Source: a bacterium
Lineage (GTDB): Bacteria > CAIWAD01
DNA: 64,000 nt
Direction: 5' to 3'
NCBI GenBank assembly: GCA_030685015.1
Contig: JAUXWS010000013.1
Span: 10,936-74,935 of the forward strand
The position numbers were made by a program, and so were the translations under genes. Every line of letters begins with the position of its first letter. Within the stretch, counting starts at the first letter, position 1. Shown one piece after another: positions 1-64,000 of the stretch. The notes beneath the pieces are model-generated. The model saw only the letters and a program-made list of their open reading frames with translations. It had not been told where the DNA came from and ran no database searches.

Positions 1-219
1 ACGGACGAAGCGCAGGATGAGGCGGGGCGACCAGGACGGGCCGAAGGAAAGCGGCCAGACCTCCAGGTCGGCCTCGCGGCAGGCGTCCAGGAAGGGGTCG
101 CCGCGCCGGCCGGCGACCACCACCTCGTGGCCGCGGGCGGCCAACTGACGGGCGCTGCGCAGGCTCCAGCTCTTGACTCCGCCCCAGCGCCGGGTGCTGT
201 TGACGTAGAGCAGCCTCAC
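1..219 (-). CDS. glycosyltransferase family 4, N-terminal fragment (runs off the window)
   Basis: The first 73 codons of a gene that continues beyond base 1. The N-terminus (LLYVNSTRRWGGVKSW) resembles the start of GT4 sugar transferases, where a short beta-strand is followed by a glycine-rich turn and then a helix that carries the phrase 'LAARGHEVVVAGR'. The GTG start overlaps the stop of the upstream GT9 gene by four bases (GTGA), so the two are probably translated together in an envelope glycan operon. Donor and acceptor sugars cannot be told from this fragment. GT4 is an assignment from a short region and could be another GT-B family. Confidence 0.65.
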   Translation of the reverse strand, partial: MRLLYVNSTRRWGGVKSWSLRSARQLAARGHEVVVAGRRGDPFLDACREADLEVWPLSFGPSWSPRLILRFVR

Positions 220-1307
220 CGGCCCCTTCCCCGCTCGCTCTGGAAGAGGGGTGCGCAATCGCTCAGCAACCGCTCCACGACCCGCCAGACGGCGCCCACC
301 GGCACAAGATCCAGGCGCTCCACCTCCTCGCAGGGGCCAAGGGTGGGAAGGGTGCGGCTGGTCGAGGCGGTGGCCACCCAGCGCTGGGTGGGGTCATGGG
401 GTCGGGTCCAGGACTCCGGGTGCACCTGGCCGAAGACCGCCACCGAGGGGATGCCGGAAAGGGCCGCCAGGTGCTTGGGGCCGCCGTCGTTGCCGACGAA
501 GAGGGCGCAGCGGGCCAGGATCTCCTTCAGCGCGGCGAAGCCCGGGAGGGGGTAGTCGTGGATGGCCGCGGGGCCCAGCCGCCGGGCCAGCTCCCGCGCC
601 GCCTCCTCCTCGCCTGGACCATGGACCAGGAAGGGACGCAGGCCGCGACGCTCCAGGCGCCGGCCGATCTCGGCCAGATGCTCCGCCGGCCACACCTTGT
701 AGGGCTGGCGGCTGACACCGAAGAGGGCCGCCACCGGCCAGCGGGCCGGCCCCCCCGGGCGGGCCGGCGGAAGGGAGGGCGCGCAGGGGAACCAGAGGCG
801 GCAAAATAGCTCGGCGGCGCGGCGATCCTCCGGGCCCACGGGGAAATCCAGATCCAGATCCCGCTCATCCGGCGCGTGCGCGGCGTCCAGGAGGCGGGCC
901 AGCAGCCGGAGCTTGTCCAGAGCGCTGTAATCCGCCCGGCGCCTTGTGTAGCGCACGGTGTAGGCGGGCACCCTCCACCAGCGGCCACCGAAACCCAGCC
1001 GCACCGGCGCCCCCGTCGCCACCGACAGGAAGGCCGTCTTGGGCAGCGCCTGACTGTCGATCACCCAGTCATAGCGGCATTGGCGCAGCAGCCGGGCCGT
1101 GTCCAGCAGATCAACCAGACCGGCGGCGGGCGGCAGGGTGAGGATCCCGTCGAGGTGGGGATTGTGTTCGAGCAGCGGCCGTCCGTTCTCCTCGCAGAGC
1201 AGCTCGATCCGGGCCTGGGGCAGGGCGCGCCGCAGGTGTCTCAGCAGCGGGGTCGTCATCAGGATGTCGCCCAGGCGTCGCAGTTGGATGACCAACACGC
1301 GGATCAC
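216..1307 (-). CDS. GT9 (heptosyltransferase-like) glycosyltransferase
   Basis: A 363-residue cytoplasmic or membrane-associated sugar transferase of the ADP-heptose:LPS heptosyltransferase family, expected to add a sugar to the LPS core or a related surface glycan. The N-terminal VLVIQLRRLGDILMTTPLL (residues 4-22) is the usual GT9 opening. The C-terminal motif GNDGGPKHLAALSG (272-285) is the nucleotide-sugar site. Full length for the family. The GTG start overlaps the stop of the DUF6165 gene (GTGA), and its own stop overlaps the next gene in the same way. An ABC exporter of the MsbA type heads the same cluster, which supports a role in envelope glycolipid assembly. The exact sugar is not known. 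Confidence 0.85.
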   Translation of the reverse strand: MIRVLVIQLRRLGDILMTTPLLRHLRRALPQARIELLCEENGRPLLEHNPHLDGILTLPPAAGLVDLLDTARLLRQCRYDWVIDSQALPKTAFLSVATGAPVRLGFGGRWWRVPAYTVRYTRRRADYSALDKLRLLARLLDAAHAPDERDLDLDFPVGPEDRRAAELFCRLWFPCAPSLPPARPGGPARWPVAALFGVSRQPYKVWPAEHLAEIGRRLERRGLRPFLVHGPGEEEAARELARRLGPAAIHDYPLPGFAALKEILARCALFVGNDGGPKHLAALSGIPSVAVFGQVHPESWTRPHDPTQRWVATASTSRTLPTLGPCEEVERLDLVPVGAVWRVVERLLSDCAPLFQSERGRGR

Positions 1308-1708
1308 GCGTCGCCGTCCTCCCCGCTTCGGGAATAGTCCACGTACTGCTTCTCCTCCACCAGCGTGGAGCCGAAGTGCTCGTTCAAGCGGCGCTTGAGG
1401 GCGGCCCGCCGGTCATTGGTGACATAGACGGCGCGGGCCAGCTCCACGAAGCGCGGCCCGAAATCCCGGCGGCCCTCCAGCACGCGCAGCTCGTCCTCGA
1501 TCCGCCACAGCTCGCCGTTGACCTCGTCCAGCCCACCCTCCAGCTCCGGATGCCGCAGGCCGGCCGTGGCGGCCACCTTTTCCAGTTCGTCCAGCTCCCG
1601 CCGCACATTGCGCCGTTTGACCTCGTCGCCGAACTCGCGCAGCTTGATGCGCAGGATGGACATCTTGTCAAGCAGTTCGCCGACGGAGACAGGGGCCTGG
1701 ACAATCAC
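1304..1708 (-). CDS. DUF6165 family protein
   Basis: A 134-residue soluble protein rich in charged helices, opening with VSVGELLDKMSILRIK, which matches what I recall of DUF6165. Members of that family lack a known function and often lie beside LPS or polysaccharide glycosyltransferases, as here. The GTG start is chosen because it overlaps the ABC transporter stop by four bases (GTGA). The stop overlaps the GT9 start in the same way. No catalytic motif, signal peptide or membrane segment is visible. The helical heptad-like middle (residues 30-80) could be a coiled coil. Role in the glycan pathway is inferred only from position. Confidence 0.7.
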   Translation of the reverse strand: MIVQAPVSVGELLDKMSILRIKLREFGDEVKRRNVRRELDELEKVAATAGLRHPELEGGLDEVNGELWRIEDELRVLEGRRDFGPRFVELARAVYVTNDRRAALKRRLNEHFGSTLVEEKQYVDYSRSGEDGDA

Positions 1709-3585
1709 GACTCCTCCTGCGCGCTGAACTGGAGTTCGTAGAGCTTGCGGTATTCCTCGCTGGTCCGCAGCAGCTCCTCGTGCCGCCCGATGCCTTCGAT
1801 GCGACCGTCCTTCAGGCAGACGATGCGGTCGGCCCGGATGATGGTCGAGAGACGGTGGGCGATGACCAGGGCCGTGCGGTTGCTGATGGAGCGTTCGAGG
1901 GCCGACTGCACCAGCTGCTCGCTCTCCGAGTCCAGGGCGCTGGTCGCCTCGTCGAAGACGAGCACCTCCGGCCGGCGCGACACGGCGCGGGCGATGGCCA
2001 GGCGCTGCCGCTGTCCGCCGGACAGGTTGCTGCCGCCTTCCTGGACCAGGGCGTCGAGACCGCCCATCTCCCGCACGAAACCCTCGGCATTGGCCAGGGC
2101 AAGGGCCCGTGCCACCACGGCCGGGTCGGGGCAGGCCTCCGGGTAGCAGACGTTCTCGGCCACGCTGAGCTGGAAGAGCCAGGTGTCCTGCCCCACCACG
2201 CCGAAAAGACGGCGATAGGAGCCCAGCTCCAGCTCTCGGATGTCGCGCCCGTCCAGATAGATGCCCCCCGTCGTGGGGTCCACCAGCCGCAGCACCAAGT
2301 TGGCCAGGGTCGTCTTGCCGGAGCCGGAGGCGCCCACCAGGGCCACCAGCTCCCCCCGCCGCAGGGTCAGGCCGACCTCCTGCAAGGCCGCTTTCTCGCC
2401 ATAGAGGAGGGAGACGCCGCGCAGCTCGATCCCCTCGCGCAGGCCCGCGACCGGGGCCGGGTTTGGCACGGTGGCCAGGCTTGAGCGCAGGTCGAAGACC
2501 TCCATGATGCGGTCGCCCGCGCCCGTGCCGCGCTGGAGGTCGTTCCAGGTCCGGGCGACGATCTTGAGCGGATGCAGCATGGCCAGAAGCGCGGCCAGAA
2601 AGGTGAGGAAGGCCGAGCCTGACAGGCCGTCCCCCGACAGGGCCTGCAGGCCACCGTACCACAACATGAAAACCGCGACGACAACGGAGGCGAACTCGCC
2701 GAAGGGCGTGGAGAGGCCGGCTACCCACTCCAGCTTGCGCGTGCGGCGGAAGTAGCTGGCCGTGGCCAGCTGGAAGCGCTGGATCTCCCGCTCCCGGGCG
2801 AAGAAGGCCTGCACCACGCGGAAGCCCTGCAGGTTCTCGGACAGGCTCTCCGACACGCGGGACATGTGCTCCTGGGCCCGGCGGCTGTAGGTGCGCAGCT
2901 TGCGGCCGATGGCCTGGAAGCCCGCCACGGCCGGAGCAAGGACCAGGACGGAGACCAGGGTGAGCCGCCACTCCACGAAGAGGGCCAGGCCGAGGTAGAC
3001 CAGACATTGCAGCAGGTTGGAGAGCAGGTCCGCCACCTTGGTGATGGTCAGGCTGCGCACCACCATCACGTCGTTGATGAGGCGGCTGATCAATTCCCCC
3101 TGGCGGAAGCGCTGCACCACGTCGAGGGAGAGGCCCTGCAAGTGGGTGAAGAGGTGGTCGCGCAGGCGGCGGATCATGGTCTGCTCCACCTGCACGAAGA
3201 AGACGCGGTAGAGGTAGAGCGCGATGAACTTGAGGACGGCCAGCGCCAGGACGGTGCCGCAAAGCAGCAAGAGCACGGTGTGGCGGGCGTGGCGGGCCAT
3301 GAAGTCGTCCAGCGCCCGTCCGGCCAGATCACGCAGCCCGGAGTCGGCCTGCCCGGCCTGCCACAGATCACGCCCCAAGAGCTTGATGGAAGGCGCCAGG
3401 TCCATCAGGCGCTCTGTCGGCGGGTCCGTGGCGGCGCCGCCGAACACGCCTTCGAAAAAGGGGTAGATGAGGCTGATGTTGACGCCGGCCAGGAGACTGG
3501 CGACCACCATCATGAGCAGACCCAGGGCCAGGTGCAGGCGCACCCCGCGCAGGTAGGGAATGAACTGGCGGATGAGGCGAAGCAT
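1705..3585 (-). CDS. ABC transporter, fused permease and ATPase (MsbA-like)
   Basis: A 626-residue half transporter with an N-terminal six-helix membrane domain (about residues 18-340) and a C-terminal ATPase. Visible motifs are Walker A GASGSGKT (418-425), signature LSGGQ (521-525), Walker B VLVFDEAT (541-548) and the H-loop histidine 577. Domain order and length fit lipid A or lipid-linked glycan flippases of the MsbA type, which act as homodimers in the inner membrane. The internal ATG at 3585 is taken as start because the upstream in-frame extension is low-complexity Arg/Pro/Gly without homology. First gene of the four-gene glycan cluster. Other multidrug-type ABCB exporters look alike, so the substrate is inferred from the neighbours. 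Confidence 0.85.
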   Translation of the reverse strand: MLRLIRQFIPYLRGVRLHLALGLLMMVVASLLAGVNISLIYPFFEGVFGGAATDPPTERLMDLAPSIKLLGRDLWQAGQADSGLRDLAGRALDDFMARHARHTVLLLLCGTVLALAVLKFIALYLYRVFFVQVEQTMIRRLRDHLFTHLQGLSLDVVQRFRQGELISRLINDVMVVRSLTITKVADLLSNLLQCLVYLGLALFVEWRLTLVSVLVLAPAVAGFQAIGRKLRTYSRRAQEHMSRVSESLSENLQGFRVVQAFFAREREIQRFQLATASYFRRTRKLEWVAGLSTPFGEFASVVVAVFMLWYGGLQALSGDGLSGSAFLTFLAALLAMLHPLKIVARTWNDLQRGTGAGDRIMEVFDLRSSLATVPNPAPVAGLREGIELRGVSLLYGEKAALQEVGLTLRRGELVALVGASGSGKTTLANLVLRLVDPTTGGIYLDGRDIRELELGSYRRLFGVVGQDTWLFQLSVAENVCYPEACPDPAVVARALALANAEGFVREMGGLDALVQEGGSNLSGGQRQRLAIARAVSRRPEVLVFDEATSALDSESEQLVQSALERSISNRTALVIAHRLSTIIRADRIVCLKDGRIEGIGRHEELLRTSEEYRKLYELQFSAQEES

Positions 3586-3736
3586 GGTCCAATATAGGGG
3601 ACGAGCGGCGGCGGCGATCCGTCCGGTCGCCGGCGGACCTCCCCCCGGGTCCGTGTCGCCCGGGACGCATCCAGGCGGCCGGCGCCGGGCCGCCTGAGCC
3701 CACCTCCTTACTTTGTCGCCACATCCGGGAGGATTC
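3586..3736. promoter_or_regulatory. divergent intergenic region
   Basis: A gap of 151 bases between the outward-facing ABC transporter and M16 peptidase genes, so promoters for both directions should lie here. It is GC-rich and I see no convincing -35/-10 pair or operator. A GGGAGGA ribosome binding site for the peptidase lies at 3727-3733. Confidence 0.4.
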
Positions 3737-6700
3737 ATGGATCATTGCCGCTGTTCCCTTGCCGTCGCCGCGCTGCTCTTGCCGGCCACAGTCGTTCCGG
3801 CCGCCGCTTCCACCAGCGTCTCCTGGCTGGACCAGCTGGGCGCGGAGCCCCGCTCGGACGGATTCCGTTGCCTCCATCTCTACCTGGACAGCCGCGATCG
3901 GCCGGCCGGAGCCTGCCTGGAGCACGGCTCGGGCCTGCTCCTCGACCTGCTGCCCATGGAGACCGCCCCCCAGGCCTTCGTCTGGATCTCCACCCCGGTG
4001 ACGACCGACCGCGGCGAGCCGCACACCCTGGAACATCTGCTGCTGGGCAAGGGGCGGCGTGGTCTGGCCGTGGCCAAGGCCGAGGAATTCCGCCTGAGTT
4101 CATCCAGCGCCTTCACGGGTCAGCTCGAAACCTGCTACCACTTCAGCACGGCTCTCAGCCCGGCCGACTTCCTGGTGGAGTTGGAGGACCGGCTCGACGC
4201 CTTGCTGCACCCGGACTTTAGCGACGAGGAGATCCGCCGCGAGGTCTGCCACGTGGGACCCAAGGCACGCGGTGCCATCCTCGAAGCGGACGAGAAGGGG
4301 ACGGTCTACACCGAGATGCTGTCGAGCTGGGACCACCCCTGGAGTCGCGCCCAGCACCGCCTCATGACCCACTGCTACGGCGCCGACCACCCGCTGGCCG
4401 TCAACCAGGGCGGCATCCCGGAGGCCATCCGGCGGCTGGAGCCCTCCCACATCCGCGCCTTCCACCGGGACTCGCACTTCCTGGGCAACATGGGCCTGGT
4501 GCTGGTGCTGCCTCCCGGCGAGGTGGGCGACGATCTGCTGGCCCGCCTGGACGCCATGCTGGGACGCCTGGAGCCGCAGGCCCCGGGCCTCCCACCACGC
4601 GGCCGCGCCATGCTGCCGACGCCGCCGGTGGCCGTCCCGCCACTGACGGAGGTGGTGGAGGTGCCCGGCGCCCGCGCCGACGAGCCGGCCCTGGTCCTCG
4701 CCGCCTGGACGCCGGCGCGGAAGCTGGATCGACCGGATGTCCTGGCCGCCCAGATCCTGCTCACGGTGGTGGCGCAGGGCGACGGCTCCGAACTGCACCG
4801 CGATCTGCTTGATCCAGTGGCAAGCCCGGATCCGCTGGGCGCCGCCTGGATCAGCGGCTGGATCAGCCGCGAGCCGGGCCAGCCCGTCTGGCTGGCCCTG
4901 GGCAGTGTGCCGCCTGCGCGCGTCACGGCGGAAGGCTTGGCCACGCTGCGCGGGCGCGTGCGGACCAGCCTGGAGCGCATCGCCGGCTGGCGGGAGGGTG
5001 ATCCGGCTCTGGCGGCGCTGAAGGAACGGGCCCTGGCCCAGCTGACCAGCCGCCGCCGCCAGGGGCGCAGCCTGCTGGACCACCCCCCCGGCTTCGGCCA
5101 GCGTGGCACCGGCTCGTTCTGGGCCGACCACCTGCGCGAGTTGCGCGAGCGGGGCGGTTTCCACCTGCGCCTTGACGAGGAGGGCGACCTGGCCGAGGTG
5201 GAGCGGCGGCTGAAGGATCCAGGCAATCCCTTCGCCCCCTGGTTGGAGCGGATGGGCCTGCTCGCCGCGGAGCCGCACCTGGTGGGGACGCGCAGCAATC
5301 CGGCGCTGCTGGCGGAGAAGGAGTCTTCGCGCGCCGCCCGCCTGGAGGCTTTTGCCGACTCCCTGGAGCGCGCCTACGGCACACGCGGCCGCCAGGAGGC
5401 TTTGCGCCGCTTCCAGGCCGACTATGACAAGATGACGGCCCAGTTGGAGGCCGAGCGCGCCGGCCTGCCCACGCCGGCGCTGCCGGAGCGCCTGCCCCTG
5501 GACAACGACCCGGAGATCGTCGTGGACACGCTGCGCCTGGCGGGCGGCATCCCGCTCTGCCACGGTGTCTTTGAGGGCATGCAGGGCGCGCGTTTCAGCC
5601 TGGCGGCGGACCTGGTCGGGATCGGGGCGGACAATCCCTGGGTGGCGGCCCTGCCGGCCCTGCTGACTCAGGCCGGCGTGGATGGGGCCAAAGGCAAACT
5701 GGACTTCCGACAGGTGGAGGACGCCCTGCGCCGGGAGGTCTCCTGGGCGGGGGCCTGGCTGGACGCCGACCTGGAGGCGGGCCGCGGCGAGCTGGTGCTG
5801 GGCTGCGCCGGCGCCACGCCGCAGGAATGCGCCAAGGGCGCGCAGTGGCTGCAGCGCTTCCTCGAGGAGGCGGATTGGTCCGAGGCCAACCGGCCGCGCC
5901 TGCGGGAGATCGTGCGTCGCGAGCTGGCCAACATCCGCGAGACGCGCCAGGGCTCCGAGGAGAGCTGGGTGGAGGCGCCAGCGGCGGCCTGGCGCCAGCG
6001 CCACAACCCGGGCCTGCTGCGGGCGGGCTGCTTTCTCACGCAGGAGTTCGACCTGCTGCGCTGCGCCTGGCTGCTGGAGGACGGCTCCCCGGCGGTCATC
6101 GCCGCGTTGGAGGCCGTGGCCCGGTGGCCGGATTCCTGGACCGCCCCCGCCGCCGCCGATTCCTGCCGCGCCGCCCTGGCCCGTCTGCTGGATGTGCCGG
6201 CGTCGGACCGGCCCGCGGTCTGGGGCGGACACCCGACCCTGGGCGGTGGGAACGATGCCGGCGCCGCCATCACCCTGGGCGCCAGGGACTGCCAGACATT
6301 GGACCTCGCCCTGGGCGACCTGGCCGCCATGGCCGCCGAGCTGCCCGAGGACGGTCCCCTCTGGCCCGTCGTCTGCCGGGCCATGACGACCGGCCTGTCC
6401 GCGACCGCCGATCAGCGGCTGGATGGACTGCGGCAGCTGCGCTCCGACCTCCTGCGGCACGCCCCGGTCCGCGCCTGGTTCACGGGCGGCCGCCCGGCCT
6501 GGACGGACCTGATGCCGCCGGCCGCCGCGCTGGGCGGCCTCTTCCCCCAACTGCCCCTTGACCGGGCAAAGGCCGGGATCAAACGGGACGGACCGTCCGA
6601 CCATCCCTGCCTGGGCCTGGTCCACCCCGGCTCCTCCAGCGGCGTGGTCATCATCAGCGCGCCGCTCACCCACCAACATGCCTGGGAGCGCGCGGGCCTG

Positions 6701-7378
6701 GTCGACTATCTGGCAGGCAACCTGCTGGGCGGCGGCGGCGACCAGGGCCTCTTCATGCAGACCTGGGCCGCCGGCCTGGCCTATTCCAATGGCATCCGCC
6801 CCCGGGAGCGCACGGGCCTCCTGCGCTACTACGCCGAACGCTGCCCGGACGCCGCCCAGACCCTGGGCTTCGTCGAGGACTGCGTGCACAAGGCCCCGCC
6901 CGTCGACCGGGCCCGGGCCGCGACCGCCCTGGTCGCCTCCTTCGGTGGATCCCGGGCGGCCCTGTCCTATGCGGAGCGCACCGGGCAGCGCGCCCTGGAG
7001 CTTCAGGTCGCACATGATCCCAGCCGGGGCGCCGTACCGCACGCGGCCGGACCAAGCCGCCTGGAGGAGCAGCGGGCCTTCCGCCAGGGCCTGCTGGACC
7101 TGCTGGCGGATCCGACCCTGGCCGACCAGCTGGAAGCGCGCAAGCTGCCCGTGCATGCCCTGGTCTTTCCCGGGTTGGGCGATCCCGCCTGGACTCCCGC
7201 GCCGGGCACCCAGTTCTTCCTAATCGGTCCGGAATCCCAGTTCGAGCTGATGGACCGCTACCTGGCGCGCCACGCCCCGGGCCAGAGCCTGCGCCGCCTG
7301 CGTCCCTGCCACTATTGGCTGACCGGAACGGAGCAGGCTCCGCCGACGCGATCGCCGGATGACGGGATCCGGCCATGA
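3737..7378 (+). CDS. secreted M16 zinc metallopeptidase, PreP-like
   Basis: A 1213-residue protein with a signal peptide (about residues 1-26, ending AAAS) and the inverted zinc motif HTLEH at 96-100. In M16 enzymes the two histidines bind zinc and the glutamate is the general base. The N-terminal block resembles presequence protease (M16C), which degrades short unfolded peptides in a closed chamber made of two halves. Typical PreP is about 1000 residues, so this copy is longer. The ATG at 3737 follows a good GGGAGGA site, and an upstream in-frame ATG at 3713 is rejected. The stop overlaps rdgB (ATGA). Likely periplasmic or surface peptide turnover. Confidence 0.8.
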   Translation: MDHCRCSLAVAALLLPATVVPAAASTSVSWLDQLGAEPRSDGFRCLHLYLDSRDRPAGACLEHGSGLLLDLLPMETAPQAFVWISTPVTTDRGEPHTLEHLLLGKGRRGLAVAKAEEFRLSSSSAFTGQLETCYHFSTALSPADFLVELEDRLDALLHPDFSDEEIRREVCHVGPKARGAILEADEKGTVYTEMLSSWDHPWSRAQHRLMTHCYGADHPLAVNQGGIPEAIRRLEPSHIRAFHRDSHFLGNMGLVLVLPPGEVGDDLLARLDAMLGRLEPQAPGLPPRGRAMLPTPPVAVPPLTEVVEVPGARADEPALVLAAWTPARKLDRPDVLAAQILLTVVAQGDGSELHRDLLDPVASPDPLGAAWISGWISREPGQPVWLALGSVPPARVTAEGLATLRGRVRTSLERIAGWREGDPALAALKERALAQLTSRRRQGRSLLDHPPGFGQRGTGSFWADHLRELRERGGFHLRLDEEGDLAEVERRLKDPGNPFAPWLERMGLLAAEPHLVGTRSNPALLAEKESSRAARLEAFADSLERAYGTRGRQEALRRFQADYDKMTAQLEAERAGLPTPALPERLPLDNDPEIVVDTLRLAGGIPLCHGVFEGMQGARFSLAADLVGIGADNPWVAALPALLTQAGVDGAKGKLDFRQVEDALRREVSWAGAWLDADLEAGRGELVLGCAGATPQECAKGAQWLQRFLEEADWSEANRPRLREIVRRELANIRETRQGSEESWVEAPAAAWRQRHNPGLLRAGCFLTQEFDLLRCAWLLEDGSPAVIAALEAVARWPDSWTAPAAADSCRAALARLLDVPASDRPAVWGGHPTLGGGNDAGAAITLGARDCQTLDLALGDLAAMAAELPEDGPLWPVVCRAMTTGLSATADQRLDGLRQLRSDLLRHAPVRAWFTGGRPAWTDLMPPAAALGGLFPQLPLDRAKAGIKRDGPSDHPCLGLVHPGSSSGVVIISAPLTHQHAWERAGLVDYLAGNLLGGGGDQGLFMQTWAAGLAYSNGIRPRERTGLLRYYAERCPDAAQTLGFVEDCVHKAPPVDRARAATALVASFGGSRAALSYAERTGQRALELQVAHDPSRGAVPHAAGPSRLEEQRAFRQGLLDLLADPTLADQLEARKLPVHALVFPGLGDPAWTPAPGTQFFLIGPESQFELMDRYLARHAPGQSLRRLRPCHYWLTGTEQAPPTRSPDDGIRP

Positions 7379-7992
7379 GGGCGCGCGAAATCCGCCTCCT
7401 CGTCGCCACCGGCAACCTTCACAAGCTCGAGGAGCTGCACCACGCCCTCGAGGCCGCCTTCGGCCCTGTTGAGCTGAAATCGCTGCGCGACTTCCCGGAG
7501 CTGGCGGAGCCCGTCGAGGACGGCGCGACTCTGGCCGAGAACGCCCTCATCAAGGCGCGGGCGCTGCACGCGCACTGCGGCGGGCTCTGCGTCGCCGACG
7601 ACACGGGCCTGCTGGTGGACGCCCTGGACGGGGCGCCCGGCGTCCACAGCGCGCGCTGGGCGGGACCGGGCTGCAGCTACGCCGACAATGTCCGCCGCCT
7701 GTGCCGGCAGATCGGGCCGGTGCCGTCCGACCGGCGCCAGGCGCGCTTCGAGACGGTGCTGGCCGTGGTGGAACCCGACGGGGGCGAGACCCTGCTCCGC
7801 GGCGCCTGCCACGGGCTGATCCTCGATGCGCCGCGCGGCGAGGGCGGCTTCGGCTACGACCCGGTCTTCCTCGTGCCCGAGCTGGGCCGCACTTTCGCCG
7901 AGCTGAGCCTGGCGGAGAAGAACGCCCTCAGCCACCGCGGACGGGCCGTGGAGAAACTGGTCGCCTGGTTGCGCGAGGCGCGGGGCTGGTGA
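7375..7992 (+). CDS. rdgB: non-canonical purine NTP pyrophosphatase (RdgB/HAM1)
   Basis: A 205-residue house-cleaning enzyme that hydrolyses ITP, dITP and XTP to monophosphates so they are not built into nucleic acid. Family motifs are all present: ATGN (11-14), ADDTGL (74-79), GFGYDPVF (158-165) and SHRGRA (186-191). Normal length. The ATG sits in a four-base overlap with the M16 peptidase stop, indicating co-transcription, although no functional link between the two is known. Confidence 0.93.
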   Translation: MRAREIRLLVATGNLHKLEELHHALEAAFGPVELKSLRDFPELAEPVEDGATLAENALIKARALHAHCGGLCVADDTGLLVDALDGAPGVHSARWAGPGCSYADNVRRLCRQIGPVPSDRRQARFETVLAVVEPDGGETLLRGACHGLILDAPRGEGGFGYDPVFLVPELGRTFAELSLAEKNALSHRGRAVEKLVAWLREARGW

Positions 7993-7993
7993 G

Positions 7994-8725
7994 TCAGCGC
8001 GGCTCTTCGTGCAAGAGGCGCGTCCAGCGCCGCAGCACGAAGAGCGTGGCGTAAGCGGCAAGGCCGGCCAGCAGGGCCAGGTTCTGCCCGCGGCTGAGCT
8101 CCACCGGCCGCCCGGCGAAGACCTCCCGCAGCACCAGGAGCAGCACGAAGAGGCCGATGAGGGCGAAGAAGCCGGAGAACTCCCGCCGCGCCACGTTCCG
8201 CCAGGAGAAAGCCAGGTCCCAGGGCCGCCAGCGGCTGAAGCGGGGCAGGAAAGCCGGCGTCTCCTCCGCCCAGCGCCGGAACTCCTCGCCGTACTGGCCC
8301 TGGATGAAGCGCTCCTCGCACAGCATGATGCGCTCGTAGATGAGGCCGAAGCCGCCCATCATGAGGAGGGCCAGCCACCAATTGGCGGGGAGCAGGGCGA
8401 GGCCCAGCCACATCAGCCCGTTGCCCACGTAGAGCGGATGGCGCACGACGGAGTACCAGCCCACCGTGTTGAGGCGCTTGGCCACCTGGACACTGGTGTT
8501 GCGGCCGCTGGTGCCGTCCGGGGTGTGCCCCACCACATCGGCGCGGATGAGCTGGCCAACCAGCGAGACGGCCAGGCAGGCCCAGATCCAGGCGGCGGGG
8601 AGGGGCCGCGGACCGGGCGCCAGCCAGAGGGCGAGGATCATGAGGGCGAGGAGCAGTAGCGGCACGTAGCTGCGCAGGCGGAAGAGGGTGTCCCCTTCGC
8701 GGCAGAGGCGGTCCTGCAGGTCCAC
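7994..8725 (-). CDS. isoprenylcysteine methyltransferase-family membrane methyltransferase
   Basis: A 243-residue integral membrane protein with about five hydrophobic segments and the ICMT/PEMT-type SAM-binding C-terminal half. The block HTPDGTSGRNT (67-77) followed by VRHPLYVGN (94-102) is characteristic of this superfamily, and resembles the LmtA group, which methylates the 1-phosphate of lipid A in Leptospira. A lipid substrate is therefore plausible but unproven. The ATG at 8725 is preceded by GGAGGGA. It converges on rdgB with a one-base gap, so the two transcripts must overlap or end very close together. Confidence 0.75.
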   Translation of the reverse strand: MDLQDRLCREGDTLFRLRSYVPLLLLALMILALWLAPGPRPLPAAWIWACLAVSLVGQLIRADVVGHTPDGTSGRNTSVQVAKRLNTVGWYSVVRHPLYVGNGLMWLGLALLPANWWLALLMMGGFGLIYERIMLCEERFIQGQYGEEFRRWAEETPAFLPRFSRWRPWDLAFSWRNVARREFSGFFALIGLFVLLLVLREVFAGRPVELSRGQNLALLAGLAAYATLFVLRRWTRLLHEEPR

Positions 8726-8782
8726 ATTCCCTCCGGCAATGGTATGACGAAACAGACTTCCTGGCGGGCGGGGCGGTGGCGG

Positions 8783-9682
8783 TCAACCGAAGGCGCGCCC
8801 CGTGCGCACGGCCACCGCGCCGTCGCCCTCCAGCTCCTCGCCGGCATGGTAGGAGGAGCGCACCAGCGGGCCGGCCTGGATCATCTCCACGCCGATGGAC
8901 TTGGCGAAGCGTCCATACTCCAGGAACTGGTCCGGATGGACGTAGCGCTCCACCTCCAGATGCCGCTTGGTCGGCTGCAGGTACTGGCCGATGGTGATGA
9001 AACGCGTGTCATGGGCCTTCAAGTCGCGGATGAGATCCAGCACCTCGTCGTCCGTCTCGCCCAGGCCCACCATGAAGCCGCTCTTGGTGTGGAAGCCGGC
9101 CGCCGCCGCGCGGCGGATCAGCTCCAGGCTCTGGGCGTAGTCGGCCTGGGGGCGCACCCGGCGGTAGAGGCGGGCGACCGTCTCGACGTTGTGGTTGAGC
9201 ACGTCGGGCTGCTCCGCCAGCACCAGGCGCAGACAGGCGGCGTCGCCCTTGAAGTCGGGGATGAGCACCTCGATGGTGGCTTGGGGCAGGCGCCGCCGCA
9301 CCTGGCGGATGGTGAGGGCAAAGAGGCCGGCCCCCTTGTCGGGCAGCTCGTCGCGGTCGACGCTGGTGATCACCACATGCTTGAGCTGCATCTGGGCGGC
9401 GGCCTCGGCCACGCGCCCGGCCTCGTCCCAGTCCACCGTGCCGGGCCGGCCTGTCTTCACGTTGCAGAAGCCGCAGCTGCGGGTGCAGGTGTCGCCCAGG
9501 ATCATGAAGGTGGCCGTGCCCTGGTTCCAGCACTCGTGCATGTTGGGACAACGGGCCTCCTCGCAGACCGTGACCAGCTGTTTCTCGCGCAGCAGGTGGT
9601 TGAGCCGGGCCACCCCCTCGCCGGAGGGCAGGCGCACGCGCAGCCAGTCCGGCTTGCGCGGGCGGGCGGGAGCGTCGCTCAC
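8783..9682 (-). CDS. lipA: lipoyl synthase
   Basis: A 299-residue radical-SAM enzyme that inserts two sulfurs into protein-bound octanoate to make lipoate. The auxiliary [4Fe-4S] cluster cysteines are C40, C45 and C51 (CEEARCPNMHEC). The radical-SAM cluster cysteines are C66, C70 and C73 (CTRSCGFC). The C-terminal RSSYHA (275-280) supplies the serine ligand of the auxiliary cluster. Full length. GTG start with a strong GGAGG site just upstream (about 9690). No lipB is visible nearby, so octanoyl transfer must be encoded elsewhere. Confidence 0.96.
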   Translation of the reverse strand: MSDAPARPRKPDWLRVRLPSGEGVARLNHLLREKQLVTVCEEARCPNMHECWNQGTATFMILGDTCTRSCGFCNVKTGRPGTVDWDEAGRVAEAAAQMQLKHVVITSVDRDELPDKGAGLFALTIRQVRRRLPQATIEVLIPDFKGDAACLRLVLAEQPDVLNHNVETVARLYRRVRPQADYAQSLELIRRAAAAGFHTKSGFMVGLGETDDEVLDLIRDLKAHDTRFITIGQYLQPTKRHLEVERYVHPDQFLEYGRFAKSIGVEMIQAGPLVRSSYHAGEELEGDGAVAVRTGRAFG

Positions 9683-9777
9683 CAGTCCCTCCTTCCCTTT
9701 TCATGACGGGGAAAGCGGCCTCTCGGGGCCGCAACGGGGTTGACAACCATGGACTTCAAGCCCACAAGAGCCGTCCA

Positions 9778-9849
9778 TGAGGGTGGATGGGATCGAACCA
9801 TCGACCTACGCCTTAAAAGGGCGCTGCTCTGCCACTGAGCTACACCCCC
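9778..9849 (-). tRNA. tRNA-Lys (anticodon TTT)
   Basis: A 72-base cloverleaf on the minus strand. The acceptor stem GGGGGTG pairs with CACCCTC through one G-U. The D arm is GCTC/GAGC, the anticodon arm GCGCC/GGCGT carries loop CTTTTAA (anticodon TTT), the variable loop is 5 nt and the T arm is GATGG/CCATC with loop TTCGATC. The discriminator base is A. The terminal CCA is not encoded, so it must be added after transcription. Confidence 0.95.
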
Positions 9850-9937
9850 GACCGGCCCACGTCATGACACGGCTCCGGCGCAGCCAAGATAGGGCGGGTG
9901 GCCTAGGAGTGCAATGCGGCGCCGGCGGGGAGCGGCC

Positions 9938-10753
9938 TCACTCGTCGACGGCCATCAGCTGCCCGCCCTCCTTGCGGATGGACTCCTCCGTGCGGCGGTT
10001 CATGACAAGAATGGTGATGCGGCGGTTCATGGGATCCTCGGGCCGGTCCGGCAGCAGCAGGGCGGTGGAGGCGAGACCCACCACACGCCCGATCTTGCGG
10101 GGGTCCAGGCCGCCGCGCAGCATCTCCCGCCGCGCCGTGTTGGCGCGGTCGGTGGACAGCTCCCAGTTGGTGTAAGTGGGTGAGCCATAGGGCAGGGCGT
10201 CCGTGTGGCCGCTGATGCTGATGCGGTTGGGCACGGTGGAGATGACCGTGGCCAACTCCCGCAGCAGCTCCTGGGCGCCCGGCTCCAGGGTGGAGCTGCC
10301 CAGGGCGAACATGAAGCGCGCCTCCTTGTCCATCACCTGGATGCGCACTCCCTCGGGGGTCATCGCCACGTCGATGCGATCCCTGAACTGTTTCATGGCC
10401 TCGCTGGTGTTGATGGCGTCCTTGATCTGCGCCTCCAGCTGTTCCAGCCGCTGTTGGTCCCGCATGCCGCCCAGCCCTTCCTCGTCCGTCCCCCCCTCGC
10501 CGATGCCCGGCTCGGTGCCGGTGACGCCCTGGGAGCCTCCCAGGTCGACGGCATAGGGGTTGTTGAAGTAGCCCGAAATGGCCGCCTTCTCCTGGTCCGT
10601 GGCCTGGTTGAGGATCCAGAGCAGGAGGAAGAAGGCCATCATGGCGGTGGCGAAGTCGGCGAAGGCCACTTTCCAGGAGCCGCCGTGATGTCCGTGACCG
10701 GCGACGATGCGCTTGATGATGATGGGCTGTTCGGCCTGTTTCTGGTCCGCCAT
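9938..10753 (-). CDS. motB: flagellar motor protein MotB
   Basis: A 271-residue stator subunit with a single transmembrane helix near residues 28-50. It contains the proton-binding aspartate D33 in VAFADFATAMM. A plug/linker follows, then an OmpA-type peptidoglycan-binding domain (about 130-255) with the motif SGHTDALPYG at 181-190. It pairs with MotA to form the ion channel that drives flagellar rotation. It starts three bases after the motA stop, so the two form one operon. Whether H+ or Na+ is used cannot be told with certainty. Confidence 0.93.
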   Translation of the reverse strand: MADQKQAEQPIIIKRIVAGHGHHGGSWKVAFADFATAMMAFFLLLWILNQATDQEKAAISGYFNNPYAVDLGGSQGVTGTEPGIGEGGTDEEGLGGMRDQQRLEQLEAQIKDAINTSEAMKQFRDRIDVAMTPEGVRIQVMDKEARFMFALGSSTLEPGAQELLRELATVISTVPNRISISGHTDALPYGSPTYTNWELSTDRANTARREMLRGGLDPRKIGRVVGLASTALLLPDRPEDPMNRRITILVMNRRTEESIRKEGGQLMAVDE

Positions 10754-10756
10754 GGC

Positions 10757-11617
10757 CTATTCCTTCTTGCTGCCGCGCAGGAAGGCGCTCAACTCCTCGA
10801 AGCTGGGGCGGACGGCCGGGGGCACGGTCTTGCGCCCGAACTCCAGGGCGATCTGCGGCGCGTAGCCCTGGAGGCTGGCCATGAAGCAGGTCTTGATCGC
10901 CGTGTACCAGTCCGCCTCCTCCCGGGCCCGCCGCTCCAGGGAGTTGCTGAGCGGTCCGAACACGCCATAGGCGAAGAGGATGCCCATGAAGGTGCCGATG
11001 AGGGCGACGGCCACCTTGTGCCCGATCTCCTCGGCCTCGCCGCCCAGGGAGCCCATGGTGATGACGATGCCCAGCACGGCGGCCACGATGCCGAAACCGG
11101 GGAGGGCGTCGGCCACGCGGCTCACCGCCTGGGCCGGCTGCTCGGCCTCGTGATGGTGCGTGCTCAGCTCCACGTCCATCAGGTTTTCCAGTTGGAAGGT
11201 GTTCATGCTGCCGCTCACGACCAGGCGCAGGTAGTCCTGGATGAACTCGATGGTGTGGTGGTTCTGGAGCAGCTTGGGATACTTGGAGAAGATCTCGCTG
11301 CTCTCGGGATTGCCGATGTCCTGCTCGATGGCCACGAGGCCCTGGCGGCGGATCTTGTTGAAGACGTCGCCCATCATGGCGAAGAGCTGGAGGTAGTCGT
11401 CCTTGCCGTGGAGGTCTCCCTTGAGCAGGGAGGGTATGGAGCTGAGCACCCTCTTCAGGACGGAGAAGGGGTTGGCGATGATCATGGCGCCGAACGCGGC
11501 GCCGCCCAGGATGAGCAGCTCCACCGGCTGCCAGAGCACGCCGATGTGGCCGCCCTCGAGCACGAAGCCCGTGACGACGCAACCGAAAACCACCACCAGA
11601 CCGATGATCAGGTTCAC
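10757..11617 (-). CDS. motA: flagellar motor protein MotA
   Basis: A 286-residue stator protein with four predicted membrane helices: two near residues 1-50, and two in the C-terminal half starting around VADALPGFGIVAAVLGIVIT and the following KVAVALIGTFMG segment. A large cytoplasmic loop between the pairs contacts the rotor. The GTG start at 11617 has a perfect AGGAGG site. It is followed by motB after three bases. No other flagellar genes are in the window. Confidence 0.93.
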   Translation of the reverse strand: MNLIIGLVVVFGCVVTGFVLEGGHIGVLWQPVELLILGGAAFGAMIIANPFSVLKRVLSSIPSLLKGDLHGKDDYLQLFAMMGDVFNKIRRQGLVAIEQDIGNPESSEIFSKYPKLLQNHHTIEFIQDYLRLVVSGSMNTFQLENLMDVELSTHHHEAEQPAQAVSRVADALPGFGIVAAVLGIVITMGSLGGEAEEIGHKVAVALIGTFMGILFAYGVFGPLSNSLERRAREEADWYTAIKTCFMASLQGYAPQIALEFGRKTVPPAVRPSFEELSAFLRGSKKE

Positions 11618-11664
11618 GCCAAGCCTCCTGCACCCTCACTCTTGCCGGTACATCCAGTGCCAAG

Positions 11665-11826
11665 CAGCCTGTCGGACTTGGCCACTTGGCGGTCTACATC
11701 GCCCCAATCGGTCCGGATTTTCCGCAATTTTCTTGAACAGACCACCAGTATGCCCTGCGAAAATTCCGAAAAACCGGCCTCGATTGGGGCGCGAATCCCA
11801 TCCAAGGCCCAAGCCCGACAGGCTGC
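11665..11826. repeat. 162-bp imperfect hairpin repeat, copy 1
   Basis: This short element starts CAGCCTGTCGGACTTGG and ends CCAAGCCCGACAGGCTG, so its ends are near-perfect inverted repeats. Inner arms also pair: CGCCCCAATCG (11700-11710) with CGATTGGGGCG (11782-11792), and AATTTTC with GAAAATT around a loop at about 11733-11758. The loop region contains ACCACCAGTATG. A diverged copy of almost the same length lies at 29163-29323 in the other orientation. It fits a MITE-like or foldback element, or a structured RNA family. No transposase matching its ends is present in the window. Confidence 0.75.
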
Positions 11827-11860
11827 TAGTTTCCCGAGTGCCGACATGCCGTCATGATCG

Positions 11861-12625
11861 TCAAGAAGGGCCCTGATCCTTAGCGCCGGAGCTTCTCCCC
11901 TTGCGGCGACCCGCCGGGGCGGCTCCGGCATCCGGGAACTGGCGGTTCAGCCAATCCTCATCCACGTGGTCCAGGATGCGGGGATCGCCGGGCCGGGCCC
12001 CCATCAGGCGGGCGAAGCGCTCGTGTTCCTCATCGGACGGCGCTCCCGGCGAGCCGGCATCCTCCCTCGAAGCGGCTGCGGCAGTGTCCAGGCCGTCCTC
12101 CGCCTCATCGGACGGCAGCTCCAGCTGGCGTGCCCACCAGGCCAGCTCCTCCGGCCCCATCTCCTTGCCTCCCTTCACCACGCGCGGTTCACGGAATGTC
12201 CGGGGAGGAGCCTTGATCACGCCATGGCCGGCGGTTGCGTCAACCAGGCCCAGGCGGCGGGGCAGGAGGTCCGGATCCAGCTCGGCCATGCCCAGTTCGC
12301 GGGCCTGGCGGCGCAGCTCGGGATCGGCCGACACCAGGCAATAGCGGCAGGCTTCGCCGCGGCGCCGGGCATCCCGCTTCAGCCATGACGCGAAATCCTT
12401 CAGGGGCCCTGGCACCTGGACGAGGCGCAGGCCCGGCCCCGACTGACGGAAGGCCGGGTGCTGGGCAGGCAATCCGAAGAGGCAGAGTTCGACAGGGGCG
12501 GCCCCGGCCCCTGGCCGCTCCGCCAACGCGCCCCAGGCCTGACCGGGGCGGCTGGGTCGCAGGCGACGCAGGAGGAGTTCCATGCCCTGTCCGTCAACCA
12601 GATAGCAGATGAGGAGGCTTTCCAT
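11861..12625 (-). CDS. hypothetical protein with a NYN/YacP-like N-terminal domain
   Basis: A 254-residue soluble protein. The N-terminal half reads like a PIN-fold NYN domain. An early acidic site is YLVDGQGM (with VDG in place of the usual VDGxN), and a later strand-turn CLVSADPELRRQARELG resembles the conserved SDxxLxxxA...G motif of YacP-type RNases. The C-terminal half (about 130-254) is acidic and low-complexity, probably disordered, ending in a basic tail. The assignment is from pattern only. The start at 12625 is preferred to the ATG at 12652 because the fold begins right after it and GAGG lies upstream. Its own upstream gap holds the DnaA-box-like cluster. Confidence 0.5.
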   Translation of the reverse strand: MESLLICYLVDGQGMELLLRRLRPSRPGQAWGALAERPGAGAAPVELCLFGLPAQHPAFRQSGPGLRLVQVPGPLKDFASWLKRDARRRGEACRYCLVSADPELRRQARELGMAELDPDLLPRRLGLVDATAGHGVIKAPPRTFREPRVVKGGKEMGPEELAWWARQLELPSDEAEDGLDTAAAASREDAGSPGAPSDEEHERFARLMGARPGDPRILDHVDEDWLNRQFPDAGAAPAGRRKGRSSGAKDQGPS

Positions 12626-12895
12626 CACGCTGTCCGCCTCACTTATGCACAAATCGCCAAGCTCCCGCCGTCATCTTGTCCACACAGGCCGAAAGGTGCG
12701 GACAAGGCAGCGATCTCGTTCTGTGTCAACAATTACAGTCAAACACAATTCTCATGAAAAGCACCCTGGGCCCTTGACATTTCCGCAACGCACATTTTAT
12801 CCACACTTGAACGACCGTTCATGATAAAAGGATGCGACTTCCGGAAGTCAGTCGGCAATATACTCCACTCCGCCAGCCGCCCCCCGCGGATGCGT
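12626..12895. other. AT-rich intergenic region with three DnaA-box-like 9-mers
   Basis: This gap is clearly poorer in G+C than its surroundings. It holds TTATGCACA (12643-12651) and TTATCCACA (12797-12805), both matching the DnaA-box consensus TTWTNCACA, plus the one-mismatch TTGTCCACA (12676-12684). All three lie on the same strand. A TTGACA (12774-12779) is 15 bases before TTTTAT (12795-12800), a possible plus-strand promoter with no gene after it. Either a replication-origin-like locus or a DnaA-bound regulatory site is possible. The genes usually beside oriC (dnaA, dnaN, rpmH, mnmG) are absent. Confidence 0.4.
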
Positions 12896-13897
12896 TTAAA
12901 CTCCATCGCGGACAGGAGCTTCCGGCGCGGTGGCCGCGACCATGTTGCGGGAATCCCCCACCACCGGGACCTCGCCCACCCGCAGTTGCAGATGCATGAA
13001 GTCCCGGGCGCAGATGACGGCCGGCCAGGCCGCCTCGGCGGCCTGGATGAGGGGGCGCAGGTCTCCCATGTAGCGCGTGCTGAAATGGGTGAGGGCCAGA
13101 TGGCGGGCGGCCGCTTTGCGCGCCACCCCGGCGGCGTCGTCGGTGGTGGAGTGCTGGGTGCGACGGGCATGGTCGGCGTCGTCGGGCAGGAAAGTTGCCT
13201 CGTGGATGAGCAGATCCACGTCGCGGGCCAACGCAACAGCGTGCGGGCAAGGCGCCGTGTCCGAACATAAGGCGAGGCTGAGGCCGGAACGGGGCGGACC
13301 CACCACCTCCGCGCTCCGGATCACCCGGCCGTCCGCCAGCACCAGATCCTCGCCGCGGGTGAGGCGGCCCCGCTCCGGGCCGAAGGGCACGCCCAGGCGG
13401 TCGGCCAGGTCGGCGTCGAAGCGGCCGGGGCGCGGCTTCTCCTCGATGCGGTAGCCCAGGGTGTAGAGCCGGTGCTTGAGGGGCGCGGCCACGAGGCGGT
13501 AGTCGCCGGTCTCCAGCACCGTCGTCGGCTCGCGCAGGCCGCCCCACTCCTCGATCCGCAAATCATAGGAGAAATCAGTCTGGGACAGGCGCTTCATGAA
13601 GTCGATGTAGCGGACCAGCCCGGGCGGTCCGGCCAGATGCAGGGGCTCCTGGCGCCGGTTGAGCTGGAAGCTGGTGAGCAGGCCGATCAGGCCGTAGAAA
13701 TGGTCCCCGTGGAGGTGGGTGATGAAAATGCGGTCGATGCGGCCGCGGCGGAAGCCGCTCACCTGGATTTGCCGCTGCGTGCCCTCACCCGCGTCGAAGA
13801 GCAGGCTCTCCTTCTCCATCATGACGACCAGGGAGCTGACATTGCGCCGGGGCGTGGGCGTGGCCGAGCTGGTGCCCAGAAAAATGAGGTCTATCAT
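12896..13897 (-). CDS. rnz: ribonuclease Z
   Basis: A 333-residue metallo-beta-lactamase-fold endonuclease that trims the 3' trailer of tRNA precursors. The N-terminus MIDLIFLGTSSATPTPRRN and the zinc motif HLHGDH (61-66) are diagnostic. Further histidine and aspartate ligands follow in the EATFLPDDADHA and LTHFSTRY segments. Long-form-like length within the bacterial RNase Z range. A tRNA-processing enzyme suits this genome because the one tRNA in view has no encoded CCA. It is flanked on both sides by AT-rich gaps and is probably monocistronic. Confidence 0.92.
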   Translation of the reverse strand: MIDLIFLGTSSATPTPRRNVSSLVVMMEKESLLFDAGEGTQRQIQVSGFRRGRIDRIFITHLHGDHFYGLIGLLTSFQLNRRQEPLHLAGPPGLVRYIDFMKRLSQTDFSYDLRIEEWGGLREPTTVLETGDYRLVAAPLKHRLYTLGYRIEEKPRPGRFDADLADRLGVPFGPERGRLTRGEDLVLADGRVIRSAEVVGPPRSGLSLALCSDTAPCPHAVALARDVDLLIHEATFLPDDADHARRTQHSTTDDAAGVARKAAARHLALTHFSTRYMGDLRPLIQAAEAAWPAVICARDFMHLQLRVGEVPVVGDSRNMVAATAPEAPVRDGV

Positions 13898-14160
13898 CGG
13901 CGGGACGACAACGTTGCAGTGTGTGGAATATGATTCAACTTTCCATCTAGTTGCGCATGGATCAAGTGTGCCACCTCAGTATTTATGAATGATGATTGTG
14001 AATGTTTCACCAGTGTTGTTCCTCAATCGGTTCTCTTCCGCCCTTATGAGGATAACAAAGCCAAGGCGGCTTGTCCCGACGGGGGCGAAACGCTACTCTG
14101 GCTGTTAACCCCATGACGGGCTTACCATTTGGGATTCAAGATAGATGGAAGGAGGAGAAC
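13898..14160. promoter_or_regulatory. divergent AT-rich intergenic region
   Basis: A gap of 263 bases between rnz (leftward) and lat (rightward), with the lowest G+C around 13915-14010. It must hold promoters for both genes, but I do not see a clean -35/-10 pair. A strong ribosome binding site, GGAAGGAGGAG, lies at about 14148-14157 before lat. Confidence 0.4.
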
Positions 14161-15477
14161 ATGAGCCGCATCACCCCGAACAACGTGCATGCCGTCATCG
14201 GCCGGCACATGCTGGTGGACGCCCTGGAGCTGGTCGTCGACCTCGAGCGCAGCCACGGCAGTTGGATCCATGACGCGCGCAGCGGCCGTGAGATCCTCGA
14301 CATGACCAGTTTCTTCGCCTCCAATGCGGTGGGAATCAACCATCCCGCCATGATGGAGCCGGGCTTCATGGCGGAAATCGGCCGGGCGGCCATCAACAAG
14401 GTCACCAACAGCGATTTCTACACCCGCGAGATGGCGGAGACGGTCCAGGTCTTCGGCGAAGTGGGCATCCCCTCCTACCTGCCCTTCCTCTTCTTCATCG
14501 AGGGCGGCACCCTGGCGGTGGAGAACGCCCTCAAGACCGCCTTCGACTGGAAGCACCGCAAGAACTTGGCGGCCGGCCGCACCATCGACGAGAACCGCCT
14601 GGCCATCCTTCATTTCAAGCACGCCTTCCATGGCCGCTCCGGCTACACGCTCTCCATGACCAACACCCACGATCCGCGCAAATACATGTACTTTCCCCGC
14701 TTCGACTGGCCACGGGTGGATCCGCCCTACCTGCATTTCCCCGTGGACGCCGCCGAGACGGCCCGGGTGGCGGCCGCCGAGCAGGCCACCCTGGATCAGA
14801 TCCGCGCCGCGGCGGCGCAGCGACCCCACGAGATCGCCGGCCTCATCATCGAAGGGATCATGGGCGAGGGCGGGGACCGGCATTTCCGCACGGAATTCTT
14901 CCAGGCTCTGCGCCGGCTCTGCGACGAGCTGGAGATCTTCTTCATCATCGACGAGGTGCAGAGCGGCATGGGGATGACGGGCGCCTTCTGGGCCCACCAG
15001 CACCACGGCATCAAGCCCGACGTCATCGCTTTCGGCAAGAAGGCGCAGGTCTGCGGCATCCTGGCCGGGCCACGGGTGGACGAGGTGGAGCGCAATGTCT
15101 TCCGCGAGCCCTCCCGCATCAACAGCACCTGGGGCGGCAACCTGGTGGACATGATCCGCTTCCGCCGCATCCTGGAGATCATGCGCGACGAGAACCTGGT
15201 GGAGAACGCCCGCATCATGGGCGATCGCCTGCTGGCCGGCCTGCATGAGATGGAGGCCCGCCACGACCAGGTCCGCGACACGCGTGGCAAAGGCCTCATG
15301 TGCGCCCTGGACGTGGATCTCGCCCAGCGCCCGGCCATCAAGAAACGCTGCTACGAGCGCGGCATGCTGGTCCTGCCTTGCGGCGAATGCAGCATCCGCA
15401 TCCGGCCGCACCTGGCGGTGACGGCCGACGAGATCGACCGCTGCCTGGAGATCCTGGACGGGGCGCTGGCGGGCTGA
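14161..15477 (+). CDS. lat: L-lysine 6-transaminase
   Basis: A 438-residue PLP-dependent class III aminotransferase. It moves the epsilon-amino group of lysine to 2-oxoglutarate, giving a semialdehyde that cyclises to piperideine-6-carboxylate, the first step of one lysine catabolic route. The sequence follows LAT (M. tuberculosis Rv3290c type) closely: EGGTLAVENALK (114-125), HAFHGRSGYTLS, DEVQSG (264-269) and the PLP lysine in FGKKAQVCG (K293 or K294). The ATG at 14161 has a GGAGGAG site, and the upstream in-frame ATGs lack one. It stands alone with a strong terminator behind it. A role in stress or persistence is known for mycobacterial LAT only. Confidence 0.9.
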   Translation: MSRITPNNVHAVIGRHMLVDALELVVDLERSHGSWIHDARSGREILDMTSFFASNAVGINHPAMMEPGFMAEIGRAAINKVTNSDFYTREMAETVQVFGEVGIPSYLPFLFFIEGGTLAVENALKTAFDWKHRKNLAAGRTIDENRLAILHFKHAFHGRSGYTLSMTNTHDPRKYMYFPRFDWPRVDPPYLHFPVDAAETARVAAAEQATLDQIRAAAAQRPHEIAGLIIEGIMGEGGDRHFRTEFFQALRRLCDELEIFFIIDEVQSGMGMTGAFWAHQHHGIKPDVIAFGKKAQVCGILAGPRVDEVERNVFREPSRINSTWGGNLVDMIRFRRILEIMRDENLVENARIMGDRLLAGLHEMEARHDQVRDTRGKGLMCALDVDLAQRPAIKKRCYERGMLVLPCGECSIRIRPHLAVTADEIDRCLEILDGALAG

Positions 15478-15489
15478 GCGGGTCCAGCA

Positions 15490-15572
15490 GCGCGTGGGTC
15501 CTGGGCGGACCCACACGCCCATGAGTCTGACAAGAAGCGGGGAGGGGCGCGGGCAGGCGCCCCTCCTTTTAT
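15490..15572 (+). terminator. double hairpin with rho-independent terminator
   Basis: The first hairpin has stem GTGGGTCC (15494-15501) and GGACCCAC (15507-15514). The second is a perfect 10-bp stem, GGAGGGGCGC (15541-15550) with GCGCCCCTCC (15557-15566), followed directly by TTTTAT. The second is a textbook intrinsic terminator for lat and separates it from nadE. Confidence 0.88.
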
Positions 15573-15583
15573 CACATTCCGCC

Positions 15584-16426
15584 ATGGAACACTTGTCCCT
15601 GGATCTGCCGGCCGTGCACGGCCATCTGGTGCGCTTTCTGCGCGAATCCGTCACCGGCGCCGGCTTCCGCCGCGCCGTGCTGGGCCTCTCCGGCGGGATC
15701 GACTCGGCCCTGGTCGCCGCCCTGGCCGTGGAGGCCCTGGGCGCGGAGCAGGTGCTGGGCTTGATCCTCCCCTGGCGCACCTCCCAGCCCGCCTCCGTCG
15801 ACGATGCCCGCCAGCTGGCCGAGCAGCTGGGCATGCCAGTCCGCCGGATCGACATCTCGCCCATGGTCGACGCCTTCAGCACGGCCCTGGCCGGGGCGGG
15901 AGCACCCATCGACCCGCCCGACGCCCGCCGGCTGGGCAACGTGATGGCCCGCTGCCGCATGGTCTGCCTGTTCGACGCGGCCATGGCCTGGCAGGCCCTC
16001 CCCCTGGGCACCTCCAACAAGAGCGAGCTGCTGCTGGGCTACGGCACCTGGCATGGCGACCTGGCCAGCGCCGTCAATCCCATCGGCGACCTCTACAAGC
16101 AGCAGGTCTTCGCCCTGGCCCGGCACCTGGGCCTGCCCGCGGCCATCATCGACAAGGCCCCCAGCGCCGACCTCGAGGAGGGGCAGACAGACGAGGGCGA
16201 CCTGGGCTGGAGCTACGAGCTGATCGACCGCATCCTGGTGCGCGCCGTGGACCAGCGCCGCGACCGGGCCTCGCTGCTGGCAGAGGGCTTCGCCGGGAAG
16301 GACGTGGACGGCATCCTGGACCGCGTGGCCCGCAACCATTTCAAGCGCATGCCGCCCGTCATCGCCAAGGTGGGGCTGCGCGCCATCGGCGCGGATTGGC
16401 TCTACCAGCGGGACAGCCTGCGGTGA
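15584..16426 (+). CDS. nadE: NAD synthetase (ammonia-dependent type)
   Basis: A 280-residue enzyme that amidates nicotinate adenine dinucleotide to NAD+ at the cost of ATP. The PP-loop SGGIDSA is at residues 36-42, and the conserved GTSNKSELLLGYGTWHGD and PSADLEEGQTDE segments follow in order. There is no N-terminal glutaminase domain, so free ammonia or a separate amidotransferase is used. The ATG at 15584 lies 12 bases after the terminator T-run and lacks a clear ribosome binding site. It may be read from a leader that begins very close to the start. It opens the dense run nadE-rsmI-lgt-tmk-ctpA-HAD. Confidence 0.92.
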   Translation: MEHLSLDLPAVHGHLVRFLRESVTGAGFRRAVLGLSGGIDSALVAALAVEALGAEQVLGLILPWRTSQPASVDDARQLAEQLGMPVRRIDISPMVDAFSTALAGAGAPIDPPDARRLGNVMARCRMVCLFDAAMAWQALPLGTSNKSELLLGYGTWHGDLASAVNPIGDLYKQQVFALARHLGLPAAIIDKAPSADLEEGQTDEGDLGWSYELIDRILVRAVDQRRDRASLLAEGFAGKDVDGILDRVARNHFKRMPPVIAKVGLRAIGADWLYQRDSLR

Positions 16427-17163
16427 GCGCCCCGGCGGGCCGCGCCGGACGGCTGGTCCTTGTGCCCACGCCCATCGGCAACCTGGGCGACATGACGCTG
16501 CGGGCGGTGGAGGTGCTACGCGCGGCCGACCACATCGCGGCGGAGGACACGCGCAGCTCGCGCCGCCTGCTGGATCACTTCGGCGTCGCCACGCCCATGA
16601 GCAGCTACCATGATTTCTCCACGGAGCGGGAACGTGGACGGCTGGTGGCCCGTTTGCGCGCGGGCGAGACGGTGGCCCTCATCAGCGACGCCGGCATGCC
16701 GGGCATCTCGGACCCGGCCTACCGCCTGGTCAACGCGGCGCTGGAGGCCGGCTGCGCGGTGAGCGCGCTGCCGGGGGCAAGCAGCATCCTGCCCGCCCTG
16801 GCGGCAAGCGGCCTGCCCACCGACCGCTTCCGCTACATCGGCTTCCTGCCGCGCAAGAAGGGGCGGCAGACCGCCTACGGGGAGTTGGTCGAGGCCGCCG
16901 AGACGACGGTCTTCCTCGAGGCGCCGCACCGCTTGGCGGACACGCTGGAGGCCCTGGCGGAGCGGATCCCGGCGCGGCGCCTCTGCGTGGCGCGGGAGAT
17001 CAGCAAGTTGCACGAGGAGTTCCTGCGCGGAACGGTGCGCGAACTCCAGGAGCATTTCGCGGCGGCGGGCATCCGGGGCGAGTTCGTGCTCGTGCTGGAG
17101 GGGACCCGGGCCGAGAGCCGGCGGCGTCGGCAGGACGGCGCAAGCAGCGAGGACGAGCTCTGA
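16423..17163 (+). CDS. rsmI: 16S rRNA 2'-O-ribose C1402 methyltransferase
   Basis: A 246-residue SAM-dependent methyltransferase of the tetrapyrrole-methylase fold that methylates the ribose of C1402 in the 30S decoding site. Hallmarks are VPTPIGNLGD (14-23), AEDTRSSRRLL (40-50) and SDAGMPGISDP (88-98). Start is a GTG sharing four bases (GTGA) with the nadE stop. The window would allow an ATG at 16396, but it lies inside nadE and is out of keeping with the family N-terminus. The basic C-terminal tail is slightly short. Confidence 0.93.
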   Translation: MSAPAGRAGRLVLVPTPIGNLGDMTLRAVEVLRAADHIAAEDTRSSRRLLDHFGVATPMSSYHDFSTERERGRLVARLRAGETVALISDAGMPGISDPAYRLVNAALEAGCAVSALPGASSILPALAASGLPTDRFRYIGFLPRKKGRQTAYGELVEAAETTVFLEAPHRLADTLEALAERIPARRLCVAREISKLHEEFLRGTVRELQEHFAAAGIRGEFVLVLEGTRAESRRRRQDGASSEDEL

Positions 17164-17981
17164 TGTATCCCACCCTGTTCCAGATCGGCCACTTCCGGCT
17201 TTCCACCTACGGCTTCATGATGATGGTGGCCTTCCTGGCCGGCATCACCCTGGCCATCCGGCGGGGCCGCGCGCGGGGCATCGAGAAGACCTTCATCCAG
17301 GACCTGTCGGCCGTCATCCTGCTCGCGTCGCTGGCCGGCGCCCGCCTCCTTTACGTGGCCACCCACCTGGACGAGTTCAGGGGCGACTGGCTGGCCGTGA
17401 TCAACCCCTTCCAGCAGGACGGCAACTTCGGCATCGCCGGACTGGTCCTGCTGGGCGGCGTGCTGGCCGCCATCCCCGCCACCGTCTGGTACTCCCGCAG
17501 ACGGGGCCAGCATGTGCTGGAGGTCGTCGACCTGCTCTCCCCCAGCCTGGCCCTGGGCATGGCCCTGGGCCGGGTGGGCTGCCTGCTCAACGGCTGCTGC
17601 TACGGCAAGGCCTGCGAGTGCGCCTGGGCCATCACCTATCCGTCGCACAGCCCCCTGCACAGCCTGGGAGCGGTGCATCCCACCCAGCTCTATCTCATCG
17701 TGGGCAACCTGGCCCTGATGACGATCCTGCTGCTGGCGGCCCGGCGCCGGTCCTTCCCGGGCCGGATCTTCGCCCTCTTCCTGCTGCTCTACTCCCCCTT
17801 GCGTTTCACGGTGGAGTTCATGCGCGACCACGAGGCGGCCATGATCATCGGCCGCCTGGGCGGCTGGGATGTCACCACCAGCCAGTTGCTCACCCTGGGC
17901 ATGTTCATCATGGGCGCCATGCTCTACGCCTGGTGGCGCCGCCTGGCCCAATCCATGCCAAGCGGAGAGGGTCCCCGATGA
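17163..17981 (+). CDS. lgt: prolipoprotein diacylglyceryl transferase
   Basis: A 272-residue inner-membrane enzyme with about seven membrane helices that attaches diacylglycerol from phosphatidylglycerol to the lipobox cysteine of prolipoproteins. The Lgt signature GRVGCLLNGCCYG is at 136-148, and HPTQLYLIVGN follows in the next segment. The start shares one base with the rsmI stop (TGATG). A likely substrate in this window is the NlpC/P60 lipoprotein at 36.3-37.0 kb. Confidence 0.93.
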   Translation: MYPTLFQIGHFRLSTYGFMMMVAFLAGITLAIRRGRARGIEKTFIQDLSAVILLASLAGARLLYVATHLDEFRGDWLAVINPFQQDGNFGIAGLVLLGGVLAAIPATVWYSRRRGQHVLEVVDLLSPSLALGMALGRVGCLLNGCCYGKACECAWAITYPSHSPLHSLGAVHPTQLYLIVGNLALMTILLLAARRRSFPGRIFALFLLLYSPLRFTVEFMRDHEAAMIIGRLGGWDVTTSQLLTLGMFIMGAMLYAWWRRLAQSMPSGEGPR

Positions 17982-18607
17982 AGGGTCTCCTGCTCAGTTT
18001 CGAGGGCCTGGACGGCTGCGGCAAGAGCACGCAGCTGCGCCTGGCGGCGGACTGGCTGCGCGCCCGTGGCGAGGATCCGGCCGTCTACCGCGAACCGGGC
18101 GGCTCCACCGTCTCGGAAGCCATCCGCGCCATCCTGCTCGACACCGCCCACACGGCCATGGCCGGCGAGACAGAGCTGCTCCTCTACACGGCGGCGCGCG
18201 TCCAGCTGCTGCGCGAACGAGTCCTGCCCGACCTGGCGGCCGGTCGCATCGTCCTCCTGGACCGCTTCGCCGACAGCACGACGGCCTACCAGGGCCACGG
18301 ACGCGGCCTTCCGCTGGATCTGGTGGAGGACCTCAACGCCCAGGTGCGGCGCCTGGCCTGGCCCCGGCGCACCTGGTGGCTGGACCTGCCCGTGCGGACG
18401 GCCCTCGCCCGTTGTTCCGGCGAGGACCGCCTGGAACGCTCCGGCATGGAGTTCTTCACCCGGGTGGCGGAGGGCTACGCCGCCATCGCCGGCCTGGAAC
18501 CCGACCGGGTGCGGCGCGTGGACGCCGCCGGCGCTCCCCCCGTCGTCTTCGCCCGCATCGAGCCCGACCTCGCCCGCCTGATCACAGGCAGAAAGGATCT
18601 CCCATGA
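17978..18607 (+). CDS. tmk: thymidylate kinase
   Basis: A 209-residue kinase that converts dTMP to dTDP with ATP. The P-loop FEGLDGCGKST (8-18), the REPGGS substrate loop and the DRFADSTTAYQG segment (about 88-99) are all present. Normal length. The ATG overlaps the lgt stop (ATGA) and the stop overlaps ctpA (ATGA), so it sits inside the operon. Upstream in-frame ATGs fall within lgt and are rejected. Confidence 0.93.
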   Translation: MKGLLLSFEGLDGCGKSTQLRLAADWLRARGEDPAVYREPGGSTVSEAIRAILLDTAHTAMAGETELLLYTAARVQLLRERVLPDLAAGRIVLLDRFADSTTAYQGHGRGLPLDLVEDLNAQVRRLAWPRRTWWLDLPVRTALARCSGEDRLERSGMEFFTRVAEGYAAIAGLEPDRVRRVDAAGAPPVVFARIEPDLARLITGRKDLP

Positions 18608-20274
18608 CACGCCGGCCCACCCTCATCCTCGTCCTGCTGGTCGCCCTGGCCACCTTGCCACTTCCGGCCGCGAACCGGGCGCCGGACCGGGACACCTACA
18701 TGCGCCAGGTCCACGACAACCTGGTCCGCTTTGGCGAGGTCTACCGCAACCTGGCCTTCCGCTACGTGGACCAGATCAACCCGGAGGCGGCGATGACGGC
18801 CGCCATCCGCGGCCTGATGGACGAGCTGGACCCCTACTCGGACTACTATCTGGAGGAAGCGGCGCAGGATCTGGACGACATGTCGCGCGGCCAATACGGC
18901 GGCATCGGGATGGAGGTGGGCCTGCGCGGCTCCGACAAGCGCGTCACCGTGATCAGCCCCTTCGAGGGCTCGCCCGCCTGGAAGGCCGGCCTCCTGCCGG
19001 GCGACGAGATCGTCACGGTGGACGGCGCGCCGGTCACGGGCAAGGCCCTGTCCGACGCCGTCCGCCTCATCAAGGGCGAGGTCGGCACCAGCGTCACCCT
19101 CGGCATCCGCCGCGCCGGCGCCAAGGAGGTGCAGGACTACACCCTGACCCGGCAGTTGATCGCCATCCAGGACGTCAAGTTCGCCGAGATGACGGACCCC
19201 GCCACCGGCACGGGCTACATCCGGCTGGCGCGTTTCTCCGGCCAGGCGGGGGAGGATCTGGCGGCCGCCCTCGAGCAGCTCAAGGCCCAGGGCATGCGCC
19301 GCCTGGTGCTGGATCTGCGCGGCAACCCGGGCGGCCTCCTGCGCGAGGCGGCGGCCGTTGCCGAGCTCTTCCTTGAGCAGGGCCAGACCATTGTCGTCAC
19401 CCGTGGGCGCAACCGCGAAGTGATCAAGGAAATCCAGAGCACGCGGGCGCCGGTCTTCCGCGGCGAGATGGCCGTGCTCATCGACGGCGGCAGCGCCAGC
19501 GCCAGCGAGATCGTGGCCGGCAGCCTGCAGGACCACGACCGCGCCGTCATCGTGGGAGAGCAGAGCTTCGGCAAGGGCCTCGTGCAAAGCGTGCTGGACC
19601 TGGACGACGAGGCCAAGGTCAAGTTGACCACCGCCCGCTATTACCTGCCCTCCGGCCGCCTCATCCAGCGCATCGACTACTTCGAGGACAACGAGGTGCT
19701 GGACCACCTGGCCGACTCCACCCTGGCCGACACCCTCTTCCAGACGCTGGGCGGCCGCCAGGTGATCGGCGGGCGCGGCGTCAGCCCGGACGTGGAGGTC
19801 CAGGCGGAGCGCCAGCCCTGGGTCGTGCTGGAGTTGTGGCGGGGCGCCCATTTTGTCAACTATGTCGCAGATCGCACCGCCGCCGGTTACGCCTTCCCGC
19901 CCACCAGCGATGACCGCCTCCTGGACGATTTCCAGGCCTATCTCGACGAGCAGGAGTTCCAGTTCCAGCCGCGGGGCACGGTCCAGCTGGATGAACTGGA
20001 CAAGATCCTGGCGGAGGATGAGGCAGGTGAGGCGGGCCGCCGGGCGCTGGCCGCCTTGCGCGCCGTGATGGCGGATAACCTGGCCCAGCAGTTCAAGGCC
20101 CATGGGGAGGCCATCTCCCGCATGCTGGATCTGGAGCTGGTCAGCCAGCGCGAGGGCCAGACGGCCCGCGCCCGGGAGGCCCTGCGCCACGACGAGGCCT
20201 ACCGGCAGGCCATGGCGCTGCTGGCTTCATCGTCCGGCGAGTATGAGCGCGCCCTGGGCCTGCCGGGCAGATGA
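18604..20274 (+). CDS. ctpA: S41 carboxyl-terminal processing peptidase with PDZ domain
   Basis: A 556-residue periplasmic protease with a signal peptide (about 1-23). An N-terminal helical cap is followed by a PDZ domain (about 100-185, GGIGMEVG...PGDEIVTVDG), then the S41 core. The catalytic dyad can be placed at S299 in GGSASASE and K324 in GEQSFGKG. The 25-residue spacing is as in known CtpA/D1P proteases. The C-terminal region (about 430-556) is helical and longer than in the smallest family members. It joins tmk by ATGA and the HAD gene by ATGA. Likely targets are misfolded or C-terminally tagged envelope proteins, or peptidoglycan enzymes. Confidence 0.9.
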   Translation: MTRRPTLILVLLVALATLPLPAANRAPDRDTYMRQVHDNLVRFGEVYRNLAFRYVDQINPEAAMTAAIRGLMDELDPYSDYYLEEAAQDLDDMSRGQYGGIGMEVGLRGSDKRVTVISPFEGSPAWKAGLLPGDEIVTVDGAPVTGKALSDAVRLIKGEVGTSVTLGIRRAGAKEVQDYTLTRQLIAIQDVKFAEMTDPATGTGYIRLARFSGQAGEDLAAALEQLKAQGMRRLVLDLRGNPGGLLREAAAVAELFLEQGQTIVVTRGRNREVIKEIQSTRAPVFRGEMAVLIDGGSASASEIVAGSLQDHDRAVIVGEQSFGKGLVQSVLDLDDEAKVKLTTARYYLPSGRLIQRIDYFEDNEVLDHLADSTLADTLFQTLGGRQVIGGRGVSPDVEVQAERQPWVVLELWRGAHFVNYVADRTAAGYAFPPTSDDRLLDDFQAYLDEQEFQFQPRGTVQLDELDKILAEDEAGEAGRRALAALRAVMADNLAQQFKAHGEAISRMLDLELVSQREGQTARAREALRHDEAYRQAMALLASSSGEYERALGLPGR

Positions 20275-21056
20275 GGCCGGCGCCTCCCGACGACGACGGC
20301 GGCCCGATCGTCCTCCTGGACTTCGATGGAACGATCACGCGTGATCGCGCCGGGAATCCGATCGTCTTCCTGGACTTCGATGGCACCATCACGGTGGACG
20401 ACACCCTGGTCCTCCTGCTGGATCGCTTCGGCCGGCGGCTGCCCGACGGCCGGGACTGGCGGGCGATCGAATTCGACGACAGCCTGCCCGAGCGGGTGAA
20501 ACTGCAGGCCGAGCTGGACCTGCTCGAGGTCGGGCTGGACGAGGCGCTGGCCTGGCTGGACGGAGCCAGCCGGCTGCGTCCCGGCTTCGCGGATTTCCTG
20601 GCCTGGGCGGGGCGCCACGGCCTGCAGCCCACCGTGCTCAGCGGCGGCCTCCTGCCCATCATCGAGCACGCCCTGGGACCCTTGCGCCGGGAACTGCACG
20701 CCATCCACGCCAACGACCTGCGCCTGGAGTCGGGCCGCTGGCTGGCCCTGCCTCCCGCCACGCCCCGCCTGCGCGGGTTGTGCAACCACTGCAAGACCTG
20801 GCACCTGCGCGAGGCCGCCGCGGCCCGGCGGCCGGTCATCTATATCGGCGACGGCAGCACGGACTTCTGTCCAGCGCGCGAGGCGGACCTCGTCTTCGCC
20901 CGCTCCTCCCTGGCCACACAGATGGAGGGCGAAGGGAGAAGCCATCTCCCCTTCGTTACCTTTGCCGACGTGATCCGGCGGCTGGAAGGGCTGACCCTCC
21001 GTCCGGAATCGTCCGGCCAGGCCCTGGGCCGGGCCAGGGGCCAGTCAGGCCGCTGA
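20271..21056 (+). CDS. HAD-family phosphatase with duplicated motif I
   Basis: A 261-residue phosphatase resembling the MtnX/SerB-like group. HAD motifs are motif I LDFDGTIT, motif II S124 in VLSGG, and motif IV GDGSTD (193-198). Motif I occurs twice, at 16-23 and 34-41, because an 18-codon segment is tandemly duplicated (20304-20357 and 20358 onward). The second copy has normal spacing to the rest of the fold and should be the active one (nucleophile D35, acid D37). The first would be an N-terminal extension. Substrate unknown. Starts in an ATGA overlap with ctpA. Confidence 0.75.
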   Translation: MRPAPPDDDGGPIVLLDFDGTITRDRAGNPIVFLDFDGTITVDDTLVLLLDRFGRRLPDGRDWRAIEFDDSLPERVKLQAELDLLEVGLDEALAWLDGASRLRPGFADFLAWAGRHGLQPTVLSGGLLPIIEHALGPLRRELHAIHANDLRLESGRWLALPPATPRLRGLCNHCKTWHLREAAAARRPVIYIGDGSTDFCPAREADLVFARSSLATQMEGEGRSHLPFVTFADVIRRLEGLTLRPESSGQALGRARGQSGR

Positions 21057-21093
21057 CCGGCGCCTCAGCCCACAGACAAGCGAGGTCCCCCCC

Positions 21094-22239
21094 ATGCGCT
21101 TCAACACCCGCGCCATTCATGCCGGCGAGCAGGTGGACGCCGCCAGCGGCGCCATCGGCATGCCCATCGTGCAGAGCACGACCTTCGTGCAGGAGGACAT
21201 CGGCCTCACCCGCGGCTATGACTACACGCGGGCCGGCAACCCCACCCGGGCCGCCCTCGAGGCCAACCTGGCCTCGCTTGAAGGGGCGCGCCACGGCCAT
21301 GTCTTCTCCTCCGGCCTGGCCGCGCTGCAGGGCCTCATGCACCTGCTGAAGCAGGGCGACCATCTGGTTTGCTCGGCCGGCGTCTATGGCGGGACCTGGC
21401 GCTTCCTGACCAAGGTGATGGCGCCCTGGGGCCTGCACTCGGACTTCGTGGATACGGCGGACCTGGACCAGGTGCGGGGCGCGCTGCGACCGGCGACGCG
21501 CCTCCTCTTCGTCGAGACGCCCACCAACCCCATGATGCGCCTGAGCGACATCCGCGCCCTGGCCGGCCTCTGTCAGGAACGCAAGATCCTGCTGGTGGTG
21601 GACAACACCTTCCTCTCACCCTACTTCCAGACGCCCCTTGAGCTGGGCGCCGACATCGTCCTGCACTCCTGCACCAAGTACCTGGGCGGACACAGCGACA
21701 TCCTGATGGGCGCCCTGCTCCACAGCCGCGACGACCTGCAGGAGGCCCTGGCCTTCGTGCAGAAGAGCGCGGGGGCCGTGCCCGGGCCCTTCGATTGCTT
21801 CCTCATGCTGCGCTCGACCAAGACCCTGGGCCTGCGCATGGAGCGGCATTTCGAGAACGCCCTGCGCGTCGCGCATTTCCTGGACGAGAACCCGGCCGTG
21901 CGCGCCGTCCATTACCCCGGCCTGGAGAGCCACCCGCAGTACGATCTGGCCCACCACCAGATGCGCGGCTTCGGCGGCATGCTTTCCTTTGAGTTGAAGG
22001 ACTACGAGACCGCCCGCGCGGTGGCCCGCCACCTGCGTCTCTTCAAGCTGGCGGAGTCCCTGGGCGGCGTCGAGAGCCTGGTCAACCACCCGGCCGGCAT
22101 GACCCATGCCTCCGTCCCCCGGGTGCAGCGCGAGGCCTACGGCCTGACCGACGCCCTGCTGCGCCTGTCGGTGGGCGTGGAGGACGTGGAGGATCTCATC
22201 GAGGACCTCTCCCTCGCCCTGGCCAGGGTGGGCGGCTGA
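21094..22239 (+). CDS. trans-sulfuration PLP enzyme (cystathionine lyase/synthase family)
   Basis: A 381-residue Cys/Met-metabolism PLP enzyme. The opening FNTRAIHAGEQ, YDYTRAGNPTR (42-52), FSSGLAAL and the PLP lysine K195 in HSCTKYLGGHSD (191-202) are clear family marks. Members include cystathionine gamma-synthase (MetB), beta-lyase (MetC), gamma-lyase and methionine gamma-lyase, and short motifs do not separate these safely. The C-terminal SLGGVESLVNHPAGMTHAS stretch is shared by gamma-synthase and gamma-lyase forms. It starts 37 bases after the HAD gene with no terminator seen, so could be in the same transcript. Confidence 0.88.
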   Translation: MRFNTRAIHAGEQVDAASGAIGMPIVQSTTFVQEDIGLTRGYDYTRAGNPTRAALEANLASLEGARHGHVFSSGLAALQGLMHLLKQGDHLVCSAGVYGGTWRFLTKVMAPWGLHSDFVDTADLDQVRGALRPATRLLFVETPTNPMMRLSDIRALAGLCQERKILLVVDNTFLSPYFQTPLELGADIVLHSCTKYLGGHSDILMGALLHSRDDLQEALAFVQKSAGAVPGPFDCFLMLRSTKTLGLRMERHFENALRVAHFLDENPAVRAVHYPGLESHPQYDLAHHQMRGFGGMLSFELKDYETARAVARHLRLFKLAESLGGVESLVNHPAGMTHASVPRVQREAYGLTDALLRLSVGVEDVEDLIEDLSLALARVGG

Positions 22240-22410
22240 GACCCCCTGGTCGACTTCGGGCGGTCATGGGGAGGACGGGGCAGGGCCGGCGGCGGCCCCG
22301 AGCCCGGTGATGGGTGCGGGACCTGGAACGCTTTGGGCTGGTCCGTCGCCCGCGTGCCCCGCGTCCATCCATGCGAATCCGTGCCTGGGACACGTTGAAG
22401 GAGCGAGGGC

Positions 22411-23172
22411 ATGAGCGAAGCGACCTGGACCACCGCCATCACCAAGACGGCCGCCGGTGAACTGCGCGTGCGCGGCTACGCCATCACCGACCTGATCGCG
22501 CGGCTCAGCTTCGCGCAGACCGTCTTCCTCATCCTGAAGGGGGAGCTGCCCACGGCGGCGGAGGCCCGCATGATGGAGGGCCTGCTCGTCTCCTCCATCG
22601 ACCACGGCATCACGCCCCCCTCCAACCTGGCGGCGCGCACGGTGCTGAGCGGCGGCAACAGCCTCAACGCCGCCGTGGCGGCGGGCATCCTCACCATCGG
22701 GGACAGCCACGGGGGCGCCATCGAACAATGCGCGCGCATCCTCCAGGAGGCGGTGGCGGCGGGGGAGGACGCTCCGACGCTGGCGGCGCGCTTCAAAGCG
22801 GCGGGCCGGCGCCTCCCCGGCTTCGGGCATCGCATCCACGCCCGCGACCCGCGTTCCAGCGCCCTGCTGGAGCTGGCCGACCAGTGCGGTTTCACCGGTC
22901 CGCACATCCGCCTGGCGACGGCCTTGATGGAGGAGCTGGAGCGCGGCACGGACAAGAAGCTGCCCCTCAACGTGGACGGCGCCATCGCCGCCGTCATCTC
23001 GGAGATGGGCTTCGACTGGCGCCTGGGCAAGGGCTTCTTCATCATCGCCCGCACCCCCGGCCTGGTCGCCCATGTCTTCGAGGAATGGACGACCCAGAAG
23101 CCCATGCGCAGGCTGGGCCCCCTGGGCGGTGAATACGCCGGGCCGGCGGATCGCGAGCTGCCCTCGTCCTGA
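22411..23172 (+). CDS. citryl-CoA lyase / short citrate synthase homologue
   Basis: A 253-residue protein of the citrate synthase fold, much shorter than true citrate synthase (about 430). It matches the stand-alone citryl-CoA lyase type, which splits citryl-CoA to acetyl-CoA and oxaloacetate. The catalytic triad of the superfamily is kept: H65 in SIDHGITPPSN, H140 in PGFGHRIH and D189 in NVDGAIAA. In Hydrogenobacter the partner is citryl-CoA synthetase, working in the reductive TCA cycle. No partner gene is present here, so direction and pathway remain open. A 171-base gap precedes it. Confidence 0.75.
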   Translation: MSEATWTTAITKTAAGELRVRGYAITDLIARLSFAQTVFLILKGELPTAAEARMMEGLLVSSIDHGITPPSNLAARTVLSGGNSLNAAVAAGILTIGDSHGGAIEQCARILQEAVAAGEDAPTLAARFKAAGRRLPGFGHRIHARDPRSSALLELADQCGFTGPHIRLATALMEELERGTDKKLPLNVDGAIAAVISEMGFDWRLGKGFFIIARTPGLVAHVFEEWTTQKPMRRLGPLGGEYAGPADRELPSS

Positions 23173-23251
23173 GGGCCGGACCTCCCTGGGCGGCGGGTCG
23201 ACGGGGAAGGGCGGAGAGCATGGTGGATCAGAGTCGTGGCGAGGTCGGACG

Positions 23252-23869
23252 ATGTTGTTGAGGGCCCTCTTCCGCGGCGGCTTCATCGGCGGCCTGCTCG
23301 CCTTCCTCTGGACCGCCTTCTCCTGGTCCATCCTCGCCTGGCACCGTCCCACCGTCCTCCCCCTGGCCGACGAGGCGGCGGCGGCGGACTTCCTGCGGGT
23401 CCAGGCCCCGCGCTCCGGGGTCTACCTGCTGCCCAACCCGCACCATCCACCCGCCGGGCTCGAGCTTGATTCGTTGGTCGCCCACCTGGACCGCCAGGTG
23501 GCGGCCGCGGCCCAGGGACCGGTCTCCTTTCTCGCCGTGCGGGCCCAGGGCCAGAACCTGGCCCATCCCGCCTTTTTCCTCAACACCCTGCTCATCCATG
23601 TGGCGGGCGCCATCCTGCTGACGCTGCTGGCCTGGCAGTTGCGGGGCGGGAGCTACTGGCGACGCTGGGGCGGTCTCATGCTGGCCGTGGCGGCGGGCGG
23701 GGTGGTCAACCAACTGCCCTACTGGAACTGGTGGCACGCCGGTCCGGCCTGGACCCTGACCAACTTGGCCGACCTGCTGGCCGGCTGGGGCCTGGCCGGG
23801 CTCTTCATCGCCTGGGCGGTCGGACCGGATCGGCGGCGGACGCACAGGCCCGGGGCGCCGACGGCCTGA
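23252..23869 (+). CDS. hypothetical four-helix membrane protein
   Basis: A 205-residue integral membrane protein. A first helix near 8-30 ends FSWSILAWHRPT. An extracytoplasmic loop follows that contains SGVYLLPNPHHPP, then helices near 110-130, 138-155 and 170-190. I recall unnamed proteins with the same 'SW..LPWH' and 'SGVY..P' layout, but no function is established for them. Start at the ATG 23252, since upstream in-frame ATGs belong to the preceding gene. It lies 79 bases behind the citryl-CoA lyase gene and may be co-transcribed. Confidence 0.6.
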   Translation: MLLRALFRGGFIGGLLAFLWTAFSWSILAWHRPTVLPLADEAAAADFLRVQAPRSGVYLLPNPHHPPAGLELDSLVAHLDRQVAAAAQGPVSFLAVRAQGQNLAHPAFFLNTLLIHVAGAILLTLLAWQLRGGSYWRRWGGLMLAVAAGGVVNQLPYWNWWHAGPAWTLTNLADLLAGWGLAGLFIAWAVGPDRRRTHRPGAPTA

Positions 23870-23882
23870 GGCTGGAGACTGT

Positions 23883-23903
23883 CAGCCTGTCGGACCTGGC
23901 CGG
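23883..23903. repeat. solo end of the 162-bp hairpin repeat
   Basis: CAGCCTGTCGGACCTGGCC matches the terminal 19 bases of the hairpin element at 11665 with one mismatch. The rest of the element is missing. It lies in the 35-base gap between two convergent genes and may be a decayed remnant or an independent use of the same end sequence. Confidence 0.5.
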
Positions 23904-23904
23904 C

Positions 23905-25038
23905 TCAGTCGGATTCCAGGCGCCAGCGCAGTCCCAGGCCGGCACGCAGCACCTCGAAATCCTTGACGCGGGAGATGCCGCCCCAGGCCGCCTCGCTGTC
24001 CCGCCACTCGCGCTCCACCACCGGGATGAGGGTGAGGGAGGCGCCAAGGGCGAGGCGTCCGCGCAGGCTGAGCAGGATGCGGCGGTCGTGGCGGCCGTAG
24101 TGGAAGGGATCCTGCAGCTCGCCCAGGCGGCTCTGGTACCAGCGGTCGCGCAGGGTCAGCCCGGCGTCCAGGCCGGCCGCCCGCGTTCCCCAGCGGCCGC
24201 TCCAGCCCAATGAGAGGCTGTACTGGTCCTCCTGGTGGCTGCCGTCGCCGCCTTCGCTGTCCACGCCCAGATTCACCGTGCCCACGCCCTGGCTCCCCGT
24301 GTAGCCCACATTGTGGGTGTCGCTGAAGCGCCAACCCAGCCCGGCGCTGAGGCCGGCCGGCATGCGCCAGCCGAGGTCCAGACCCAGGGACCACGCCTCC
24401 CCGTCATACTCGGTGAACCAGGGATTGTAGGACTCCCGGTCCCAGGCCGCGCTGAGCGAGAGGCCCGGCTGGCGCAGCCAGGGTCCACGATCCGGGCCGC
24501 GGGCCTTGAGCACCAGCTCGATCTGGTCGCTGTCGAAGGTGGCGCCCCGTTCGGCGCCTGTGTCGCGGTCCAGGAAGCGGCGGATGTAGTAGTTGTCCAG
24601 GGTGCGCCAGTTCAGCTCCGTGCCCCAGCCAGGGCGGGGCTGCCAGGCGCCGCTCAGCCGGTGGCTGGCGTAGGTGTTGGCCGGGCTGCCCTCGTACTGT
24701 GTCCACTTGCCGTCCCAGCTCAGGCTGAGACGACCCTGGCCGGGGCGGCCGCCCGCCCATCTCTGCAGGGCGGCGAAGGGCCCCTGGCGGGAGCGCAGGC
24801 GCCACTGGAGAGCGAGGCCCAGGCGGTGGTCGACCCGCAGGGCGCCCGCCCCCTCCACATCCGGCTGGAAGGAGGGGTCCCGTTTCAACCGGCTGCGGTC
24901 GCTGTCCGACAGGCGCAGGATGTTGTCGTCGGCGACCAGGCGCTCCTCAAGGCTGATCGTCCAATCCGGCGCATGCCAGGCGGCCATCGCCGGCAGGGCG
25001 ATCGCCAGCAGGGCGATGAGATGCAGGACGCGCCGCAC
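23905..25038 (-). CDS. predicted outer-membrane beta-barrel protein of the poly-gamma-glutamate operon
   Basis: A 377-residue protein with a signal peptide (about 1-20, ending AMAAW). The remainder is alternating polar and hydrophobic strands rich in Trp, Tyr, Gly and Arg, such as LGLALQWRLRS and AGLGWRFSDTHNVGYTG. Aromatic residues sit at the ends of strands and the last strand is LGLRWRLESD, as in a barrel. No family is recognised. It begins one base after the preceding secreted-protein gene at the tail of pgsBCW. A role as outer-membrane exit for the polymer is therefore inferred, not shown. Confidence 0.6.
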   Translation of the reverse strand: MRRVLHLIALLAIALPAMAAWHAPDWTISLEERLVADDNILRLSDSDRSRLKRDPSFQPDVEGAGALRVDHRLGLALQWRLRSRQGPFAALQRWAGGRPGQGRLSLSWDGKWTQYEGSPANTYASHRLSGAWQPRPGWGTELNWRTLDNYYIRRFLDRDTGAERGATFDSDQIELVLKARGPDRGPWLRQPGLSLSAAWDRESYNPWFTEYDGEAWSLGLDLGWRMPAGLSAGLGWRFSDTHNVGYTGSQGVGTVNLGVDSEGGDGSHQEDQYSLSLGWSGRWGTRAAGLDAGLTLRDRWYQSRLGELQDPFHYGRHDRRILLSLRGRLALGASLTLIPVVEREWRDSEAAWGGISRVKDFEVLRAGLGLRWRLESD

Positions 25039-25039
25039 C

Positions 25040-26008
25040 TCAGCTCCCGCTGTGGCGCAGGGCTTCGCGGGGCATGAGGAAGCGCAGGTTCACCTCGCGC
25101 CCGCTGTCCTGGAACTTCACGGCATACTGGTGGCGGCCGGCCGGCACCTCGATGTAGATGACCTCGCCGCGGGCCGGCATGGTGTTGTCCTTGCCCACGT
25201 AGGTGGCCGCGGTGCTGCGCCGTCCGCGCAGGACCCAGGTGTTCTTCAGGAGGCCGTCCTCATGAACTTTGAGCTGGTATTTCTGCTGGCCCGTCATCGT
25301 GGTGTTCCAGTCCAGCCGGCTGATCACCTTGACGACGGTGGGACCCGTCACATCCAGCTGCAACTCGGAGCCGGAGGCCAGCACCTGGTAGGTGGCGCGC
25401 TTGTCCTGGACGGCGATGTTGCGCGTGGCACCGCCGCCCCGGGGCAGCAGGTCCACCGTGCCGCCCTTGGGCATGGGCTGCAGGGCCTTGGATTGCAACC
25501 GGAGGAACACGTTCTCCGAGAGCAGGCCCTCCGTCTGGAAACTGATGTCGTGCGTGCCGTAGGGGATGCGGATCTCCTCGGTGATCGAGGCGGAAAGACG
25601 CGGCCACTTGGCGGGGGTGGCGAACTCGGGCGCCTCCTTGGGCGGTTGCAGGTGGACCGTGCGGGAGCGGACCATGGGCAGGCGCAGGGTGCCGCCCGGT
25701 TGGCCGTCCAGATTCCAGGAGATCAGGTTCTCCTTGCCTTTGAGCTTGCTGCGCCAGGGGGCGCGTGCCACCACGCGGAGCACGGCCGGCCCGTTGACGG
25801 AGGCCTTCATCGCGCCGCCCTTGTCCAGTTGCCAGTAGACCCGCGCCTTGCCGTCCACATCCACCATGGCGCGCTTGGCGCCCTTCACGGTGCGGACGTT
25901 GACCCAGGCCGCGCCGGCCATCCCCGCCACCAGCAGCAGCGCCAGCAGCGCCCAGGGCAGGCGGGCGGCCAGCCGCCGTCCCGCTCCGGCACCCGATCGG
26001 TTGATCAT
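25040..26008 (-). CDS. secreted beta-rich protein of the poly-gamma-glutamate operon
   Basis: A 322-residue protein with an N-terminal signal or anchor helix (about 15-35, LPWALLALLLVAGMAGAA). The rest is a beta-rich, periplasmic-looking chain. Two stretches share a pattern, 'V.GPAVLRVVARAPW....KGKENLISWNLDG' and 'VTGPTVVKVISRLDWN....GQQKYQLKVHEDG', which suggests an internal duplication of a beta-sandwich unit (about 65-105 and 210-250). I do not recognise a named family. Position between pgsW and the barrel gene suggests an adaptor between inner and outer membranes. Confidence 0.6.
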   Translation of the reverse strand: MINRSGAGAGRRLAARLPWALLALLLVAGMAGAAWVNVRTVKGAKRAMVDVDGKARVYWQLDKGGAMKASVNGPAVLRVVARAPWRSKLKGKENLISWNLDGQPGGTLRLPMVRSRTVHLQPPKEAPEFATPAKWPRLSASITEEIRIPYGTHDISFQTEGLLSENVFLRLQSKALQPMPKGGTVDLLPRGGGATRNIAVQDKRATYQVLASGSELQLDVTGPTVVKVISRLDWNTTMTGQQKYQLKVHEDGLLKNTWVLRGRRSTAATYVGKDNTMPARGEVIYIEVPAGRHQYAVKFQDSGREVNLRFLMPREALRHSGS

Positions 26009-26101
26009 GTCTCCTCCTTCGTGCTCGCGCCCGCCCCACGCCTGGTCCGGACATGTCCTTCATGGCCGGCCCGTCTTCATCGGCCGGGGCGGCCCTGGTC
26101 A

Positions 26102-27238
26102 TCAGATGTGTTCGTCGGGTCCGGCCGGCATCTCCCCCAGACGCTGCATGCGCAGATCGAAGCGGATCACCAGGAGCACCATCACCGCCATGATCGCCAC
26201 GGCCAGACCCACCACGCGCAGGTCATAGCGCTCCTCGGCGAACATGCTGCCCTCGCCGGGAAGGGGCACGTGCCCGGGCCGCCAGGGAATGCCGTGCTTC
26301 TTCAGCATGGCGGCGAACTTCGACGGCACGTACTTGAAGTTGATGATCGAGACGCCGTTGTCCGAGAAGTGGTGCACCACGCCCTTGGCCGGATAACTGT
26401 CGTCCTGCAGATGTCGCGTGTAACCCAGCGGGATGACGTGCGCGTTGTCCGGGTGGCCCAGGCTGACCACGCCGCCGCCGATGTTGATGTAGGCCCGGTA
26501 GCCGCGCAGGGACTCCCGCACCGCCTCCCGGTAGACCCGGATGCGTCCGTCCACCGCCTGCTCAAGCGATTCCGGATTGAGATAGCCCACGCCGTTGCGC
26601 TCGATGGCGGCCCGCACCAGGGCGCGCCCCTCGGGCGAAAGGCTGCGGCCGCGGTCGTCGGCGCCGCCGATGGAGGCGGCCACGCTGCGGAAGGTGATTT
26701 GTCCGTTGTCGACCAGCACCTTCTCCATGTCCAGCCAGGTGAAGTCGGGGTCATTGGCGCCGTACCAGGAGCTGGAGACGCTGGTGATGATGACCGGTTC
26801 CAGCTCCAACACGCGGCAGGCGGCATAGGCGGCCAGGTTGAGCCCGGGGAAGGAGCCGGTCACCCCCAGGGCCACCTTGTCGCCGCGCTCGAGGCCCGCC
26901 TCCTTGAAGATCTGGACCATCATGGCGGCGGTGTTGGGATTGGTGGTGGCCAATTTGGCCTGGTGGTTGCCGTCCGTGGAGGTGATGGGCGTGTGCTTCT
27001 GGCCGATGAGCAGCGTGCGGTCCGGGTCGTTGACCTCGTCCACGAAGGCGGCGGCGGGGGCCTTGGCGTCCCGCAGGATGCCAATCCAGCTCTCCATCAG
27101 GCGGGCGGCGGCCAGTTTCTCCTCGTGATGGGGCCGCTTGACGGGGACACGGCTGCGCTCGGCCCAGTTGTAGAGCCCGTAGGCCATCAAGGCCAGGACG
27201 ACCAGGGTCCAGATCGACTTGAGACTGGGCTTAAACAT
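26102..27238 (-). CDS. pgsW: poly-gamma-glutamate system protein PgsW
   Basis: A 378-residue membrane-anchored protein with helices near residues 10-26 and 350-368 enclosing a large extracytoplasmic domain. It matches my memory of the poly-gamma-glutamate system protein found in Gram-negative pgs loci in place of the PgsA of Bacillus. Conserved-looking blocks are VALGVTGSFPGLNLAAY, SSSWYGANDPDFTWLDME and YINIGGGVVSLG. It overlaps pgsC by eight bases. Expected to work with PgsB and PgsC in synthesis or export of the polymer. Its biochemical role is not established. Confidence 0.82.
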   Translation of the reverse strand: MFKPSLKSIWTLVVLALMAYGLYNWAERSRVPVKRPHHEEKLAAARLMESWIGILRDAKAPAAAFVDEVNDPDRTLLIGQKHTPITSTDGNHQAKLATTNPNTAAMMVQIFKEAGLERGDKVALGVTGSFPGLNLAAYAACRVLELEPVIITSVSSSWYGANDPDFTWLDMEKVLVDNGQITFRSVAASIGGADDRGRSLSPEGRALVRAAIERNGVGYLNPESLEQAVDGRIRVYREAVRESLRGYRAYINIGGGVVSLGHPDNAHVIPLGYTRHLQDDSYPAKGVVHHFSDNGVSIINFKYVPSKFAAMLKKHGIPWRPGHVPLPGEGSMFAEERYDLRVVGLAVAIMAVMVLLVIRFDLRMQRLGEMPAGPDEHI

Positions 27239-27683
27239 GGAAGATTTCCCCCCCCGTCACGAGCATGAGCAGCAGCCGCACGCAGGAGGCCACCAGCAGC
27301 AGGCAGAGCAGGGTCTTGACCACGCCCTGCTTGTCCATCCAGTTGGAGATGAGGCCGGGGATGATGAAGCCCACCGCCTGCATCTGCAAATCCACGCCAA
27401 AAAGGTCGTAGAAGGTGGACTGCCGGGAGAAGTAGCCCAGCACGAAACCGATGAGGATGGAGAGGACGAGGCGGCGCCGGCCGTAGATGAACATCACCAG
27501 GGAGAGGCCCCGGATGATGCCGAAGGTGGCGAAGCTGACAAGGAAGGTGCCCAACAGGCGCAGGGGATCGTGCATCTGCAGGGCCACGTAGCCGGGCACG
27601 ACGATGCCGCCGGCCGAGACGCCGATCACCTCCTGGAAGATCATGCTGAGGATCACTCCCAGGCCGACGCTGATTTCGATCAT
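27231..27683 (-). CDS. pgsC: poly-gamma-glutamate biosynthesis protein PgsC/CapC
   Basis: A 150-residue integral membrane protein with about five helices. It opens with the family-typical GLGVILSMIFQEVIGVSAGGIVVPGYVAL block (residues 7-35). PgsC forms the membrane synthase with PgsB. The start overlaps the pgsB stop (ATGA) and the end overlaps pgsW by eight bases, so stoichiometry is probably set by translational coupling. Length equals that of Bacillus PgsC. Confidence 0.92.
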   Translation of the reverse strand: MIEISVGLGVILSMIFQEVIGVSAGGIVVPGYVALQMHDPLRLLGTFLVSFATFGIIRGLSLVMFIYGRRRLVLSILIGFVLGYFSRQSTFYDLFGVDLQMQAVGFIIPGLISNWMDKQGVVKTLLCLLLVASCVRLLLMLVTGGEIFHV

Positions 27684-28846
27684 GCCGCACTCCTGTCGCG
27701 GAAGTAATGGGCCACCTCATGACCGCCGCCGTGGACGTTGCCGATCCCCATCACCGTCATGACGGGGAAGGGCAGGTTGATCACGGTGTTGAAGGTCAGC
27801 TCCGGATGGACCGTCCCCAGATTGACCACCTTCTCCTGGGGCAGGCCCATGCGGTAGCAGACGCCCAGCAGCTTGTCCGTCACCTCGCCGATGAGGATGA
27901 GGCGCTCCCAGGCCGTGTCCTGGTGCACCATCTCCACCAGCTGCTCGCTGCGCTCGAAGCGGTCCTTGCGGGTGTTGAGGATGAAGACGGTGGCGCCGGG
28001 GTTGTCCTGCACGCCCGTCACGCGCTGCCAGATGGCCAGCGTGCTCTCGGGGTCGTTGGCGGCCAGCGCGTTGACGAAGGTGACGTGGCGTCCCTCGTGC
28101 TCCAGGCAGTACTTCTTGAGGGCGCCGCAGTCCGGCGCCGCGCGGTACATGCCCTCCAGCGCCACCTCCCGCCCGATCCCGACCTGGGCGGCGACAGCCA
28201 GGGCCAGGGCCACGTTCTCCTTGTGCTCGATGTAACTGAAGGGGCGCATGTCCTCGTCGCTCACGTCGTGGTCGACCACCTCGTGGAGGACGGTGCCGCG
28301 CTGGGCGGCCTCCCGCTTCATCAGGGCGAAGAGCTTGTGCTCGCAGGTGAAGGCCACCTTGCCCACGGGCAGCGTGTTGCAGAGGCTGCGCGCCACGTTC
28401 TCCACGGTGGGGCCCATCTCCCGCAGGTGGTCGGGCCGGGCGTTGGTGATGACCCCGATGGTGGAGCGGACCATGCGGTGCTCGGCGATCCACTGGTACT
28501 CCGGCTGGACGGCCATGCATTCGATGACCAGGGCGCGGGGCCCACGACGGGCGGCATAGGCGACGACGCGGGTCTGCTCGATGATGTTGGCCCCGCGCGG
28601 CCGGACGATGGGAATCTCGGAGCCGTCCTCAAGGATGACCTGCGGCGCGCTGCCCGTGGTCTTGGCGATGGTGGCCAGGCCCCCCGCCCGCAGGGCGCCG
28701 GCGACCAACCGCGTGACGCTCGACTTGCCGCGGGTTCCGTTGACGTGGATGCGAATGGGAATGGAGCGGAGGTGCCGCTGATGCCGCCTATACTCGAAAA
28801 TGCCCAATGCGATGATCAACAAAAGCAGCAAAGCGATGATGGTCAT
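27680..28846 (-). CDS. pgsB: poly-gamma-glutamate synthase PgsB/CapB
   Basis: A 388-residue ATP-dependent amide ligase related to Mur ligases, with an N-terminal membrane helix (about 2-18). The P-loop HVNGTRGKSSV (34-44) is typical of CapB. ITNARPDHLREMGPT and FILNTRKDRFERS are other conserved blocks. It polymerises glutamate through gamma-carboxyl linkages. The ATG at 28846 is chosen because the hydrophobic N-terminus starts there, and the longer in-frame extension is low-complexity. First gene of a five-gene operon. Confidence 0.92.
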   Translation of the reverse strand: MTIIALLLLLIIALGIFEYRRHQRHLRSIPIRIHVNGTRGKSSVTRLVAGALRAGGLATIAKTTGSAPQVILEDGSEIPIVRPRGANIIEQTRVVAYAARRGPRALVIECMAVQPEYQWIAEHRMVRSTIGVITNARPDHLREMGPTVENVARSLCNTLPVGKVAFTCEHKLFALMKREAAQRGTVLHEVVDHDVSDEDMRPFSYIEHKENVALALAVAAQVGIGREVALEGMYRAAPDCGALKKYCLEHEGRHVTFVNALAANDPESTLAIWQRVTGVQDNPGATVFILNTRKDRFERSEQLVEMVHQDTAWERLILIGEVTDKLLGVCYRMGLPQEKVVNLGTVHPELTFNTVINLPFPVMTVMGIGNVHGGGHEVAHYFRDRSAA

Positions 28847-29162
28847 ACACGTTCCGGACTTGATCCCCCTGGCGCCTTCCGCCGGCCCAGGCCGTCTCCA
28901 CGCCAGCCTGGCGCGGGGGGGATGGGGGGCGGAGCATGTGAGCAAAAGCGTTCCAGCAAGCACAAATCAAGCCAGAACAGCTTGATGACACGGTGGACAA
29001 TGTCGGAAAGATCGGCAGGCGAAGCATCAGGCCCCTGCGGGCAATTCCCCATGTCTATCAACCAGTTGACTGGAACAAGATCCTGATGCGTGAACGGCCC
29101 GTCCGCCGGAGGCGCCGACGGCCCCATGGATCCATGTCTGGAATTCTTGTCAGAGCGTCTGG
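28847..29162. promoter_or_regulatory. upstream region of the pgs operon
   Basis: About 316 bases without a convincing gene, presumably containing the leftward pgs promoter. An in-frame extension of pgsB runs through its first 117 bases but looks non-coding. I see no clear promoter motif. It abuts the second copy of the hairpin repeat. Confidence 0.35.
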
Positions 29163-29323
29163 CAGCCTGTCAGGCTTGGACCTTCGCTGGGATTCGCGCA
29201 CATCTCGAGACCGGTCTTACGAAGATTTCGCGGCGCATACTGGTGGTATGTGCGAGAAAGCTGCGGAGCATCCAGGCCGATTGAGGCGATGAGGACCACG
29301 AGGTGTCCAAACCCGACAATCAG
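29163..29323. repeat. 161-bp imperfect hairpin repeat, copy 2
   Basis: Read on the minus strand this aligns end to end with the element at 11665-11826. Shared blocks include TGTCGG near the start, CATCGCC-CAATCGG, the loop block ACCACCAGTATGC followed by GCGAAA, then GCGCGAATCCCA and a CCAAGCC...GACAGGCTG end. One end has decayed (CCGACAATCAG instead of CCGACAGGCTG). The length differs by one base. It lies next to a member of a second repeat family. Confidence 0.7.
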
Positions 29324-29435
29324 TGGACAGAATCTCGTGGAAAGGTCGGGTGATGAAGCCACCACACCGGCCATCGCAAAGCCGCTGACCCGCTGGCGCA
29401 GGGGTGCTTGGTCAAGCGGCAGCAACGCGGCGTTG
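29323..29435. repeat. second repeat family, copy 1 (degenerate)
   Basis: About 113 bases starting GTGGACAGAATCTCGTG and ending GCAACGCGGCGTTGG. These resemble the block 43615-43727, which starts GTGGACCGATTCTCGTG and ends GCAACGCGGCGATGG. Matching interior blocks include GTCGG-TGATGA, C-GGCGCAG and GTCAAG. The reverse-strand translations also match (AALLPLDQAPLR against AALPRLDAAPLR), so it may descend from coding DNA. Confidence 0.5.
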
Positions 29436-29574
29436 GCCCGCCGGCTGCGGGAAAGCCATTGTCGGATTGACACTTGGCCTTATCTTTGCGTTGGTCTCAA
29501 CTGGCGCCGGAACGCCGGCCCTCGCCACGGACCGGCCGACGGGCGCGGCGCGACAGAAAAGGATATGGGATCTC

Positions 29575-31302
29575 ATGGCGGTCAAGATGTCAGGAGTGGT
29601 CCAAGGGGTCCATCGCGGCTTGCTGCTGCTCTTCCTCTTGGCCACAGCCGCTTTCGCCATGCCCGTTCCGGCCCCGCCCAGCCAACCTGTTCCCGTGGGA
29701 TACCTGGCGGACCGCACGGGGCAGCGCGACGACGCCCTGCTCTGCTACCACGCCGACGCCGCCTACTTCGTCAAGCTGCCCCATCCCCTCTTCGGCAACC
29801 AAGGCCTCCTCTACCAGCGGGTCACCCCCGGCGCCTCCGGCCACATGAACGCCTTCGAACTTCGTCTTTACAACAACTATCCAGGCTCGGTCCGCCATGT
29901 GGGCATCCTCAGCCTGACCGTCCACCGGCGCGTGGGCGGCCTGCCCGGACCCTTCGAGCAGATGGTCAGCCTGGACGCCGACACGGTGGGCAACACCATC
30001 CTCACCCTGCCGCTGGACACACCCTTCCCCTTCTCCCTGGGCGAGGAGTTCTATCTCGGCCTGGCCTTCCAGCCGGCCGCCTCCGTGGACACGGTGGCCT
30101 ATGTCACGGCCTCCCTGGGCAGCTACAGCGGACACTCCTTCTTCCTCATGAGCAACCAGGTGATGTGGTGGGGGGATCAGCTGGGCACGCCCTTCGGCGA
30201 CATGCATTACTGCGCCGACGTGTGGCTGGACAACACGCAGGCCCATCTGCACTTCCCCTGGACCCAGCTGGACCTGGGTCGCGGCCGGGCGGGACACCCC
30301 CTGGAGCTGGAGGTGCCGCTCATCAACCAGGGCACCGGTCCGCTCATCGTCAACCAGGCCAGTGTGGCCGGACCGGACTGGTCCTGCCGCTTGGTGGGTC
30401 CGGACAGCCTCATGCCGCCCGACACGCTGCTGCTCTGCCTCGCCTGGAACGCCCCCCAGGTGGACACCGTCTCCACCAGCCTGCTCACGCTGCAGAGCAA
30501 CGCCGCCAACGAGGCCAACCGGCAGCTGACCTTGAACGCCGCCTCCAGCACGGCCGACCTGCTGCTGGCCGATTGGGACGAGTGGGACGTGGCCACGGCG
30601 CAGCTGGGGGCCGAGGGTCCGGCCACCGGCAACTGGAGCCTCTACCGCGGCCTGGGCCGCCCGGAACCGTTCATGGGGCACAGCATGCCGGCCGGCGGCC
30701 TTGTCGTCCAGGACATCCTTTACCTGCGCGGCCTGTTCCTGAGGCAGGGCGACCAGTTGCGCCTGCGCTGGGCCCAGTACCAGCGCAACCGCAGCGCCAT
30801 GGTGCAGCATGCGCTGGCTTGGCGGGATCCCCTCACCGCGCAGTGGCAGGTCCTGGCCGAGCCGGATCTGGGCAGTCCGGATTGGCTCGGTCCGGAAGGG
30901 GAGTGGTTCACCGTGCCCTGGCACACCTGGACCGCCCCCAGCACGGGTCTGCATGATCTGGGTCTGCTCTATGGCGGGACCAACGCGGTGGACATGTGGT
31001 TCATCGACGACCTCGAGGTTGATCTGCTCGCCCCGATCCAGGCGCCGGAGCTGCGCATCCACGCCTTCTGCGGTCATGCCCTCCTTCTGTGGAATCCCGT
31101 GCTGGGGGCCGAGTACTACCGCATCGAGCGGGTGGACCGCACGCCCCATCAGGTGCTGGGCCACACCGCGACCTGCGCCTGGACCCATCGCCACGCCCTG
31201 CGGCTGGGCCGCGCCCAGTACCGGGTGATCGCTGTGGGCCGGGACGAGGCGGGAGCGCCGCCGCCGCCCATGCCCGTCATGTGGGAAGCGGAGGATCCGT
31301 GA
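29575..31302 (+). CDS. secreted multidomain protein with C-terminal FnIII-like module
   Basis: A 575-residue protein with a signal peptide (about 14-32, LLLLFLLATAAFAMP). No named family is recognised overall. Residues about 30-220 are a beta-rich N-terminal domain. Next comes an Ig-like segment with the 'choice-of-anchor' flavour (VPLINQGTGPLIVNQ..., about 235-320) and a jelly-roll-like stretch. The last 95 residues read like a fibronectin type III module (LRIHAFCGHALLLWNPVLG). No T9SS C-terminal domain is visible. The ATG at 29575 is chosen for the signal peptide, and 29587 is an alternative. The stop shares one base with the epimerase start. Confidence 0.6.
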   Translation: MAVKMSGVVQGVHRGLLLLFLLATAAFAMPVPAPPSQPVPVGYLADRTGQRDDALLCYHADAAYFVKLPHPLFGNQGLLYQRVTPGASGHMNAFELRLYNNYPGSVRHVGILSLTVHRRVGGLPGPFEQMVSLDADTVGNTILTLPLDTPFPFSLGEEFYLGLAFQPAASVDTVAYVTASLGSYSGHSFFLMSNQVMWWGDQLGTPFGDMHYCADVWLDNTQAHLHFPWTQLDLGRGRAGHPLELEVPLINQGTGPLIVNQASVAGPDWSCRLVGPDSLMPPDTLLLCLAWNAPQVDTVSTSLLTLQSNAANEANRQLTLNAASSTADLLLADWDEWDVATAQLGAEGPATGNWSLYRGLGRPEPFMGHSMPAGGLVVQDILYLRGLFLRQGDQLRLRWAQYQRNRSAMVQHALAWRDPLTAQWQVLAEPDLGSPDWLGPEGEWFTVPWHTWTAPSTGLHDLGLLYGGTNAVDMWFIDDLEVDLLAPIQAPELRIHAFCGHALLLWNPVLGAEYYRIERVDRTPHQVLGHTATCAWTHRHALRLGRAQYRVIAVGRDEAGAPPPPMPVMWEAEDP

Positions 31303-32279
31303 TGACCTGTCAGGGCGGAACCGTGTTGGTGACCGGCGCCGGCGGATTCATCGGCCGCCACCTCTGCCGACGCCTGGTGAAGGAGGGCGCCCGTCTGCGC
31401 GTGCTGCTGCGCTACACCTCGCAGCCGGTGGCGAGCCAGCTGCCGGCCGACCTGCTGGAGCAGGCGGAGATCCACCGCGGCGACATCAGCGACCGCGCCC
31501 TCCTGCGCCGCGCCATGGAGGGCGCGGACATCGTCTTCCATCTGGCCGCGCTGGTGGGCATCCCCCATTCCTACGCCTGTCCGGCCGAGGTCTTCCGCGT
31601 GAACGCGGGCGGAACCCTGGCCCTGCTCGAGGCCGCCCGCGAGGCGGGACCGGGCCGCGTGGTGATCACCTCCACCAGCGAGGTCTACGGCAGCGCCCGC
31701 CTCGTCCCCATGCCGGTGGACCATCCCCTGGCGGCCCAGTCGCCCTACGCCGCCTCGAAGATCGCCGCCGACCAGCTGGCCCTCTCCTACCACTGCTCCT
31801 TCGGGCTGCCCGTGGCCGTGCTGCGTCCCTTCAACACCTATGGTCCCGGCCAGAGCGGACGCGCCGTCATTCCGGCCATTCTCGGCCAGGCCCTGGCGGG
31901 TTCCACCATCCGGCTGGGCGAGACCGCCTCCACGCGGGATTTCAACTACGTGGCCGATACAGTGGAGGCCTTCCTCGCCGCCGGCCTCCGCCCCGCGGCC
32001 CTGGGCCGTGTCACCACCTATGGCAGTGGCCGGGAGACGTCGATCATGGACGTGGTGCGCCTGGCCGAGAAGCTGGTGGGACGGCCTTTGCAGGTGGAGT
32101 GCCGCGCGGAGCGGAAACGTCCGGCGGCCAGCGAGGTGGAGCGCCTCTGCTGCGATCCGGAACCCGCCCGCCGCGTGCTGGGCGTGACCGCCCGCGTTCC
32201 TCTCGAGGAGGGCCTGCGTCTCACGCTGGAATGGTTGCGCGAGCAGGGGCTGCGGCCGGGAGGCTCCTTTGACACCTGA
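31302..32279 (+). CDS. NAD-dependent epimerase/dehydratase, LegB-like
   Basis: A 325-residue extended short-chain dehydrogenase that acts on nucleotide sugars. The Rossmann motif TGAGGFIG is at 11-18, the TSTSEVYG block at 123-130 and the catalytic YxxxK at Y149-K153 (SPYAASKIAAD). PFNTYGPGQSGRAVIPAI follows the pattern of NAD-dependent 4,6-dehydratases such as LegB of the legionaminic acid pathway. A related GDP- or UDP-sugar epimerase cannot be excluded. Starts in TGATG overlap with the secreted-protein gene. No other nonulosonic acid genes are nearby. Confidence 0.82.
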   Translation: MTCQGGTVLVTGAGGFIGRHLCRRLVKEGARLRVLLRYTSQPVASQLPADLLEQAEIHRGDISDRALLRRAMEGADIVFHLAALVGIPHSYACPAEVFRVNAGGTLALLEAAREAGPGRVVITSTSEVYGSARLVPMPVDHPLAAQSPYAASKIAADQLALSYHCSFGLPVAVLRPFNTYGPGQSGRAVIPAILGQALAGSTIRLGETASTRDFNYVADTVEAFLAAGLRPAALGRVTTYGSGRETSIMDVVRLAEKLVGRPLQVECRAERKRPAASEVERLCCDPEPARRVLGVTARVPLEEGLRLTLEWLREQGLRPGGSFDT

Positions 32280-32685
32280 GCCCCCCCCTCCGCGCGACCG
32301 CTTGATCGGCGTCGGGTGCGACACGGAGGAGCGAAGCCGGCTGGAGGGCGTCCTGGCGCGCGACCCCGCCTTCCTGGGCCGCTGGTTCACGGCGAAGGAG
32401 CAAGAGGCGATCGCCCGCGCGGCGGACGGCCCGGGCCTGGCCCTCCGCCTCTTCTGCCTGAAGGAGGCGGCGGTCAAGGCCCTGTGGCGGCACATCCCCC
32501 TGGGCATCTCCCGCATCGAAGCTCTGCCGGCGCCGGAAGGCTACCGGCTGTGCGCGCTCGATCCACGGACGGCCACCCTCCGCCTGGACGGCCACTGCCA
32601 GGCGGATGCCCGGCATGCCTGGGCCGAGGTGCTGGCCTTCCACTCCCCCGCCGCGGCGTCAGCCGGCGGGGAAACCCAGGCGTGA
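32269..32685 (+). CDS. holo-[acyl-carrier-protein] synthase-like 4'-phosphopantetheinyl transferase
   Basis: A 138-residue protein that should move the phosphopantetheine arm of CoA to a carrier protein. The magnesium-binding D18 in IGVGCDTEERSR and the E66/K70 pair in FCLKEAAVKAL match the AcpS/Sfp superfamily. The start is a TTG at 32269 with GGGAGG ideally spaced upstream, overlapping the preceding gene by 11 bases. No ATG is available before the fold begins. The short length fits AcpS, but the N-terminus reads a little unlike E. coli AcpS, so it may be a secondary enzyme. It converges on pgi with a 27-base overlap. Confidence 0.72.
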   Translation: MTPEPPPPRDRLIGVGCDTEERSRLEGVLARDPAFLGRWFTAKEQEAIARAADGPGLALRLFCLKEAAVKALWRHIPLGISRIEALPAPEGYRLCALDPRTATLRLDGHCQADARHAWAEVLAFHSPAAASAGGETQA

Positions 32686-34047
32686 GCTGCGCGCGGCACC
32701 GCCGGCCGTGAAGCCGGGGCGGCCCATGCGGCCATAGGTGAGCAGCTTGCCCGCCTCCACGCCCGGTTGGTCGAAGGTGTTGATGTCGAGCAGCTCGCCG
32801 TTGACGAAGGTCTCCAGCATGAAGAACTGGAAGAGCTGGCCCAGCCAGTAGGCGTCCAGCGAGGGCAGGCTGATCGTGCGGCTGCCGCGGCCCGCCTCGC
32901 GCAGGGCCTCGGCTGTGCTTTCCTGCTCCGCGTTGATCAGCTCCCCCAGGTCGTGCCCGCCCAGGTAGGCGATCTCCTCGTCCCCGGGGTAGACGGCGGG
33001 AATGGGGCTGGGGCCGGCGAACCGCTCCAGGCGCAGGAAGCTCACCAGTTTGTCGGCGGGCCCCTCCATGAAAAGCTGGAGGAGGCTGTGCTGGTCCGCC
33101 GCGCCCAGCGCGCCCAGCGGCGTGCTGCCGGCATGGACGAGGTGCCCCTGGCGGTCCGTCCGCTTGCCCAGCGACTCCCCCCACAACTGCACGTACCAAT
33201 TGGCCACGTAGCGCAGTCGGCGCGAGTAGGGCATGATGACATGCACGGCGCCCAGGCGGCCGAACCAGAGCCAGGCGGCGGCGGCGGCGGTCAAGAGCCG
33301 GTTGTCCGGCAGGGGCCGCGTCACGACATCAAGGGTGAGGGCCTCGGCGCCGGCGAGGAGGGCCTCCGTGTCCAGGCCCAGCATGGCGGCGGGAAAGAGG
33401 CCGACATTGGTGAGGAGGGAGAAGCGTCCGCCCGTGCGCGGCGGAATGTCGAGCACGGCCAGCCCCTCCCGGGCGGCGATGCGTTGGAGCAGACCCTGGC
33501 CGGCGTCGGTGGTGACGACCAGGTGCTCGCGCCAGGCGGCGCCCAGCCGCTGCTCCAGCCAGGCGCCGACCGCCATGAAATTGGCCGCCGTCTCCGCCGT
33601 GGTGCCGGACTTGCTCACGATGTTGACCAGGGTCCTGGCCGGTTCCAGGCAGGCCAGGGTCTCGCGCAGGGTATCGGGGTCGCTGTTGTCCAGGACATGG
33701 AAACGGGGCCGTCCGCCGCGCAGCTCGGGTCGATCATTCCACCAGCCGTGACAGAGAGCGGCCTGGATGGCAATGGTGCCCCAGGTGCTACCGCCAATTC
33801 CGATGAGCAGGAAATCCTCGAAGCGGCCGGCCAGGCGCTCGGCCAGAGCCCGGCCCTGCGCCGCCTCCGGTCGTCGGAAGGTATTGGCGAAGGTGCCCTC
33901 GCCGCTGTCCACCATGCGTCCCAGGAGCTGGCGGAAGTCCTCCAGGCGGGGCGCCAGCTTCGAAAACTCCTCCCGCTGCAGGCCCCGTCCGCCCGGCAGG
34001 TTGTCCGCCAGCATCAGGTCCAGATCGATCCCCAGCAAGCCGCTCAT
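32659..34047 (-). CDS. pgi: glucose-6-phosphate isomerase
   Basis: A 462-residue SIS-fold enzyme interconverting glucose-6-phosphate and fructose-6-phosphate. Sugar-phosphate loops are GIGGSTWG (83-90) and SKSGTT (145-150). The catalytic glutamate is E291 in QLWGESLGK, with H320 in GAADQHS and a C-terminal lysine in QPGVEAGK. Length fits the shorter bacterial form (about 450). Its 3' end overlaps the oppositely oriented acpS-like gene by 27 bases. Confidence 0.93.
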   Translation of the reverse strand: MSGLLGIDLDLMLADNLPGGRGLQREEFSKLAPRLEDFRQLLGRMVDSGEGTFANTFRRPEAAQGRALAERLAGRFEDFLLIGIGGSTWGTIAIQAALCHGWWNDRPELRGGRPRFHVLDNSDPDTLRETLACLEPARTLVNIVSKSGTTAETAANFMAVGAWLEQRLGAAWREHLVVTTDAGQGLLQRIAAREGLAVLDIPPRTGGRFSLLTNVGLFPAAMLGLDTEALLAGAEALTLDVVTRPLPDNRLLTAAAAAWLWFGRLGAVHVIMPYSRRLRYVANWYVQLWGESLGKRTDRQGHLVHAGSTPLGALGAADQHSLLQLFMEGPADKLVSFLRLERFAGPSPIPAVYPGDEEIAYLGGHDLGELINAEQESTAEALREAGRGSRTISLPSLDAYWLGQLFQFFMLETFVNGELLDINTFDQPGVEAGKLLTYGRMGRPGFTAGGAARSSRLGFPAG

Positions 34048-34074
34048 GCGAGTCCTCCCAATTCATCCGCCGCC

Positions 34075-34106
34075 AAGAAAAAGCCACCCTGGGGGTTCAG
34101 GGTGGC
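34075..34106 (-). terminator. rho-independent terminator
   Basis: On the minus strand GCCACCCTG (34098-34106, read in reverse) pairs with CAGGGTGGC (34083-34091) in a perfect 9-bp stem with a 6-base loop, followed by TTTTTCT (34076-34082). It ends transcription of the zinc-ribbon gene just before pgi, which must then have its own promoter in the 28 bases that remain, or depend on readthrough. Confidence 0.88.
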
Positions 34107-34176
34107 TTGTCGCACTTATCTCGTGCCGCAGTCCAAAGGTGCGGCGACGTGGGTCGTCATGATGACACCCGAATGG

Positions 34177-34347
34177 TCAGATCTTCTTGGGCGTTTTCTC
34201 CTCGGCCGGCAGGATTTTGTACATGCCGGCGCCGCAGGCGCTGCAGTTGCCCTTCACGGCGTTGCGGCCGTTCTTCATGGCCAATTGGACCACATCCTTC
34301 ATGTCACGATGAGCGCGGCAACGCATGCAATAGCCAGAGTGCGACAT
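34177..34347 (-). CDS. DUF5679-type zinc-ribbon small protein
   Basis: A 56-residue protein with two CxxC pairs, C7/C10 (YCMRCR) and C35/C38 (NCSACG). These are separated by the typical KNGRNAVKG stretch, and the pattern fits the DUF5679 zinc ribbon. Function unknown; such ribbons often bind nucleic acid or serve as small metal-binding scaffolds. The ATG at 34347 follows GGGAGGG, and the in-frame ATG at 34374 lacks a ribosome site. It is probably a single-gene transcript ending at the terminator at 34075-34106. Confidence 0.8.
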   Translation of the reverse strand: MSHSGYCMRCRAHRDMKDVVQLAMKNGRNAVKGNCSACGAGMYKILPAEEKTPKKI

Positions 34348-34464
34348 AAGCCCTCCCTTGTTGATCGCCGTCACAAACTAGGGATTTCCTGCACAAATTC
34401 TCAAAGCAAAAATCGCCTATTTGAAGCTGGCCAGACTGGGCGCGGTTTCCCCACCCGGCCCGCC

Positions 34465-36222
34465 TCAGGCCCCTGGGTTGTGGAAGCGCCGCTCCAGCTC
34501 GATCAGTTTCCGCTTCAGAAAGAAGACGACGATCAAGCCCAGGACCAGAAAGACCGAACCGACGTAGACGACCAGATGCCCGGGATCGTTGTTGACCGAG
34601 AGGATGGTCGTCTCCACGCCGCCCCGCTGCTGGCTGCGCCGGAAGCTCGATTGGAAGAACTTGTAGCCCCGGTGCACCAGGGTGTTGTTCATGGAGATCT
34701 CGATCTCGCGGCCCTGGATGCCCTGTTCGGGATCATCCAGCAGGACGAAGGAGGCGTAGCCGGCCGCCATCATGGAGCCGGGGTAGCGATCCTCGACGAA
34801 ATCACGCAAGGTGAGGTTGAAGCCAAGGGCTACACGATTCTGCTCGAGCCCGACCAGCCAGGTGGCGCCATCCACCTGGATGGGCTTGCGCTGACCCAGG
34901 CGCAGCCATCTCTGCTCGACGACACCGTCCTTCTCCGTGCGCAGCCGGACGGCGGGCATCTCGCCCTTCACGCCCAGGTTCTCCATCTCCTCCTGACGCC
35001 AGGCCTTGCGCAGCACCTGGTCCACCGAGAGCTGGAAGCCCATCCAGGGAAGCACGAGAGGCGCCCCGCCCACGGCCACGGGCTGTTCCCGCACCCGACC
35101 TTCCTCCAGCCAGGCGACGCGGAGGCCGTCCCCGGTCAAGGCCAGCCGCACCAGCTTCTCCCCCAGATCGGTGTCGGAGAAGACCGGCTCCCAGTCCAGC
35201 CCGCCCAGCCGGGGCAAGGTGGGAGTGGCCCCAAGCAGGGCGTCGAAGCCCGGCATGTTGCGGAAGAAGAGGTAGCGGTCGCCCGCGCCGTCGCGCCGCA
35301 GGTGGAACTCGAGGGCCGGATTGGCGGCCGGGCCGGGCAGGTCCAGGAGGGCGCCCTGCTCGTTCATGGAGAAATTGCGGTAGACACGGGCCAGCTGGAG
35401 GCTGAGCCCGCCCCCCAGGATGAGGGAATCCCCCACTGACGGCAACTGGACCGTGCGCCGGGCGCCGGACAGGGTGAAGGAAAGGGAGCCCGTGCTGGCC
35501 GTGCGCAGCGAGGCCTGCCAGGAGGCGAGGTCGGGGTACTCGAAGGCCTCGAAGCGCAGCAGGCCGTTGAAGTCGCGGCGGTTCTCCCCGGGGCGGCGCG
35601 GGAAGAGCCAGAGCTCTTCCTGGAACATGGCCGACTGGAAGCGGAGCTGCAGGCCCGGGTTGTCCACCGGGCCGTCCTCCTTGATCTCCATGCGGGGCTG
35701 GGCGTCGGTGTAGAACCGGTCCACCGTGAAGGTGCCGCCCCCCGGCACCTCGTAGGACTTGTTCATGAACTCCCGCGGCGGGCTGCTGCTCAGGGAAGTG
35801 GGGTGGATCAGGCGAGCCTGGTCCGGCTGCTGGGGATCGTAGACCGTGAGCACCATGTCCCGCATGGTGATGAAGTCCGCGCTCTCCCCCTCGTCCATGG
35901 TCAGGGTCCCCTCGAAGCCATAGTGGCGGGTCATCCAGGCGCCGAGCAGGATGGCGAGGATCGAGCTGTGGATCATGATCACGCCGATGTGGCGCAAACG
36001 CCAGGGCCGCAGCTTCCAGGTGGCCAGACTGAGATTGAGGGCGAAGAGGGCCAGCAGGAAGTCGAACCAACCTGTCCGATAGACGTAGGCCTGCACCAAG
36101 TGGGTGGAGGTGGAGGATTCCAGCTTGGTGGCGAAGGCCAGGATGACGGCGATGAGGAAGAGCAGGGTCACGCCCAGACCCAGTGAGGAAAGGACCTTGA
36201 GGATCCTTTTGATGATGGTCAT
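34465..36222 (-). CDS. ResB-like cytochrome c biogenesis protein
   Basis: A 585-residue membrane protein with N-terminal helices near 12-32, 48-66 and 75-93, a long extracytoplasmic beta-rich region (about 100-545) and a last helix near 553-573. The opening LSSLGLGVTLLFLIAVILAFATKLES and the terminal VGSVFLVLGLIVVFFLKRK match ResB/Ccs1. That protein works with CcsA to deliver heme to apocytochrome c outside the membrane. No CcsA (WWD-domain) partner gene is in the window. The ATG at 36222 is chosen over 36240 and 36300 because the membrane domain begins there. Confidence 0.82.
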   Translation of the reverse strand: MTIIKRILKVLSSLGLGVTLLFLIAVILAFATKLESSTSTHLVQAYVYRTGWFDFLLALFALNLSLATWKLRPWRLRHIGVIMIHSSILAILLGAWMTRHYGFEGTLTMDEGESADFITMRDMVLTVYDPQQPDQARLIHPTSLSSSPPREFMNKSYEVPGGGTFTVDRFYTDAQPRMEIKEDGPVDNPGLQLRFQSAMFQEELWLFPRRPGENRRDFNGLLRFEAFEYPDLASWQASLRTASTGSLSFTLSGARRTVQLPSVGDSLILGGGLSLQLARVYRNFSMNEQGALLDLPGPAANPALEFHLRRDGAGDRYLFFRNMPGFDALLGATPTLPRLGGLDWEPVFSDTDLGEKLVRLALTGDGLRVAWLEEGRVREQPVAVGGAPLVLPWMGFQLSVDQVLRKAWRQEEMENLGVKGEMPAVRLRTEKDGVVEQRWLRLGQRKPIQVDGATWLVGLEQNRVALGFNLTLRDFVEDRYPGSMMAAGYASFVLLDDPEQGIQGREIEISMNNTLVHRGYKFFQSSFRRSQQRGGVETTILSVNNDPGHLVVYVGSVFLVLGLIVVFFLKRKLIELERRFHNPGA

Positions 36223-36296
36223 GCGACCCTTTCTTTCCATTTCACAACTTCCCGGCGCAATATCGCAATCCCGACGAGTGGAGTGCCCTATCTGGT

Positions 36297-36968
36297 TCAA
36301 CGGGACAATGTCTCGGGGCTGACGCGGCGGGCGCTGATCAGGCGACGCCGCCAGTAACCTTCATCCAGGCCGGCGATCTCCACCCCCTTGGTCGTGCTGC
36401 TGTGGATGAAGAGTCCCCCTCCCTCGTAGATGCCCACATGGGAGATGCGGCGCCGGCTGCCAGTGTGGAAGAAGACGAGGTCCCCCGGCTGCAGCTCGGC
36501 GCGCGAGACGGGCATGCCCAGACGCGCCATCTCCGCCGAGGAGCGGGGCAGCTCGCGCCCCCAGGCGTCGCGGGCGGCCCGCCAGACGAGGCCGCTGCAA
36601 TCCATGCCGCGGCGCGTGTTGCCTCCGTAGCGGTAGGGTACGCCCAGGTACTTGTGGGCCGCCTTCAGCACCTCCGGGCGGGGTTGGGCGTGGAGCCGGA
36701 AGGAGGGGAGACCGCCTCCCTTGCGCGCATCCCTCGGCTTGGCCTTCGCTTCCTGCCGGGAGAGTTTGCGTTCCTGGCGGGCGGAATCGGCGGGCGACTC
36801 CGCCGGCCGCGTCCCCTCCGGCCCGAAGCGGGGATGGCCGCGCAACCCGGAGCAGCCGCCGAGCACGAGCAGGGAGGCCAGCAGCAGCAAGCCCGCCACA
36901 GCCGGGGCACGGCGCCACCGCGGGGGACGGGTTTGCCTACTTCCAGCTGCTGGCACGGAAGCGCTCAA
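36297..36968 (-). CDS. NlpC/P60 family lipoprotein endopeptidase
   Basis: A 223-residue lipoprotein with lipobox LVLGGC (acylated C39) and a low-complexity linker (about 40-95). A C-terminal NlpC/P60 domain carries catalytic C124 in GMDCSGL, H177 in ISHVGIY and H189 in FIHSS. It cuts peptide stems of peptidoglycan on the periplasmic side, usually between D-Glu or D-iGlu and the diamino acid. The N-terminus overlaps the 3' end of the carbonic anhydrase gene by 32 bases. A substrate for Lgt, which is encoded at 17.2 kb. Confidence 0.9.
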   Translation of the reverse strand: MSASVPAAGSRQTRPPRWRRAPAVAGLLLLASLLVLGGCSGLRGHPRFGPEGTRPAESPADSARQERKLSRQEAKAKPRDARKGGGLPSFRLHAQPRPEVLKAAHKYLGVPYRYGGNTRRGMDCSGLVWRAARDAWGRELPRSSAEMARLGMPVSRAELQPGDLVFFHTGSRRRISHVGIYEGGGLFIHSSTTKGVEIAGLDEGYWRRRLISARRVSPETLSR

Positions 36969-37467
36969 CGTAGGCCTCGTAATGGGCGGCGCTCTGGTGC
37001 AGGGCGGCCACCTCCCCGGGCGTCAGCGACCGCTTGACCTTGGCCGGGCAGCCCGCCACCAGGGAGCGGGGGGGAATGATCATCCCCTCCAGCACGACCG
37101 AACCGGCCGCCACCAGGGACTCGGTCCCCACGATGGCGCCGTCCAGCACGGTGGCCTGCATGCCGATCAGGACGCAGTCCTCGATCGTGCAGCCGTGCAG
37201 CATGGCCATGTGGCCGATCGTCACGTCGTGCCCGATGCGCAACGGGGCCGTTTCGTGGGTGACGTGGAGGACGGAGCCGTCCTGCACATTGCTGCGCTCG
37301 CCGATGCGGATGTAGTTGACGTCGCCCCGCACCACCGTGTTGAACCAGACACTGCTGCCGGCGCCGATCTCCACGTCGCCCAGGACCAGGGCGCCGTGCA
37401 TGACCGCCACGTCGTCGGCCAGGCGCGGGGTCTTTCCCTCGAAGGGCAGCACATGTCCAAAGCGCAT
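36937..37467 (-). CDS. gamma-carbonic anhydrase family protein
   Basis: A 176-residue left-handed beta-helix hexapeptide-repeat protein. The metal-ligand histidines of the family are at H68 (VLHVTHE), H86 (VTIGHMAML) and H91 (MLHGC). Members include true Cam-type carbonic anhydrases and many YrdA/PaaY proteins without proven activity, so the reaction is likely but not certain. The ATG at 37467 has a GGAGA ribosome site, and the upstream in-frame ATG at 37587 is rejected. Confidence 0.88.
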   Translation of the reverse strand: MRFGHVLPFEGKTPRLADDVAVMHGALVLGDVEIGAGSSVWFNTVVRGDVNYIRIGERSNVQDGSVLHVTHETAPLRIGHDVTIGHMAMLHGCTIEDCVLIGMQATVLDGAIVGTESLVAAGSVVLEGMIIPPRSLVAGCPAKVKRSLTPGEVAALHQSAAHYEAYVERFRASSWK

Positions 37468-37513
37468 GATGTCTCCTTTCAGTCTCCGCGCGGCGCCGGC
37501 CACTCCCATCGGA

Positions 37514-38713
37514 TCAGGCGGACCGGCGGGCGGCGGGCACGATGATGCGGAAGGTGATGCCCCGTCCCGGCCGGGTGTCGTGGACAAAGATGCGACCGCG
37601 GTGGTATTCCTCCACGATGCGGCGGGCCAGCGAGAGGCCCAGGCCCCAGCCGCGGCTCTTGGTCGTGAAGCCGGGGCGGAAGATCTCCTCCTTGATGGCG
37701 GGATCCACGCCTTTCCCCGTGTCGGAGACGTCGAGCACCACCCGCTGCCCCTGGCGGGCGCTTCTCGCCTCCAGGCGGATCTGGCCGCCGCCCAGGCTGA
37801 GCGAATCCAGGGAGTTCTTGACCAGATTCTCGATCACCCATTCGAAGAGGAAGGCGTTGAGGCGGGCCGGCGGCAGCCCCGGCTCGACGACGATCTCGAA
37901 GGAGATGTCGCGCCCACCACGGGGCAGGCGGCTGCCGAAGTAGTCCACCACCCGCTCCAGCAGCCGCGGCAGGTCGACAGCGGCCAGCTCCACCGCGGAG
38001 CCGATCTTGTTGAAGCGGGAGGCGATCTTCTCCAGGCGCGCCGTGTCCAGCTTCATCTGCTCGAGGGCCTCCCCCATCCCCGGATCGGCCTCCAGCACCT
38101 CGATCCAGCCCATCAGGCTGGAGATGGGCGTTCCCAGCTGATGGGCCGTCTCCCGCGCCATGCCCACCCACACGCCGCTCTCCTCGGCCCGGCGGATCTG
38201 GTGGAAGCCCAGGTAGCCCAGCAAGCCCACCAGCAGGGAGGCGACCAGGGTGAAGACCGGAAAGAGCTGGACGCGCTCGACCAGCTTGGAGTCCCCGTAG
38301 TGGAAATAGTCGGTGATGGTGTCGTACTGGAAGGGGATGGGCTCGTGGACCAGGTCCATCTGCTGGACCAGGCGGCGGATCGTCTCGCGGTTGGCCTCGT
38401 TCTCCTCGTCCAATGCGGAATCCAGGTTCTTCCAGAACTTCGGGTTGCCGCGGGCATCCGTGTAGACCAGTGGGAAATCGATGGTGCGGATGAAGTCCAG
38501 CACCGCCTCCGGGTAATGCGTGGCCAACAGGCCGTAGTGCTCCACCCGCACGGTGAGGTTGCGCCGCGCCTCCGCCCGCAGGTCCTCCACCAGGCTGCGT
38601 GCCATGAAGAGGATGACGATGGCGGTGGCCACGCCCACCAGCAGCAGGATGCCCTTGATCATGCCGCCAGCCCGGGCTCCGCCCAGCCGCAGGCGTGCTC
38701 GCAGCGGCTTCAC
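37514..38713 (-). CDS. sensor histidine kinase
   Basis: A 399-residue membrane sensor with helices near 18-38 and 149-171 enclosing a periplasmic sensing domain of about 110 residues. The H-box is ARETAHQLGTPISSL, with H191 the phosphorylated residue, and HQLGTP is a variant typical of one kinase subgroup. The N-box (IENLVKNSLDSL), G1 (DTGKGVD) and G2 (GWGLGLSLA) are intact. No cognate response regulator is adjacent. The start overlaps the methyltransferase stop (ATGA). Signal unknown. Confidence 0.9.
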   Translation of the reverse strand: MKPLRARLRLGGARAGGMIKGILLLVGVATAIVILFMARSLVEDLRAEARRNLTVRVEHYGLLATHYPEAVLDFIRTIDFPLVYTDARGNPKFWKNLDSALDEENEANRETIRRLVQQMDLVHEPIPFQYDTITDYFHYGDSKLVERVQLFPVFTLVASLLVGLLGYLGFHQIRRAEESGVWVGMARETAHQLGTPISSLMGWIEVLEADPGMGEALEQMKLDTARLEKIASRFNKIGSAVELAAVDLPRLLERVVDYFGSRLPRGGRDISFEIVVEPGLPPARLNAFLFEWVIENLVKNSLDSLSLGGGQIRLEARSARQGQRVVLDVSDTGKGVDPAIKEEIFRPGFTTKSRGWGLGLSLARRIVEEYHRGRIFVHDTRPGRGITFRIIVPAARRSA

Positions 38714-39534
38714 GCGAGCGCCGCCGCTTTGCGGGCAAGCACCAGCAGGCAGCCGCCCTCCTGCCGCATCCCGCGCAGGTCCAGCTCATTGAGCAGGCGC
38801 ACCGGCAGCAGCACGAGCAGCACCCAGGGCAGCACCAAAGGGAGGGTCCAGAGGCCAAGACCCAGCAGACGCATGGGAGCGCGCACGCCCAGCAGCCAGG
38901 CGAGGCCGCCGGCCCGCCCATAGGTGGAGCGCAGCCAGACCTCCTCCAGCCCGGCCTGGGCCAGCCGCTCCCGCATCATGGCCCTGGTGTAGCCCATGCG
39001 GGCATGCTCCCCGACCGTGGGCGTGCGCCGAAGCACCTCGTCCTCGTCCAGTCCATCCTCCATGGCAGGTGTGTGCAGAAGCAGCAGGCCGCCTTCATCC
39101 AATACGGCGGCGAAATTGCGGAAGACGCGCCGGTCGTCCTCGATATGCTCCACCACGTCCACGTTGAGCACCAACTGGACGGGAGACTCCAGGCGGAGGG
39201 CAAGCAGATCGCCCTCCTCGGCCCGTACGCCGCCCAGGCGGGTGTCGCGGCAGTAGTCCCGCAGCGCTTCCACGCAGGCCGGATTGAGATCGACGGACAC
39301 CACCTCCGCCTGGGGAAAGGCCTGGCGCAGGGCGGGCACGTACTGACCGAAGCCGGTGCCGGCGTCCAGGATGCGCCGCGGGCGCAGGCCCTGCCCGGCC
39401 AGGGTCCGCAGGGCGCGGCGCACCTCCAGCTCCCGCAGGAAGAACTGGCGGGAGAGGAAAAAAAGAAGGCGCTTCATCCAGGCCCGGCGCAGGAAGAGAC
39501 GCGCCAGCCGGCCCTTGACAGGGTCGTAATTCAT
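38710..39534 (-). CDS. class I SAM-dependent methyltransferase with a C-terminal membrane segment
   Basis: A 274-residue protein with the SAM motif I ILDAGTGFGQY (55-65), a post-I acidic VVSVDLN, and motif NVDVVEHIEDD. A hydrophobic segment near 230-255 (LGLGLWTLPLVLPWVLLVLLPVR) should anchor it to the membrane. Such domains methylate ubiquinone or lipid intermediates among others, but the substrate is not clear here. The ATG at 39534 is preferred to the long GC-rich extension to 39660. Co-transcribed with the kinase downstream by ATGA overlap. Confidence 0.8.
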   Translation of the reverse strand: MNYDPVKGRLARLFLRRAWMKRLLFFLSRQFFLRELEVRRALRTLAGQGLRPRRILDAGTGFGQYVPALRQAFPQAEVVSVDLNPACVEALRDYCRDTRLGGVRAEEGDLLALRLESPVQLVLNVDVVEHIEDDRRVFRNFAAVLDEGGLLLLHTPAMEDGLDEDEVLRRTPTVGEHARMGYTRAMMRERLAQAGLEEVWLRSTYGRAGGLAWLLGVRAPMRLLGLGLWTLPLVLPWVLLVLLPVRLLNELDLRGMRQEGGCLLVLARKAAALA

Positions 39535-39959
39535 GCGGCCAACATAGGGCCGGTCCTTGCCCCATGCAAGGCGCCCTCGCCGCCAGCGGGTGCCAGATCT
39601 TGCACATGGTGGGCAAGAGTCCAGCTTCACTTCAGGAGCTTTCCCTTGGCCAACAAGCATTTGCCTACTGGAACACTAATTGCTGGAGACCGGTCGCCCT
39701 GAACCTGCCCGACCTGCATTTCCAGGAATGCCGCCACCGGGCGACTCGAAGCTCCAGAATCCATCGCCCGCCTCGGCGGACGGTGATGGCATGGCTCAAA
39801 CCTGGTCCCGGCGGTCCGTCCAGGCCTGTCCCGCACCCGACGCGGCCCAGGCGTGGCGCGCCAGAGTGGATGTCTCGGGGATGGCCTTCAGGCGATCCAG
39901 TGGCGTCAAGTGAAGTCCGGAACGCACGATCCCGCGCCGGACGGATGGCAGGGACCTGG
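39535..39959. other. 425 bases without a recognised gene
   Basis: No reading frame here has family-like features. The sequence can pair over long range, for instance CTTCACTT (39626-39633) with AAGTGAAG (39909-39916), and a bulged pairing of CTGGA/TCGCC/TGAA (about 39690-39711) with TTCA-GGCGA-TCCAG (about 39884-39900). A strong terminator follows at 39960-39988. A non-coding RNA or an mRNA leader is possible; chance pairing is not excluded. No match to 4.5S, RNase P or tmRNA consensus is seen. Confidence 0.35.
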
Positions 39960-39988
39960 AAGGCGGCCCGCGAGGGCCGCCTTCTTTT
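39960..39988 (+). terminator. strong rho-independent terminator without an upstream gene
   Basis: A perfect 10-bp stem AAGGCGGCCC (39960-39969) and GGGCCGCCTT (39974-39983) with loop GCGA, then CTTTTGTTT. It faces rightward, yet no plus-strand gene precedes it. It lies 122 bases before the cupin start and could therefore also be an attenuator in that gene's leader. Confidence 0.85.
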
Positions 39989-40110
39989 GTTTCCTTCACC
40001 CGGGCGGCGGTCGCCCGTCCCTTCCTGCCGCGCCGGGACCCAGGCCGGGGAGCCATGGAGGTCCGGACCAGACGAGCTGTGACAACAGGACTGGACCAAG
40101 GGGGAGGATC

Positions 40111-40482
40111 ATGACGAGCGGACCGGAGACAAGCCAGCGCCCCTGGGGCCATTTCGAGGTGCTGCTGGATGCGGTTGACATGAAAGTCAAGCGCATCCTC
40201 GTGCAGCCCGGTCAACGCCTGTCCCTCCAGCGCCACCACCGGCGGCGCGAGCACTGGTTCGTGGCGGCGGGCCAGGGCGTGGTCGACCTGGACGGGCAGG
40301 CCCGGCAGGTGGCGGCGGGGGACTCGCTGGACATTCCCCTGGGCGCCTGGCACCGGGTGCGCAACCCGGCCGCTGTGGATCTGGTGCTGATCGAGGTGCA
40401 GACCGGGGATTATTTCGGCGAGGACGACATCGAGCGTCGGGAGGATGACTACGGCCGCGTGCCCCCGGGCTCATGCAAATGA
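40111..40482 (+). CDS. cupin protein, mannose-6-phosphate isomerase type II C-terminal-like
   Basis: A 123-residue single-domain cupin. RPWGHFEVLLD followed by VKRILVQPGQRLSLQRHHRRREHW is the metal-site block of the isomerase half of bifunctional ManC/AlgA enzymes, standing here without the guanylyltransferase half. It may isomerise mannose-6-phosphate or bind another sugar phosphate. The ATG at 40111 has GGGGGAGG seven bases upstream. It is preceded by an orphan terminator and followed by an overlapping hairpin, so probably monocistronic. Confidence 0.8.
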   Translation: MTSGPETSQRPWGHFEVLLDAVDMKVKRILVQPGQRLSLQRHHRRREHWFVAAGQGVVDLDGQARQVAAGDSLDIPLGAWHRVRNPAAVDLVLIEVQTGDYFGEDDIERREDDYGRVPPGSCK

Positions 40483-40512
40483 CCGGCGCTCGTGCCGCCG
40501 GTCATTTGTTCG
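40476..40512 (+). terminator. hairpin terminator overlapping the cupin stop codon
   Basis: CAAATGACCGGC (40476-40487) pairs perfectly over 12 bp with GCCGGTCATTTG (40497-40508). The stem includes the TGA stop. Only a short T-run follows, so termination may be less efficient than at 39960. Confidence 0.6.
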
Positions 40513-40739
40513 ATGCTGTGTGTCTGCAGGCGATCCTCTAGCCCCCGGAGGACCGAGGGGCAGGGGAGCAAACCACGTGCCTGTCGCCGAAATCGCGTTC
40601 AACTCCTTCTAACAGCTTGCCCCTTCACGGTGGGGCTTCGCCATGTGTTCAGCATCCGACTGGCAACCGCCCGATCCCGAACACCCGCGCCCATTCTGTC
40701 AAATGGACGGGCGCCCGGTTGGCCCGCCGCGTCCACCGC
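40509..40739. other. intergenic region, nothing recognised
   Basis: About 230 bases between convergent genes. It contains a small hairpin with arms GCCCC/GGGGC around 40618-40637. There is no credible gene, and no integron attC site can be built from its TAAC-containing segment. Confidence 0.35.
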
Positions 40740-41237
40740 TCAGAGATCGTCCTTGCCGGTGAGCAACTCTTCCATGTCGTCGGCCACCTGGCCCACCAGA
40801 CCCACCAGCCGGCGCAGCACGGCGGCGTCCGGATCGGCCGGGATCCTGGCGCAGAAGAGGGCCACGTCGCCCTGGGTGGATGCCTGGTATTCCCAGGCCC
40901 CCATGATCACGTCGTGGTTGGCGTGGAGGAGCAAGGTCATGACCATCGAGGAGGCCAGGGTGTCGCCCAGGCAGCCCGGCGAATAGATCTCCCTCACCTC
41001 CAGGCCTTCCAGGTTGCTTGTCCCGGAGCGGATGAAGACCAGCTGGGTGCGGCCATCCTCGAATTCGAGCAGGAGCCGGTACTCCCCGTCGGGGTCCAGC
41101 TCGTGGATGAGGCCGGCCTCGGCCAGCAGCGGACGCAGGCGGGCGTCGCCCAGGGGCGCCTCGTCCTGGGCCGCCAGCGGCGCCGTCAGGAGCAGGCAGA
41201 CCGCCACCGTAAGCAGTCGGGCGATTTGTGCGTTCAT
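40740..41237 (-). CDS. secreted YbjN/CesT-fold-like protein
   Basis: A 165-residue protein with a signal peptide (about 1-23, ending APLAAQ). The mature part has the layout of the YbjN or Tir-chaperone-like fold: a helix (LRPLLAEAGLIHE), strands (YRLLLEFEDGRTQLVFI), LEVREIYSPG, a long helix (MVMTLLLHANHD), GAWEYQASTQGDVALFC, and a last helix after IPADPDAAVLRRLVGLV. Such proteins are usually cytosolic chaperone-like modules, so a secreted one is slightly unusual. Function not known. ATG at 41237 with a GGAGG site. Confidence 0.6.
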   Translation of the reverse strand: MNAQIARLLTVAVCLLLTAPLAAQDEAPLGDARLRPLLAEAGLIHELDPDGEYRLLLEFEDGRTQLVFIRSGTSNLEGLEVREIYSPGCLGDTLASSMVMTLLLHANHDVIMGAWEYQASTQGDVALFCARIPADPDAAVLRRLVGLVGQVADDMEELLTGKDDL

Positions 41238-41274
41238 GGTTTCCTCCGTGTCGTGTTTGCCATTTCGGCCCTGG

Positions 41275-42042
41275 TCAACCAACCAGGTCCCAGACCAGCT
41301 TGAGCAGGGTGGCCGTCACCACCAGTCGAAAGACAGTCCTCACCAGTCCCACATGCCGGCGCATGACCAGGCGGGAGCCCAGGCGGGCGCCCAGGAACTG
41401 ACCGGTGCCCATCACCAGGCCCGGCACCAGCAGCACATGGCCGCCCAGGGCGAAAGCGCCCAGCGCCGTGACGTTGGAGGTGAAGTTGACCACCTTGGTC
41501 GTGGCCGTGGCGCTTTTCAGGTTCATGCCCAGCACGCCCACCAGCAGCGCGGTCCAGAAGGTGCCCGTCCCGGGTCCGAAAAACCCGTCATAGAAACCGA
41601 TGCCCAGACCGGACGCCATGAAGAAGGGCAGGGGCCGCAGGCGGGGCCGGCCCTCCGCCTCGCCCAGGTTGGGCCGGAGGAAGGTCCAGCCCAGGATGAG
41701 GACGAGCAGCAGCGGGATGAGCCAGCGCAGGAAACCCGGATCGAGGGCCTGGACGGCGGTGGTGCCCAGGACGGCTCCAATGAAAGTGAAGGCGACGCCG
41801 GGCAGCAGGTTGCGAAAGCGCACGAGGCCGCCGTGGCGGTAATGGATGGCGGCGCTGAAGCTGCCGAAGCTGGACTGCAGCTTGTTGGTGCCCAGGGCGA
41901 AGTGGGGCGGCAAACCAGCGGCGAGGAGGGCGGGCAGCGTGATCAGGCCGCCGCCGCCGGCGATGGAATCCACGAAGCCGGCGAGCAGGGCGGCCAGCCA
42001 CAAGAGCAGAAGGACGCCCGCACCCGGCATGACCTCCATCAT
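41275..42042 (-). CDS. TauE/SafE family permease
   Basis: A 255-residue inner-membrane protein with about eight helices. The duplicated TauE/SafE motif appears as AGFVDSIAGGGGLITLPALL in the first half and FYDGFFGPGTGTFW in the second. The family exports sulfite and sulfoacetate or moves other small organic anions. No sulfur-metabolism genes are adjacent to fix the substrate. Three nearby in-frame ATGs (42042, 42039, 42030) are possible starts, and the first is given. Confidence 0.87.
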   Translation of the reverse strand: MMEVMPGAGVLLLLWLAALLAGFVDSIAGGGGLITLPALLAAGLPPHFALGTNKLQSSFGSFSAAIHYRHGGLVRFRNLLPGVAFTFIGAVLGTTAVQALDPGFLRWLIPLLLVLILGWTFLRPNLGEAEGRPRLRPLPFFMASGLGIGFYDGFFGPGTGTFWTALLVGVLGMNLKSATATTKVVNFTSNVTALGAFALGGHVLLVPGLVMGTGQFLGARLGSRLVMRRHVGLVRTVFRLVVTATLLKLVWDLVG

Positions 42043-42215
42043 GACGCGACCGTTGAGTGGGATCGTTGACGCATGCCCCCGCCGCTCTGTCTGCGCGGCC
42101 GGCCATCGCCGGCCTGGCCCCAAGGTAGGATACGCGCCGCCGCCCGTGACGCTTGGTCGACAATCCGGCGACGCCATCCCCTAACTTGCGCCGTCACACA
42201 AATCCTGGGAGTGCC

Positions 42216-43157
42216 ATGACCGCCACCACCACGCCCCGCCTTCGGGGCCGTTTCTTCAACGGCCTGCTCTGGGCCCTGGCCCTGCTCATCATGTTCAGCG
42301 CCATCGTCTACCAGCGCCGCACCGGCCCCACCTATCCACGCCGCGGCGAGATCGTGGTGGCGGGCGAAAGCCACCGCTACCGGCTGGTGCGCAGCCAGGA
42401 GACCACGCGCGAGGCGCGGGTGCTGCTGCCGGCGGCCGGCGGGCGAATCTCGGGCACGCTCTACTGGAAGCGCTTCAAGCGGGAGGAACCCTGGCGGCCG
42501 GTGGATCTCTGCCCGGCGGCGGACCTCCTGCCCGGGCTGGGCGGCCGCGAGCAGGAGGAGCTGGCCGATCGCCTGGTGGCCCTCCTCCCCATGCAGCCCC
42601 CCGCCGGCAAGCTGGAGTACTTCATCGAGCTGACGACCCCGCACGGCCTGATCCGCATTCCGGAGGACCACGAGGAGGCCATCGTCATCCGCTACAAGGA
42701 CCCGGTGCCCGGCCACGTCCTGTGGCCACACGTCGTGCTCATGTTCTTCGCCGTGCTGGTGGGGATGCGGGCCGGACTCTCCGCCCTGGCCGACCCCGGC
42801 CGCATGCGGCGGCAGGCCTGGGTGGCGCTGGGGGGCATGTCCCTGGGCGGCATGGTGCTGGGGCCGCTTGTGCAGAAGTTCGCCTTCGGGCACTACTGGA
42901 CGGGCTTCCCCCTCGGCCGGGACCTCACCGACAACAAGATGCTCGTCATGTGGCTGGCCTGGATCCTGGCCTGCAGCATCATCGGCTTGCGAGCGCGGCC
43001 GCGGGAGATCCTCAACCGCCTCATCGTGGTGCTGGCCGCCGTGGTGATGACCGGCGCCTACCTCATCCCCCACAGCATGCGCGGCAGCGAGCTGGATTAC
43101 TCAAAACTGGAGCAGGGCGTCGACCCGCGCCGGGCGATCGGCACCAGCGACCACTGA
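42216..43157 (+). CDS. conserved membrane protein, function unknown
   Basis: A 313-residue protein. It has an N-terminal helix (about 16-32), a periplasmic region of about 140 residues containing ISGTLYWKRFKREEPW, then four C-terminal helices (about 178-200, 212-235, 254-275, 282-298). Striking residues lie in VQKFAFGHYWTGFPLGRDLTDNK between helices, which suggests a conserved functional site. I recall similar unnamed proteins but no role. ATG at 42216 with GGGAG. It shares one base (TGATG) with the next gene, so the two probably act together. Confidence 0.6.
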   Translation: MTATTTPRLRGRFFNGLLWALALLIMFSAIVYQRRTGPTYPRRGEIVVAGESHRYRLVRSQETTREARVLLPAAGGRISGTLYWKRFKREEPWRPVDLCPAADLLPGLGGREQEELADRLVALLPMQPPAGKLEYFIELTTPHGLIRIPEDHEEAIVIRYKDPVPGHVLWPHVVLMFFAVLVGMRAGLSALADPGRMRRQAWVALGGMSLGGMVLGPLVQKFAFGHYWTGFPLGRDLTDNKMLVMWLAWILACSIIGLRARPREILNRLIVVLAAVVMTGAYLIPHSMRGSELDYSKLEQGVDPRRAIGTSDH

Positions 43158-43606
43158 TGGATGTCGTCCACCTGCACCTGGTCCTCGTCCACCTGCCCGT
43201 GATCGGACTGCCCCTGGCGCTGGGCGTCTGGACCCTGGCCACCCGGCGGGGCGAGCGCTTCTGGCAGACCGGCGGAGCCTGGTTGTGGCTGTTCTGCGCC
43301 GCGGCGGCGGCCGGCGCCTATCTCAGCGGTGGCGCCGCCTTCGAGCGGCTGCGCGCGGCGGCGGGGGAGGCGGGCTGGGAGGCGCAGGCGCTGGCCGAGA
43401 CCCATGGACTGACCGGGCGGGCCGCCCTGCTCGCCACCGTCCTGTCCGCCCTGGCCCTGCTGCAGATACCGCTCCAGCGGCGCCAGGGGCAGGATCCGGG
43501 CCGCGCCCTCCACCTCCTGGCGCTGATCCTGGGTCTGGCCGCCTGCGCCCTCCTCTTCCTGACCGCTTGGCAGGGCGGACTCGCGGGGCATCCCGAACTG
43601 CGCTGA
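43157..43606 (+). CDS. DUF2231-like four-helix membrane protein
   Basis: A 149-residue membrane protein with helices near 8-26, 38-58, 90-108 and 118-138. The opening HLHLVLVHLPVIGLPLALG, with its histidines at the membrane surface, recalls DUF2231-type proteins, some of which may bind heme. Pairing with the upstream membrane gene is tight (TGATG). No experimental function is known to me. Confidence 0.5.
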   Translation: MDVVHLHLVLVHLPVIGLPLALGVWTLATRRGERFWQTGGAWLWLFCAAAAAGAYLSGGAAFERLRAAAGEAGWEAQALAETHGLTGRAALLATVLSALALLQIPLQRRQGQDPGRALHLLALILGLAACALLFLTAWQGGLAGHPELR

Positions 43607-43614
43607 GACAGCTG

Positions 43615-43829
43615 GTGGACCGATTCTCGTGAGATGTCGGATGATGACGGGCACAGGCCGTCCAGCGCAAGGCGTCCGCGCCGCCGGCGCAGTGGGGCTG
43701 CGTCAAGGCGCGGCAACGCGGCGATGGGCGGTCTGGGCGCTTCCCGTAGGGTTTGCGAGCTTTCCATTGTTCCGTCTCCCATGCATTGTGCAGCAAACAG
43801 CAGCCGGCAGATCACGGGAATCGGTCCAC
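43615..43829. repeat. second repeat family, copy 2, with terminal inverted repeats
   Basis: A 215-base intergenic segment bounded by GTGGACCGATTCTCGTGA (43615-43632) and its inverted partner TCACGGGAATCGGTCCAC (43812-43829), matching 17 of 18 bases. Its first 113 bases resemble 29323-29435. No gene is seen inside. The structure fits a small non-autonomous mobile element or a remnant of one. No adjacent target duplication is obvious. Confidence 0.6.
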
Positions 43830-43857
43830 TAGGCCGGAGTGGCGCCCGGGCAGGATC

Positions 43858-44853
43858 TCACTGGCGACGGTGGAGCCGCCAGGCGAAACGCGCCACCTTG
43901 GTGAGACGCGGGTGGTAGAGGCACAGGTGGCGGCTGATCTCGACCTCGCGCCCGCCGAAGCGGCGCTTGAACTCGGCCGGCCCGTAGGATTCGCCCACCC
44001 GGCCCGCCCCGCCGAAGTCGAAGAGGCGGATGCCCCGCTCGCGCAGGTCCTCCAGGATGCAGTCCACCAGCCAGCTGCCGACCTGGCTGTCCCCCCAGCC
44101 GGCGGCCGTTCCCGTGTACCAGTCGATGGCCCGTCCCCCGTGGAGGAGTTCCACCCGCGCGTTGACCGGGGGGCCGCCGGGCAGGCCGGCCAGGTAGATG
44201 CGGCACATGCCGGCGGGCACCAGCTCGTGATACACCGCCTTGAGCAGGGGCCAGGGCAGGGGCGGCGCCGCCACCCGACGGCTGGTCTCGAGCAGCAGGG
44301 CGTGGACACCGCGCAGCTCCTCCGGCCCGCGGGCCAGCCGCCAGGCGAAGCCGTGCGAGCGGCCGGCGCGGATGTTGCGCCGGAGGCCGCGGCTGTAAGC
44401 CCCGCGCAGGATGTCCATGGGGGCTTCCAGATCCACCAGGAAGTTGCGGTGCCGGTCCGTGCGCAGGCCGAGGCCGGCCATCAGGTCGTCCTGTTCCCGT
44501 CCCTCCACGTACTGCTCGAAATAGAGGCAGTGCCGGGGCAGGAGGCGATCCAGCTCGCGCATCAACTCGCGGCGGCTGTCCATGTCAAGGGCGAGCAGGC
44601 CGGCGGGGGCGAAGGCCTTCCAGCCGATGAGGGGAACGGGAAAGAGGCGGTCAAGCAGGACGATGGCCAGCCCGGCCAACCGGCCGTCGCGCCGGACCTG
44701 CACCAGACGGCAGGGGAGGCCCGACAACTGGAGGGCGCGGAAGAACTCCGGGGTGTGATACACGGAGGCCACCGGCGCTTCTTCGAGCAGGGCGCGCCAG
44801 TCGGATTCGTCCGGCAAGGCGAGGGTGCGGCTGTGGCTGACCCCTTCCCCCAT
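43858..44853 (-). CDS. FemAB/GNAT-fold acyltransferase
   Basis: A 331-residue protein with two GNAT-like halves. The second half (about 150-300) reads as an Acetyltransf_6 domain (LRRNIRAGRSHGFAWRL..., RVELLHGGRAIDWYTGTAAGWGDSQVGSWLVDCILEDLRERG). It ends in a FDFGGAGRVGESYGPAEFKRRFGG motif typical of FemAB-related polysaccharide or peptidoglycan acyl/aminoacyl transferases. The ATG at 44853 follows GGAGG with good spacing. It lies divergently from rfbC, so a surface-glycan role is plausible. Confidence 0.78.
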   Translation of the reverse strand: MGEGVSHSRTLALPDESDWRALLEEAPVASVYHTPEFFRALQLSGLPCRLVQVRRDGRLAGLAIVLLDRLFPVPLIGWKAFAPAGLLALDMDSRRELMRELDRLLPRHCLYFEQYVEGREQDDLMAGLGLRTDRHRNFLVDLEAPMDILRGAYSRGLRRNIRAGRSHGFAWRLARGPEELRGVHALLLETSRRVAAPPLPWPLLKAVYHELVPAGMCRIYLAGLPGGPPVNARVELLHGGRAIDWYTGTAAGWGDSQVGSWLVDCILEDLRERGIRLFDFGGAGRVGESYGPAEFKRRFGGREVEISRHLCLYHPRLTKVARFAWRLHRRQ

Positions 44854-44933
44854 GCCGATCCTCCTGTCACACACTGCGGGCGGAGGGAAGGTGGCAATTG
44901 GCCCTGATTCCTACTTTCGGCGCGGAGGCATGC

Positions 44934-45491
44934 ATGGAACAACGCGCCCTGTCGATCCCCGAAGTCCGGCTCATCCAGCCCCGCGTCCACGGCGACGGGC
45001 GGGGTTTCTTCGTCGAGGTCTGGCAACAGGAGCGCTACGCGGCCGCCGGCCTGCCCGGCCCTTTCGTGCAGCTCAACCACAGCCACAGCCGGCGGGGCAC
45101 CCTGCGCGGCCTCCATTTCCAATGGCGGCGGCCGCAGGGCAAGCTGGTGCGCGTCTGCGCCGGGGAGGTCTTCGACGTGGCCGTGGACCTGCGCCCCGGC
45201 TCGCCCACTTTCGGCGGCTGGACCGGGACCAGGCTGACCGCCGCCCGGCAGGAGCAGCTCTGGATTCCGCCGGGCTTCGCCCACGGTTTCTGCGTGCTGA
45301 GCGAGTCGGCCGACTTCGAGTACTTCTGCACGGAGCCCTACCTGGCCGAGGCCGACGCCACCCTGCGTTGGAACGATCCCGAGGTCGGCGTGGCCTGGCC
45401 GCTGGCCGATCCGCTTCTCTCCGAGCGGGATCGGCAGGCGCCCACCCTGGCCGAGTTGCGCGCCCGGCTGGCAGCGGAGTGGGGCGGTTGA
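44934..45491 (+). CDS. rfbC: dTDP-4-dehydrorhamnose 3,5-epimerase
   Basis: A 185-residue cupin-fold epimerase of the dTDP-rhamnose pathway. The catalytic histidine is H61 in TLRGLHFQ, with the conserved lysine K70 in QGKLVRV and the IPPGFAHGF block at 111-119. Full length. The ATG at 44934 follows GCGGAGG. The other rhamnose genes (rfbA, B, D) are not in the window. Confidence 0.93.
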   Translation: MEQRALSIPEVRLIQPRVHGDGRGFFVEVWQQERYAAAGLPGPFVQLNHSHSRRGTLRGLHFQWRRPQGKLVRVCAGEVFDVAVDLRPGSPTFGGWTGTRLTAARQEQLWIPPGFAHGFCVLSESADFEYFCTEPYLAEADATLRWNDPEVGVAWPLADPLLSERDRQAPTLAELRARLAAEWGG

Positions 45492-45546
45492 CCATCCGCC
45501 CCGCCAATGGCATGTTGGACCCGTCCCTGATTCTTTCCCAGTCGAA

Positions 45547-45623
45547 CGTTGTAGGGGTGCCGTAACTGGCTGAGAGCATACCCTCCGAACCTGATCCGGA
45601 TAATGCCGGCGCAGGGAACAGCG
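45547..45623 (+). promoter_or_regulatory. TPP riboswitch (thi box)
   Basis: The conserved core runs in order: GGGGTGCC, GGCTGAGA, ACCCTCCGAACCTGATC, GGATAATGCCGGCGCAGGGAA. A six-base P1 stem can be drawn from CGTTGT (45547-45552) and ACAGCG (45618-45623). Just downstream, CCTTCC (45629-45634) can pair with GGAAGG (45674-45679) inside the ribosome binding site of the next gene. This suggests ligand-controlled translation, though the platform is inferred. Confidence 0.96.
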
Positions 45624-45682
45624 GAATTCCTTCCCCAGCCCGTCCCGTTACCGCGCCCTTTCTCGCCCAAGGAGGAAGGTCC

Positions 45683-48241
45683 ATGTCTCTTGGTCGTCTC
45701 CTGACCCGCCCGGCCGCGCGCGCGGCCGGACTGCTGCTGCTTGCCGCCTCCACCGCCGGCGCCGCCCTGCTCCAGGGCGAGGTGCTGGACGAGCGGGGCC
45801 TGCCCCTGGAGGGCGTCCACGTCCAGGTGGTGGGCTGGCGCGCCGGCGCCGCCACCGACGCCCGCGGTCGTTTCACCCTCAAGCTGCCCGACGACGAGAC
45901 CCGGCGCCTGCGGGTCACGCACCTGGGCTATGCCTCGCTGGAACTGGACGCGGCCGCCGGTGCACCGCTCGCCCTGCGCCTGGCGCCCAGCCTGCTCGAG
46001 GGCCGCCCCGTCACGGTGACGGCCACCCGCGCCGGGGAGGGCACCCTGCCCGTCACGCACACCAACCTGGGTCGCGCCGACCTGGAGCTGGCCCACCACG
46101 GCCAGGATCTCAGCCGCCTGCTGGACGGAACGCCCTCCCTCACCACCATGAGCTACTCCGGCACGGCCATCGGCTACAACGAGATCCGCTTGCGCGGGTT
46201 CGACCAGAAGCGGATCGAGGTGCTGGTCAACGGCGTGCCCATCAACGACCCCGAGGACCACTACGTCTACTGGGTGGACCTGCCCGACCTGGGGCGCAGC
46301 CTGCGCGACGCCCAGATCCAGCGCGGCACGGGCACGGGCCTCTTCGGGGGCAGCAACTTCGGCGGCAGCATCAATCTCCTGACTGATCTGGCGGACGAGC
46401 CCGGACTTCGCCTGGAGACGGCGCGGGGCAGTTTCGACACCTGGCGTCACAGCCTGGGCTGGTCCAGCGGCCTGGTGGATGGCACCTGGCAGATGGAGGC
46501 CCGCTGGAGCCAGGTGGCCACGGCCGGTTGGCGCGACGCCACGGCCGTGGAGACCTGGGGCGCTTTCTTCTCCGCCCGCCGCTTCCTGCCGGGCGGCGCC
46601 CTGCGCCTGACCCACTACACCGGCCACGAGCTGACCCACACGGCATGGGACGGCGTGGACCTCGCCACGCTGCGCGGCCTGCACGGCCGGGCGCGGGACC
46701 GCACCCAGAACAACGACGCGGCCTACGCCAACAGCATCGATGATTTCCGCCAGCCGCACAGCGAGGCGCAGCTTCTCTTCACGCTGCCCGACGGGTCGGA
46801 GCTGGACGCCACCTTGTATCACGTGGACGGCAGCGGCTTCTACGAGACCTACAAGACCGGGCGCGACCCCGGCGACTATGGCCTGCCCGTGCCGGACGAG
46901 GGCGTGGTGGATGTGGTCAACCGCCGCTGGATCGACAAGCGCCAGAGCGGCCTGACCGCCGTCAACCGGCGCGCGGCCTGGGGCGGCACCCTGACCCTGG
47001 GCCTGAACGGCTACACCTACGACGCCGAGCATTTCGGCCGCGTCATCTGGGCCAGCCCCCTGCCGGCCGGCCAGTCCCCCCAGGGCCGCTACTACACGCA
47101 TCAGAGCGCCAAGGAGAAGGCGGGGCTGGTGGCGGGGCTGGTCCTGCCCGTGGGAAGTGACCTCTCCCTGTCGGCCTCCCTCTCCGCCCAGCACACGCGC
47201 TATGCCCTCCGCCAGCGCGCCGACGGGGCCTTCCAGGGATCCCTGCTCAACCGCTTCGAGGACACGCGTTTCTTCGTCAATCCCGCCCTCGGTCTGGGCT
47301 GGCAGCTGAGCGAGGGTCTGCGCCTGAGCGCCGGCCTCTCCGCCGCCGCCCGCGAACCCAGCCGCAACGAGTACTGGAACGCCTGGGAGGGTCCTGACGA
47401 CCTGGGCCGGCGCCCGCTCTTCGCCCGCGCCGACACCATGGCCGACGGCAGCCTGCGCTGGCACGACCCCCTGGTCAAGCCGGAGCGCATGCTGGACGTG
47501 GAGGTGGGCGGCGAATGGCGGGGGCGGCGACACCAGCTGGCCCTGAACTTCTACTGGCTGGAGATGCGCGACGAGATCGTCGCTTACGGCGGCATGGACG
47601 AGGAGAGCCCCGTGCGCGGCAACGCCCCGCGCAGCCATCATGCCGGCCTCGAGCTGGAGGGCCGCCTGCGCCCGGGCCGCGCCCTCGAATCCGGCGGCAA
47701 CCTCACGCTCAGCCGCGGCCGCATCGACGAGCTGGTCCTGCACGAGACACGTTATGGAGCCGACTGGTCCAGCGAGGTGGTGCGGCGCGACATGGCGGGC
47801 AACCCCGCCGCCCTCAGCCCGGCCATCCTGGCCAACGCCTGGCTGGAGTGGCGGCCCCTGGCCGGCCTGGTCCTGAGGCCGCGCCTGCAACACGTGGGAC
47901 GCCAGTACCTGGACACCTCCGGCGACGACGAGTTCAGCGCCCTTCATCCGGATCTGATCGATCCGCGCTATCTCGACGGGGCCGGCAGGCTGCGCCACTC
48001 CAAGACGCTGCCCTCCCGCACGACGATGGGCCTGGACGCCCGCTTCGCCCTGGCGCCCTGGACCGGCCTCGACCTGGCCCTCACCCTCCAGGTGGAGAAC
48101 CTGCTGGATCGCGACCACGAGACGGCGGGCTACTGGAATGACTGGGTGGACAGCAACGGCGACGGCCTCTACGAACCCCAGCCCTGCCTCTACCCCGCAG
48201 CCGGGCGCAACTGGCTGCTGGGCGTGCGCCTGGGCATCTGA
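45683..48241 (+). CDS. TonB-dependent receptor, probable thiamin-compound transporter
   Basis: An 852-residue outer-membrane receptor. A signal peptide (about 1-27) is followed by a carboxypeptidase-regulatory-like beta domain (about 28-105), a plug domain (about 115-235, with NEIRLRGFDQKRIEVLVNG and IQRGTGTGLFGGSNFGGSINL) and a 22-strand barrel to the C-terminus. The TPP riboswitch directly upstream indicates repression when thiamin pyrophosphate is plentiful, and hence uptake of thiamin or a precursor. Strong AAGGAGGAAGG site. No inner-membrane thiamin transporter is next to it. Confidence 0.92.
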   Translation: MSLGRLLTRPAARAAGLLLLAASTAGAALLQGEVLDERGLPLEGVHVQVVGWRAGAATDARGRFTLKLPDDETRRLRVTHLGYASLELDAAAGAPLALRLAPSLLEGRPVTVTATRAGEGTLPVTHTNLGRADLELAHHGQDLSRLLDGTPSLTTMSYSGTAIGYNEIRLRGFDQKRIEVLVNGVPINDPEDHYVYWVDLPDLGRSLRDAQIQRGTGTGLFGGSNFGGSINLLTDLADEPGLRLETARGSFDTWRHSLGWSSGLVDGTWQMEARWSQVATAGWRDATAVETWGAFFSARRFLPGGALRLTHYTGHELTHTAWDGVDLATLRGLHGRARDRTQNNDAAYANSIDDFRQPHSEAQLLFTLPDGSELDATLYHVDGSGFYETYKTGRDPGDYGLPVPDEGVVDVVNRRWIDKRQSGLTAVNRRAAWGGTLTLGLNGYTYDAEHFGRVIWASPLPAGQSPQGRYYTHQSAKEKAGLVAGLVLPVGSDLSLSASLSAQHTRYALRQRADGAFQGSLLNRFEDTRFFVNPALGLGWQLSEGLRLSAGLSAAAREPSRNEYWNAWEGPDDLGRRPLFARADTMADGSLRWHDPLVKPERMLDVEVGGEWRGRRHQLALNFYWLEMRDEIVAYGGMDEESPVRGNAPRSHHAGLELEGRLRPGRALESGGNLTLSRGRIDELVLHETRYGADWSSEVVRRDMAGNPAALSPAILANAWLEWRPLAGLVLRPRLQHVGRQYLDTSGDDEFSALHPDLIDPRYLDGAGRLRHSKTLPSRTTMGLDARFALAPWTGLDLALTLQVENLLDRDHETAGYWNDWVDSNGDGLYEPQPCLYPAAGRNWLLGVRLGI

Positions 48242-48310
48242 CCGCGCGGGACAGCGGCAGGAGCCGTCCGTGTCCCCCCGGACGGCCGGCACACCGTCGC
48301 TGGCCCCGTC

Positions 48311-48353
48311 AAAAAGCGCAGGCGGCCCAGACTGGGATGTCTGAACCGCCTGC
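48311..48353 (-). terminator. rho-independent terminator of the response-regulator gene
   Basis: On the minus strand GCAGGCGG pairs with CCGCCTGC (48346-48353 with 48318-48325), enclosing a smaller CAGAC/GTCTG stem, then a run of five T (48311-48315). It lies 27 bases past the stop of the leftward gene and converges with the TonB receptor. Confidence 0.8.
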
Positions 48354-48379
48354 AAACACACAGCAAAAAGAGGGGTCGT

Positions 48380-49357
48380 TCACAAGGAATGGGAGAGTCC
48401 CTGTCCGGCCAGGGCCCGATCCACCGTGCGGATCAGCTCCTCCATTCCGAAAGGCTTGGGCAGGAAGGCCACCGCGCCCTGCTTCAAGGCCTGGTCCTCC
48501 TGCCAGATTCCCGTGTAGCCGGTGGTGAGGATGACGGGGATCTTCAGATGCCGCTTATGCAGCACCTTCAGCAAGCCCATCCCGTTCAACCTCGGCATCT
48601 GGATGTCGCTGAGAATCAACTGGAACCGTTCCCGTTCCAGGCGATTCAGCCCGCTCATCCCGTCGGGGGCTTGGCAGACGACGTAACCGCAGCTGGCCAG
48701 CATGTCGGCGACGATCTCGCCCAACTCGCGGTTGTCCTCCAGCAGGAGGATCTTGGTCAGCTGCCGGCCGATGCTGCGCGCCTGCGGATGCACCAGGTTG
48801 ACGAAGCTGTTGAGGGTTTCCTGGGGAAAGACCCGATCCAGCGTCGGCAAGCTGTCCAGCTCCGCGGCCGCTTCCTGCCCAAAGAACACTTCCGCCAACT
48901 CCAGCAACTGGTCCAGACGCGGCTCCACCGCGCCCTCCCGCCACGTGTAGTGCAGGAAGTTGACCGAATATAGCAAGGCGAAGCTGTGGAGGAAACCGTC
49001 GGCCGGTTCGAAGCGGATGGTGGCGGTGGCCGGCCCCGCCTGATAATCCAGGACCGTCTCGCCGCCTCCCAGCCGACGCATCAGGGTGGAGGCCAGCGCC
49101 GCGCCGAAGAGGGCGAGATCGGAGATGGTGCCAGTGGAGTCATGTTGCAGTTGAAGGGTGGCGTGACAGGCCTCCACCTCGTCGGCCAGCCCGGACAGGG
49201 CCGGAGAAGGGAGATCCCCGGTCCAGCGCAATCCGCGGAAATGGGTCAGCGCCGAAGCGACGAAAGCTGGATCGGGCTTCAGGCCGGCCTGGAAGGTCAG
49301 CTCGAGGCCGTTGCAGCCGATGCCGTCCGGCGGCAGGCCGCGGATGGCTTCAAACAT
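48380..49357 (-). CDS. response regulator with an unusual N-terminal domain
   Basis: A 325-residue protein whose C-terminal 125 residues are a complete receiver domain: acidic pair E207/D208, phospho-acceptor D251 in LSDIQMP, T279 and K301. The N-terminal 200 residues (with LTHFRGLRWTGDLPSP and GTISDLALFGAALASTLMRRLGGGETVLDYQ) show no family I recognise. This reverses the common order, in which the receiver is first. No DNA-binding output domain is present, so it may act by protein contacts. The nearest chemoreceptor genes are 2 kb away. Confidence 0.75.
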   Translation of the reverse strand: MFEAIRGLPPDGIGCNGLELTFQAGLKPDPAFVASALTHFRGLRWTGDLPSPALSGLADEVEACHATLQLQHDSTGTISDLALFGAALASTLMRRLGGGETVLDYQAGPATATIRFEPADGFLHSFALLYSVNFLHYTWREGAVEPRLDQLLELAEVFFGQEAAAELDSLPTLDRVFPQETLNSFVNLVHPQARSIGRQLTKILLLEDNRELGEIVADMLASCGYVVCQAPDGMSGLNRLERERFQLILSDIQMPRLNGMGLLKVLHKRHLKIPVILTTGYTGIWQEDQALKQGAVAFLPKPFGMEELIRTVDRALAGQGLSHSL

Positions 49358-49519
49358 GGAGGAATGTCCTTTTCACCTGGAGCTGATCGACCAGTGGCGG
49401 CCCGAACTTAAGCCCGGCAGGCGGCGTGGGTTCCCCCTTGGCCGGCAGACCGGCCAAGTCCTTGATTTGCGGCATGATGGCCCATCCTCTACTTTGGATC
49501 GACAACGCGAGGCTTTTCC

Positions 49520-50158
49520 ATGTATGCCTTCTCGAACCTCCGGGTGGTGGATCACCCCCTGGCCCAGCACTACCTGTCCCTGCTGCGTGACCGGGGCACG
49601 CCACCGGAACAATTCGCCAAGTGCGTCGAGCAGCTGGCCGCCCTCCTCGTGCCCGAGGTGACGAGGGATCTGGAGACCCGCGAGCACGCCGTCGCCACGC
49701 CGCTGGAGGACTGCCTGACCCGGCGCCTGGCCCACCCCATCGTGCTGGTGCCCATCCTGCGGGCCGGCCTGGGCATGGTGCCGGGCTTCAAACAGCTCGT
49801 GCCCGACGCCATGGTCGCCCATCTGGGCCTGTATCGCGACGAGGTCAGCCTGGAGCCGGTCGTCTACTACAAAAAGCTGCCCCAGGACCTGCGCGGCCGC
49901 GACCTGATCGTGCTGGATCCCATGCTGGCCACGGGCGGCACGGCCAGCGCCGCCCTCAGCTATTTGAAGGAGAGGCGGCCCCGCAGCATCCGCATGGCGG
50001 GCCTGCTGGCGGCGCCGGAGGGTGTGGGGCACCTGCTGCGCACACACCCCGACGTGCCCCTCGTCGTGGTCGCCCTCGATCGCGAACTCAACGGGCGCGG
50101 CTACATCCTGCCCGGCCTGGGAGACGCGGGGGACCGCATGTTCGGGACGGAATTCTGA
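49520..50158 (+). CDS. upp: uracil phosphoribosyltransferase
   Basis: A 212-residue salvage enzyme making UMP from uracil and PRPP. The PRPP-binding motif is DPMLATGGTA (133-142), and the uracil-site GRGYILPGLGDAGDRMFGT closes the protein. PILRAGLGM (78-86) is the other signature. Normal length. ATG at 49520 with a modest GAGG site. Stands alone between regulatory genes. Confidence 0.96.
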   Translation: MYAFSNLRVVDHPLAQHYLSLLRDRGTPPEQFAKCVEQLAALLVPEVTRDLETREHAVATPLEDCLTRRLAHPIVLVPILRAGLGMVPGFKQLVPDAMVAHLGLYRDEVSLEPVVYYKKLPQDLRGRDLIVLDPMLATGGTASAALSYLKERRPRSIRMAGLLAAPEGVGHLLRTHPDVPLVVVALDRELNGRGYILPGLGDAGDRMFGTEF

Positions 50159-50252
50159 CGCACTCCCGGGTACAGCCATGGACAAGCTCAGGTGGTGAGG
50201 AATGGAGCCCGCCAGTGAACGGTGCGTCGGACCGTTGAGCCGGGGGAGGGCC

Positions 50253-51314
50253 ATGCATTCCACCGCAGACTGCGCCAACGGCATGGCCAATAAGATTGGC
50301 CTGTTCCCAGCCGCCGCCCTCATCGGGCTGGTTCTGCTCCTGGCCAGGCCCGCCGCCGGAGCCTGCGCGCCCGACACCTTCGCTGTCTCACGCATCAACC
50401 GCGCCATTGAGGCCTGCATTGTCCAGGACTGGTCGACCGCCCTGCTCGACCTCAACCGCCTGGTGCGCGAGGAGGGCTGGCATCCCGCCCCCTGGTTCTA
50501 CCGCGCCACCGTCTTCAGTTATCGCATGACGGACGAGGAGAGCTTCCGCTGGGAGGGCGCTTTCCTGGCCGATCTGGACTCCGCCCAGGCCCGCATCGAG
50601 CGGCTGCGCTCCCGCGGCGACCTCCGCGTCCCCGCCCACAGCCTGCGCTACCTGGAGGGCAGCGTGGCGGCCTGGCGGGCCTACCATGCCGGCCGGCGCG
50701 AGGAGTGGACCACCGCCCTCCAACAGGGCCTGCGCGCCTCCCGCCTCTGGGAGCACCTGCTGGCGGACTGCCCGGGCTGGGCCGACCTCGAGCTGGGCAT
50801 CGGCAACCTGCGCTTCTGGACCAGCGTCAAGTTGCGGCGTCTCAACTGGCTCCCCTTCCTCAAGGACCGCCGCCAGGAGGGTCTGGCCATGGTGGAGCAC
50901 GCCCGCCGCGCCGGCCGCTTCAGCCCCTGGCTGCCGGCGGCCAACCTCTGCTGGATCTACCTCGAGCTGGGGCGGCCGGACAGCACCATCTCCATCTGCC
51001 GGCAGGCCCTGGACCGCTTCCCCGACAGCCGCCTCTTCCTCTTCCCCTGGGCCGAGGCCCTGGAGGCGGCGGGCCGGCCGGCGGAGGCGGACCAGGTCTA
51101 CCGTCGGCTGCTGGGCAGCCTGCGGGCGGACAGCTGGCCGCAGCGGGTCAACCAGGTGATCGTGCTGGAGAAGCGAAGCGCGCTGGCCATGGGCCAAGGC
51201 GACCGCGACTCGGCGCGCCGGCTGGCCAGGGAAGCGCTGGCCCTGCCGCTGGATCGTAGCGAGCAGAAGCGTCTCGCCGAGCGTCTGGCCCGGTTGCGCC
51301 GCCGCGCGGGCTGA
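50253..51314 (+). CDS. secreted TPR-like helical protein
   Basis: A 353-residue protein with a signal peptide (about 12-36, ending AAGACA). The rest is almost all amphipathic helices of TPR/SEL1 type, for example WSTALLDLNRLVREEGWHPAPWFYRA, GLAMVEHARRAGRFSPWLPAANLCWIYLELGRPDSTISICRQAL and RDSARRLAREALALP. Such repeats mediate protein contacts in the periplasm or at the outer membrane. No enzyme motif. The ATG at 50253 has GGGGGAGGG. Function unknown. Confidence 0.65.
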   Translation: MHSTADCANGMANKIGLFPAAALIGLVLLLARPAAGACAPDTFAVSRINRAIEACIVQDWSTALLDLNRLVREEGWHPAPWFYRATVFSYRMTDEESFRWEGAFLADLDSAQARIERLRSRGDLRVPAHSLRYLEGSVAAWRAYHAGRREEWTTALQQGLRASRLWEHLLADCPGWADLELGIGNLRFWTSVKLRRLNWLPFLKDRRQEGLAMVEHARRAGRFSPWLPAANLCWIYLELGRPDSTISICRQALDRFPDSRLFLFPWAEALEAAGRPAEADQVYRRLLGSLRADSWPQRVNQVIVLEKRSALAMGQGDRDSARRLAREALALPLDRSEQKRLAERLARLRRRAG

Positions 51315-51415
51315 TTCCCGGACCCAATTCAGTTCAGCACCTGAACTGTCGATAAGGGTTCCCATCGGGATGCGGGGGCATCCCTGACATCGGCAACCCA
51401 ACATGGAACAGCGCA

Positions 51416-51973
51416 ATGAGCCTGGACAAGCCCGCACCGACCGGCCGCTTCGTGACCTTCCCCACCGACGAGATCATCGTCACCAAGACGGACACCCGTG
51501 GACGCATCACCTATGCCAACGCCCTCTTCGTGGAGGTGTCGGGCTACGCCCCGCAGGACCTGCTTGGAGCGGCGCACAGCATTGTGAGGCACCCGGCCAT
51601 GCCCCGCTGCGTCTTCAAGCTTCTTTGGGAGACGGTCCAGGCAGGCGAGGAGTTCTTCGGCTACGTGCTCAACATGAACCGACAAGGGGACGGCTACTGG
51701 GTGTTGGCCCACGTGACGCCCAGTTATGACGCCGCCGGCGCCTGTGTCGGTTACCACTCCAATCGGCGCTCACCCCACGCCGACGGGGTGGAGGCCGCCA
51801 CCCGGCTCTACCGCGACCTCCTGGCGGAGGAGAAAGGGCACAGCAACCCCACGGCCGGCCTGGCGGCGGGCATGGCGCTCCTGGAAAGAACCATGGCCCA
51901 GCGCGGCCAGGACTACGGACAGTTCGCCTTCTCCCTGTCGAAGCAGACAAGCCTGGACAACCTCCACCCCTAA
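51416..51973 (+). CDS. PAS-domain protein (Aer-type sensor)
   Basis: A 185-residue cytosolic protein with one PAS domain (about 15-115). TPDEI-like [40 protein letters not shown] and [13 protein letters not shown] follow the FAD-type PAS of the aerotaxis receptor Aer (typically 'RHPDMP...W'). A helical tail follows. It has no output domain of its own. The gene for a chemoreceptor signalling domain starts 16 bases later, so the pair could form a two-piece energy or oxygen sensor. Confidence 0.8.
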
Positions 51974-51989
51974 GCCGGAACCCTCACCC

Positions 51990-52904
51990 ATGGACACGAT
52001 CCTTCTCGACAGACAGCTGGAAGCCCAAATCGGGCCGGTCATCACCATCTGCGATCGGGCCGCCACCGGTGATTTGGAGGCCCGCATCGACACCGTCGAG
52101 CTGGACGAGCGGCTGGCGCCCCTCGGGCTGGCCATCAACCGGCTCCTCGACGTCCTGGACGCTTATGTGCGAGAGTCCTCGGCCATGATGGCCTCGTGCA
52201 GCCGGGACCGCTACCATCGACCCATCCTGTTGCGGGGCCTGCGCGGCAGCTTCCTGCGGGGCGCCACCACCATCAACGCCGCCGGCCGGCAGATGCGAGA
52301 GAACAAGGCGCAGATCGACATGGTCGCGGAGCTTGCCAGGGAGAACACGGACAACATCATGACCGTGGCCACGGCCGTGGAGGAGCTGGGCGTCACCACC
52401 GCCGCCATTTCGGACCAGACCGGCAACGCTGCGCGCATCGCCCGCGAGACGGCCCATTCCAGCAGCGAGACGGCCCGATCGGTCGAGCCGCTCACCCAGG
52501 CGGTGGGTCGGGTCAACAAGATCGTCAATCTGATCAGCCGGGTGGCTTCCCAGACGAACCTGCTGGCGCTCAACGCAACCATCGAAGCGGCGCGGGCCGG
52601 CCACCATGGCAAGGGCTTCGCCGTGGTCGCCAACGAGGTGAAGGAGCTGTCCCGCAGCACGGCCGAGGCCACCCAGGAGATCCGGCGGGAGGTGGGCCAG
52701 ATGCAGACGATGATGGATGAGGTGGTGCGTCACATCGTAGGAATCCACGCCTCGCTCACTCGCGTGGAACAGAGCACGGGGGAGATTGCCCACGCGGTGG
52801 AGGAGCAGGTCAAGGCCACGCACGAGATCAGCAGCAGCATCTCCGTCGTGTCGCGCAACACCGGCATGGTTTCGGAGCGCATCGCCGGCCGCGTGGCGCC
52901 GTAG
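51990..52904 (+). CDS. soluble methyl-accepting chemotaxis protein
   Basis: A 304-residue chemoreceptor without membrane segments. An N-terminal HAMP-like stretch (about 15-68, [30 protein letters not shown]) leads into a coiled-coil signalling domain. The conserved tip [21 protein letters not shown] (184-204) and [13 protein letters not shown] (209-221) contact CheA/CheW. It lacks a sensory domain, which the preceding PAS gene can supply. A GATGGCGGG/CCCGCCATC hairpin at 52919-52939 follows the stop. Confidence 0.9.
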
Positions 52905-52937
52905 CCGCCGACGCGGGCGATGGCGGGGTCCCCGCCA

Positions 52938-55900
52938 TCACTCCACGATGAGCTTGCCCGTCGCCTCCACCGTGGCGGCCCGTTGCCGCCGCACCACATA
53001 CTGGCCCTGCCCGTCGATGAGGCTGTAGGTGAACTCGGGCAGGCGCAGGGCCAGCCGGTATAGGTAGATGCCGCGGGCCAGGGCCTCGCCCCGATCGTTC
53101 CTCGGCCGCCACTCCTCCGACCAGAGAAAGCCCCCCTGCCCGGCCAGGGCCAGGCGCTCGCGGGCCACCCGCCGTCCCTTGACCGTGTAGACCTGCAGCT
53201 CGCAATCAGGCAGCGAGGTGGGCTGGGCGCCCAGCAGGTGGAAGGTGAAGCGGGTCCGCTCACCCACCGGATTGGGGAAGTTGACCACCTCGGCCAGGCG
53301 CGGCGCCGCGTCGTCCACCACGCGGAAGGTGGTCTCGGCGTAGCCCGGGTTGTTGTAGTTGTCGAAGGCGCGGGCCCGCAGCCCATGCTCGCCGGGATCG
53401 AGGCGGGGCAGGTCGAGGCGCGCCTCGCCCGTCGTCCAGCTGCCGCGGTCGTACTCGAAGGTGGAGGTGAGGTCCCGCGGCATGCCGCCGTCGATCTCGA
53501 CCTCCAGGCGGTGGCCGATCTCGCCGGTCAGGTTGATGCCGCTGCTGTCGCTGACCTGGAGCACGATGCGCGAGTTGGGGGCCACCCAGTCGTCGGGCCG
53601 CCACTGGGGTCCGTTGAGGAAGAGGCGCAGGCGGGGCGGCTCGGCGTCCGTGCCGGGGCTGGGATTGCGCGTGAAGGGCGGGTCCAGGTAGACAAGCCCG
53701 TCGTCGACTTCCCCCCCCTCCGTCCTTCCCTCGTAGTAGAAGCGCAAGCGGCCGCGGGCGCCTTCCAGGATGTCCCCCGGCACCATGAAGCGTACGCTGG
53801 CCCGGCCGGCGGCCAGGTCCACGCTGCCGGAGTAAAGCAAGGGACCGGGGCTCTCGTAGTCCAGGCTGATGCCGTGATAGAAGGTGCCCGAGGTGTAGGG
53901 GTCGTAGTCGTGGCGCCGCGGGACGGGCGCCTGCCGCGCCGAGACGGTCACCACGCCGTCGCGCACCGGCGCGTGGCCCTCGCCGCTGGTGGCGATCTCA
54001 ACCCCCGCCAGGCCGTGGCTGAGCAGCGTGTCCACGGCGACACCCCCGCTGCTCAGGCCCAACACCTCCCCGCCACCCCCGGGAAAGCCCGGTGGCAGGC
54101 TGGGATCCCCCAGCCAGATGTACTTGCGCCGGTTGCTGTCGTAGGAGATGTTCTTGGCCAGGCGCACCGCCTCGCCCATGGCGGGCGGGCGGCCGCTCGC
54201 CTCATCGCGCGAGAAGAAGATGGTGAGGAGGTCGTCCACGAAGTTGTTGTTGCTGAATCCGCCCGTCTTGCGCGTGGCGGCCAGCACGCCGATCGCCCCC
54301 CCCCCCGCCATGTTGATCAGCTGCTGGGGAAAGGCCTCGCCGATGGGGAGGTCCACCTCCGCCCACGAGCAGGTGGCGGCGATGTAGGCGGCGGGCCGGC
54401 CATTGGCCTGCAGCAGCGGGTAGTGGCGCGCCGCGTTGAAGACGTACTCGTGGGTCCAGGTCGTGTTGTTGCCGTGACCCAGGAAGTTGACCAGGGCCAC
54501 GCCCTCGTTGAGGGCCGCCACCAGGCGCGCCTCGGCCAGGGGTTTCTGGTTGACCCGGATCGAGGGGTTGTAGACGCTGGGGTACTCGAAGAGGTAGAGG
54601 CGCTCCACCTCGTGGGCATCGGGCACGCGGTTGCGGATCAGCTCCTCCGTGTCCTGGCTGTGCGACATCTCGAAACTGTTGACCTGGTCGCCTTCGCCGT
54701 GCTCGTCGTCCCCCACGAAGAGCAGGCGGTTGCGCCAGGGGCCGCGGGCGGTCCCATCCGTGTAGGCGGCCAGTTTGGCCGTGTAGGCCGCCACCTCGGT
54801 GGCGCTGTTGGCGGGCAGGCGGCCCAGGCTCATCTCCAGGCGGCCGGGCGTGGCGAGCTGGACGAACCAGTCGTCGATCATGGCGTCGGCGTCCGAGGTG
54901 CTGGTGCTGTAGAGGTACCAGGCCGGCATGCGTGACGGATACCCGCCCGCCACCAGGCCGCGGTAGTCGTAGTGGCCGTTGCCCACCAGCAGGACGTGGC
55001 CGGCCGGGTCGGGGGCATGCAGCCATTCGTGCCGCAGGAAATTGCGCACGGCCCCCGGATCCACCACCCCGCAGTTGAATTCGGCGTAGATGTCCTCCAG
55101 CACGGCCAGACGCGCCGTCATGCCGGCGGCCCTGCGCACGGCCGCCAGCTCGGCGGCGGCATCGGCGAAGGCGGCGGGGGCGATCACGATCAGCTCGGCG
55201 CTGCCCGCCTCCCGCTTGAGGTCGGGCATGGTCGCCAGGCTGGCCCCGACCGGCGTGCGCAGGGCGGCATCGGTGGCGCCGAAATAGCGCCGGGCCCGAC
55301 CGGCCGGCCCCCCGCCCACCGCCGGCACGCGGTCGGTCAGGAGGGCCTGGCGGGAGACGCGCAGGGAGTCGAAATCGGTCACGTCCACCACATAGAAGGA
55401 GGCGGGCGCCTGCTGGATCTGCACCTGATAGCTGCCCGCCACGGGCGGCAACTCAAAGGCCAACTGGCCGTCGATGAAGCGGGCGGGCGCCTCGAAGCTG
55501 GGCATCAGCCAGTTGAGGTGGATGGGCAGGCCCGTGTCGCTCAGCCGCTCCAGCGTGATGCGCAATTGGTCCCCGCCCAGGTTGAGGGTCGCCTCCAGCT
55601 GGGTGCTGTGCGGCCGCCCGCTGAGGGGGTAGACCTGTCCGTTGATTTCGAAGCGCAGGCTGTCCTGCTGCATGAAGAGGTCGGGGTAGAAGTCGTACTC
55701 CAGGCGCAGGGCGGTGGGCCCGCCCAGGGGGGCGGGGAAGGTGTAGGTGGCCCGCGTCCCGGCGCGGAAGAGGTCGCCCACGCAGGCCAGGGCCGAGGTC
55801 TCGCCATAGGTCTTGTGCTCGTTGAGCAGGCCCCGCCAGCGGACGGCCGACAGCGGGAAGGGGGTCGCGCCCGAGGGATCGGCGATGGGGGCCATCTCCC

Positions 55901-56906
55901 GGCCCGGGATGCCGCCGCCCACCAGCAGCCAGTAGACGTTGATGTCGCTGTAGGGGTGGTCGCGCAATCCGATCGTTCCCACCGCCGTGGGCCGCAGAAG
56001 GGCGGTGCCTTGTCCGTGGAAGATGAGGCGCTCGCCGTTTTCGAAGGAGGCGTCGCCGTCGTGCTCGCGCAGCAGGGGGATCTCCCGCGGTCTGAATTCG
56101 CTGTTGCGGGCGGCGCCGGGCGCGTCGTCGATGTGGCCGCCGCTGTAGCTGTAGAGCTTCATCGCCCGCGGGTCCAGCTGGGCCGGGGCCAGGCCCAGCT
56201 GGGTGAGCAGGGCGGGCGTCACCTGGTAGAGGCCCTCCTGGGTGACGGGGAGACGCACCCAATGCGTGCCGTCCCACAGCGGGCTGTCCATCCGGCCCGC
56301 CATGCGGGGACGGGCCCAGCCCGCCGCCTGCCCCGGATTGAGCAGGCAGCTCGCCAGCTCCAGGGCCGAGAGACGGCTGGTGAATCCGCCCGATCCCCCG
56401 ATGAAGTCCACCCGCAGGCGCAGCTCCTCCACCAGGGCGGCGGCAGCGCCGCCATCCCGCACCAGATCCGCCACGATGCTGAGCACGCGCAGATCCCCCC
56501 ACTCCTCCACCTGCCAGGCCACCACCGGCTCCGGGTTGGCGCCGCTCAGGCCCGTGTCCGGCAAGGGACCGGGGCAGGCGCGGGTGGCGAGGCCCAGCAC
56601 CGTCACCTCGACCTGGGAGCCGGGGGGAAGGGCCACCTGCAGGCGGCGGCGCGGGCGATCGGGGTCGCTGCAATGGGCGGCCCGCGCCAGCTGTCCGCCC
56701 GTGGAAAGGGGCAGCAGGCTCCAGCGTGGACGCAGCACCGCCTCCAGGCCGCGCTCGTCCAGGCGTGTCACGTCAAGGTCGTCCTGGAGCGCGGCCGTCG
56801 ACGGCGCGGCGAAACCCGCGGCGGCGGCCAGCAGGACGAGGAGGATGGACAGGAGGAGGACCGGCACGCGGCGCGGTCCAGCGGGCGGAAGGTTGAGTGT
56901 GGGCAT
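52938..56906 (-). CDS. porU: type IX secretion system sortase PorU-like (C25 peptidase)
   Basis: A 1322-residue surface or outer-membrane protease. A signal peptide (about 14-34) is followed by a long beta-rich N-terminal region (to about 560). The gingipain-type C25 domain (about 570-905) carries catalytic H811 in NFLGHGNN and C846 in AATCSW. Ig-like modules follow, and a T9SS-type C-terminal domain (about 1230-1322, NFPNPVGERTRFTFHL...GIYLYRL). PorU removes the C-terminal signal of T9SS cargo and attaches cargo to the cell surface. No other por/gld genes are in the window, so the machinery must lie elsewhere. An ordinary C25 cargo protease remains a less likely alternative. Confidence 0.85.
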   Translation of the reverse strand: MPTLNLPPAGPRRVPVLLLSILLVLLAAAAGFAAPSTAALQDDLDVTRLDERGLEAVLRPRWSLLPLSTGGQLARAAHCSDPDRPRRRLQVALPPGSQVEVTVLGLATRACPGPLPDTGLSGANPEPVVAWQVEEWGDLRVLSIVADLVRDGGAAAALVEELRLRVDFIGGSGGFTSRLSALELASCLLNPGQAAGWARPRMAGRMDSPLWDGTHWVRLPVTQEGLYQVTPALLTQLGLAPAQLDPRAMKLYSYSGGHIDDAPGAARNSEFRPREIPLLREHDGDASFENGERLIFHGQGTALLRPTAVGTIGLRDHPYSDINVYWLLVGGGIPGREMAPIADPSGATPFPLSAVRWRGLLNEHKTYGETSALACVGDLFRAGTRATYTFPAPLGGPTALRLEYDFYPDLFMQQDSLRFEINGQVYPLSGRPHSTQLEATLNLGGDQLRITLERLSDTGLPIHLNWLMPSFEAPARFIDGQLAFELPPVAGSYQVQIQQAPASFYVVDVTDFDSLRVSRQALLTDRVPAVGGGPAGRARRYFGATDAALRTPVGASLATMPDLKREAGSAELIVIAPAAFADAAAELAAVRRAAGMTARLAVLEDIYAEFNCGVVDPGAVRNFLRHEWLHAPDPAGHVLLVGNGHYDYRGLVAGGYPSRMPAWYLYSTSTSDADAMIDDWFVQLATPGRLEMSLGRLPANSATEVAAYTAKLAAYTDGTARGPWRNRLLFVGDDEHGEGDQVNSFEMSHSQDTEELIRNRVPDAHEVERLYLFEYPSVYNPSIRVNQKPLAEARLVAALNEGVALVNFLGHGNNTTWTHEYVFNAARHYPLLQANGRPAAYIAATCSWAEVDLPIGEAFPQQLINMAGGGAIGVLAATRKTGGFSNNNFVDDLLTIFFSRDEASGRPPAMGEAVRLAKNISYDSNRRKYIWLGDPSLPPGFPGGGGEVLGLSSGGVAVDTLLSHGLAGVEIATSGEGHAPVRDGVVTVSARQAPVPRRHDYDPYTSGTFYHGISLDYESPGPLLYSGSVDLAAGRASVRFMVPGDILEGARGRLRFYYEGRTEGGEVDDGLVYLDPPFTRNPSPGTDAEPPRLRLFLNGPQWRPDDWVAPNSRIVLQVSDSSGINLTGEIGHRLEVEIDGGMPRDLTSTFEYDRGSWTTGEARLDLPRLDPGEHGLRARAFDNYNNPGYAETTFRVVDDAAPRLAEVVNFPNPVGERTRFTFHLLGAQPTSLPDCELQVYTVKGRRVARERLALAGQGGFLWSEEWRPRNDRGEALARGIYLYRLALRLPEFTYSLIDGQGQYVVRRQRAATVEATGKLIVE

Positions 56907-57039
56907 GCGCCGCTCCAGTCTGGAATGGATTCCCGGTGTGCCTGCCCTTCCACCTGGTCGGGGCGCGCGGGGCGCTTTGGGTGGATGGGTCTGTCAGCCC
57001 GTCGGGCATCAAGTGGGAGCCAGGGACGATGGCACCTCT

Positions 57040-57879
57040 TCAGAATTGCAGGCGGGCGAACACCGGACGGTGGTCGGAGCCGGCCAATTGCGGCACGCGC
57101 GCCTCCAGGCTGCGCACCTTCCGTGAATGAAAGATATGGTCGATTTTCACATCAAGCCCCTCCCGCACCTGGAAAGTGCCTTGACTCCAGCGGGTGAAGG
57201 GAAAGGCGTCCAGGTAACGGCCGCGCAGCAGGCGCCAGGCGGCGGAAAGGGGGAAGGTGTTGAAGTCCCCGGCCAGCACCAGCGCCTGGCTGCGCAGGGA
57301 ATCCACCCTTGCCAGCAGATCCTCGCATTGCAACGTGCGCAGGTTCTCCCCCATCATCTCGCTCCCCATCATGGCCCGCTTGCCGTTGAGATGGATGTCC
57401 GAATTGGGCATGTGCACAAGGCCCACGTGCAGCGGCCGGCCCTCCACCTCGACCAGGGCCAGCCCCAGGATGCGCCCCTCGCCGTGCGGCAGCAGCGGCC
57501 ACTCGCCGTGCCCCCGGATGGGATGGCGCGAATAGAGGGCCATGCCCTGGCCGTAGGAGCGGGTGCGGGAATGGTCGTAGCTGAAGAGCGCCTCGTGCTC
57601 GTAGCCCATGGCGCGCAGCCGCTGGCGGACCGGTGCTCCGGCCCGGGCGACGGGAAACTCCTGCAGACAGACCAGATCCGCGTCCAGGGCGAGCAAGCCA
57701 TCCAGGATGAGGTCGGTCGTGTTCTCGCCCGACTCCGAGTTCAAGCCATGCACGTTCCAGCTCACCAGCGTGAACTCGGTGGCGCCGGCGGGCCGCGTCG
57801 GGGGGAAGAGCCAGAGCAAGCCCCAGCCAAGCAGGGACAGCAGCGTGATCCAGATGATGAAGGAGATGGTCCGGCGCAT
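57040..57879 (-). CDS. endonuclease/exonuclease/phosphatase family protein
   Basis: A 279-residue protein with an N-terminal membrane anchor or signal (about 5-25) and an EEP fold. Metal-site residues are N42 in SWNVHGLNSE, E74 in CLQEF, the GDFNTFP motif and D269/H270 in GSDHRPVF. The extracytoplasmic location argues for a phosphodiesterase or phospholipid/sugar-phosphate hydrolase rather than a DNA repair enzyme. The ATG at 57879 shares one base with the stop of the nucleotidyltransferase gene (TGATG), placing it at the end of the peptidoglycan operon. Confidence 0.8.
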   Translation of the reverse strand: MRRTISFIIWITLLSLLGWGLLWLFPPTRPAGATEFTLVSWNVHGLNSESGENTTDLILDGLLALDADLVCLQEFPVARAGAPVRQRLRAMGYEHEALFSYDHSRTRSYGQGMALYSRHPIRGHGEWPLLPHGEGRILGLALVEVEGRPLHVGLVHMPNSDIHLNGKRAMMGSEMMGENLRTLQCEDLLARVDSLRSQALVLAGDFNTFPLSAAWRLLRGRYLDAFPFTRWSQGTFQVREGLDVKIDHIFHSRKVRSLEARVPQLAGSDHRPVFARLQF

Positions 57880-58802
57880 CAGAACACGATCTCTCCCTTG
57901 ACCCGTCCCCGACCCCGCACGCCGTCCAGGAAGACCGTGTCGGCGGCCTCTCCCTCCCATGCCACCCCGTCCCAGGCCACGCAGCGGCGGGCCGTCTCCG
58001 GCAGCCGGCTGTCCCGCCCCACGCTCAGAAGCCGGGCCGCGTCCCAGTCGGCGCCCAGGTCCAATCTGTCCAGCAGGCGGCGGTAGGCCGGGTTCTCCCA
58101 CAGCTCGTGGTGGAGATCAAGGTAGCGTGCCAGGTGGCCCAGGTCCACCCAGAGCCCCGGCCTGCCCGCCACGGCCAGCGGCAGCGTGCGCGGCGGCCGG
58201 TCCTGGGCGATCTCGCGCCGGAGGAAGGGGATGAGGTCCGCCTCCCGCCAGGCGGCCAACCGCTCCCGCGCCTCCCCGCTCCAGACGTGGACGCCGGTGA
58301 AGCCGTGCGTGCTGCGGGCCGCGTCGCGCAGACCCCGCACCACACCGTCCACCACCTCCAGCACCAGGGGCCGCCCCCCCGTGGCCAGCGCCAGCCCGCC
58401 CTCGTCCAGCCGCGCCGATTCCAGCAGACGGGCCAGGTCGCCATCGTGCAGCACGTCGCCGTTCTGCACCAGAAGCGGTCCGGGGGGCAGTTCGCGCGCC
58501 ATGCGGGCCAGGCCGCCGCCCACGCCCAGCAGGACGGGTTCCTCGAAGAAGCGCAGGCGCAGGCCGGGGCGGCGGAGCTGCCGCTCCTCCAGCCAGCGGC
58601 GCAGAAGCTCCGGCAAATGGTGGCCGTTGACCGCGGCCAGCCGGCAGCCGGCCTGCTCCAGCTGCCGCAGCCCGAACTCCAGCAGCGGGATGCCGTGAAG
58701 GGGCACCAGGGGCTTGGGTCGCACCAGGGTTAGGGGCCGCAGGCGCATGCCCAGTCCGGCGGCCAGCAGGATGCCGATGGGCTCAGTCACGGCATGGCCC
58801 AC
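57879..58802 (-). CDS. sugar nucleotidyltransferase (MurU-like)
   Basis: A 307-residue nucleotidyltransferase with the signature LLAAGLGMRLRPLT (about 12-25), RPKPLVPLHGIPLLE, and the metal/product site LLVQNGDVLHDGDL. The layout matches MurU, which makes UDP-MurNAc from MurNAc-1-phosphate in the recycling route that bypasses de novo MurA/MurB. An AmgK-like kinase at the head of the same operon supports that reading. Mannose-1-phosphate guanylyltransferases look alike. Both candidate starts are GTG (58802 or 58790). The 84-base gap upstream of it separates it from mraY. Confidence 0.78.
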   Translation of the reverse strand: MGHAVTEPIGILLAAGLGMRLRPLTLVRPKPLVPLHGIPLLEFGLRQLEQAGCRLAAVNGHHLPELLRRWLEERQLRRPGLRLRFFEEPVLLGVGGGLARMARELPPGPLLVQNGDVLHDGDLARLLESARLDEGGLALATGGRPLVLEVVDGVVRGLRDAARSTHGFTGVHVWSGEARERLAAWREADLIPFLRREIAQDRPPRTLPLAVAGRPGLWVDLGHLARYLDLHHELWENPAYRRLLDRLDLGADWDAARLLSVGRDSRLPETARRCVAWDGVAWEGEAADTVFLDGVRGRGRVKGEIVF

Positions 58803-58886
58803 TGGAGTGCGACTGTCGCCTCACCGGGCGCCCTCCATGCCGGCGGCTGTCCGTCCTGCCGCCACCTCCGGTCTCCCATGCGTTCC

Positions 58887-59993
58887 TCACCTGATCTTCA
58901 ACGAGAGCAGGCCGAGGAAGCCCAGGATGAGCGCCACGATCCAGAAGCGGATGACGACCTTGGTCTCCGCCACGCCGCGGTGCTCGAAGGCGTGGTGGAT
59001 GGGCGCGCGGAAGAAGATGCGCCGGCCCAGCAGGCCGATGCCGATCTTCTCCTGGATCAGGACGCTGGCCCCCTCCAGCACGAAGACGCCCCCCACGATG
59101 AGGAAGAGCACCTCCTGGCGCAGCATGAGCATGACGGCGGCGAGCAGGCCGCCCAGGGCCATGCTGCCCGTGTCCCCCATGAAGACCTGCGCCGGGAAGA
59201 AGTTGTACCAGAGGAAGCCCAGCCCGGCCCCGATCACGGCGCCGCCCAGCACCGTCAACTCGCCCGCGCCGCGGATGGACTCGAAGTGGAGGTACTGGCT
59301 GAGCAGCTCGTTGCCCAGGACGTAGGCGAAGATGGCGTAGACCATGAAGGCGACCGCCGCCGGCACCACGGCCAGTCCGTCCATCCCGTCGGCGAAGTTG
59401 ACGCTGTTGGAGACGCTGAGGAAGACGGCCACCACCCAGGGCACGGCCAGCCAGCCCAGGTCCAGCACCGGTCCTTTGATGAAGGGGAGCAGCAGTTGGC
59501 CACGCAAGGGCTCGGGCAGGGGCGAGGCGGCCGAGAAGAGCCAGAGGCCGAAAGCGACGGCGTAGATCCCCTGCAGGGCCAGCTTGGCCGGCTGGGAGAG
59601 GCCGTGGCGGCCGCTGCCGCCCTTCAGCTTGCCCCAGTCGTCCAGCAGGCCCACCGCCCCGAACCAGACGAGGGCGGAGAGCCCGGCCCAGGCGAAGGGG
59701 CTGGAGGGGCTGAGCCAGAGCAGGTAGCCGGCCAGGATGGCCAGGATCATCATGAGGCCGCCCATGGTGGGCGTGCCCCGCTTGTTGCTCACATCGATGA
59801 CGCCGTAGTCCTCCACCAGGTCGCGGATGCGGCGGCGGTGGAGGAAAAGGATGACGCGGCGCCCGATGAGCAGACTGACCACGAAGGTGGTCATGGCCGC
59901 CATCACGGCGCGGAAGGTGAGGTAGTGGAAGAGGCGCAGGAAGCCGGGGCCGCCCAGCTCCTCGCGCAGGAGTTCCGCCAGCCAGATCAGCAT
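58887..59993 (-). CDS. mraY: phospho-N-acetylmuramoyl-pentapeptide transferase
   Basis: A 368-residue inner-membrane enzyme with ten predicted helices that transfers phospho-MurNAc-pentapeptide to undecaprenyl phosphate, giving lipid I. Key motifs are GTPTMGGL (73-80), DDWGKL (118-123), NFADGMDGLA (199-208), FMGDTGSMALGG and APIHHAFEHRG. Normal length. The ATG at 59993 overlaps the end of the murG fusion by seven bases. Confidence 0.96.
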   Translation of the reverse strand: MLIWLAELLREELGGPGFLRLFHYLTFRAVMAAMTTFVVSLLIGRRVILFLHRRRIRDLVEDYGVIDVSNKRGTPTMGGLMMILAILAGYLLWLSPSSPFAWAGLSALVWFGAVGLLDDWGKLKGGSGRHGLSQPAKLALQGIYAVAFGLWLFSAASPLPEPLRGQLLLPFIKGPVLDLGWLAVPWVVAVFLSVSNSVNFADGMDGLAVVPAAVAFMVYAIFAYVLGNELLSQYLHFESIRGAGELTVLGGAVIGAGLGFLWYNFFPAQVFMGDTGSMALGGLLAAVMLMLRQEVLFLIVGGVFVLEGASVLIQEKIGIGLLGRRIFFRAPIHHAFEHRGVAETKVVIRFWIVALILGFLGLLSLKIR

Positions 59994-61972
59994 GGTTCTT
60001 TCTCCCGGGGCTCGGCCAGGGCCCGCATCGCCTGCTTCAAGGGGAAACGCGGCCGGAAGTGCGTGCTGGTGAGCAGGAAGCCGTCCAGCTCGCCCTTGAG
60101 GTCCTCCAGGCGCAGCTCGCCCTGGCGCACCCGCCGCTCCAGGGCCAGGATGGCCGCTTCGCGCACCCGGCAGTTGGCGTGGCGGGCCAGAGGCAACAGC
60201 CATTCCCGCCAGCTCGCCGCCGGCAGGCAGGAGGCCCACCAATCGGCCACGGCCCGGGCCTCCTCGAAGTTGCCGCGGTCGCGGAAGCGCGCCATGGCCG
60301 CCTCCAACGCGGGATCGGGCGGGTCGTGCAGGACGGCCAGGCTGTGGATGGCCTCCACGCGGGCCTCCCAGTAAGGATCGGCCAGCGCCCGGCGCAGCGC
60401 GCGGATGGAGTCCGGCGTGGCGGGCAGGGCGGCGAAGGCCGTCATCAGGTTGCGCCGGATGAAGCCGTTCTGGTGGCGTCGCTCGCCCAGCAGCCGCGGC
60501 AGCAGGGCGGGCGGTGCGGCGTCCTCGGCCAGGTGGACGAGCAGGGGCAGGGCGGCGTCCAGCCGCAGGCGGGTGGCCAGCTTGATGCCGGCGTTGCGCT
60601 CCGCCCACTGCGGCGAGCAGAGGGCGGCCAGGCAGCGGTAGGCCACGTAGCGGCGGTCCGCCTCGTCCCGCAGGTCCTCCACCCGGGCGAGGAGCTGCTC
60701 CGTGCCCAGGCGCTCCAAGGAGCGGGGGGAGCCGTGGGCGCCGCCCGGCGCTGCCTCGGCCGGCAGGGGGCGTCCCGCCGCCACGTCCAGGGCGAGGGCG
60801 GCCATGCGCAGGCGGGCGTCGCCGCGGAAGCCGTGGGCCGCCGAGGCCATCTCCCGCCGGCGCGCCGGATCCTCCAGCAGGGCGCCGAGGGCCTCCACCA
60901 GCCGCTCCGGCCGGACCCCGGCCTCGATCCGCCCCTCCGCCAGCAGCGGCTCCTCAAGCAGCAGGGCGGCGGCGCCGGCCCGCTCGGCGCAGCGCGCGTT
61001 GGCGGTCTGGTGGTCGCCGGGCAGGCCCATCTTGGGGATGAGGAGAGCGGGACGGCCCATGGCCAGCAGCTCGAAAATGGCCCCCGCGCCGGCGCGGCAG
61101 CAGACGAGGTCGGCCGCGGCGTAGGCGAGCTGGATCTGGTCGAAGTAGGGCCGCGCATGGTAGGAGGGCGCCAGGGCGGGCCAGTCCGCCACGTCGCGCT
61201 CCAGGGCGGCCAGGGCGCGGGCATGCTCGGCGCCGGCGTCCCAGGCCGTGCCGGCCGACATGCCCGTCCCGTGCAGGACCTGCACGCCGCGGCGCAGCAG
61301 CTCCGGCAGGATGCGGTAAAGAGCGAGGTTGATCGCCCGCGCCCCCTGGGAGCCGCCAAAGATGAAGAGGACGGGGCGGGCCGGGTCCAGCCCCAGGACG
61401 CGGCAGGACTCCTCCCGGTCGGGCAGCTGCTCCAGCCCGGCGCGCACGGGGTAGCCCACGGTGAGGACACGGCAGCCGGGGAGGGCCTCCGCCGACTCGG
61501 CGAAGGTGAGGGCCACCACGTCGGCCAGCCGCCCGGCCAGGCGGTTCATGAGACCGACAGTGGCGTTCTGCTCGTGGATGAGGATGCCGCAGCGCAGCAG
61601 GCCCAGGCGGCGCAGCAGGGCCGCGGCGAAGACGGCGGGCGCGGCGGCGTAGCCGCCCGTGGCCACCAGGACCTGGGGCCGGAAGCGCAGCAGGTGCCAG
61701 GCGGCCTGCAGCACGCCCAGCTTGAGCCGGACCATGAAGGCGGGAAGCCGCCAGCTGCGCAGCCCAGGGAAGCCCATGGCCATGACGGGGCGGAAGGGCA
61801 GATCGAGCTGGCCGCCCTCGCGCAGGCCGGCCACGATGCGCTCCTCGGCGCGGCCGCGGGTGCCGATGTAGAGGCCGTGCCAGGCGGGATCGGCCAGCAG
61901 CACCTGGGCCACGGCCAGGGCCGGGTAGACGTGTCCGCCCGTGCCGCCGCCGGTGAAGGCCGCCCTGTTCAC
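59987..61972 (-). CDS. murG: MurG glycosyltransferase fused to a C-terminal HEAT-repeat domain
   Basis: A 661-residue protein. Residues 1-400 are a complete MurG, the GT28 enzyme that adds GlcNAc to lipid I to form lipid II: GGGTGGHVYPALA (8-20), ATGGYAA, HEQNATVGLMNR, FGGSQGARAIN (205-215) and CRAGAGAIFELLAMG. Normal MurG is about 360 residues. After a short linker, residues about 420-661 form six or more HEAT/ARM-type helical pairs (for example RHQNGFIRRNLMTAFAALP, DPYWEARVEAIHSLAVLHD, NCRVREAAILALERR). The GTG at 61972 overlaps the kinase stop (GTGA). The extension may tether MurG to other division or envelope proteins. Confidence 0.9.
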   Translation of the reverse strand: MNRAAFTGGGTGGHVYPALAVAQVLLADPAWHGLYIGTRGRAEERIVAGLREGGQLDLPFRPVMAMGFPGLRSWRLPAFMVRLKLGVLQAAWHLLRFRPQVLVATGGYAAAPAVFAAALLRRLGLLRCGILIHEQNATVGLMNRLAGRLADVVALTFAESAEALPGCRVLTVGYPVRAGLEQLPDREESCRVLGLDPARPVLFIFGGSQGARAINLALYRILPELLRRGVQVLHGTGMSAGTAWDAGAEHARALAALERDVADWPALAPSYHARPYFDQIQLAYAAADLVCCRAGAGAIFELLAMGRPALLIPKMGLPGDHQTANARCAERAGAAALLLEEPLLAEGRIEAGVRPERLVEALGALLEDPARRREMASAAHGFRGDARLRMAALALDVAAGRPLPAEAAPGGAHGSPRSLERLGTEQLLARVEDLRDEADRRYVAYRCLAALCSPQWAERNAGIKLATRLRLDAALPLLVHLAEDAAPPALLPRLLGERRHQNGFIRRNLMTAFAALPATPDSIRALRRALADPYWEARVEAIHSLAVLHDPPDPALEAAMARFRDRGNFEEARAVADWWASCLPAASWREWLLPLARHANCRVREAAILALERRVRQGELRLEDLKGELDGFLLTSTHFRPRFPLKQAMRALAEPREKEPC

Positions 61973-63045
61973 GCCCCCTCCCCGCGCAGCCGCTCCAGCC
62001 CGTCCCCCGCCACCCGGCGGGCGGCGGCCTCCGCCACCCGGCGCAGCTCCGGGCAGCCCTCGAAGGCCGGCTCCGCCAGCAGCTCGCGCAGATGGCCCAG
62101 GGCGGCGGGCACGTGCTGGAGGAACCACCACTTGCCCTTCACTTTGCTGAGCAGGCCGTAGGCGCCAAGCGCCTGCATCATGCGGTGGGCGGCCACCAGC
62201 GGGTAGAGCGCCAGGAAGTCCGCCGCCGGCTCGAGGCCGCGCTCCTGGCGCCGGCGGGCGTAGCCCTCCAGCAGACGACGGCGCAATCCGGCGTCCAGGC
62301 GCAGGTAGGGGTCGTTGATGAGGGAGGCCACGTCGTAGTGGGGCGGCCCCAGGCGCGCGCCCTGGAAGTCGATGAGGCGCCAGCGGCCCTCCTTGCGCAG
62401 CACGTTGGTGGACTGGAAGTCGCGGAAGAGCACGCCCCGGCGCGTGCCCGCCTCCACCCGGCGGGCCAGCTCGTCGCACTCGGCGTCCAGGGCGGCGCGG
62501 TCGAAGGGCAGGCCAAGCAGGCCCTCCAGGAAGCGCTGGCGGAAGTAGCCCGACTCCCAGACCGTCATCAGCTCGTGGTCGTAGGGCAGGGCGTGGACGC
62601 GTGTCGGGTCGAAGACCTCCTGCAAGCGGATCTGCAGGTCCAGCAGGATCTCCAGCACCTCGCCCAGCCAGCGCTCCACCTCGGGATGGTCGCGCCCGGC
62701 CTGCTCCACCAGGTCGAGGAGCAGCTCGTCGCCCAGGTCCTCCACCAGGTACCAGCCCTTGTCCAGGGCCGCGTGGATGAGGGCGGGCCCGTGGCCGCCC
62801 GCCGCCATGAGCAGGCCGCCCACGTACCAGAAGGAGTGGTTCTCGTTGAGGGGACCGCCGAAGGTCTGGGGATGGGGGTTCTGCACCAGGACCAGGCTCT
62901 CCGGCCTGTCCCCGTGGGGCCAGAGCCGGGTCATGACGCGGTCGCTGCCGCCGCCCGGCATGCGCCAGGCGCGGGGCTGTGCGTGGGGCAGGCCGGCCGC
63001 CGCCAGGCAGGCCGCGGGATCCGGCAGGGGGTCGGGCATGGTCAT
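61969..63045 (-). CDS. amgK: aminoglycoside-phosphotransferase-fold kinase, AmgK-like
   Basis: A 358-residue APH-fold kinase. The catalytic loop is FRDFQSTNVL (D209, N214) and the magnesium-binding D226 lies in LIDFQGARLGPPHYDVASL. NPHPQTFGGPLNENHSFWYVG and the C-terminal LVAAHRMMQALGAYGLLSKVKGKWWF fit AmgK, which phosphorylates MurNAc/GlcNAc at the anomeric position for cell-wall recycling. The partner MurU-like gene lies at the other end of this operon. The ATG at 63045 has no clear ribosome site. Confidence 0.8.
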   Translation of the reverse strand: MTMPDPLPDPAACLAAAGLPHAQPRAWRMPGGGSDRVMTRLWPHGDRPESLVLVQNPHPQTFGGPLNENHSFWYVGGLLMAAGGHGPALIHAALDKGWYLVEDLGDELLLDLVEQAGRDHPEVERWLGEVLEILLDLQIRLQEVFDPTRVHALPYDHELMTVWESGYFRQRFLEGLLGLPFDRAALDAECDELARRVEAGTRRGVLFRDFQSTNVLRKEGRWRLIDFQGARLGPPHYDVASLINDPYLRLDAGLRRRLLEGYARRRQERGLEPAADFLALYPLVAAHRMMQALGAYGLLSKVKGKWWFLQHVPAALGHLRELLAEPAFEGCPELRRVAEAAARRVAGDGLERLRGEGA

Positions 63046-63305
63046 GGAAAAAGGTAGGGCTTTGGCGCGGGAAGGCCCGTGTCAACGCCGATTGAAAACT
63101 GACACACCTTCTACTCTTCTGCCCTGGAAAAGGGGCTGCTCAGCGAGCACCCTGCTGACCTGCATGGGGAATTTGTACTTCATCCGCACGCAAGATGACG
63201 GCGGTCTTCGAGAAGTGCATGGGTATGTACGTCAGCTCCACCCAGGTCAGCGGGGCAGCCAAGCTGCCAGGCGAGGAACTCACGGCCTGGCGAGAACGCC
63301 GGCTG
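63046..63305. other. intergenic region upstream of amgK
   Basis: Transcription of the leftward peptidoglycan operon should begin here. The sequence turns AT-richer just beyond 63080 (ATTGAAAACTGACACACC), but no clear promoter is identified. It grades into IS debris on the right. Confidence 0.35.
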
Positions 63306-63464
63306 GGGCGTGTCTGCGTCCAGCAAGAATTCCTGCGCCGTACACGTGTCGGCAGCCTGTTCTGCAACGAGGATGCCCTGCTGCGCCTGGGATCCGCTGT
63401 CCTGATGGAACTGGACACGCGCTGGTTCTCACAGTGGCAACGCTGCATCACCTGGGAGGACACA
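63306..63464 (+). pseudogene. remnant of an IS256-type (mutator) transposase C-terminus
   Basis: About 53 codons in one frame read EFLRRTRVGSLFCNEDALLRL followed by a second block ending in WQRCITWE. This is close to the last segment of IS256-family transposases (consensus 'RRTRVV.IFPNE.S.LRLV.ALL.E....W....YL'). No start, DDE residues or terminal inverted repeats are visible, and the frame drifts into unrelated sequence after about 63465. It is a fragment left by an old insertion. Confidence 0.6.
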
Positions 63465-63491
63465 AGTACACCACTCGCGAAGGCCAGAAGC

Positions 63492-63515
63492 AGATTTCCG
63501 GAAAGATTTCCGGAA
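63492..63515. repeat. tandem duplication of a 12-mer
   Basis: Two exact copies of AGATTTCCGGAA side by side, each containing the palindrome TTCCGGAA. It lies in the low-GC debris between the IS256 remnant and the IS1595-type gene. Possibly a protein-binding site or part of an IS end. Confidence 0.5.
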
Positions 63516-63747
63516 AAGATGTTGCGTGATCGAAATGATCAATTTCATTTTTATCTGCAAACTACTCGCGGTTTCAGTAGTCTTCCATGTCAAAGGTTCG
63601 GTGCGAGTAGATAAGCAATTGAGCCTCAACTCATTTCCCGATTACGCAGCAGTTTCAGCTACCGAAGTGGATGCTGATCAAGGTCAATGAGTTGACATGT
63701 CCCACCCCAGGCTGATCTTCGTGACGAATTCACGAAAGGAGCCCATC

Positions 63748-64000
63748 ATGCCGTCCTCACTCAGTATCCAGTTTCAGAAGGGTCTCAGCCTGACTGACTT
63801 TCAACGCCTATATGGGTCCGTCGAACAGTGCCGAGCGGCGGTGTACCAACTGCGCTGGCCGACCGGGTTTTGCTGCCCGCGCTGTGGACTCGCCCATGGA
63901 CATGTGCTGAAGACCCGGCCCTTGGTCCAATGCGCCCGTTGCCGGAAACAAAGCTCCCTGACCGCCAACTCCCTGTTCCACTGCACGAAGCTGCCCCTGC
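63748..64000 (+). CDS. IS1595-family (ISXO2-like) transposase, N-terminal part (runs off the window)
   Basis: The first 84 codons of a transposase. The N-terminal zinc ribbon FCCPRCG (C43/C46) with QCARCRKQSSLTANSLFH (C62/C65) and the following TKLPL are hallmarks of the ISXO2/IS1595 group. There the ribbon precedes a DDE/DDN catalytic domain, which lies beyond the window. ATG at 63748 after an AAAGGA site. Base composition just upstream (about 63500-63740) is markedly lower in G+C than the rest of the window, consistent with acquired DNA. Confidence 0.85.
   Translation, partial: MPSSLSIQFQKGLSLTDFQRLYGSVEQCRAAVYQLRWPTGFCCPRCGLAHGHVLKTRPLVQCARCRKQSSLTANSLFHCTKLPL

What the first reader, a model, noticed from the sequence alone, without database searches (positions are those of the whole stretch)
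23905..28846. Poly-gamma-glutamate operon extended by a predicted outer-membrane barrel and a secreted beta-protein
pgsB-pgsC-pgsW are followed by a signal-peptide beta-rich protein and, one base later, a protein that looks like an outer-membrane barrel. Gram-positive systems do not need an outer-membrane exit, and how Gram-negative bacteria export this polymer is poorly described. The two extra genes are good candidates for the missing periplasmic adaptor and outer-membrane channel.
Basis: partly seen in the sequence, partly recalled or inferred. Interest (0 to 1): 0.66.

Follow-up and report, generated by a model that had tools for sequence, protein, structure and literature searches.

The report
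Polyglutamate operon with outer-membrane exit
Two genes without any family name sit at the end of a bacterial polyglutamate operon; they are predicted to make a periplasmic adaptor and a 14-stranded outer-membrane pore, and the same five-gene order recurs in about a dozen two-membrane phyla, which makes them the best candidates so far for how such bacteria push this polymer out of the cell.

Summary
On the minus strand lie pgsB, pgsC and pgsW (all above NCBIfam cut-offs), then a 322-aa signal-peptide protein and, one base later, a 377-aa protein. Neither of the last two matches a Pfam or NCBIfam family above cut-off. AlphaFold2 with alignments of 71-77 homologues gives confident models. The 377-aa protein is a signal peptide plus a 14-strand outer-membrane barrel (pLDDT 93.9, pTM 0.88; best solved relatives CymA and OmpG). 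The 322-aa protein is two duplicated jelly-roll domains (pLDDT 92.6) resembling carbohydrate-binding modules and cellulose-export protein BcsB. In 56 named loci with pgsBCW and enough downstream sequence, 56 carry the first gene and 55 both. In 386 sampled genomes the barrel occurs in 27 of 41 with PgsW and 1 of 345 without. Natural fusions join the periplasmic domain to PgsW (three loci) and to the barrel (nine). I conclude that this is a dedicated trans-envelope export line for poly-gamma-glutamate in diderm bacteria, architecturally like Bcs cellulose export. Structure class and pathway membership are strongly supported; actual polymer passage is inferred. Against: 12 of 41 PgsW genomes, all with Omp85, lack both genes, so the pair is not universal.

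The parts
27680..28846 (-). pgsB, poly-gamma-glutamate synthase (Mur-ligase-like amide ligase, GTRGKSS P-loop), 388 aa
   Evidence: TIGR04012 423 bits, E 7e-127; Pfam Mur_ligase_M
27231..27683 (-). pgsC, integral inner-membrane subunit, 150 aa; overlaps pgsB by 4 bases
   Evidence: TIGR04011 119 bits, PF14102 111 bits
26102..27238 (-). pgsW, membrane-anchored 'poly-gamma-glutamate system protein', 378 aa: N-terminal hydrophobic segment, large domain, C-terminal TM at 340-358; overlaps pgsC by 8 bases
   Evidence: TIGR04332 283 bits; TM scan
26012..26019 (-). ribosome-binding site AAGGAGGA before the 322-aa gene
   Evidence: read directly from sequence
25040..26008 (-). 322-aa secreted/periplasmic protein, no Pfam/NCBIfam family: signal segment plus two duplicated jelly-roll domains
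   Evidence: AF2 pLDDT 92.6, pTM 0.80; halves homologous, hhalign prob 99.9, E 1.7e-33; CBM35/51/36 folds Z about 9-10 and BcsB Z 8.9
25478..25915 (-). jelly-roll domain 1 of the 322-aa protein (residues 32-177)
25061..25477 (-). jelly-roll domain 2 of the 322-aa protein (residues 178-316); best match to BcsB (5ej1_B)
23905..25038 (-). 377-aa outer-membrane beta-barrel protein, GTG start, last gene of the operon
   Evidence: AF2 pLDDT 93.9, pTM 0.88, 14 strands; CymA Z 23.9 over 285 residues, OmpG Z 21
24979..25038 (-). signal peptide of the barrel protein (residues 1-20, ...ALPAMA|A)
   Evidence: hydrophobic segment, helix 2-19
23914..24966 (-). 14-strand barrel (residues 25-375): strands alternate apolar-out/polar-in; conserved residues cluster in the predicted extracellular loops

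Best explanation
The locus is a five-gene poly-gamma-glutamate synthesis-and-export operon of a diderm bacterium. PgsB and PgsC polymerise glutamate at the inner membrane. PgsW is a further inner-membrane component, possibly in place of the PgsA/CapA of Bacillus, which is not in this operon. The 322-aa protein is a periplasmic guide of two jelly-roll domains that links the inner-membrane complex to the outer membrane. The 377-aa protein is a dedicated 14-strand outer-membrane channel through which the polyanion leaves the cell. It works like Bcs cellulose export (BcsB periplasmic jelly-roll domains plus the BcsC barrel), but the two new proteins belong to no named family. Shown: gene content and order, structural class (predicted), conservation, co-occurrence, domain fusions. 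Inferred: that the polymer is gamma-glutamate, that the 322-aa protein touches it, and that it crosses the barrel.
For: Barrel: AF2 pLDDT 93.9, pTM 0.88, signal helix then 14 strands; top structural matches outer-membrane channels, CymA Z 23.9, rmsd 3.4, 285 aligned. Every strand alternates polar-in/apolar-out, and the inferred lumen side carries more K+R (21.0) than D+E (15.4) per protein across 77 homologues, as a polyanion pore might. Homologues that match a named family match mainly outer-membrane-barrel models, including polysaccharide-export protein EpsL in 7 of 77. Adaptor: AF2 pLDDT 92.6, tandem duplication, CBM and BcsB folds. Linkage: same order pgsB-C-W-adaptor-barrel in 55 of 56 named loci, about a dozen phyla. 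In 386 genomes, barrel vs PgsW 27/41 vs 1/345 (Fisher 4e-30), adaptor vs PgsW 25/41 vs 3/345 (2e-25), adaptor vs barrel 4e-30. Fusions: PgsW-adaptor in 3 loci, with a hydrophobic segment flagged before the adaptor domain in one of them; adaptor domain N-terminal to barrel in 9 loci. One locus lacking a barrel homologue has a different predicted barrel protein (DUF2490-like) in the same position.
Against: 12 of 41 sampled PgsW genomes have neither gene although all have Omp85/BamA, so diderm PgsBCW can exist without this pair or uses something else. No polymer, transport or interaction data. Predicted extracellular loops are more conserved than strands (2.11 vs 1.51 bits), which would also suit an enzyme or a surface anchor; no control family was run. 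Jelly-roll Z scores of 8-10 are common for such folds. The 80 named loci were the 80 closest to this PgsW, so 55/56 overstates the general rate; the less biased sample gives 17/29.
Confidence: 0.74

Rival explanations
1. The barrel and adaptor do not translocate the polymer but hold or modify it at the surface: a Wzi-like capsule anchor, or a barrel enzyme (hydrolase or transpeptidase) acting on the polymer at the outer membrane.
For: The most conserved residues (N39, E210, D212, D265, D310, H313, R316, K359) lie in predicted extracellular loops, which are more conserved than the strands; 12 diderm PgsW genomes manage without the pair.
Against: The adaptor-barrel and PgsW-adaptor fusions argue for a line running from the inner to the outer membrane, which an anchor does not need; the closest folds are channels. 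Inward-folded conserved loops could be a gate.
Confidence: 0.17
2. The five genes make and export some other gamma-linked or amide polymer, or a short oligomer, rather than poly-gamma-glutamate; the envelope roles are as proposed but the cargo differs. (Not exclusive with the best explanation's mechanism.)
For: No product is known for any PgsW-type operon in the papers searched; the operon lacks PgsA.
Against: PgsB passes an equivalog model by 200 bits and PgsC passes its own.
Confidence: 0.2
3. The two genes are ordinary envelope proteins that merely travel with pgsBCW in one lineage.
For: Both lack annotation, and the window's phylum is represented by only five genomes.
Against: Order is kept across about a dozen phyla at 20-25% identity, with strong co-occurrence and two kinds of fusion.
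Confidence: 0.03

Closest known systems
Bcs cellulose secretion (BcsA-BcsB-BcsC)
   Same: Inner-membrane synthase, periplasmic protein with two jelly-roll (carbohydrate-binding-like) repeats, then an outer-membrane barrel; PMC11379886 describes the BcsB repeats and CBD-1 contacting BcsC. Domain 2 of the 322-aa protein matches BcsB 5ej1_B at Z 8.9.
   Different: Presumed cargo is a polyamide made by a Mur-type ligase; no flavodoxin-like domains or TPRs; barrel has 14, not 16, strands; no BcsB Pfam match.
PgsBCA(E) / CapBCA(D,E) of Bacillus, and PgsBCA of Fusobacterium nucleatum
   Same: PgsB and PgsC are members by curated models. F. nucleatum is reported as the first Gram-negative shown to make polyglutamate (reference listed in PMC3815933).
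   Different: PgsW rather than PgsA in the operon; adaptor and barrel added. The CapsuleFinder PGA model (PMC5542703) has no outer-membrane component.
EpsL / EpsX-type barrels with OPX proteins (composite polysaccharide translocon)
   Same: A separate barrel plus a periplasmic partner exports polymer across the outer membrane (PMC12004946); 7 of 77 barrel homologues weakly match EpsL TIGR03014.
   Different: Partner is a tandem jelly-roll, not an OPX protein; the window barrel itself does not match EpsL.
CymA (cyclodextrin channel) and OmpG
   Same: Outer-membrane channels of closely matching barrel fold, Z 24 and 21.
   Different: About 8-11% identity and no export role; shared fold only.

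Membership tests
PgsB-PgsC poly-gamma-glutamate synthase | PgsB above TIGR04012 and PgsC above TIGR04011 cut-offs, adjacent | tested here: met
   423 and 119 bits; genes overlap by 4 bases
PgsB-PgsC poly-gamma-glutamate synthase | product is poly-gamma-glutamate | not testable with these tools
   needs chemistry
Bacillus-type PgsBCA(E) | PgsA/CapA (PF09587) gene in the operon | tested here: not met
   the only PF09587 matches lie on another contig, C28; none of the five operon proteins matches it
Outer-membrane beta-barrel channel | signal peptide plus barrel with an even strand number, both ends periplasmic, apolar exterior | tested here: met
   14 strands, alternation in all strands; prediction, not experiment
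Outer-membrane beta-barrel channel | conducts a polymer | not testable with these tools
   needs transport or conductance assay
EpsL (TIGR03014) exopolysaccharide outer-membrane protein | score above curated cut-off | tested here: inconclusive
   window protein no match at E 1; 7 of 77 homologues match weakly, best E 1.6e-6
OPX / Wza polysaccharide export protein | Poly_export domain in the periplasmic partner | tested here: not met
   no such Pfam match in the 322-aa protein, nor among the families listed for its 71 aligned members
BcsB | BcsB sequence family (CBD plus flavodoxin-like repeats) | tested here: not met
   no Pfam/NCBIfam match and no flavodoxin-like domain in the all-beta model; fold resemblance of the jelly-roll only
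PgsW (TIGR04332) | above cut-off, with membrane segments flanking one domain | tested here: met
   283 bits; C-terminal TM scores clearly, the N-terminal hydrophobic segment is below threshold in the window protein but scored in the fusion homologues

The most novel reading that the evidence does not exclude
PgsBCW plus the jelly-roll adaptor and the 14-strand barrel form a previously undescribed trans-envelope secretion machine for an anionic polyamide, widespread in Bacteroidota, Cloacimonadota, Calditrichota, Zixibacteria, Krumholzibacteriota, Eisenbacteria and related phyla, evolved in parallel to the polysaccharide exporters, with conserved inward-folding extracellular loops acting as a gate.
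Probability: 0.62. Interest if true: 0.8.

Novelty: new variant of a known kind. Interest (0 to 1): 0.68.

Why it matters
Poly-gamma-glutamate capsule genes have been detected in most bacterial phyla (PMC5542703), but the published detection model contains no outer-membrane part, so how diderms export this polymer is open. This finding names two concrete, unannotated protein families with predicted structures, a fixed gene order and natural fusions, so that the question can be tested by two gene deletions. It also gives markers for finding Gram-negative polyglutamate producers, nearly all of them uncultured, and suggests that the logic of cellulose export (synthase, periplasmic jelly-roll guide, outer-membrane barrel) arose for a polyamide too.

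Tried and rejected
Sequence searches of both families against the PDB gave nothing meaningful; PgsW likewise. I considered that genomes lacking the pair might be monoderm; rejected, because all 44 genomes checked have Omp85. I considered that the pair in those genomes is merely divergent; a filter-off search of loci lacking both genes with the deep profiles found nothing convincing. OPX/Wza and BcsB membership were rejected on sequence. A first set of iterated profiles was contaminated by adaptor-barrel fusions and was rebuilt from clean seeds. A 24-row PgsW alignment was too diverse for the genome scan, so a 12-row one was used. The promoter and terminator scan was uninformative: 1 promoter-like site inside pgsC and 1 terminator-like site upstream of pgsB, neither usefully above chance.
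Full report
WHAT IS THERE. The five ORFs lie on the minus strand, tightly packed. PgsB, PgsC and PgsW pass their NCBIfam cut-offs. The 322-aa and 377-aa proteins match no Pfam or NCBIfam family above cut-off. The longest ORF immediately downstream lies on the opposite strand (23072-23869), so the barrel gene appears to end the operon.

STRUCTURE OF THE LAST PROTEIN. With 77 homologues aligned, AlphaFold2 gives pLDDT 93.9 and pTM 0.88: a signal helix (2-19), then 14 strands between residues 25 and 375. Taking the usual outer-membrane orientation, periplasmic turns 2-6 are short (2-8 residues) while three outer loops are long. Two departures are periplasmic turn 1 (20 residues, mostly not alignable across the family) and several short outer loops. 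Foldseek and VIA-align return outer-membrane proteins, led by CymA (Z 23.9, rmsd 3.4, 285 aligned) and OmpG (Z 21). Predicted extracellular loops are more conserved (2.11 bits) than strands (1.51) or periplasmic turns (1.24); no control family was measured. Homologues that match a Pfam or NCBIfam model match mainly outer-membrane families (OMP_b-brl 11, EpsL 7, BBP2_2 4, MtrB_PioB 3 of 77).

STRUCTURE OF THE 322-AA PROTEIN. AlphaFold2 with 71 sequences gives pLDDT 92.6: a signal helix and two jelly-roll domains. The two halves are homologous (hhalign probability 99.9, E 1.7e-33). Solved matches are carbohydrate-binding modules (CBM35, CBM51, CBM36; Z about 9-10) and the periplasmic BcsB of cellulose synthase (5ej1_B, Z 8.9, rmsd 3.2, 109 residues). 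Z values of this size are not rare for jelly-rolls, so the BcsB resemblance is a lead for how it works, not a family membership.

CONSERVATION. In the first 60 genomes searched, hits to both proteins fall next to each other in other phyla. A genome-contig scan with PgsW found 335 relatives and kept the 80 closest. Of 56 with pgsB, pgsC and at least 2.6 kb downstream, 56 have the adaptor and 55 both, across records labelled Bacteroidota, Cloacimonadota, Calditrichota, KSB1, Zixibacteria, Latescibacterota, Krumholzibacteriota, Eisenbacteria, Neomarinimicrobiota, Ignavibacteria, Chlorobi and Electryonea (some MAG labels look wrong). The 56th has a DUF2490-like predicted barrel in the same slot. 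Because the 80 are the closest, the 386-genome sample is the fairer one. There, of 29 loci with pgsBC beside PgsW and enough flank, 19 have the adaptor and 17 both. Genome-wide, barrel against PgsW is 27/41 against 1/345, adaptor against PgsW 25/41 against 3/345, and adaptor against barrel 24 shared of 28 each (Fisher 4e-30, 2e-25, 4e-30; for the barrel only genomes with a strong match, E 1e-19 or better, were counted, ten genomes with weak matches being set aside). The genomes are related, so these P values are not strictly independent.

FUSIONS. In L180, L205 and L210 PgsW and the adaptor are one ORF (669-685 aa); in L210 a hydrophobic segment between PgsW's last TM and the adaptor domain would return it to the periplasm. 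Fusions in both directions tie the adaptor physically to the inner-membrane component and to the barrel.

EXCEPTIONS. Twelve of 41 PgsW genomes have neither gene, and all of them have Omp85, so they are probably diderm and must export another way or keep the polymer inside. In G007, G294 and G155 adaptor and barrel exist but lie away from pgsBCW. The window's genome also has a CapA-domain (PF09587) protein elsewhere, on contig C28.

MECHANISM. Polymerisation by PgsB-PgsC at the inner membrane, handover through PgsW to the jelly-roll adaptor, exit through the barrel. Shown: content, order, predicted structural class, conservation and fusions. Inferred: cargo identity, contact and passage. The main rival is a surface anchor or barrel enzyme, suggested by the conserved loop residues.

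LITERATURE. 'PgsW' was seen in no relevant microbiology paper of the open library (20 of 24 hits listed), and no paper found describes an outer-membrane exit for polyglutamate. The capsule survey PMC5542703 defines PGA systems by CapB and CapC, with CapA and CapE accessory, and lists no outer-membrane part, while stating that diderms need an extra protein for the outer membrane. Most subscription journals were not searchable, so earlier description cannot be excluded.

Noticed in passing
window 20271-20393 (+): A HAD-type phosphatase ORF (261 aa) begins with a tandem duplication: two 36-base copies, 92% identical, 54 bases apart start to start, each encoding the DFDGT motif.
   Followed up: partly
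G000:C73 (L029 12726-14606) and L030-L032, L121, L127, L131: A second, shorter PgsW paralogue without pgsB or pgsC nearby occurs in the window's genome and several others; its role is unknown.
   Followed up: no
L136 7873-9571: In G324 PgsC and the N-terminal part of PgsW share one ORF, and the PgsW match carries an in-frame TAG.
   Followed up: no
L177 9011-9844 (+): A DUF2490-like predicted barrel stands where the barrel homologue is missing, suggesting replacement by an analogous pore.
   Followed up: partly
L096 7342-8466, L097 7798-9081: Distant adaptor-like domains occur in two genomes without PgsW (G018, G309), so the domain may serve other envelope systems.
   Followed up: no
L112 8655-12369: In G007 a 271-aa gene lies between pgsB and pgsC, and the adaptor and barrel genes are elsewhere in the genome.
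   Followed up: no
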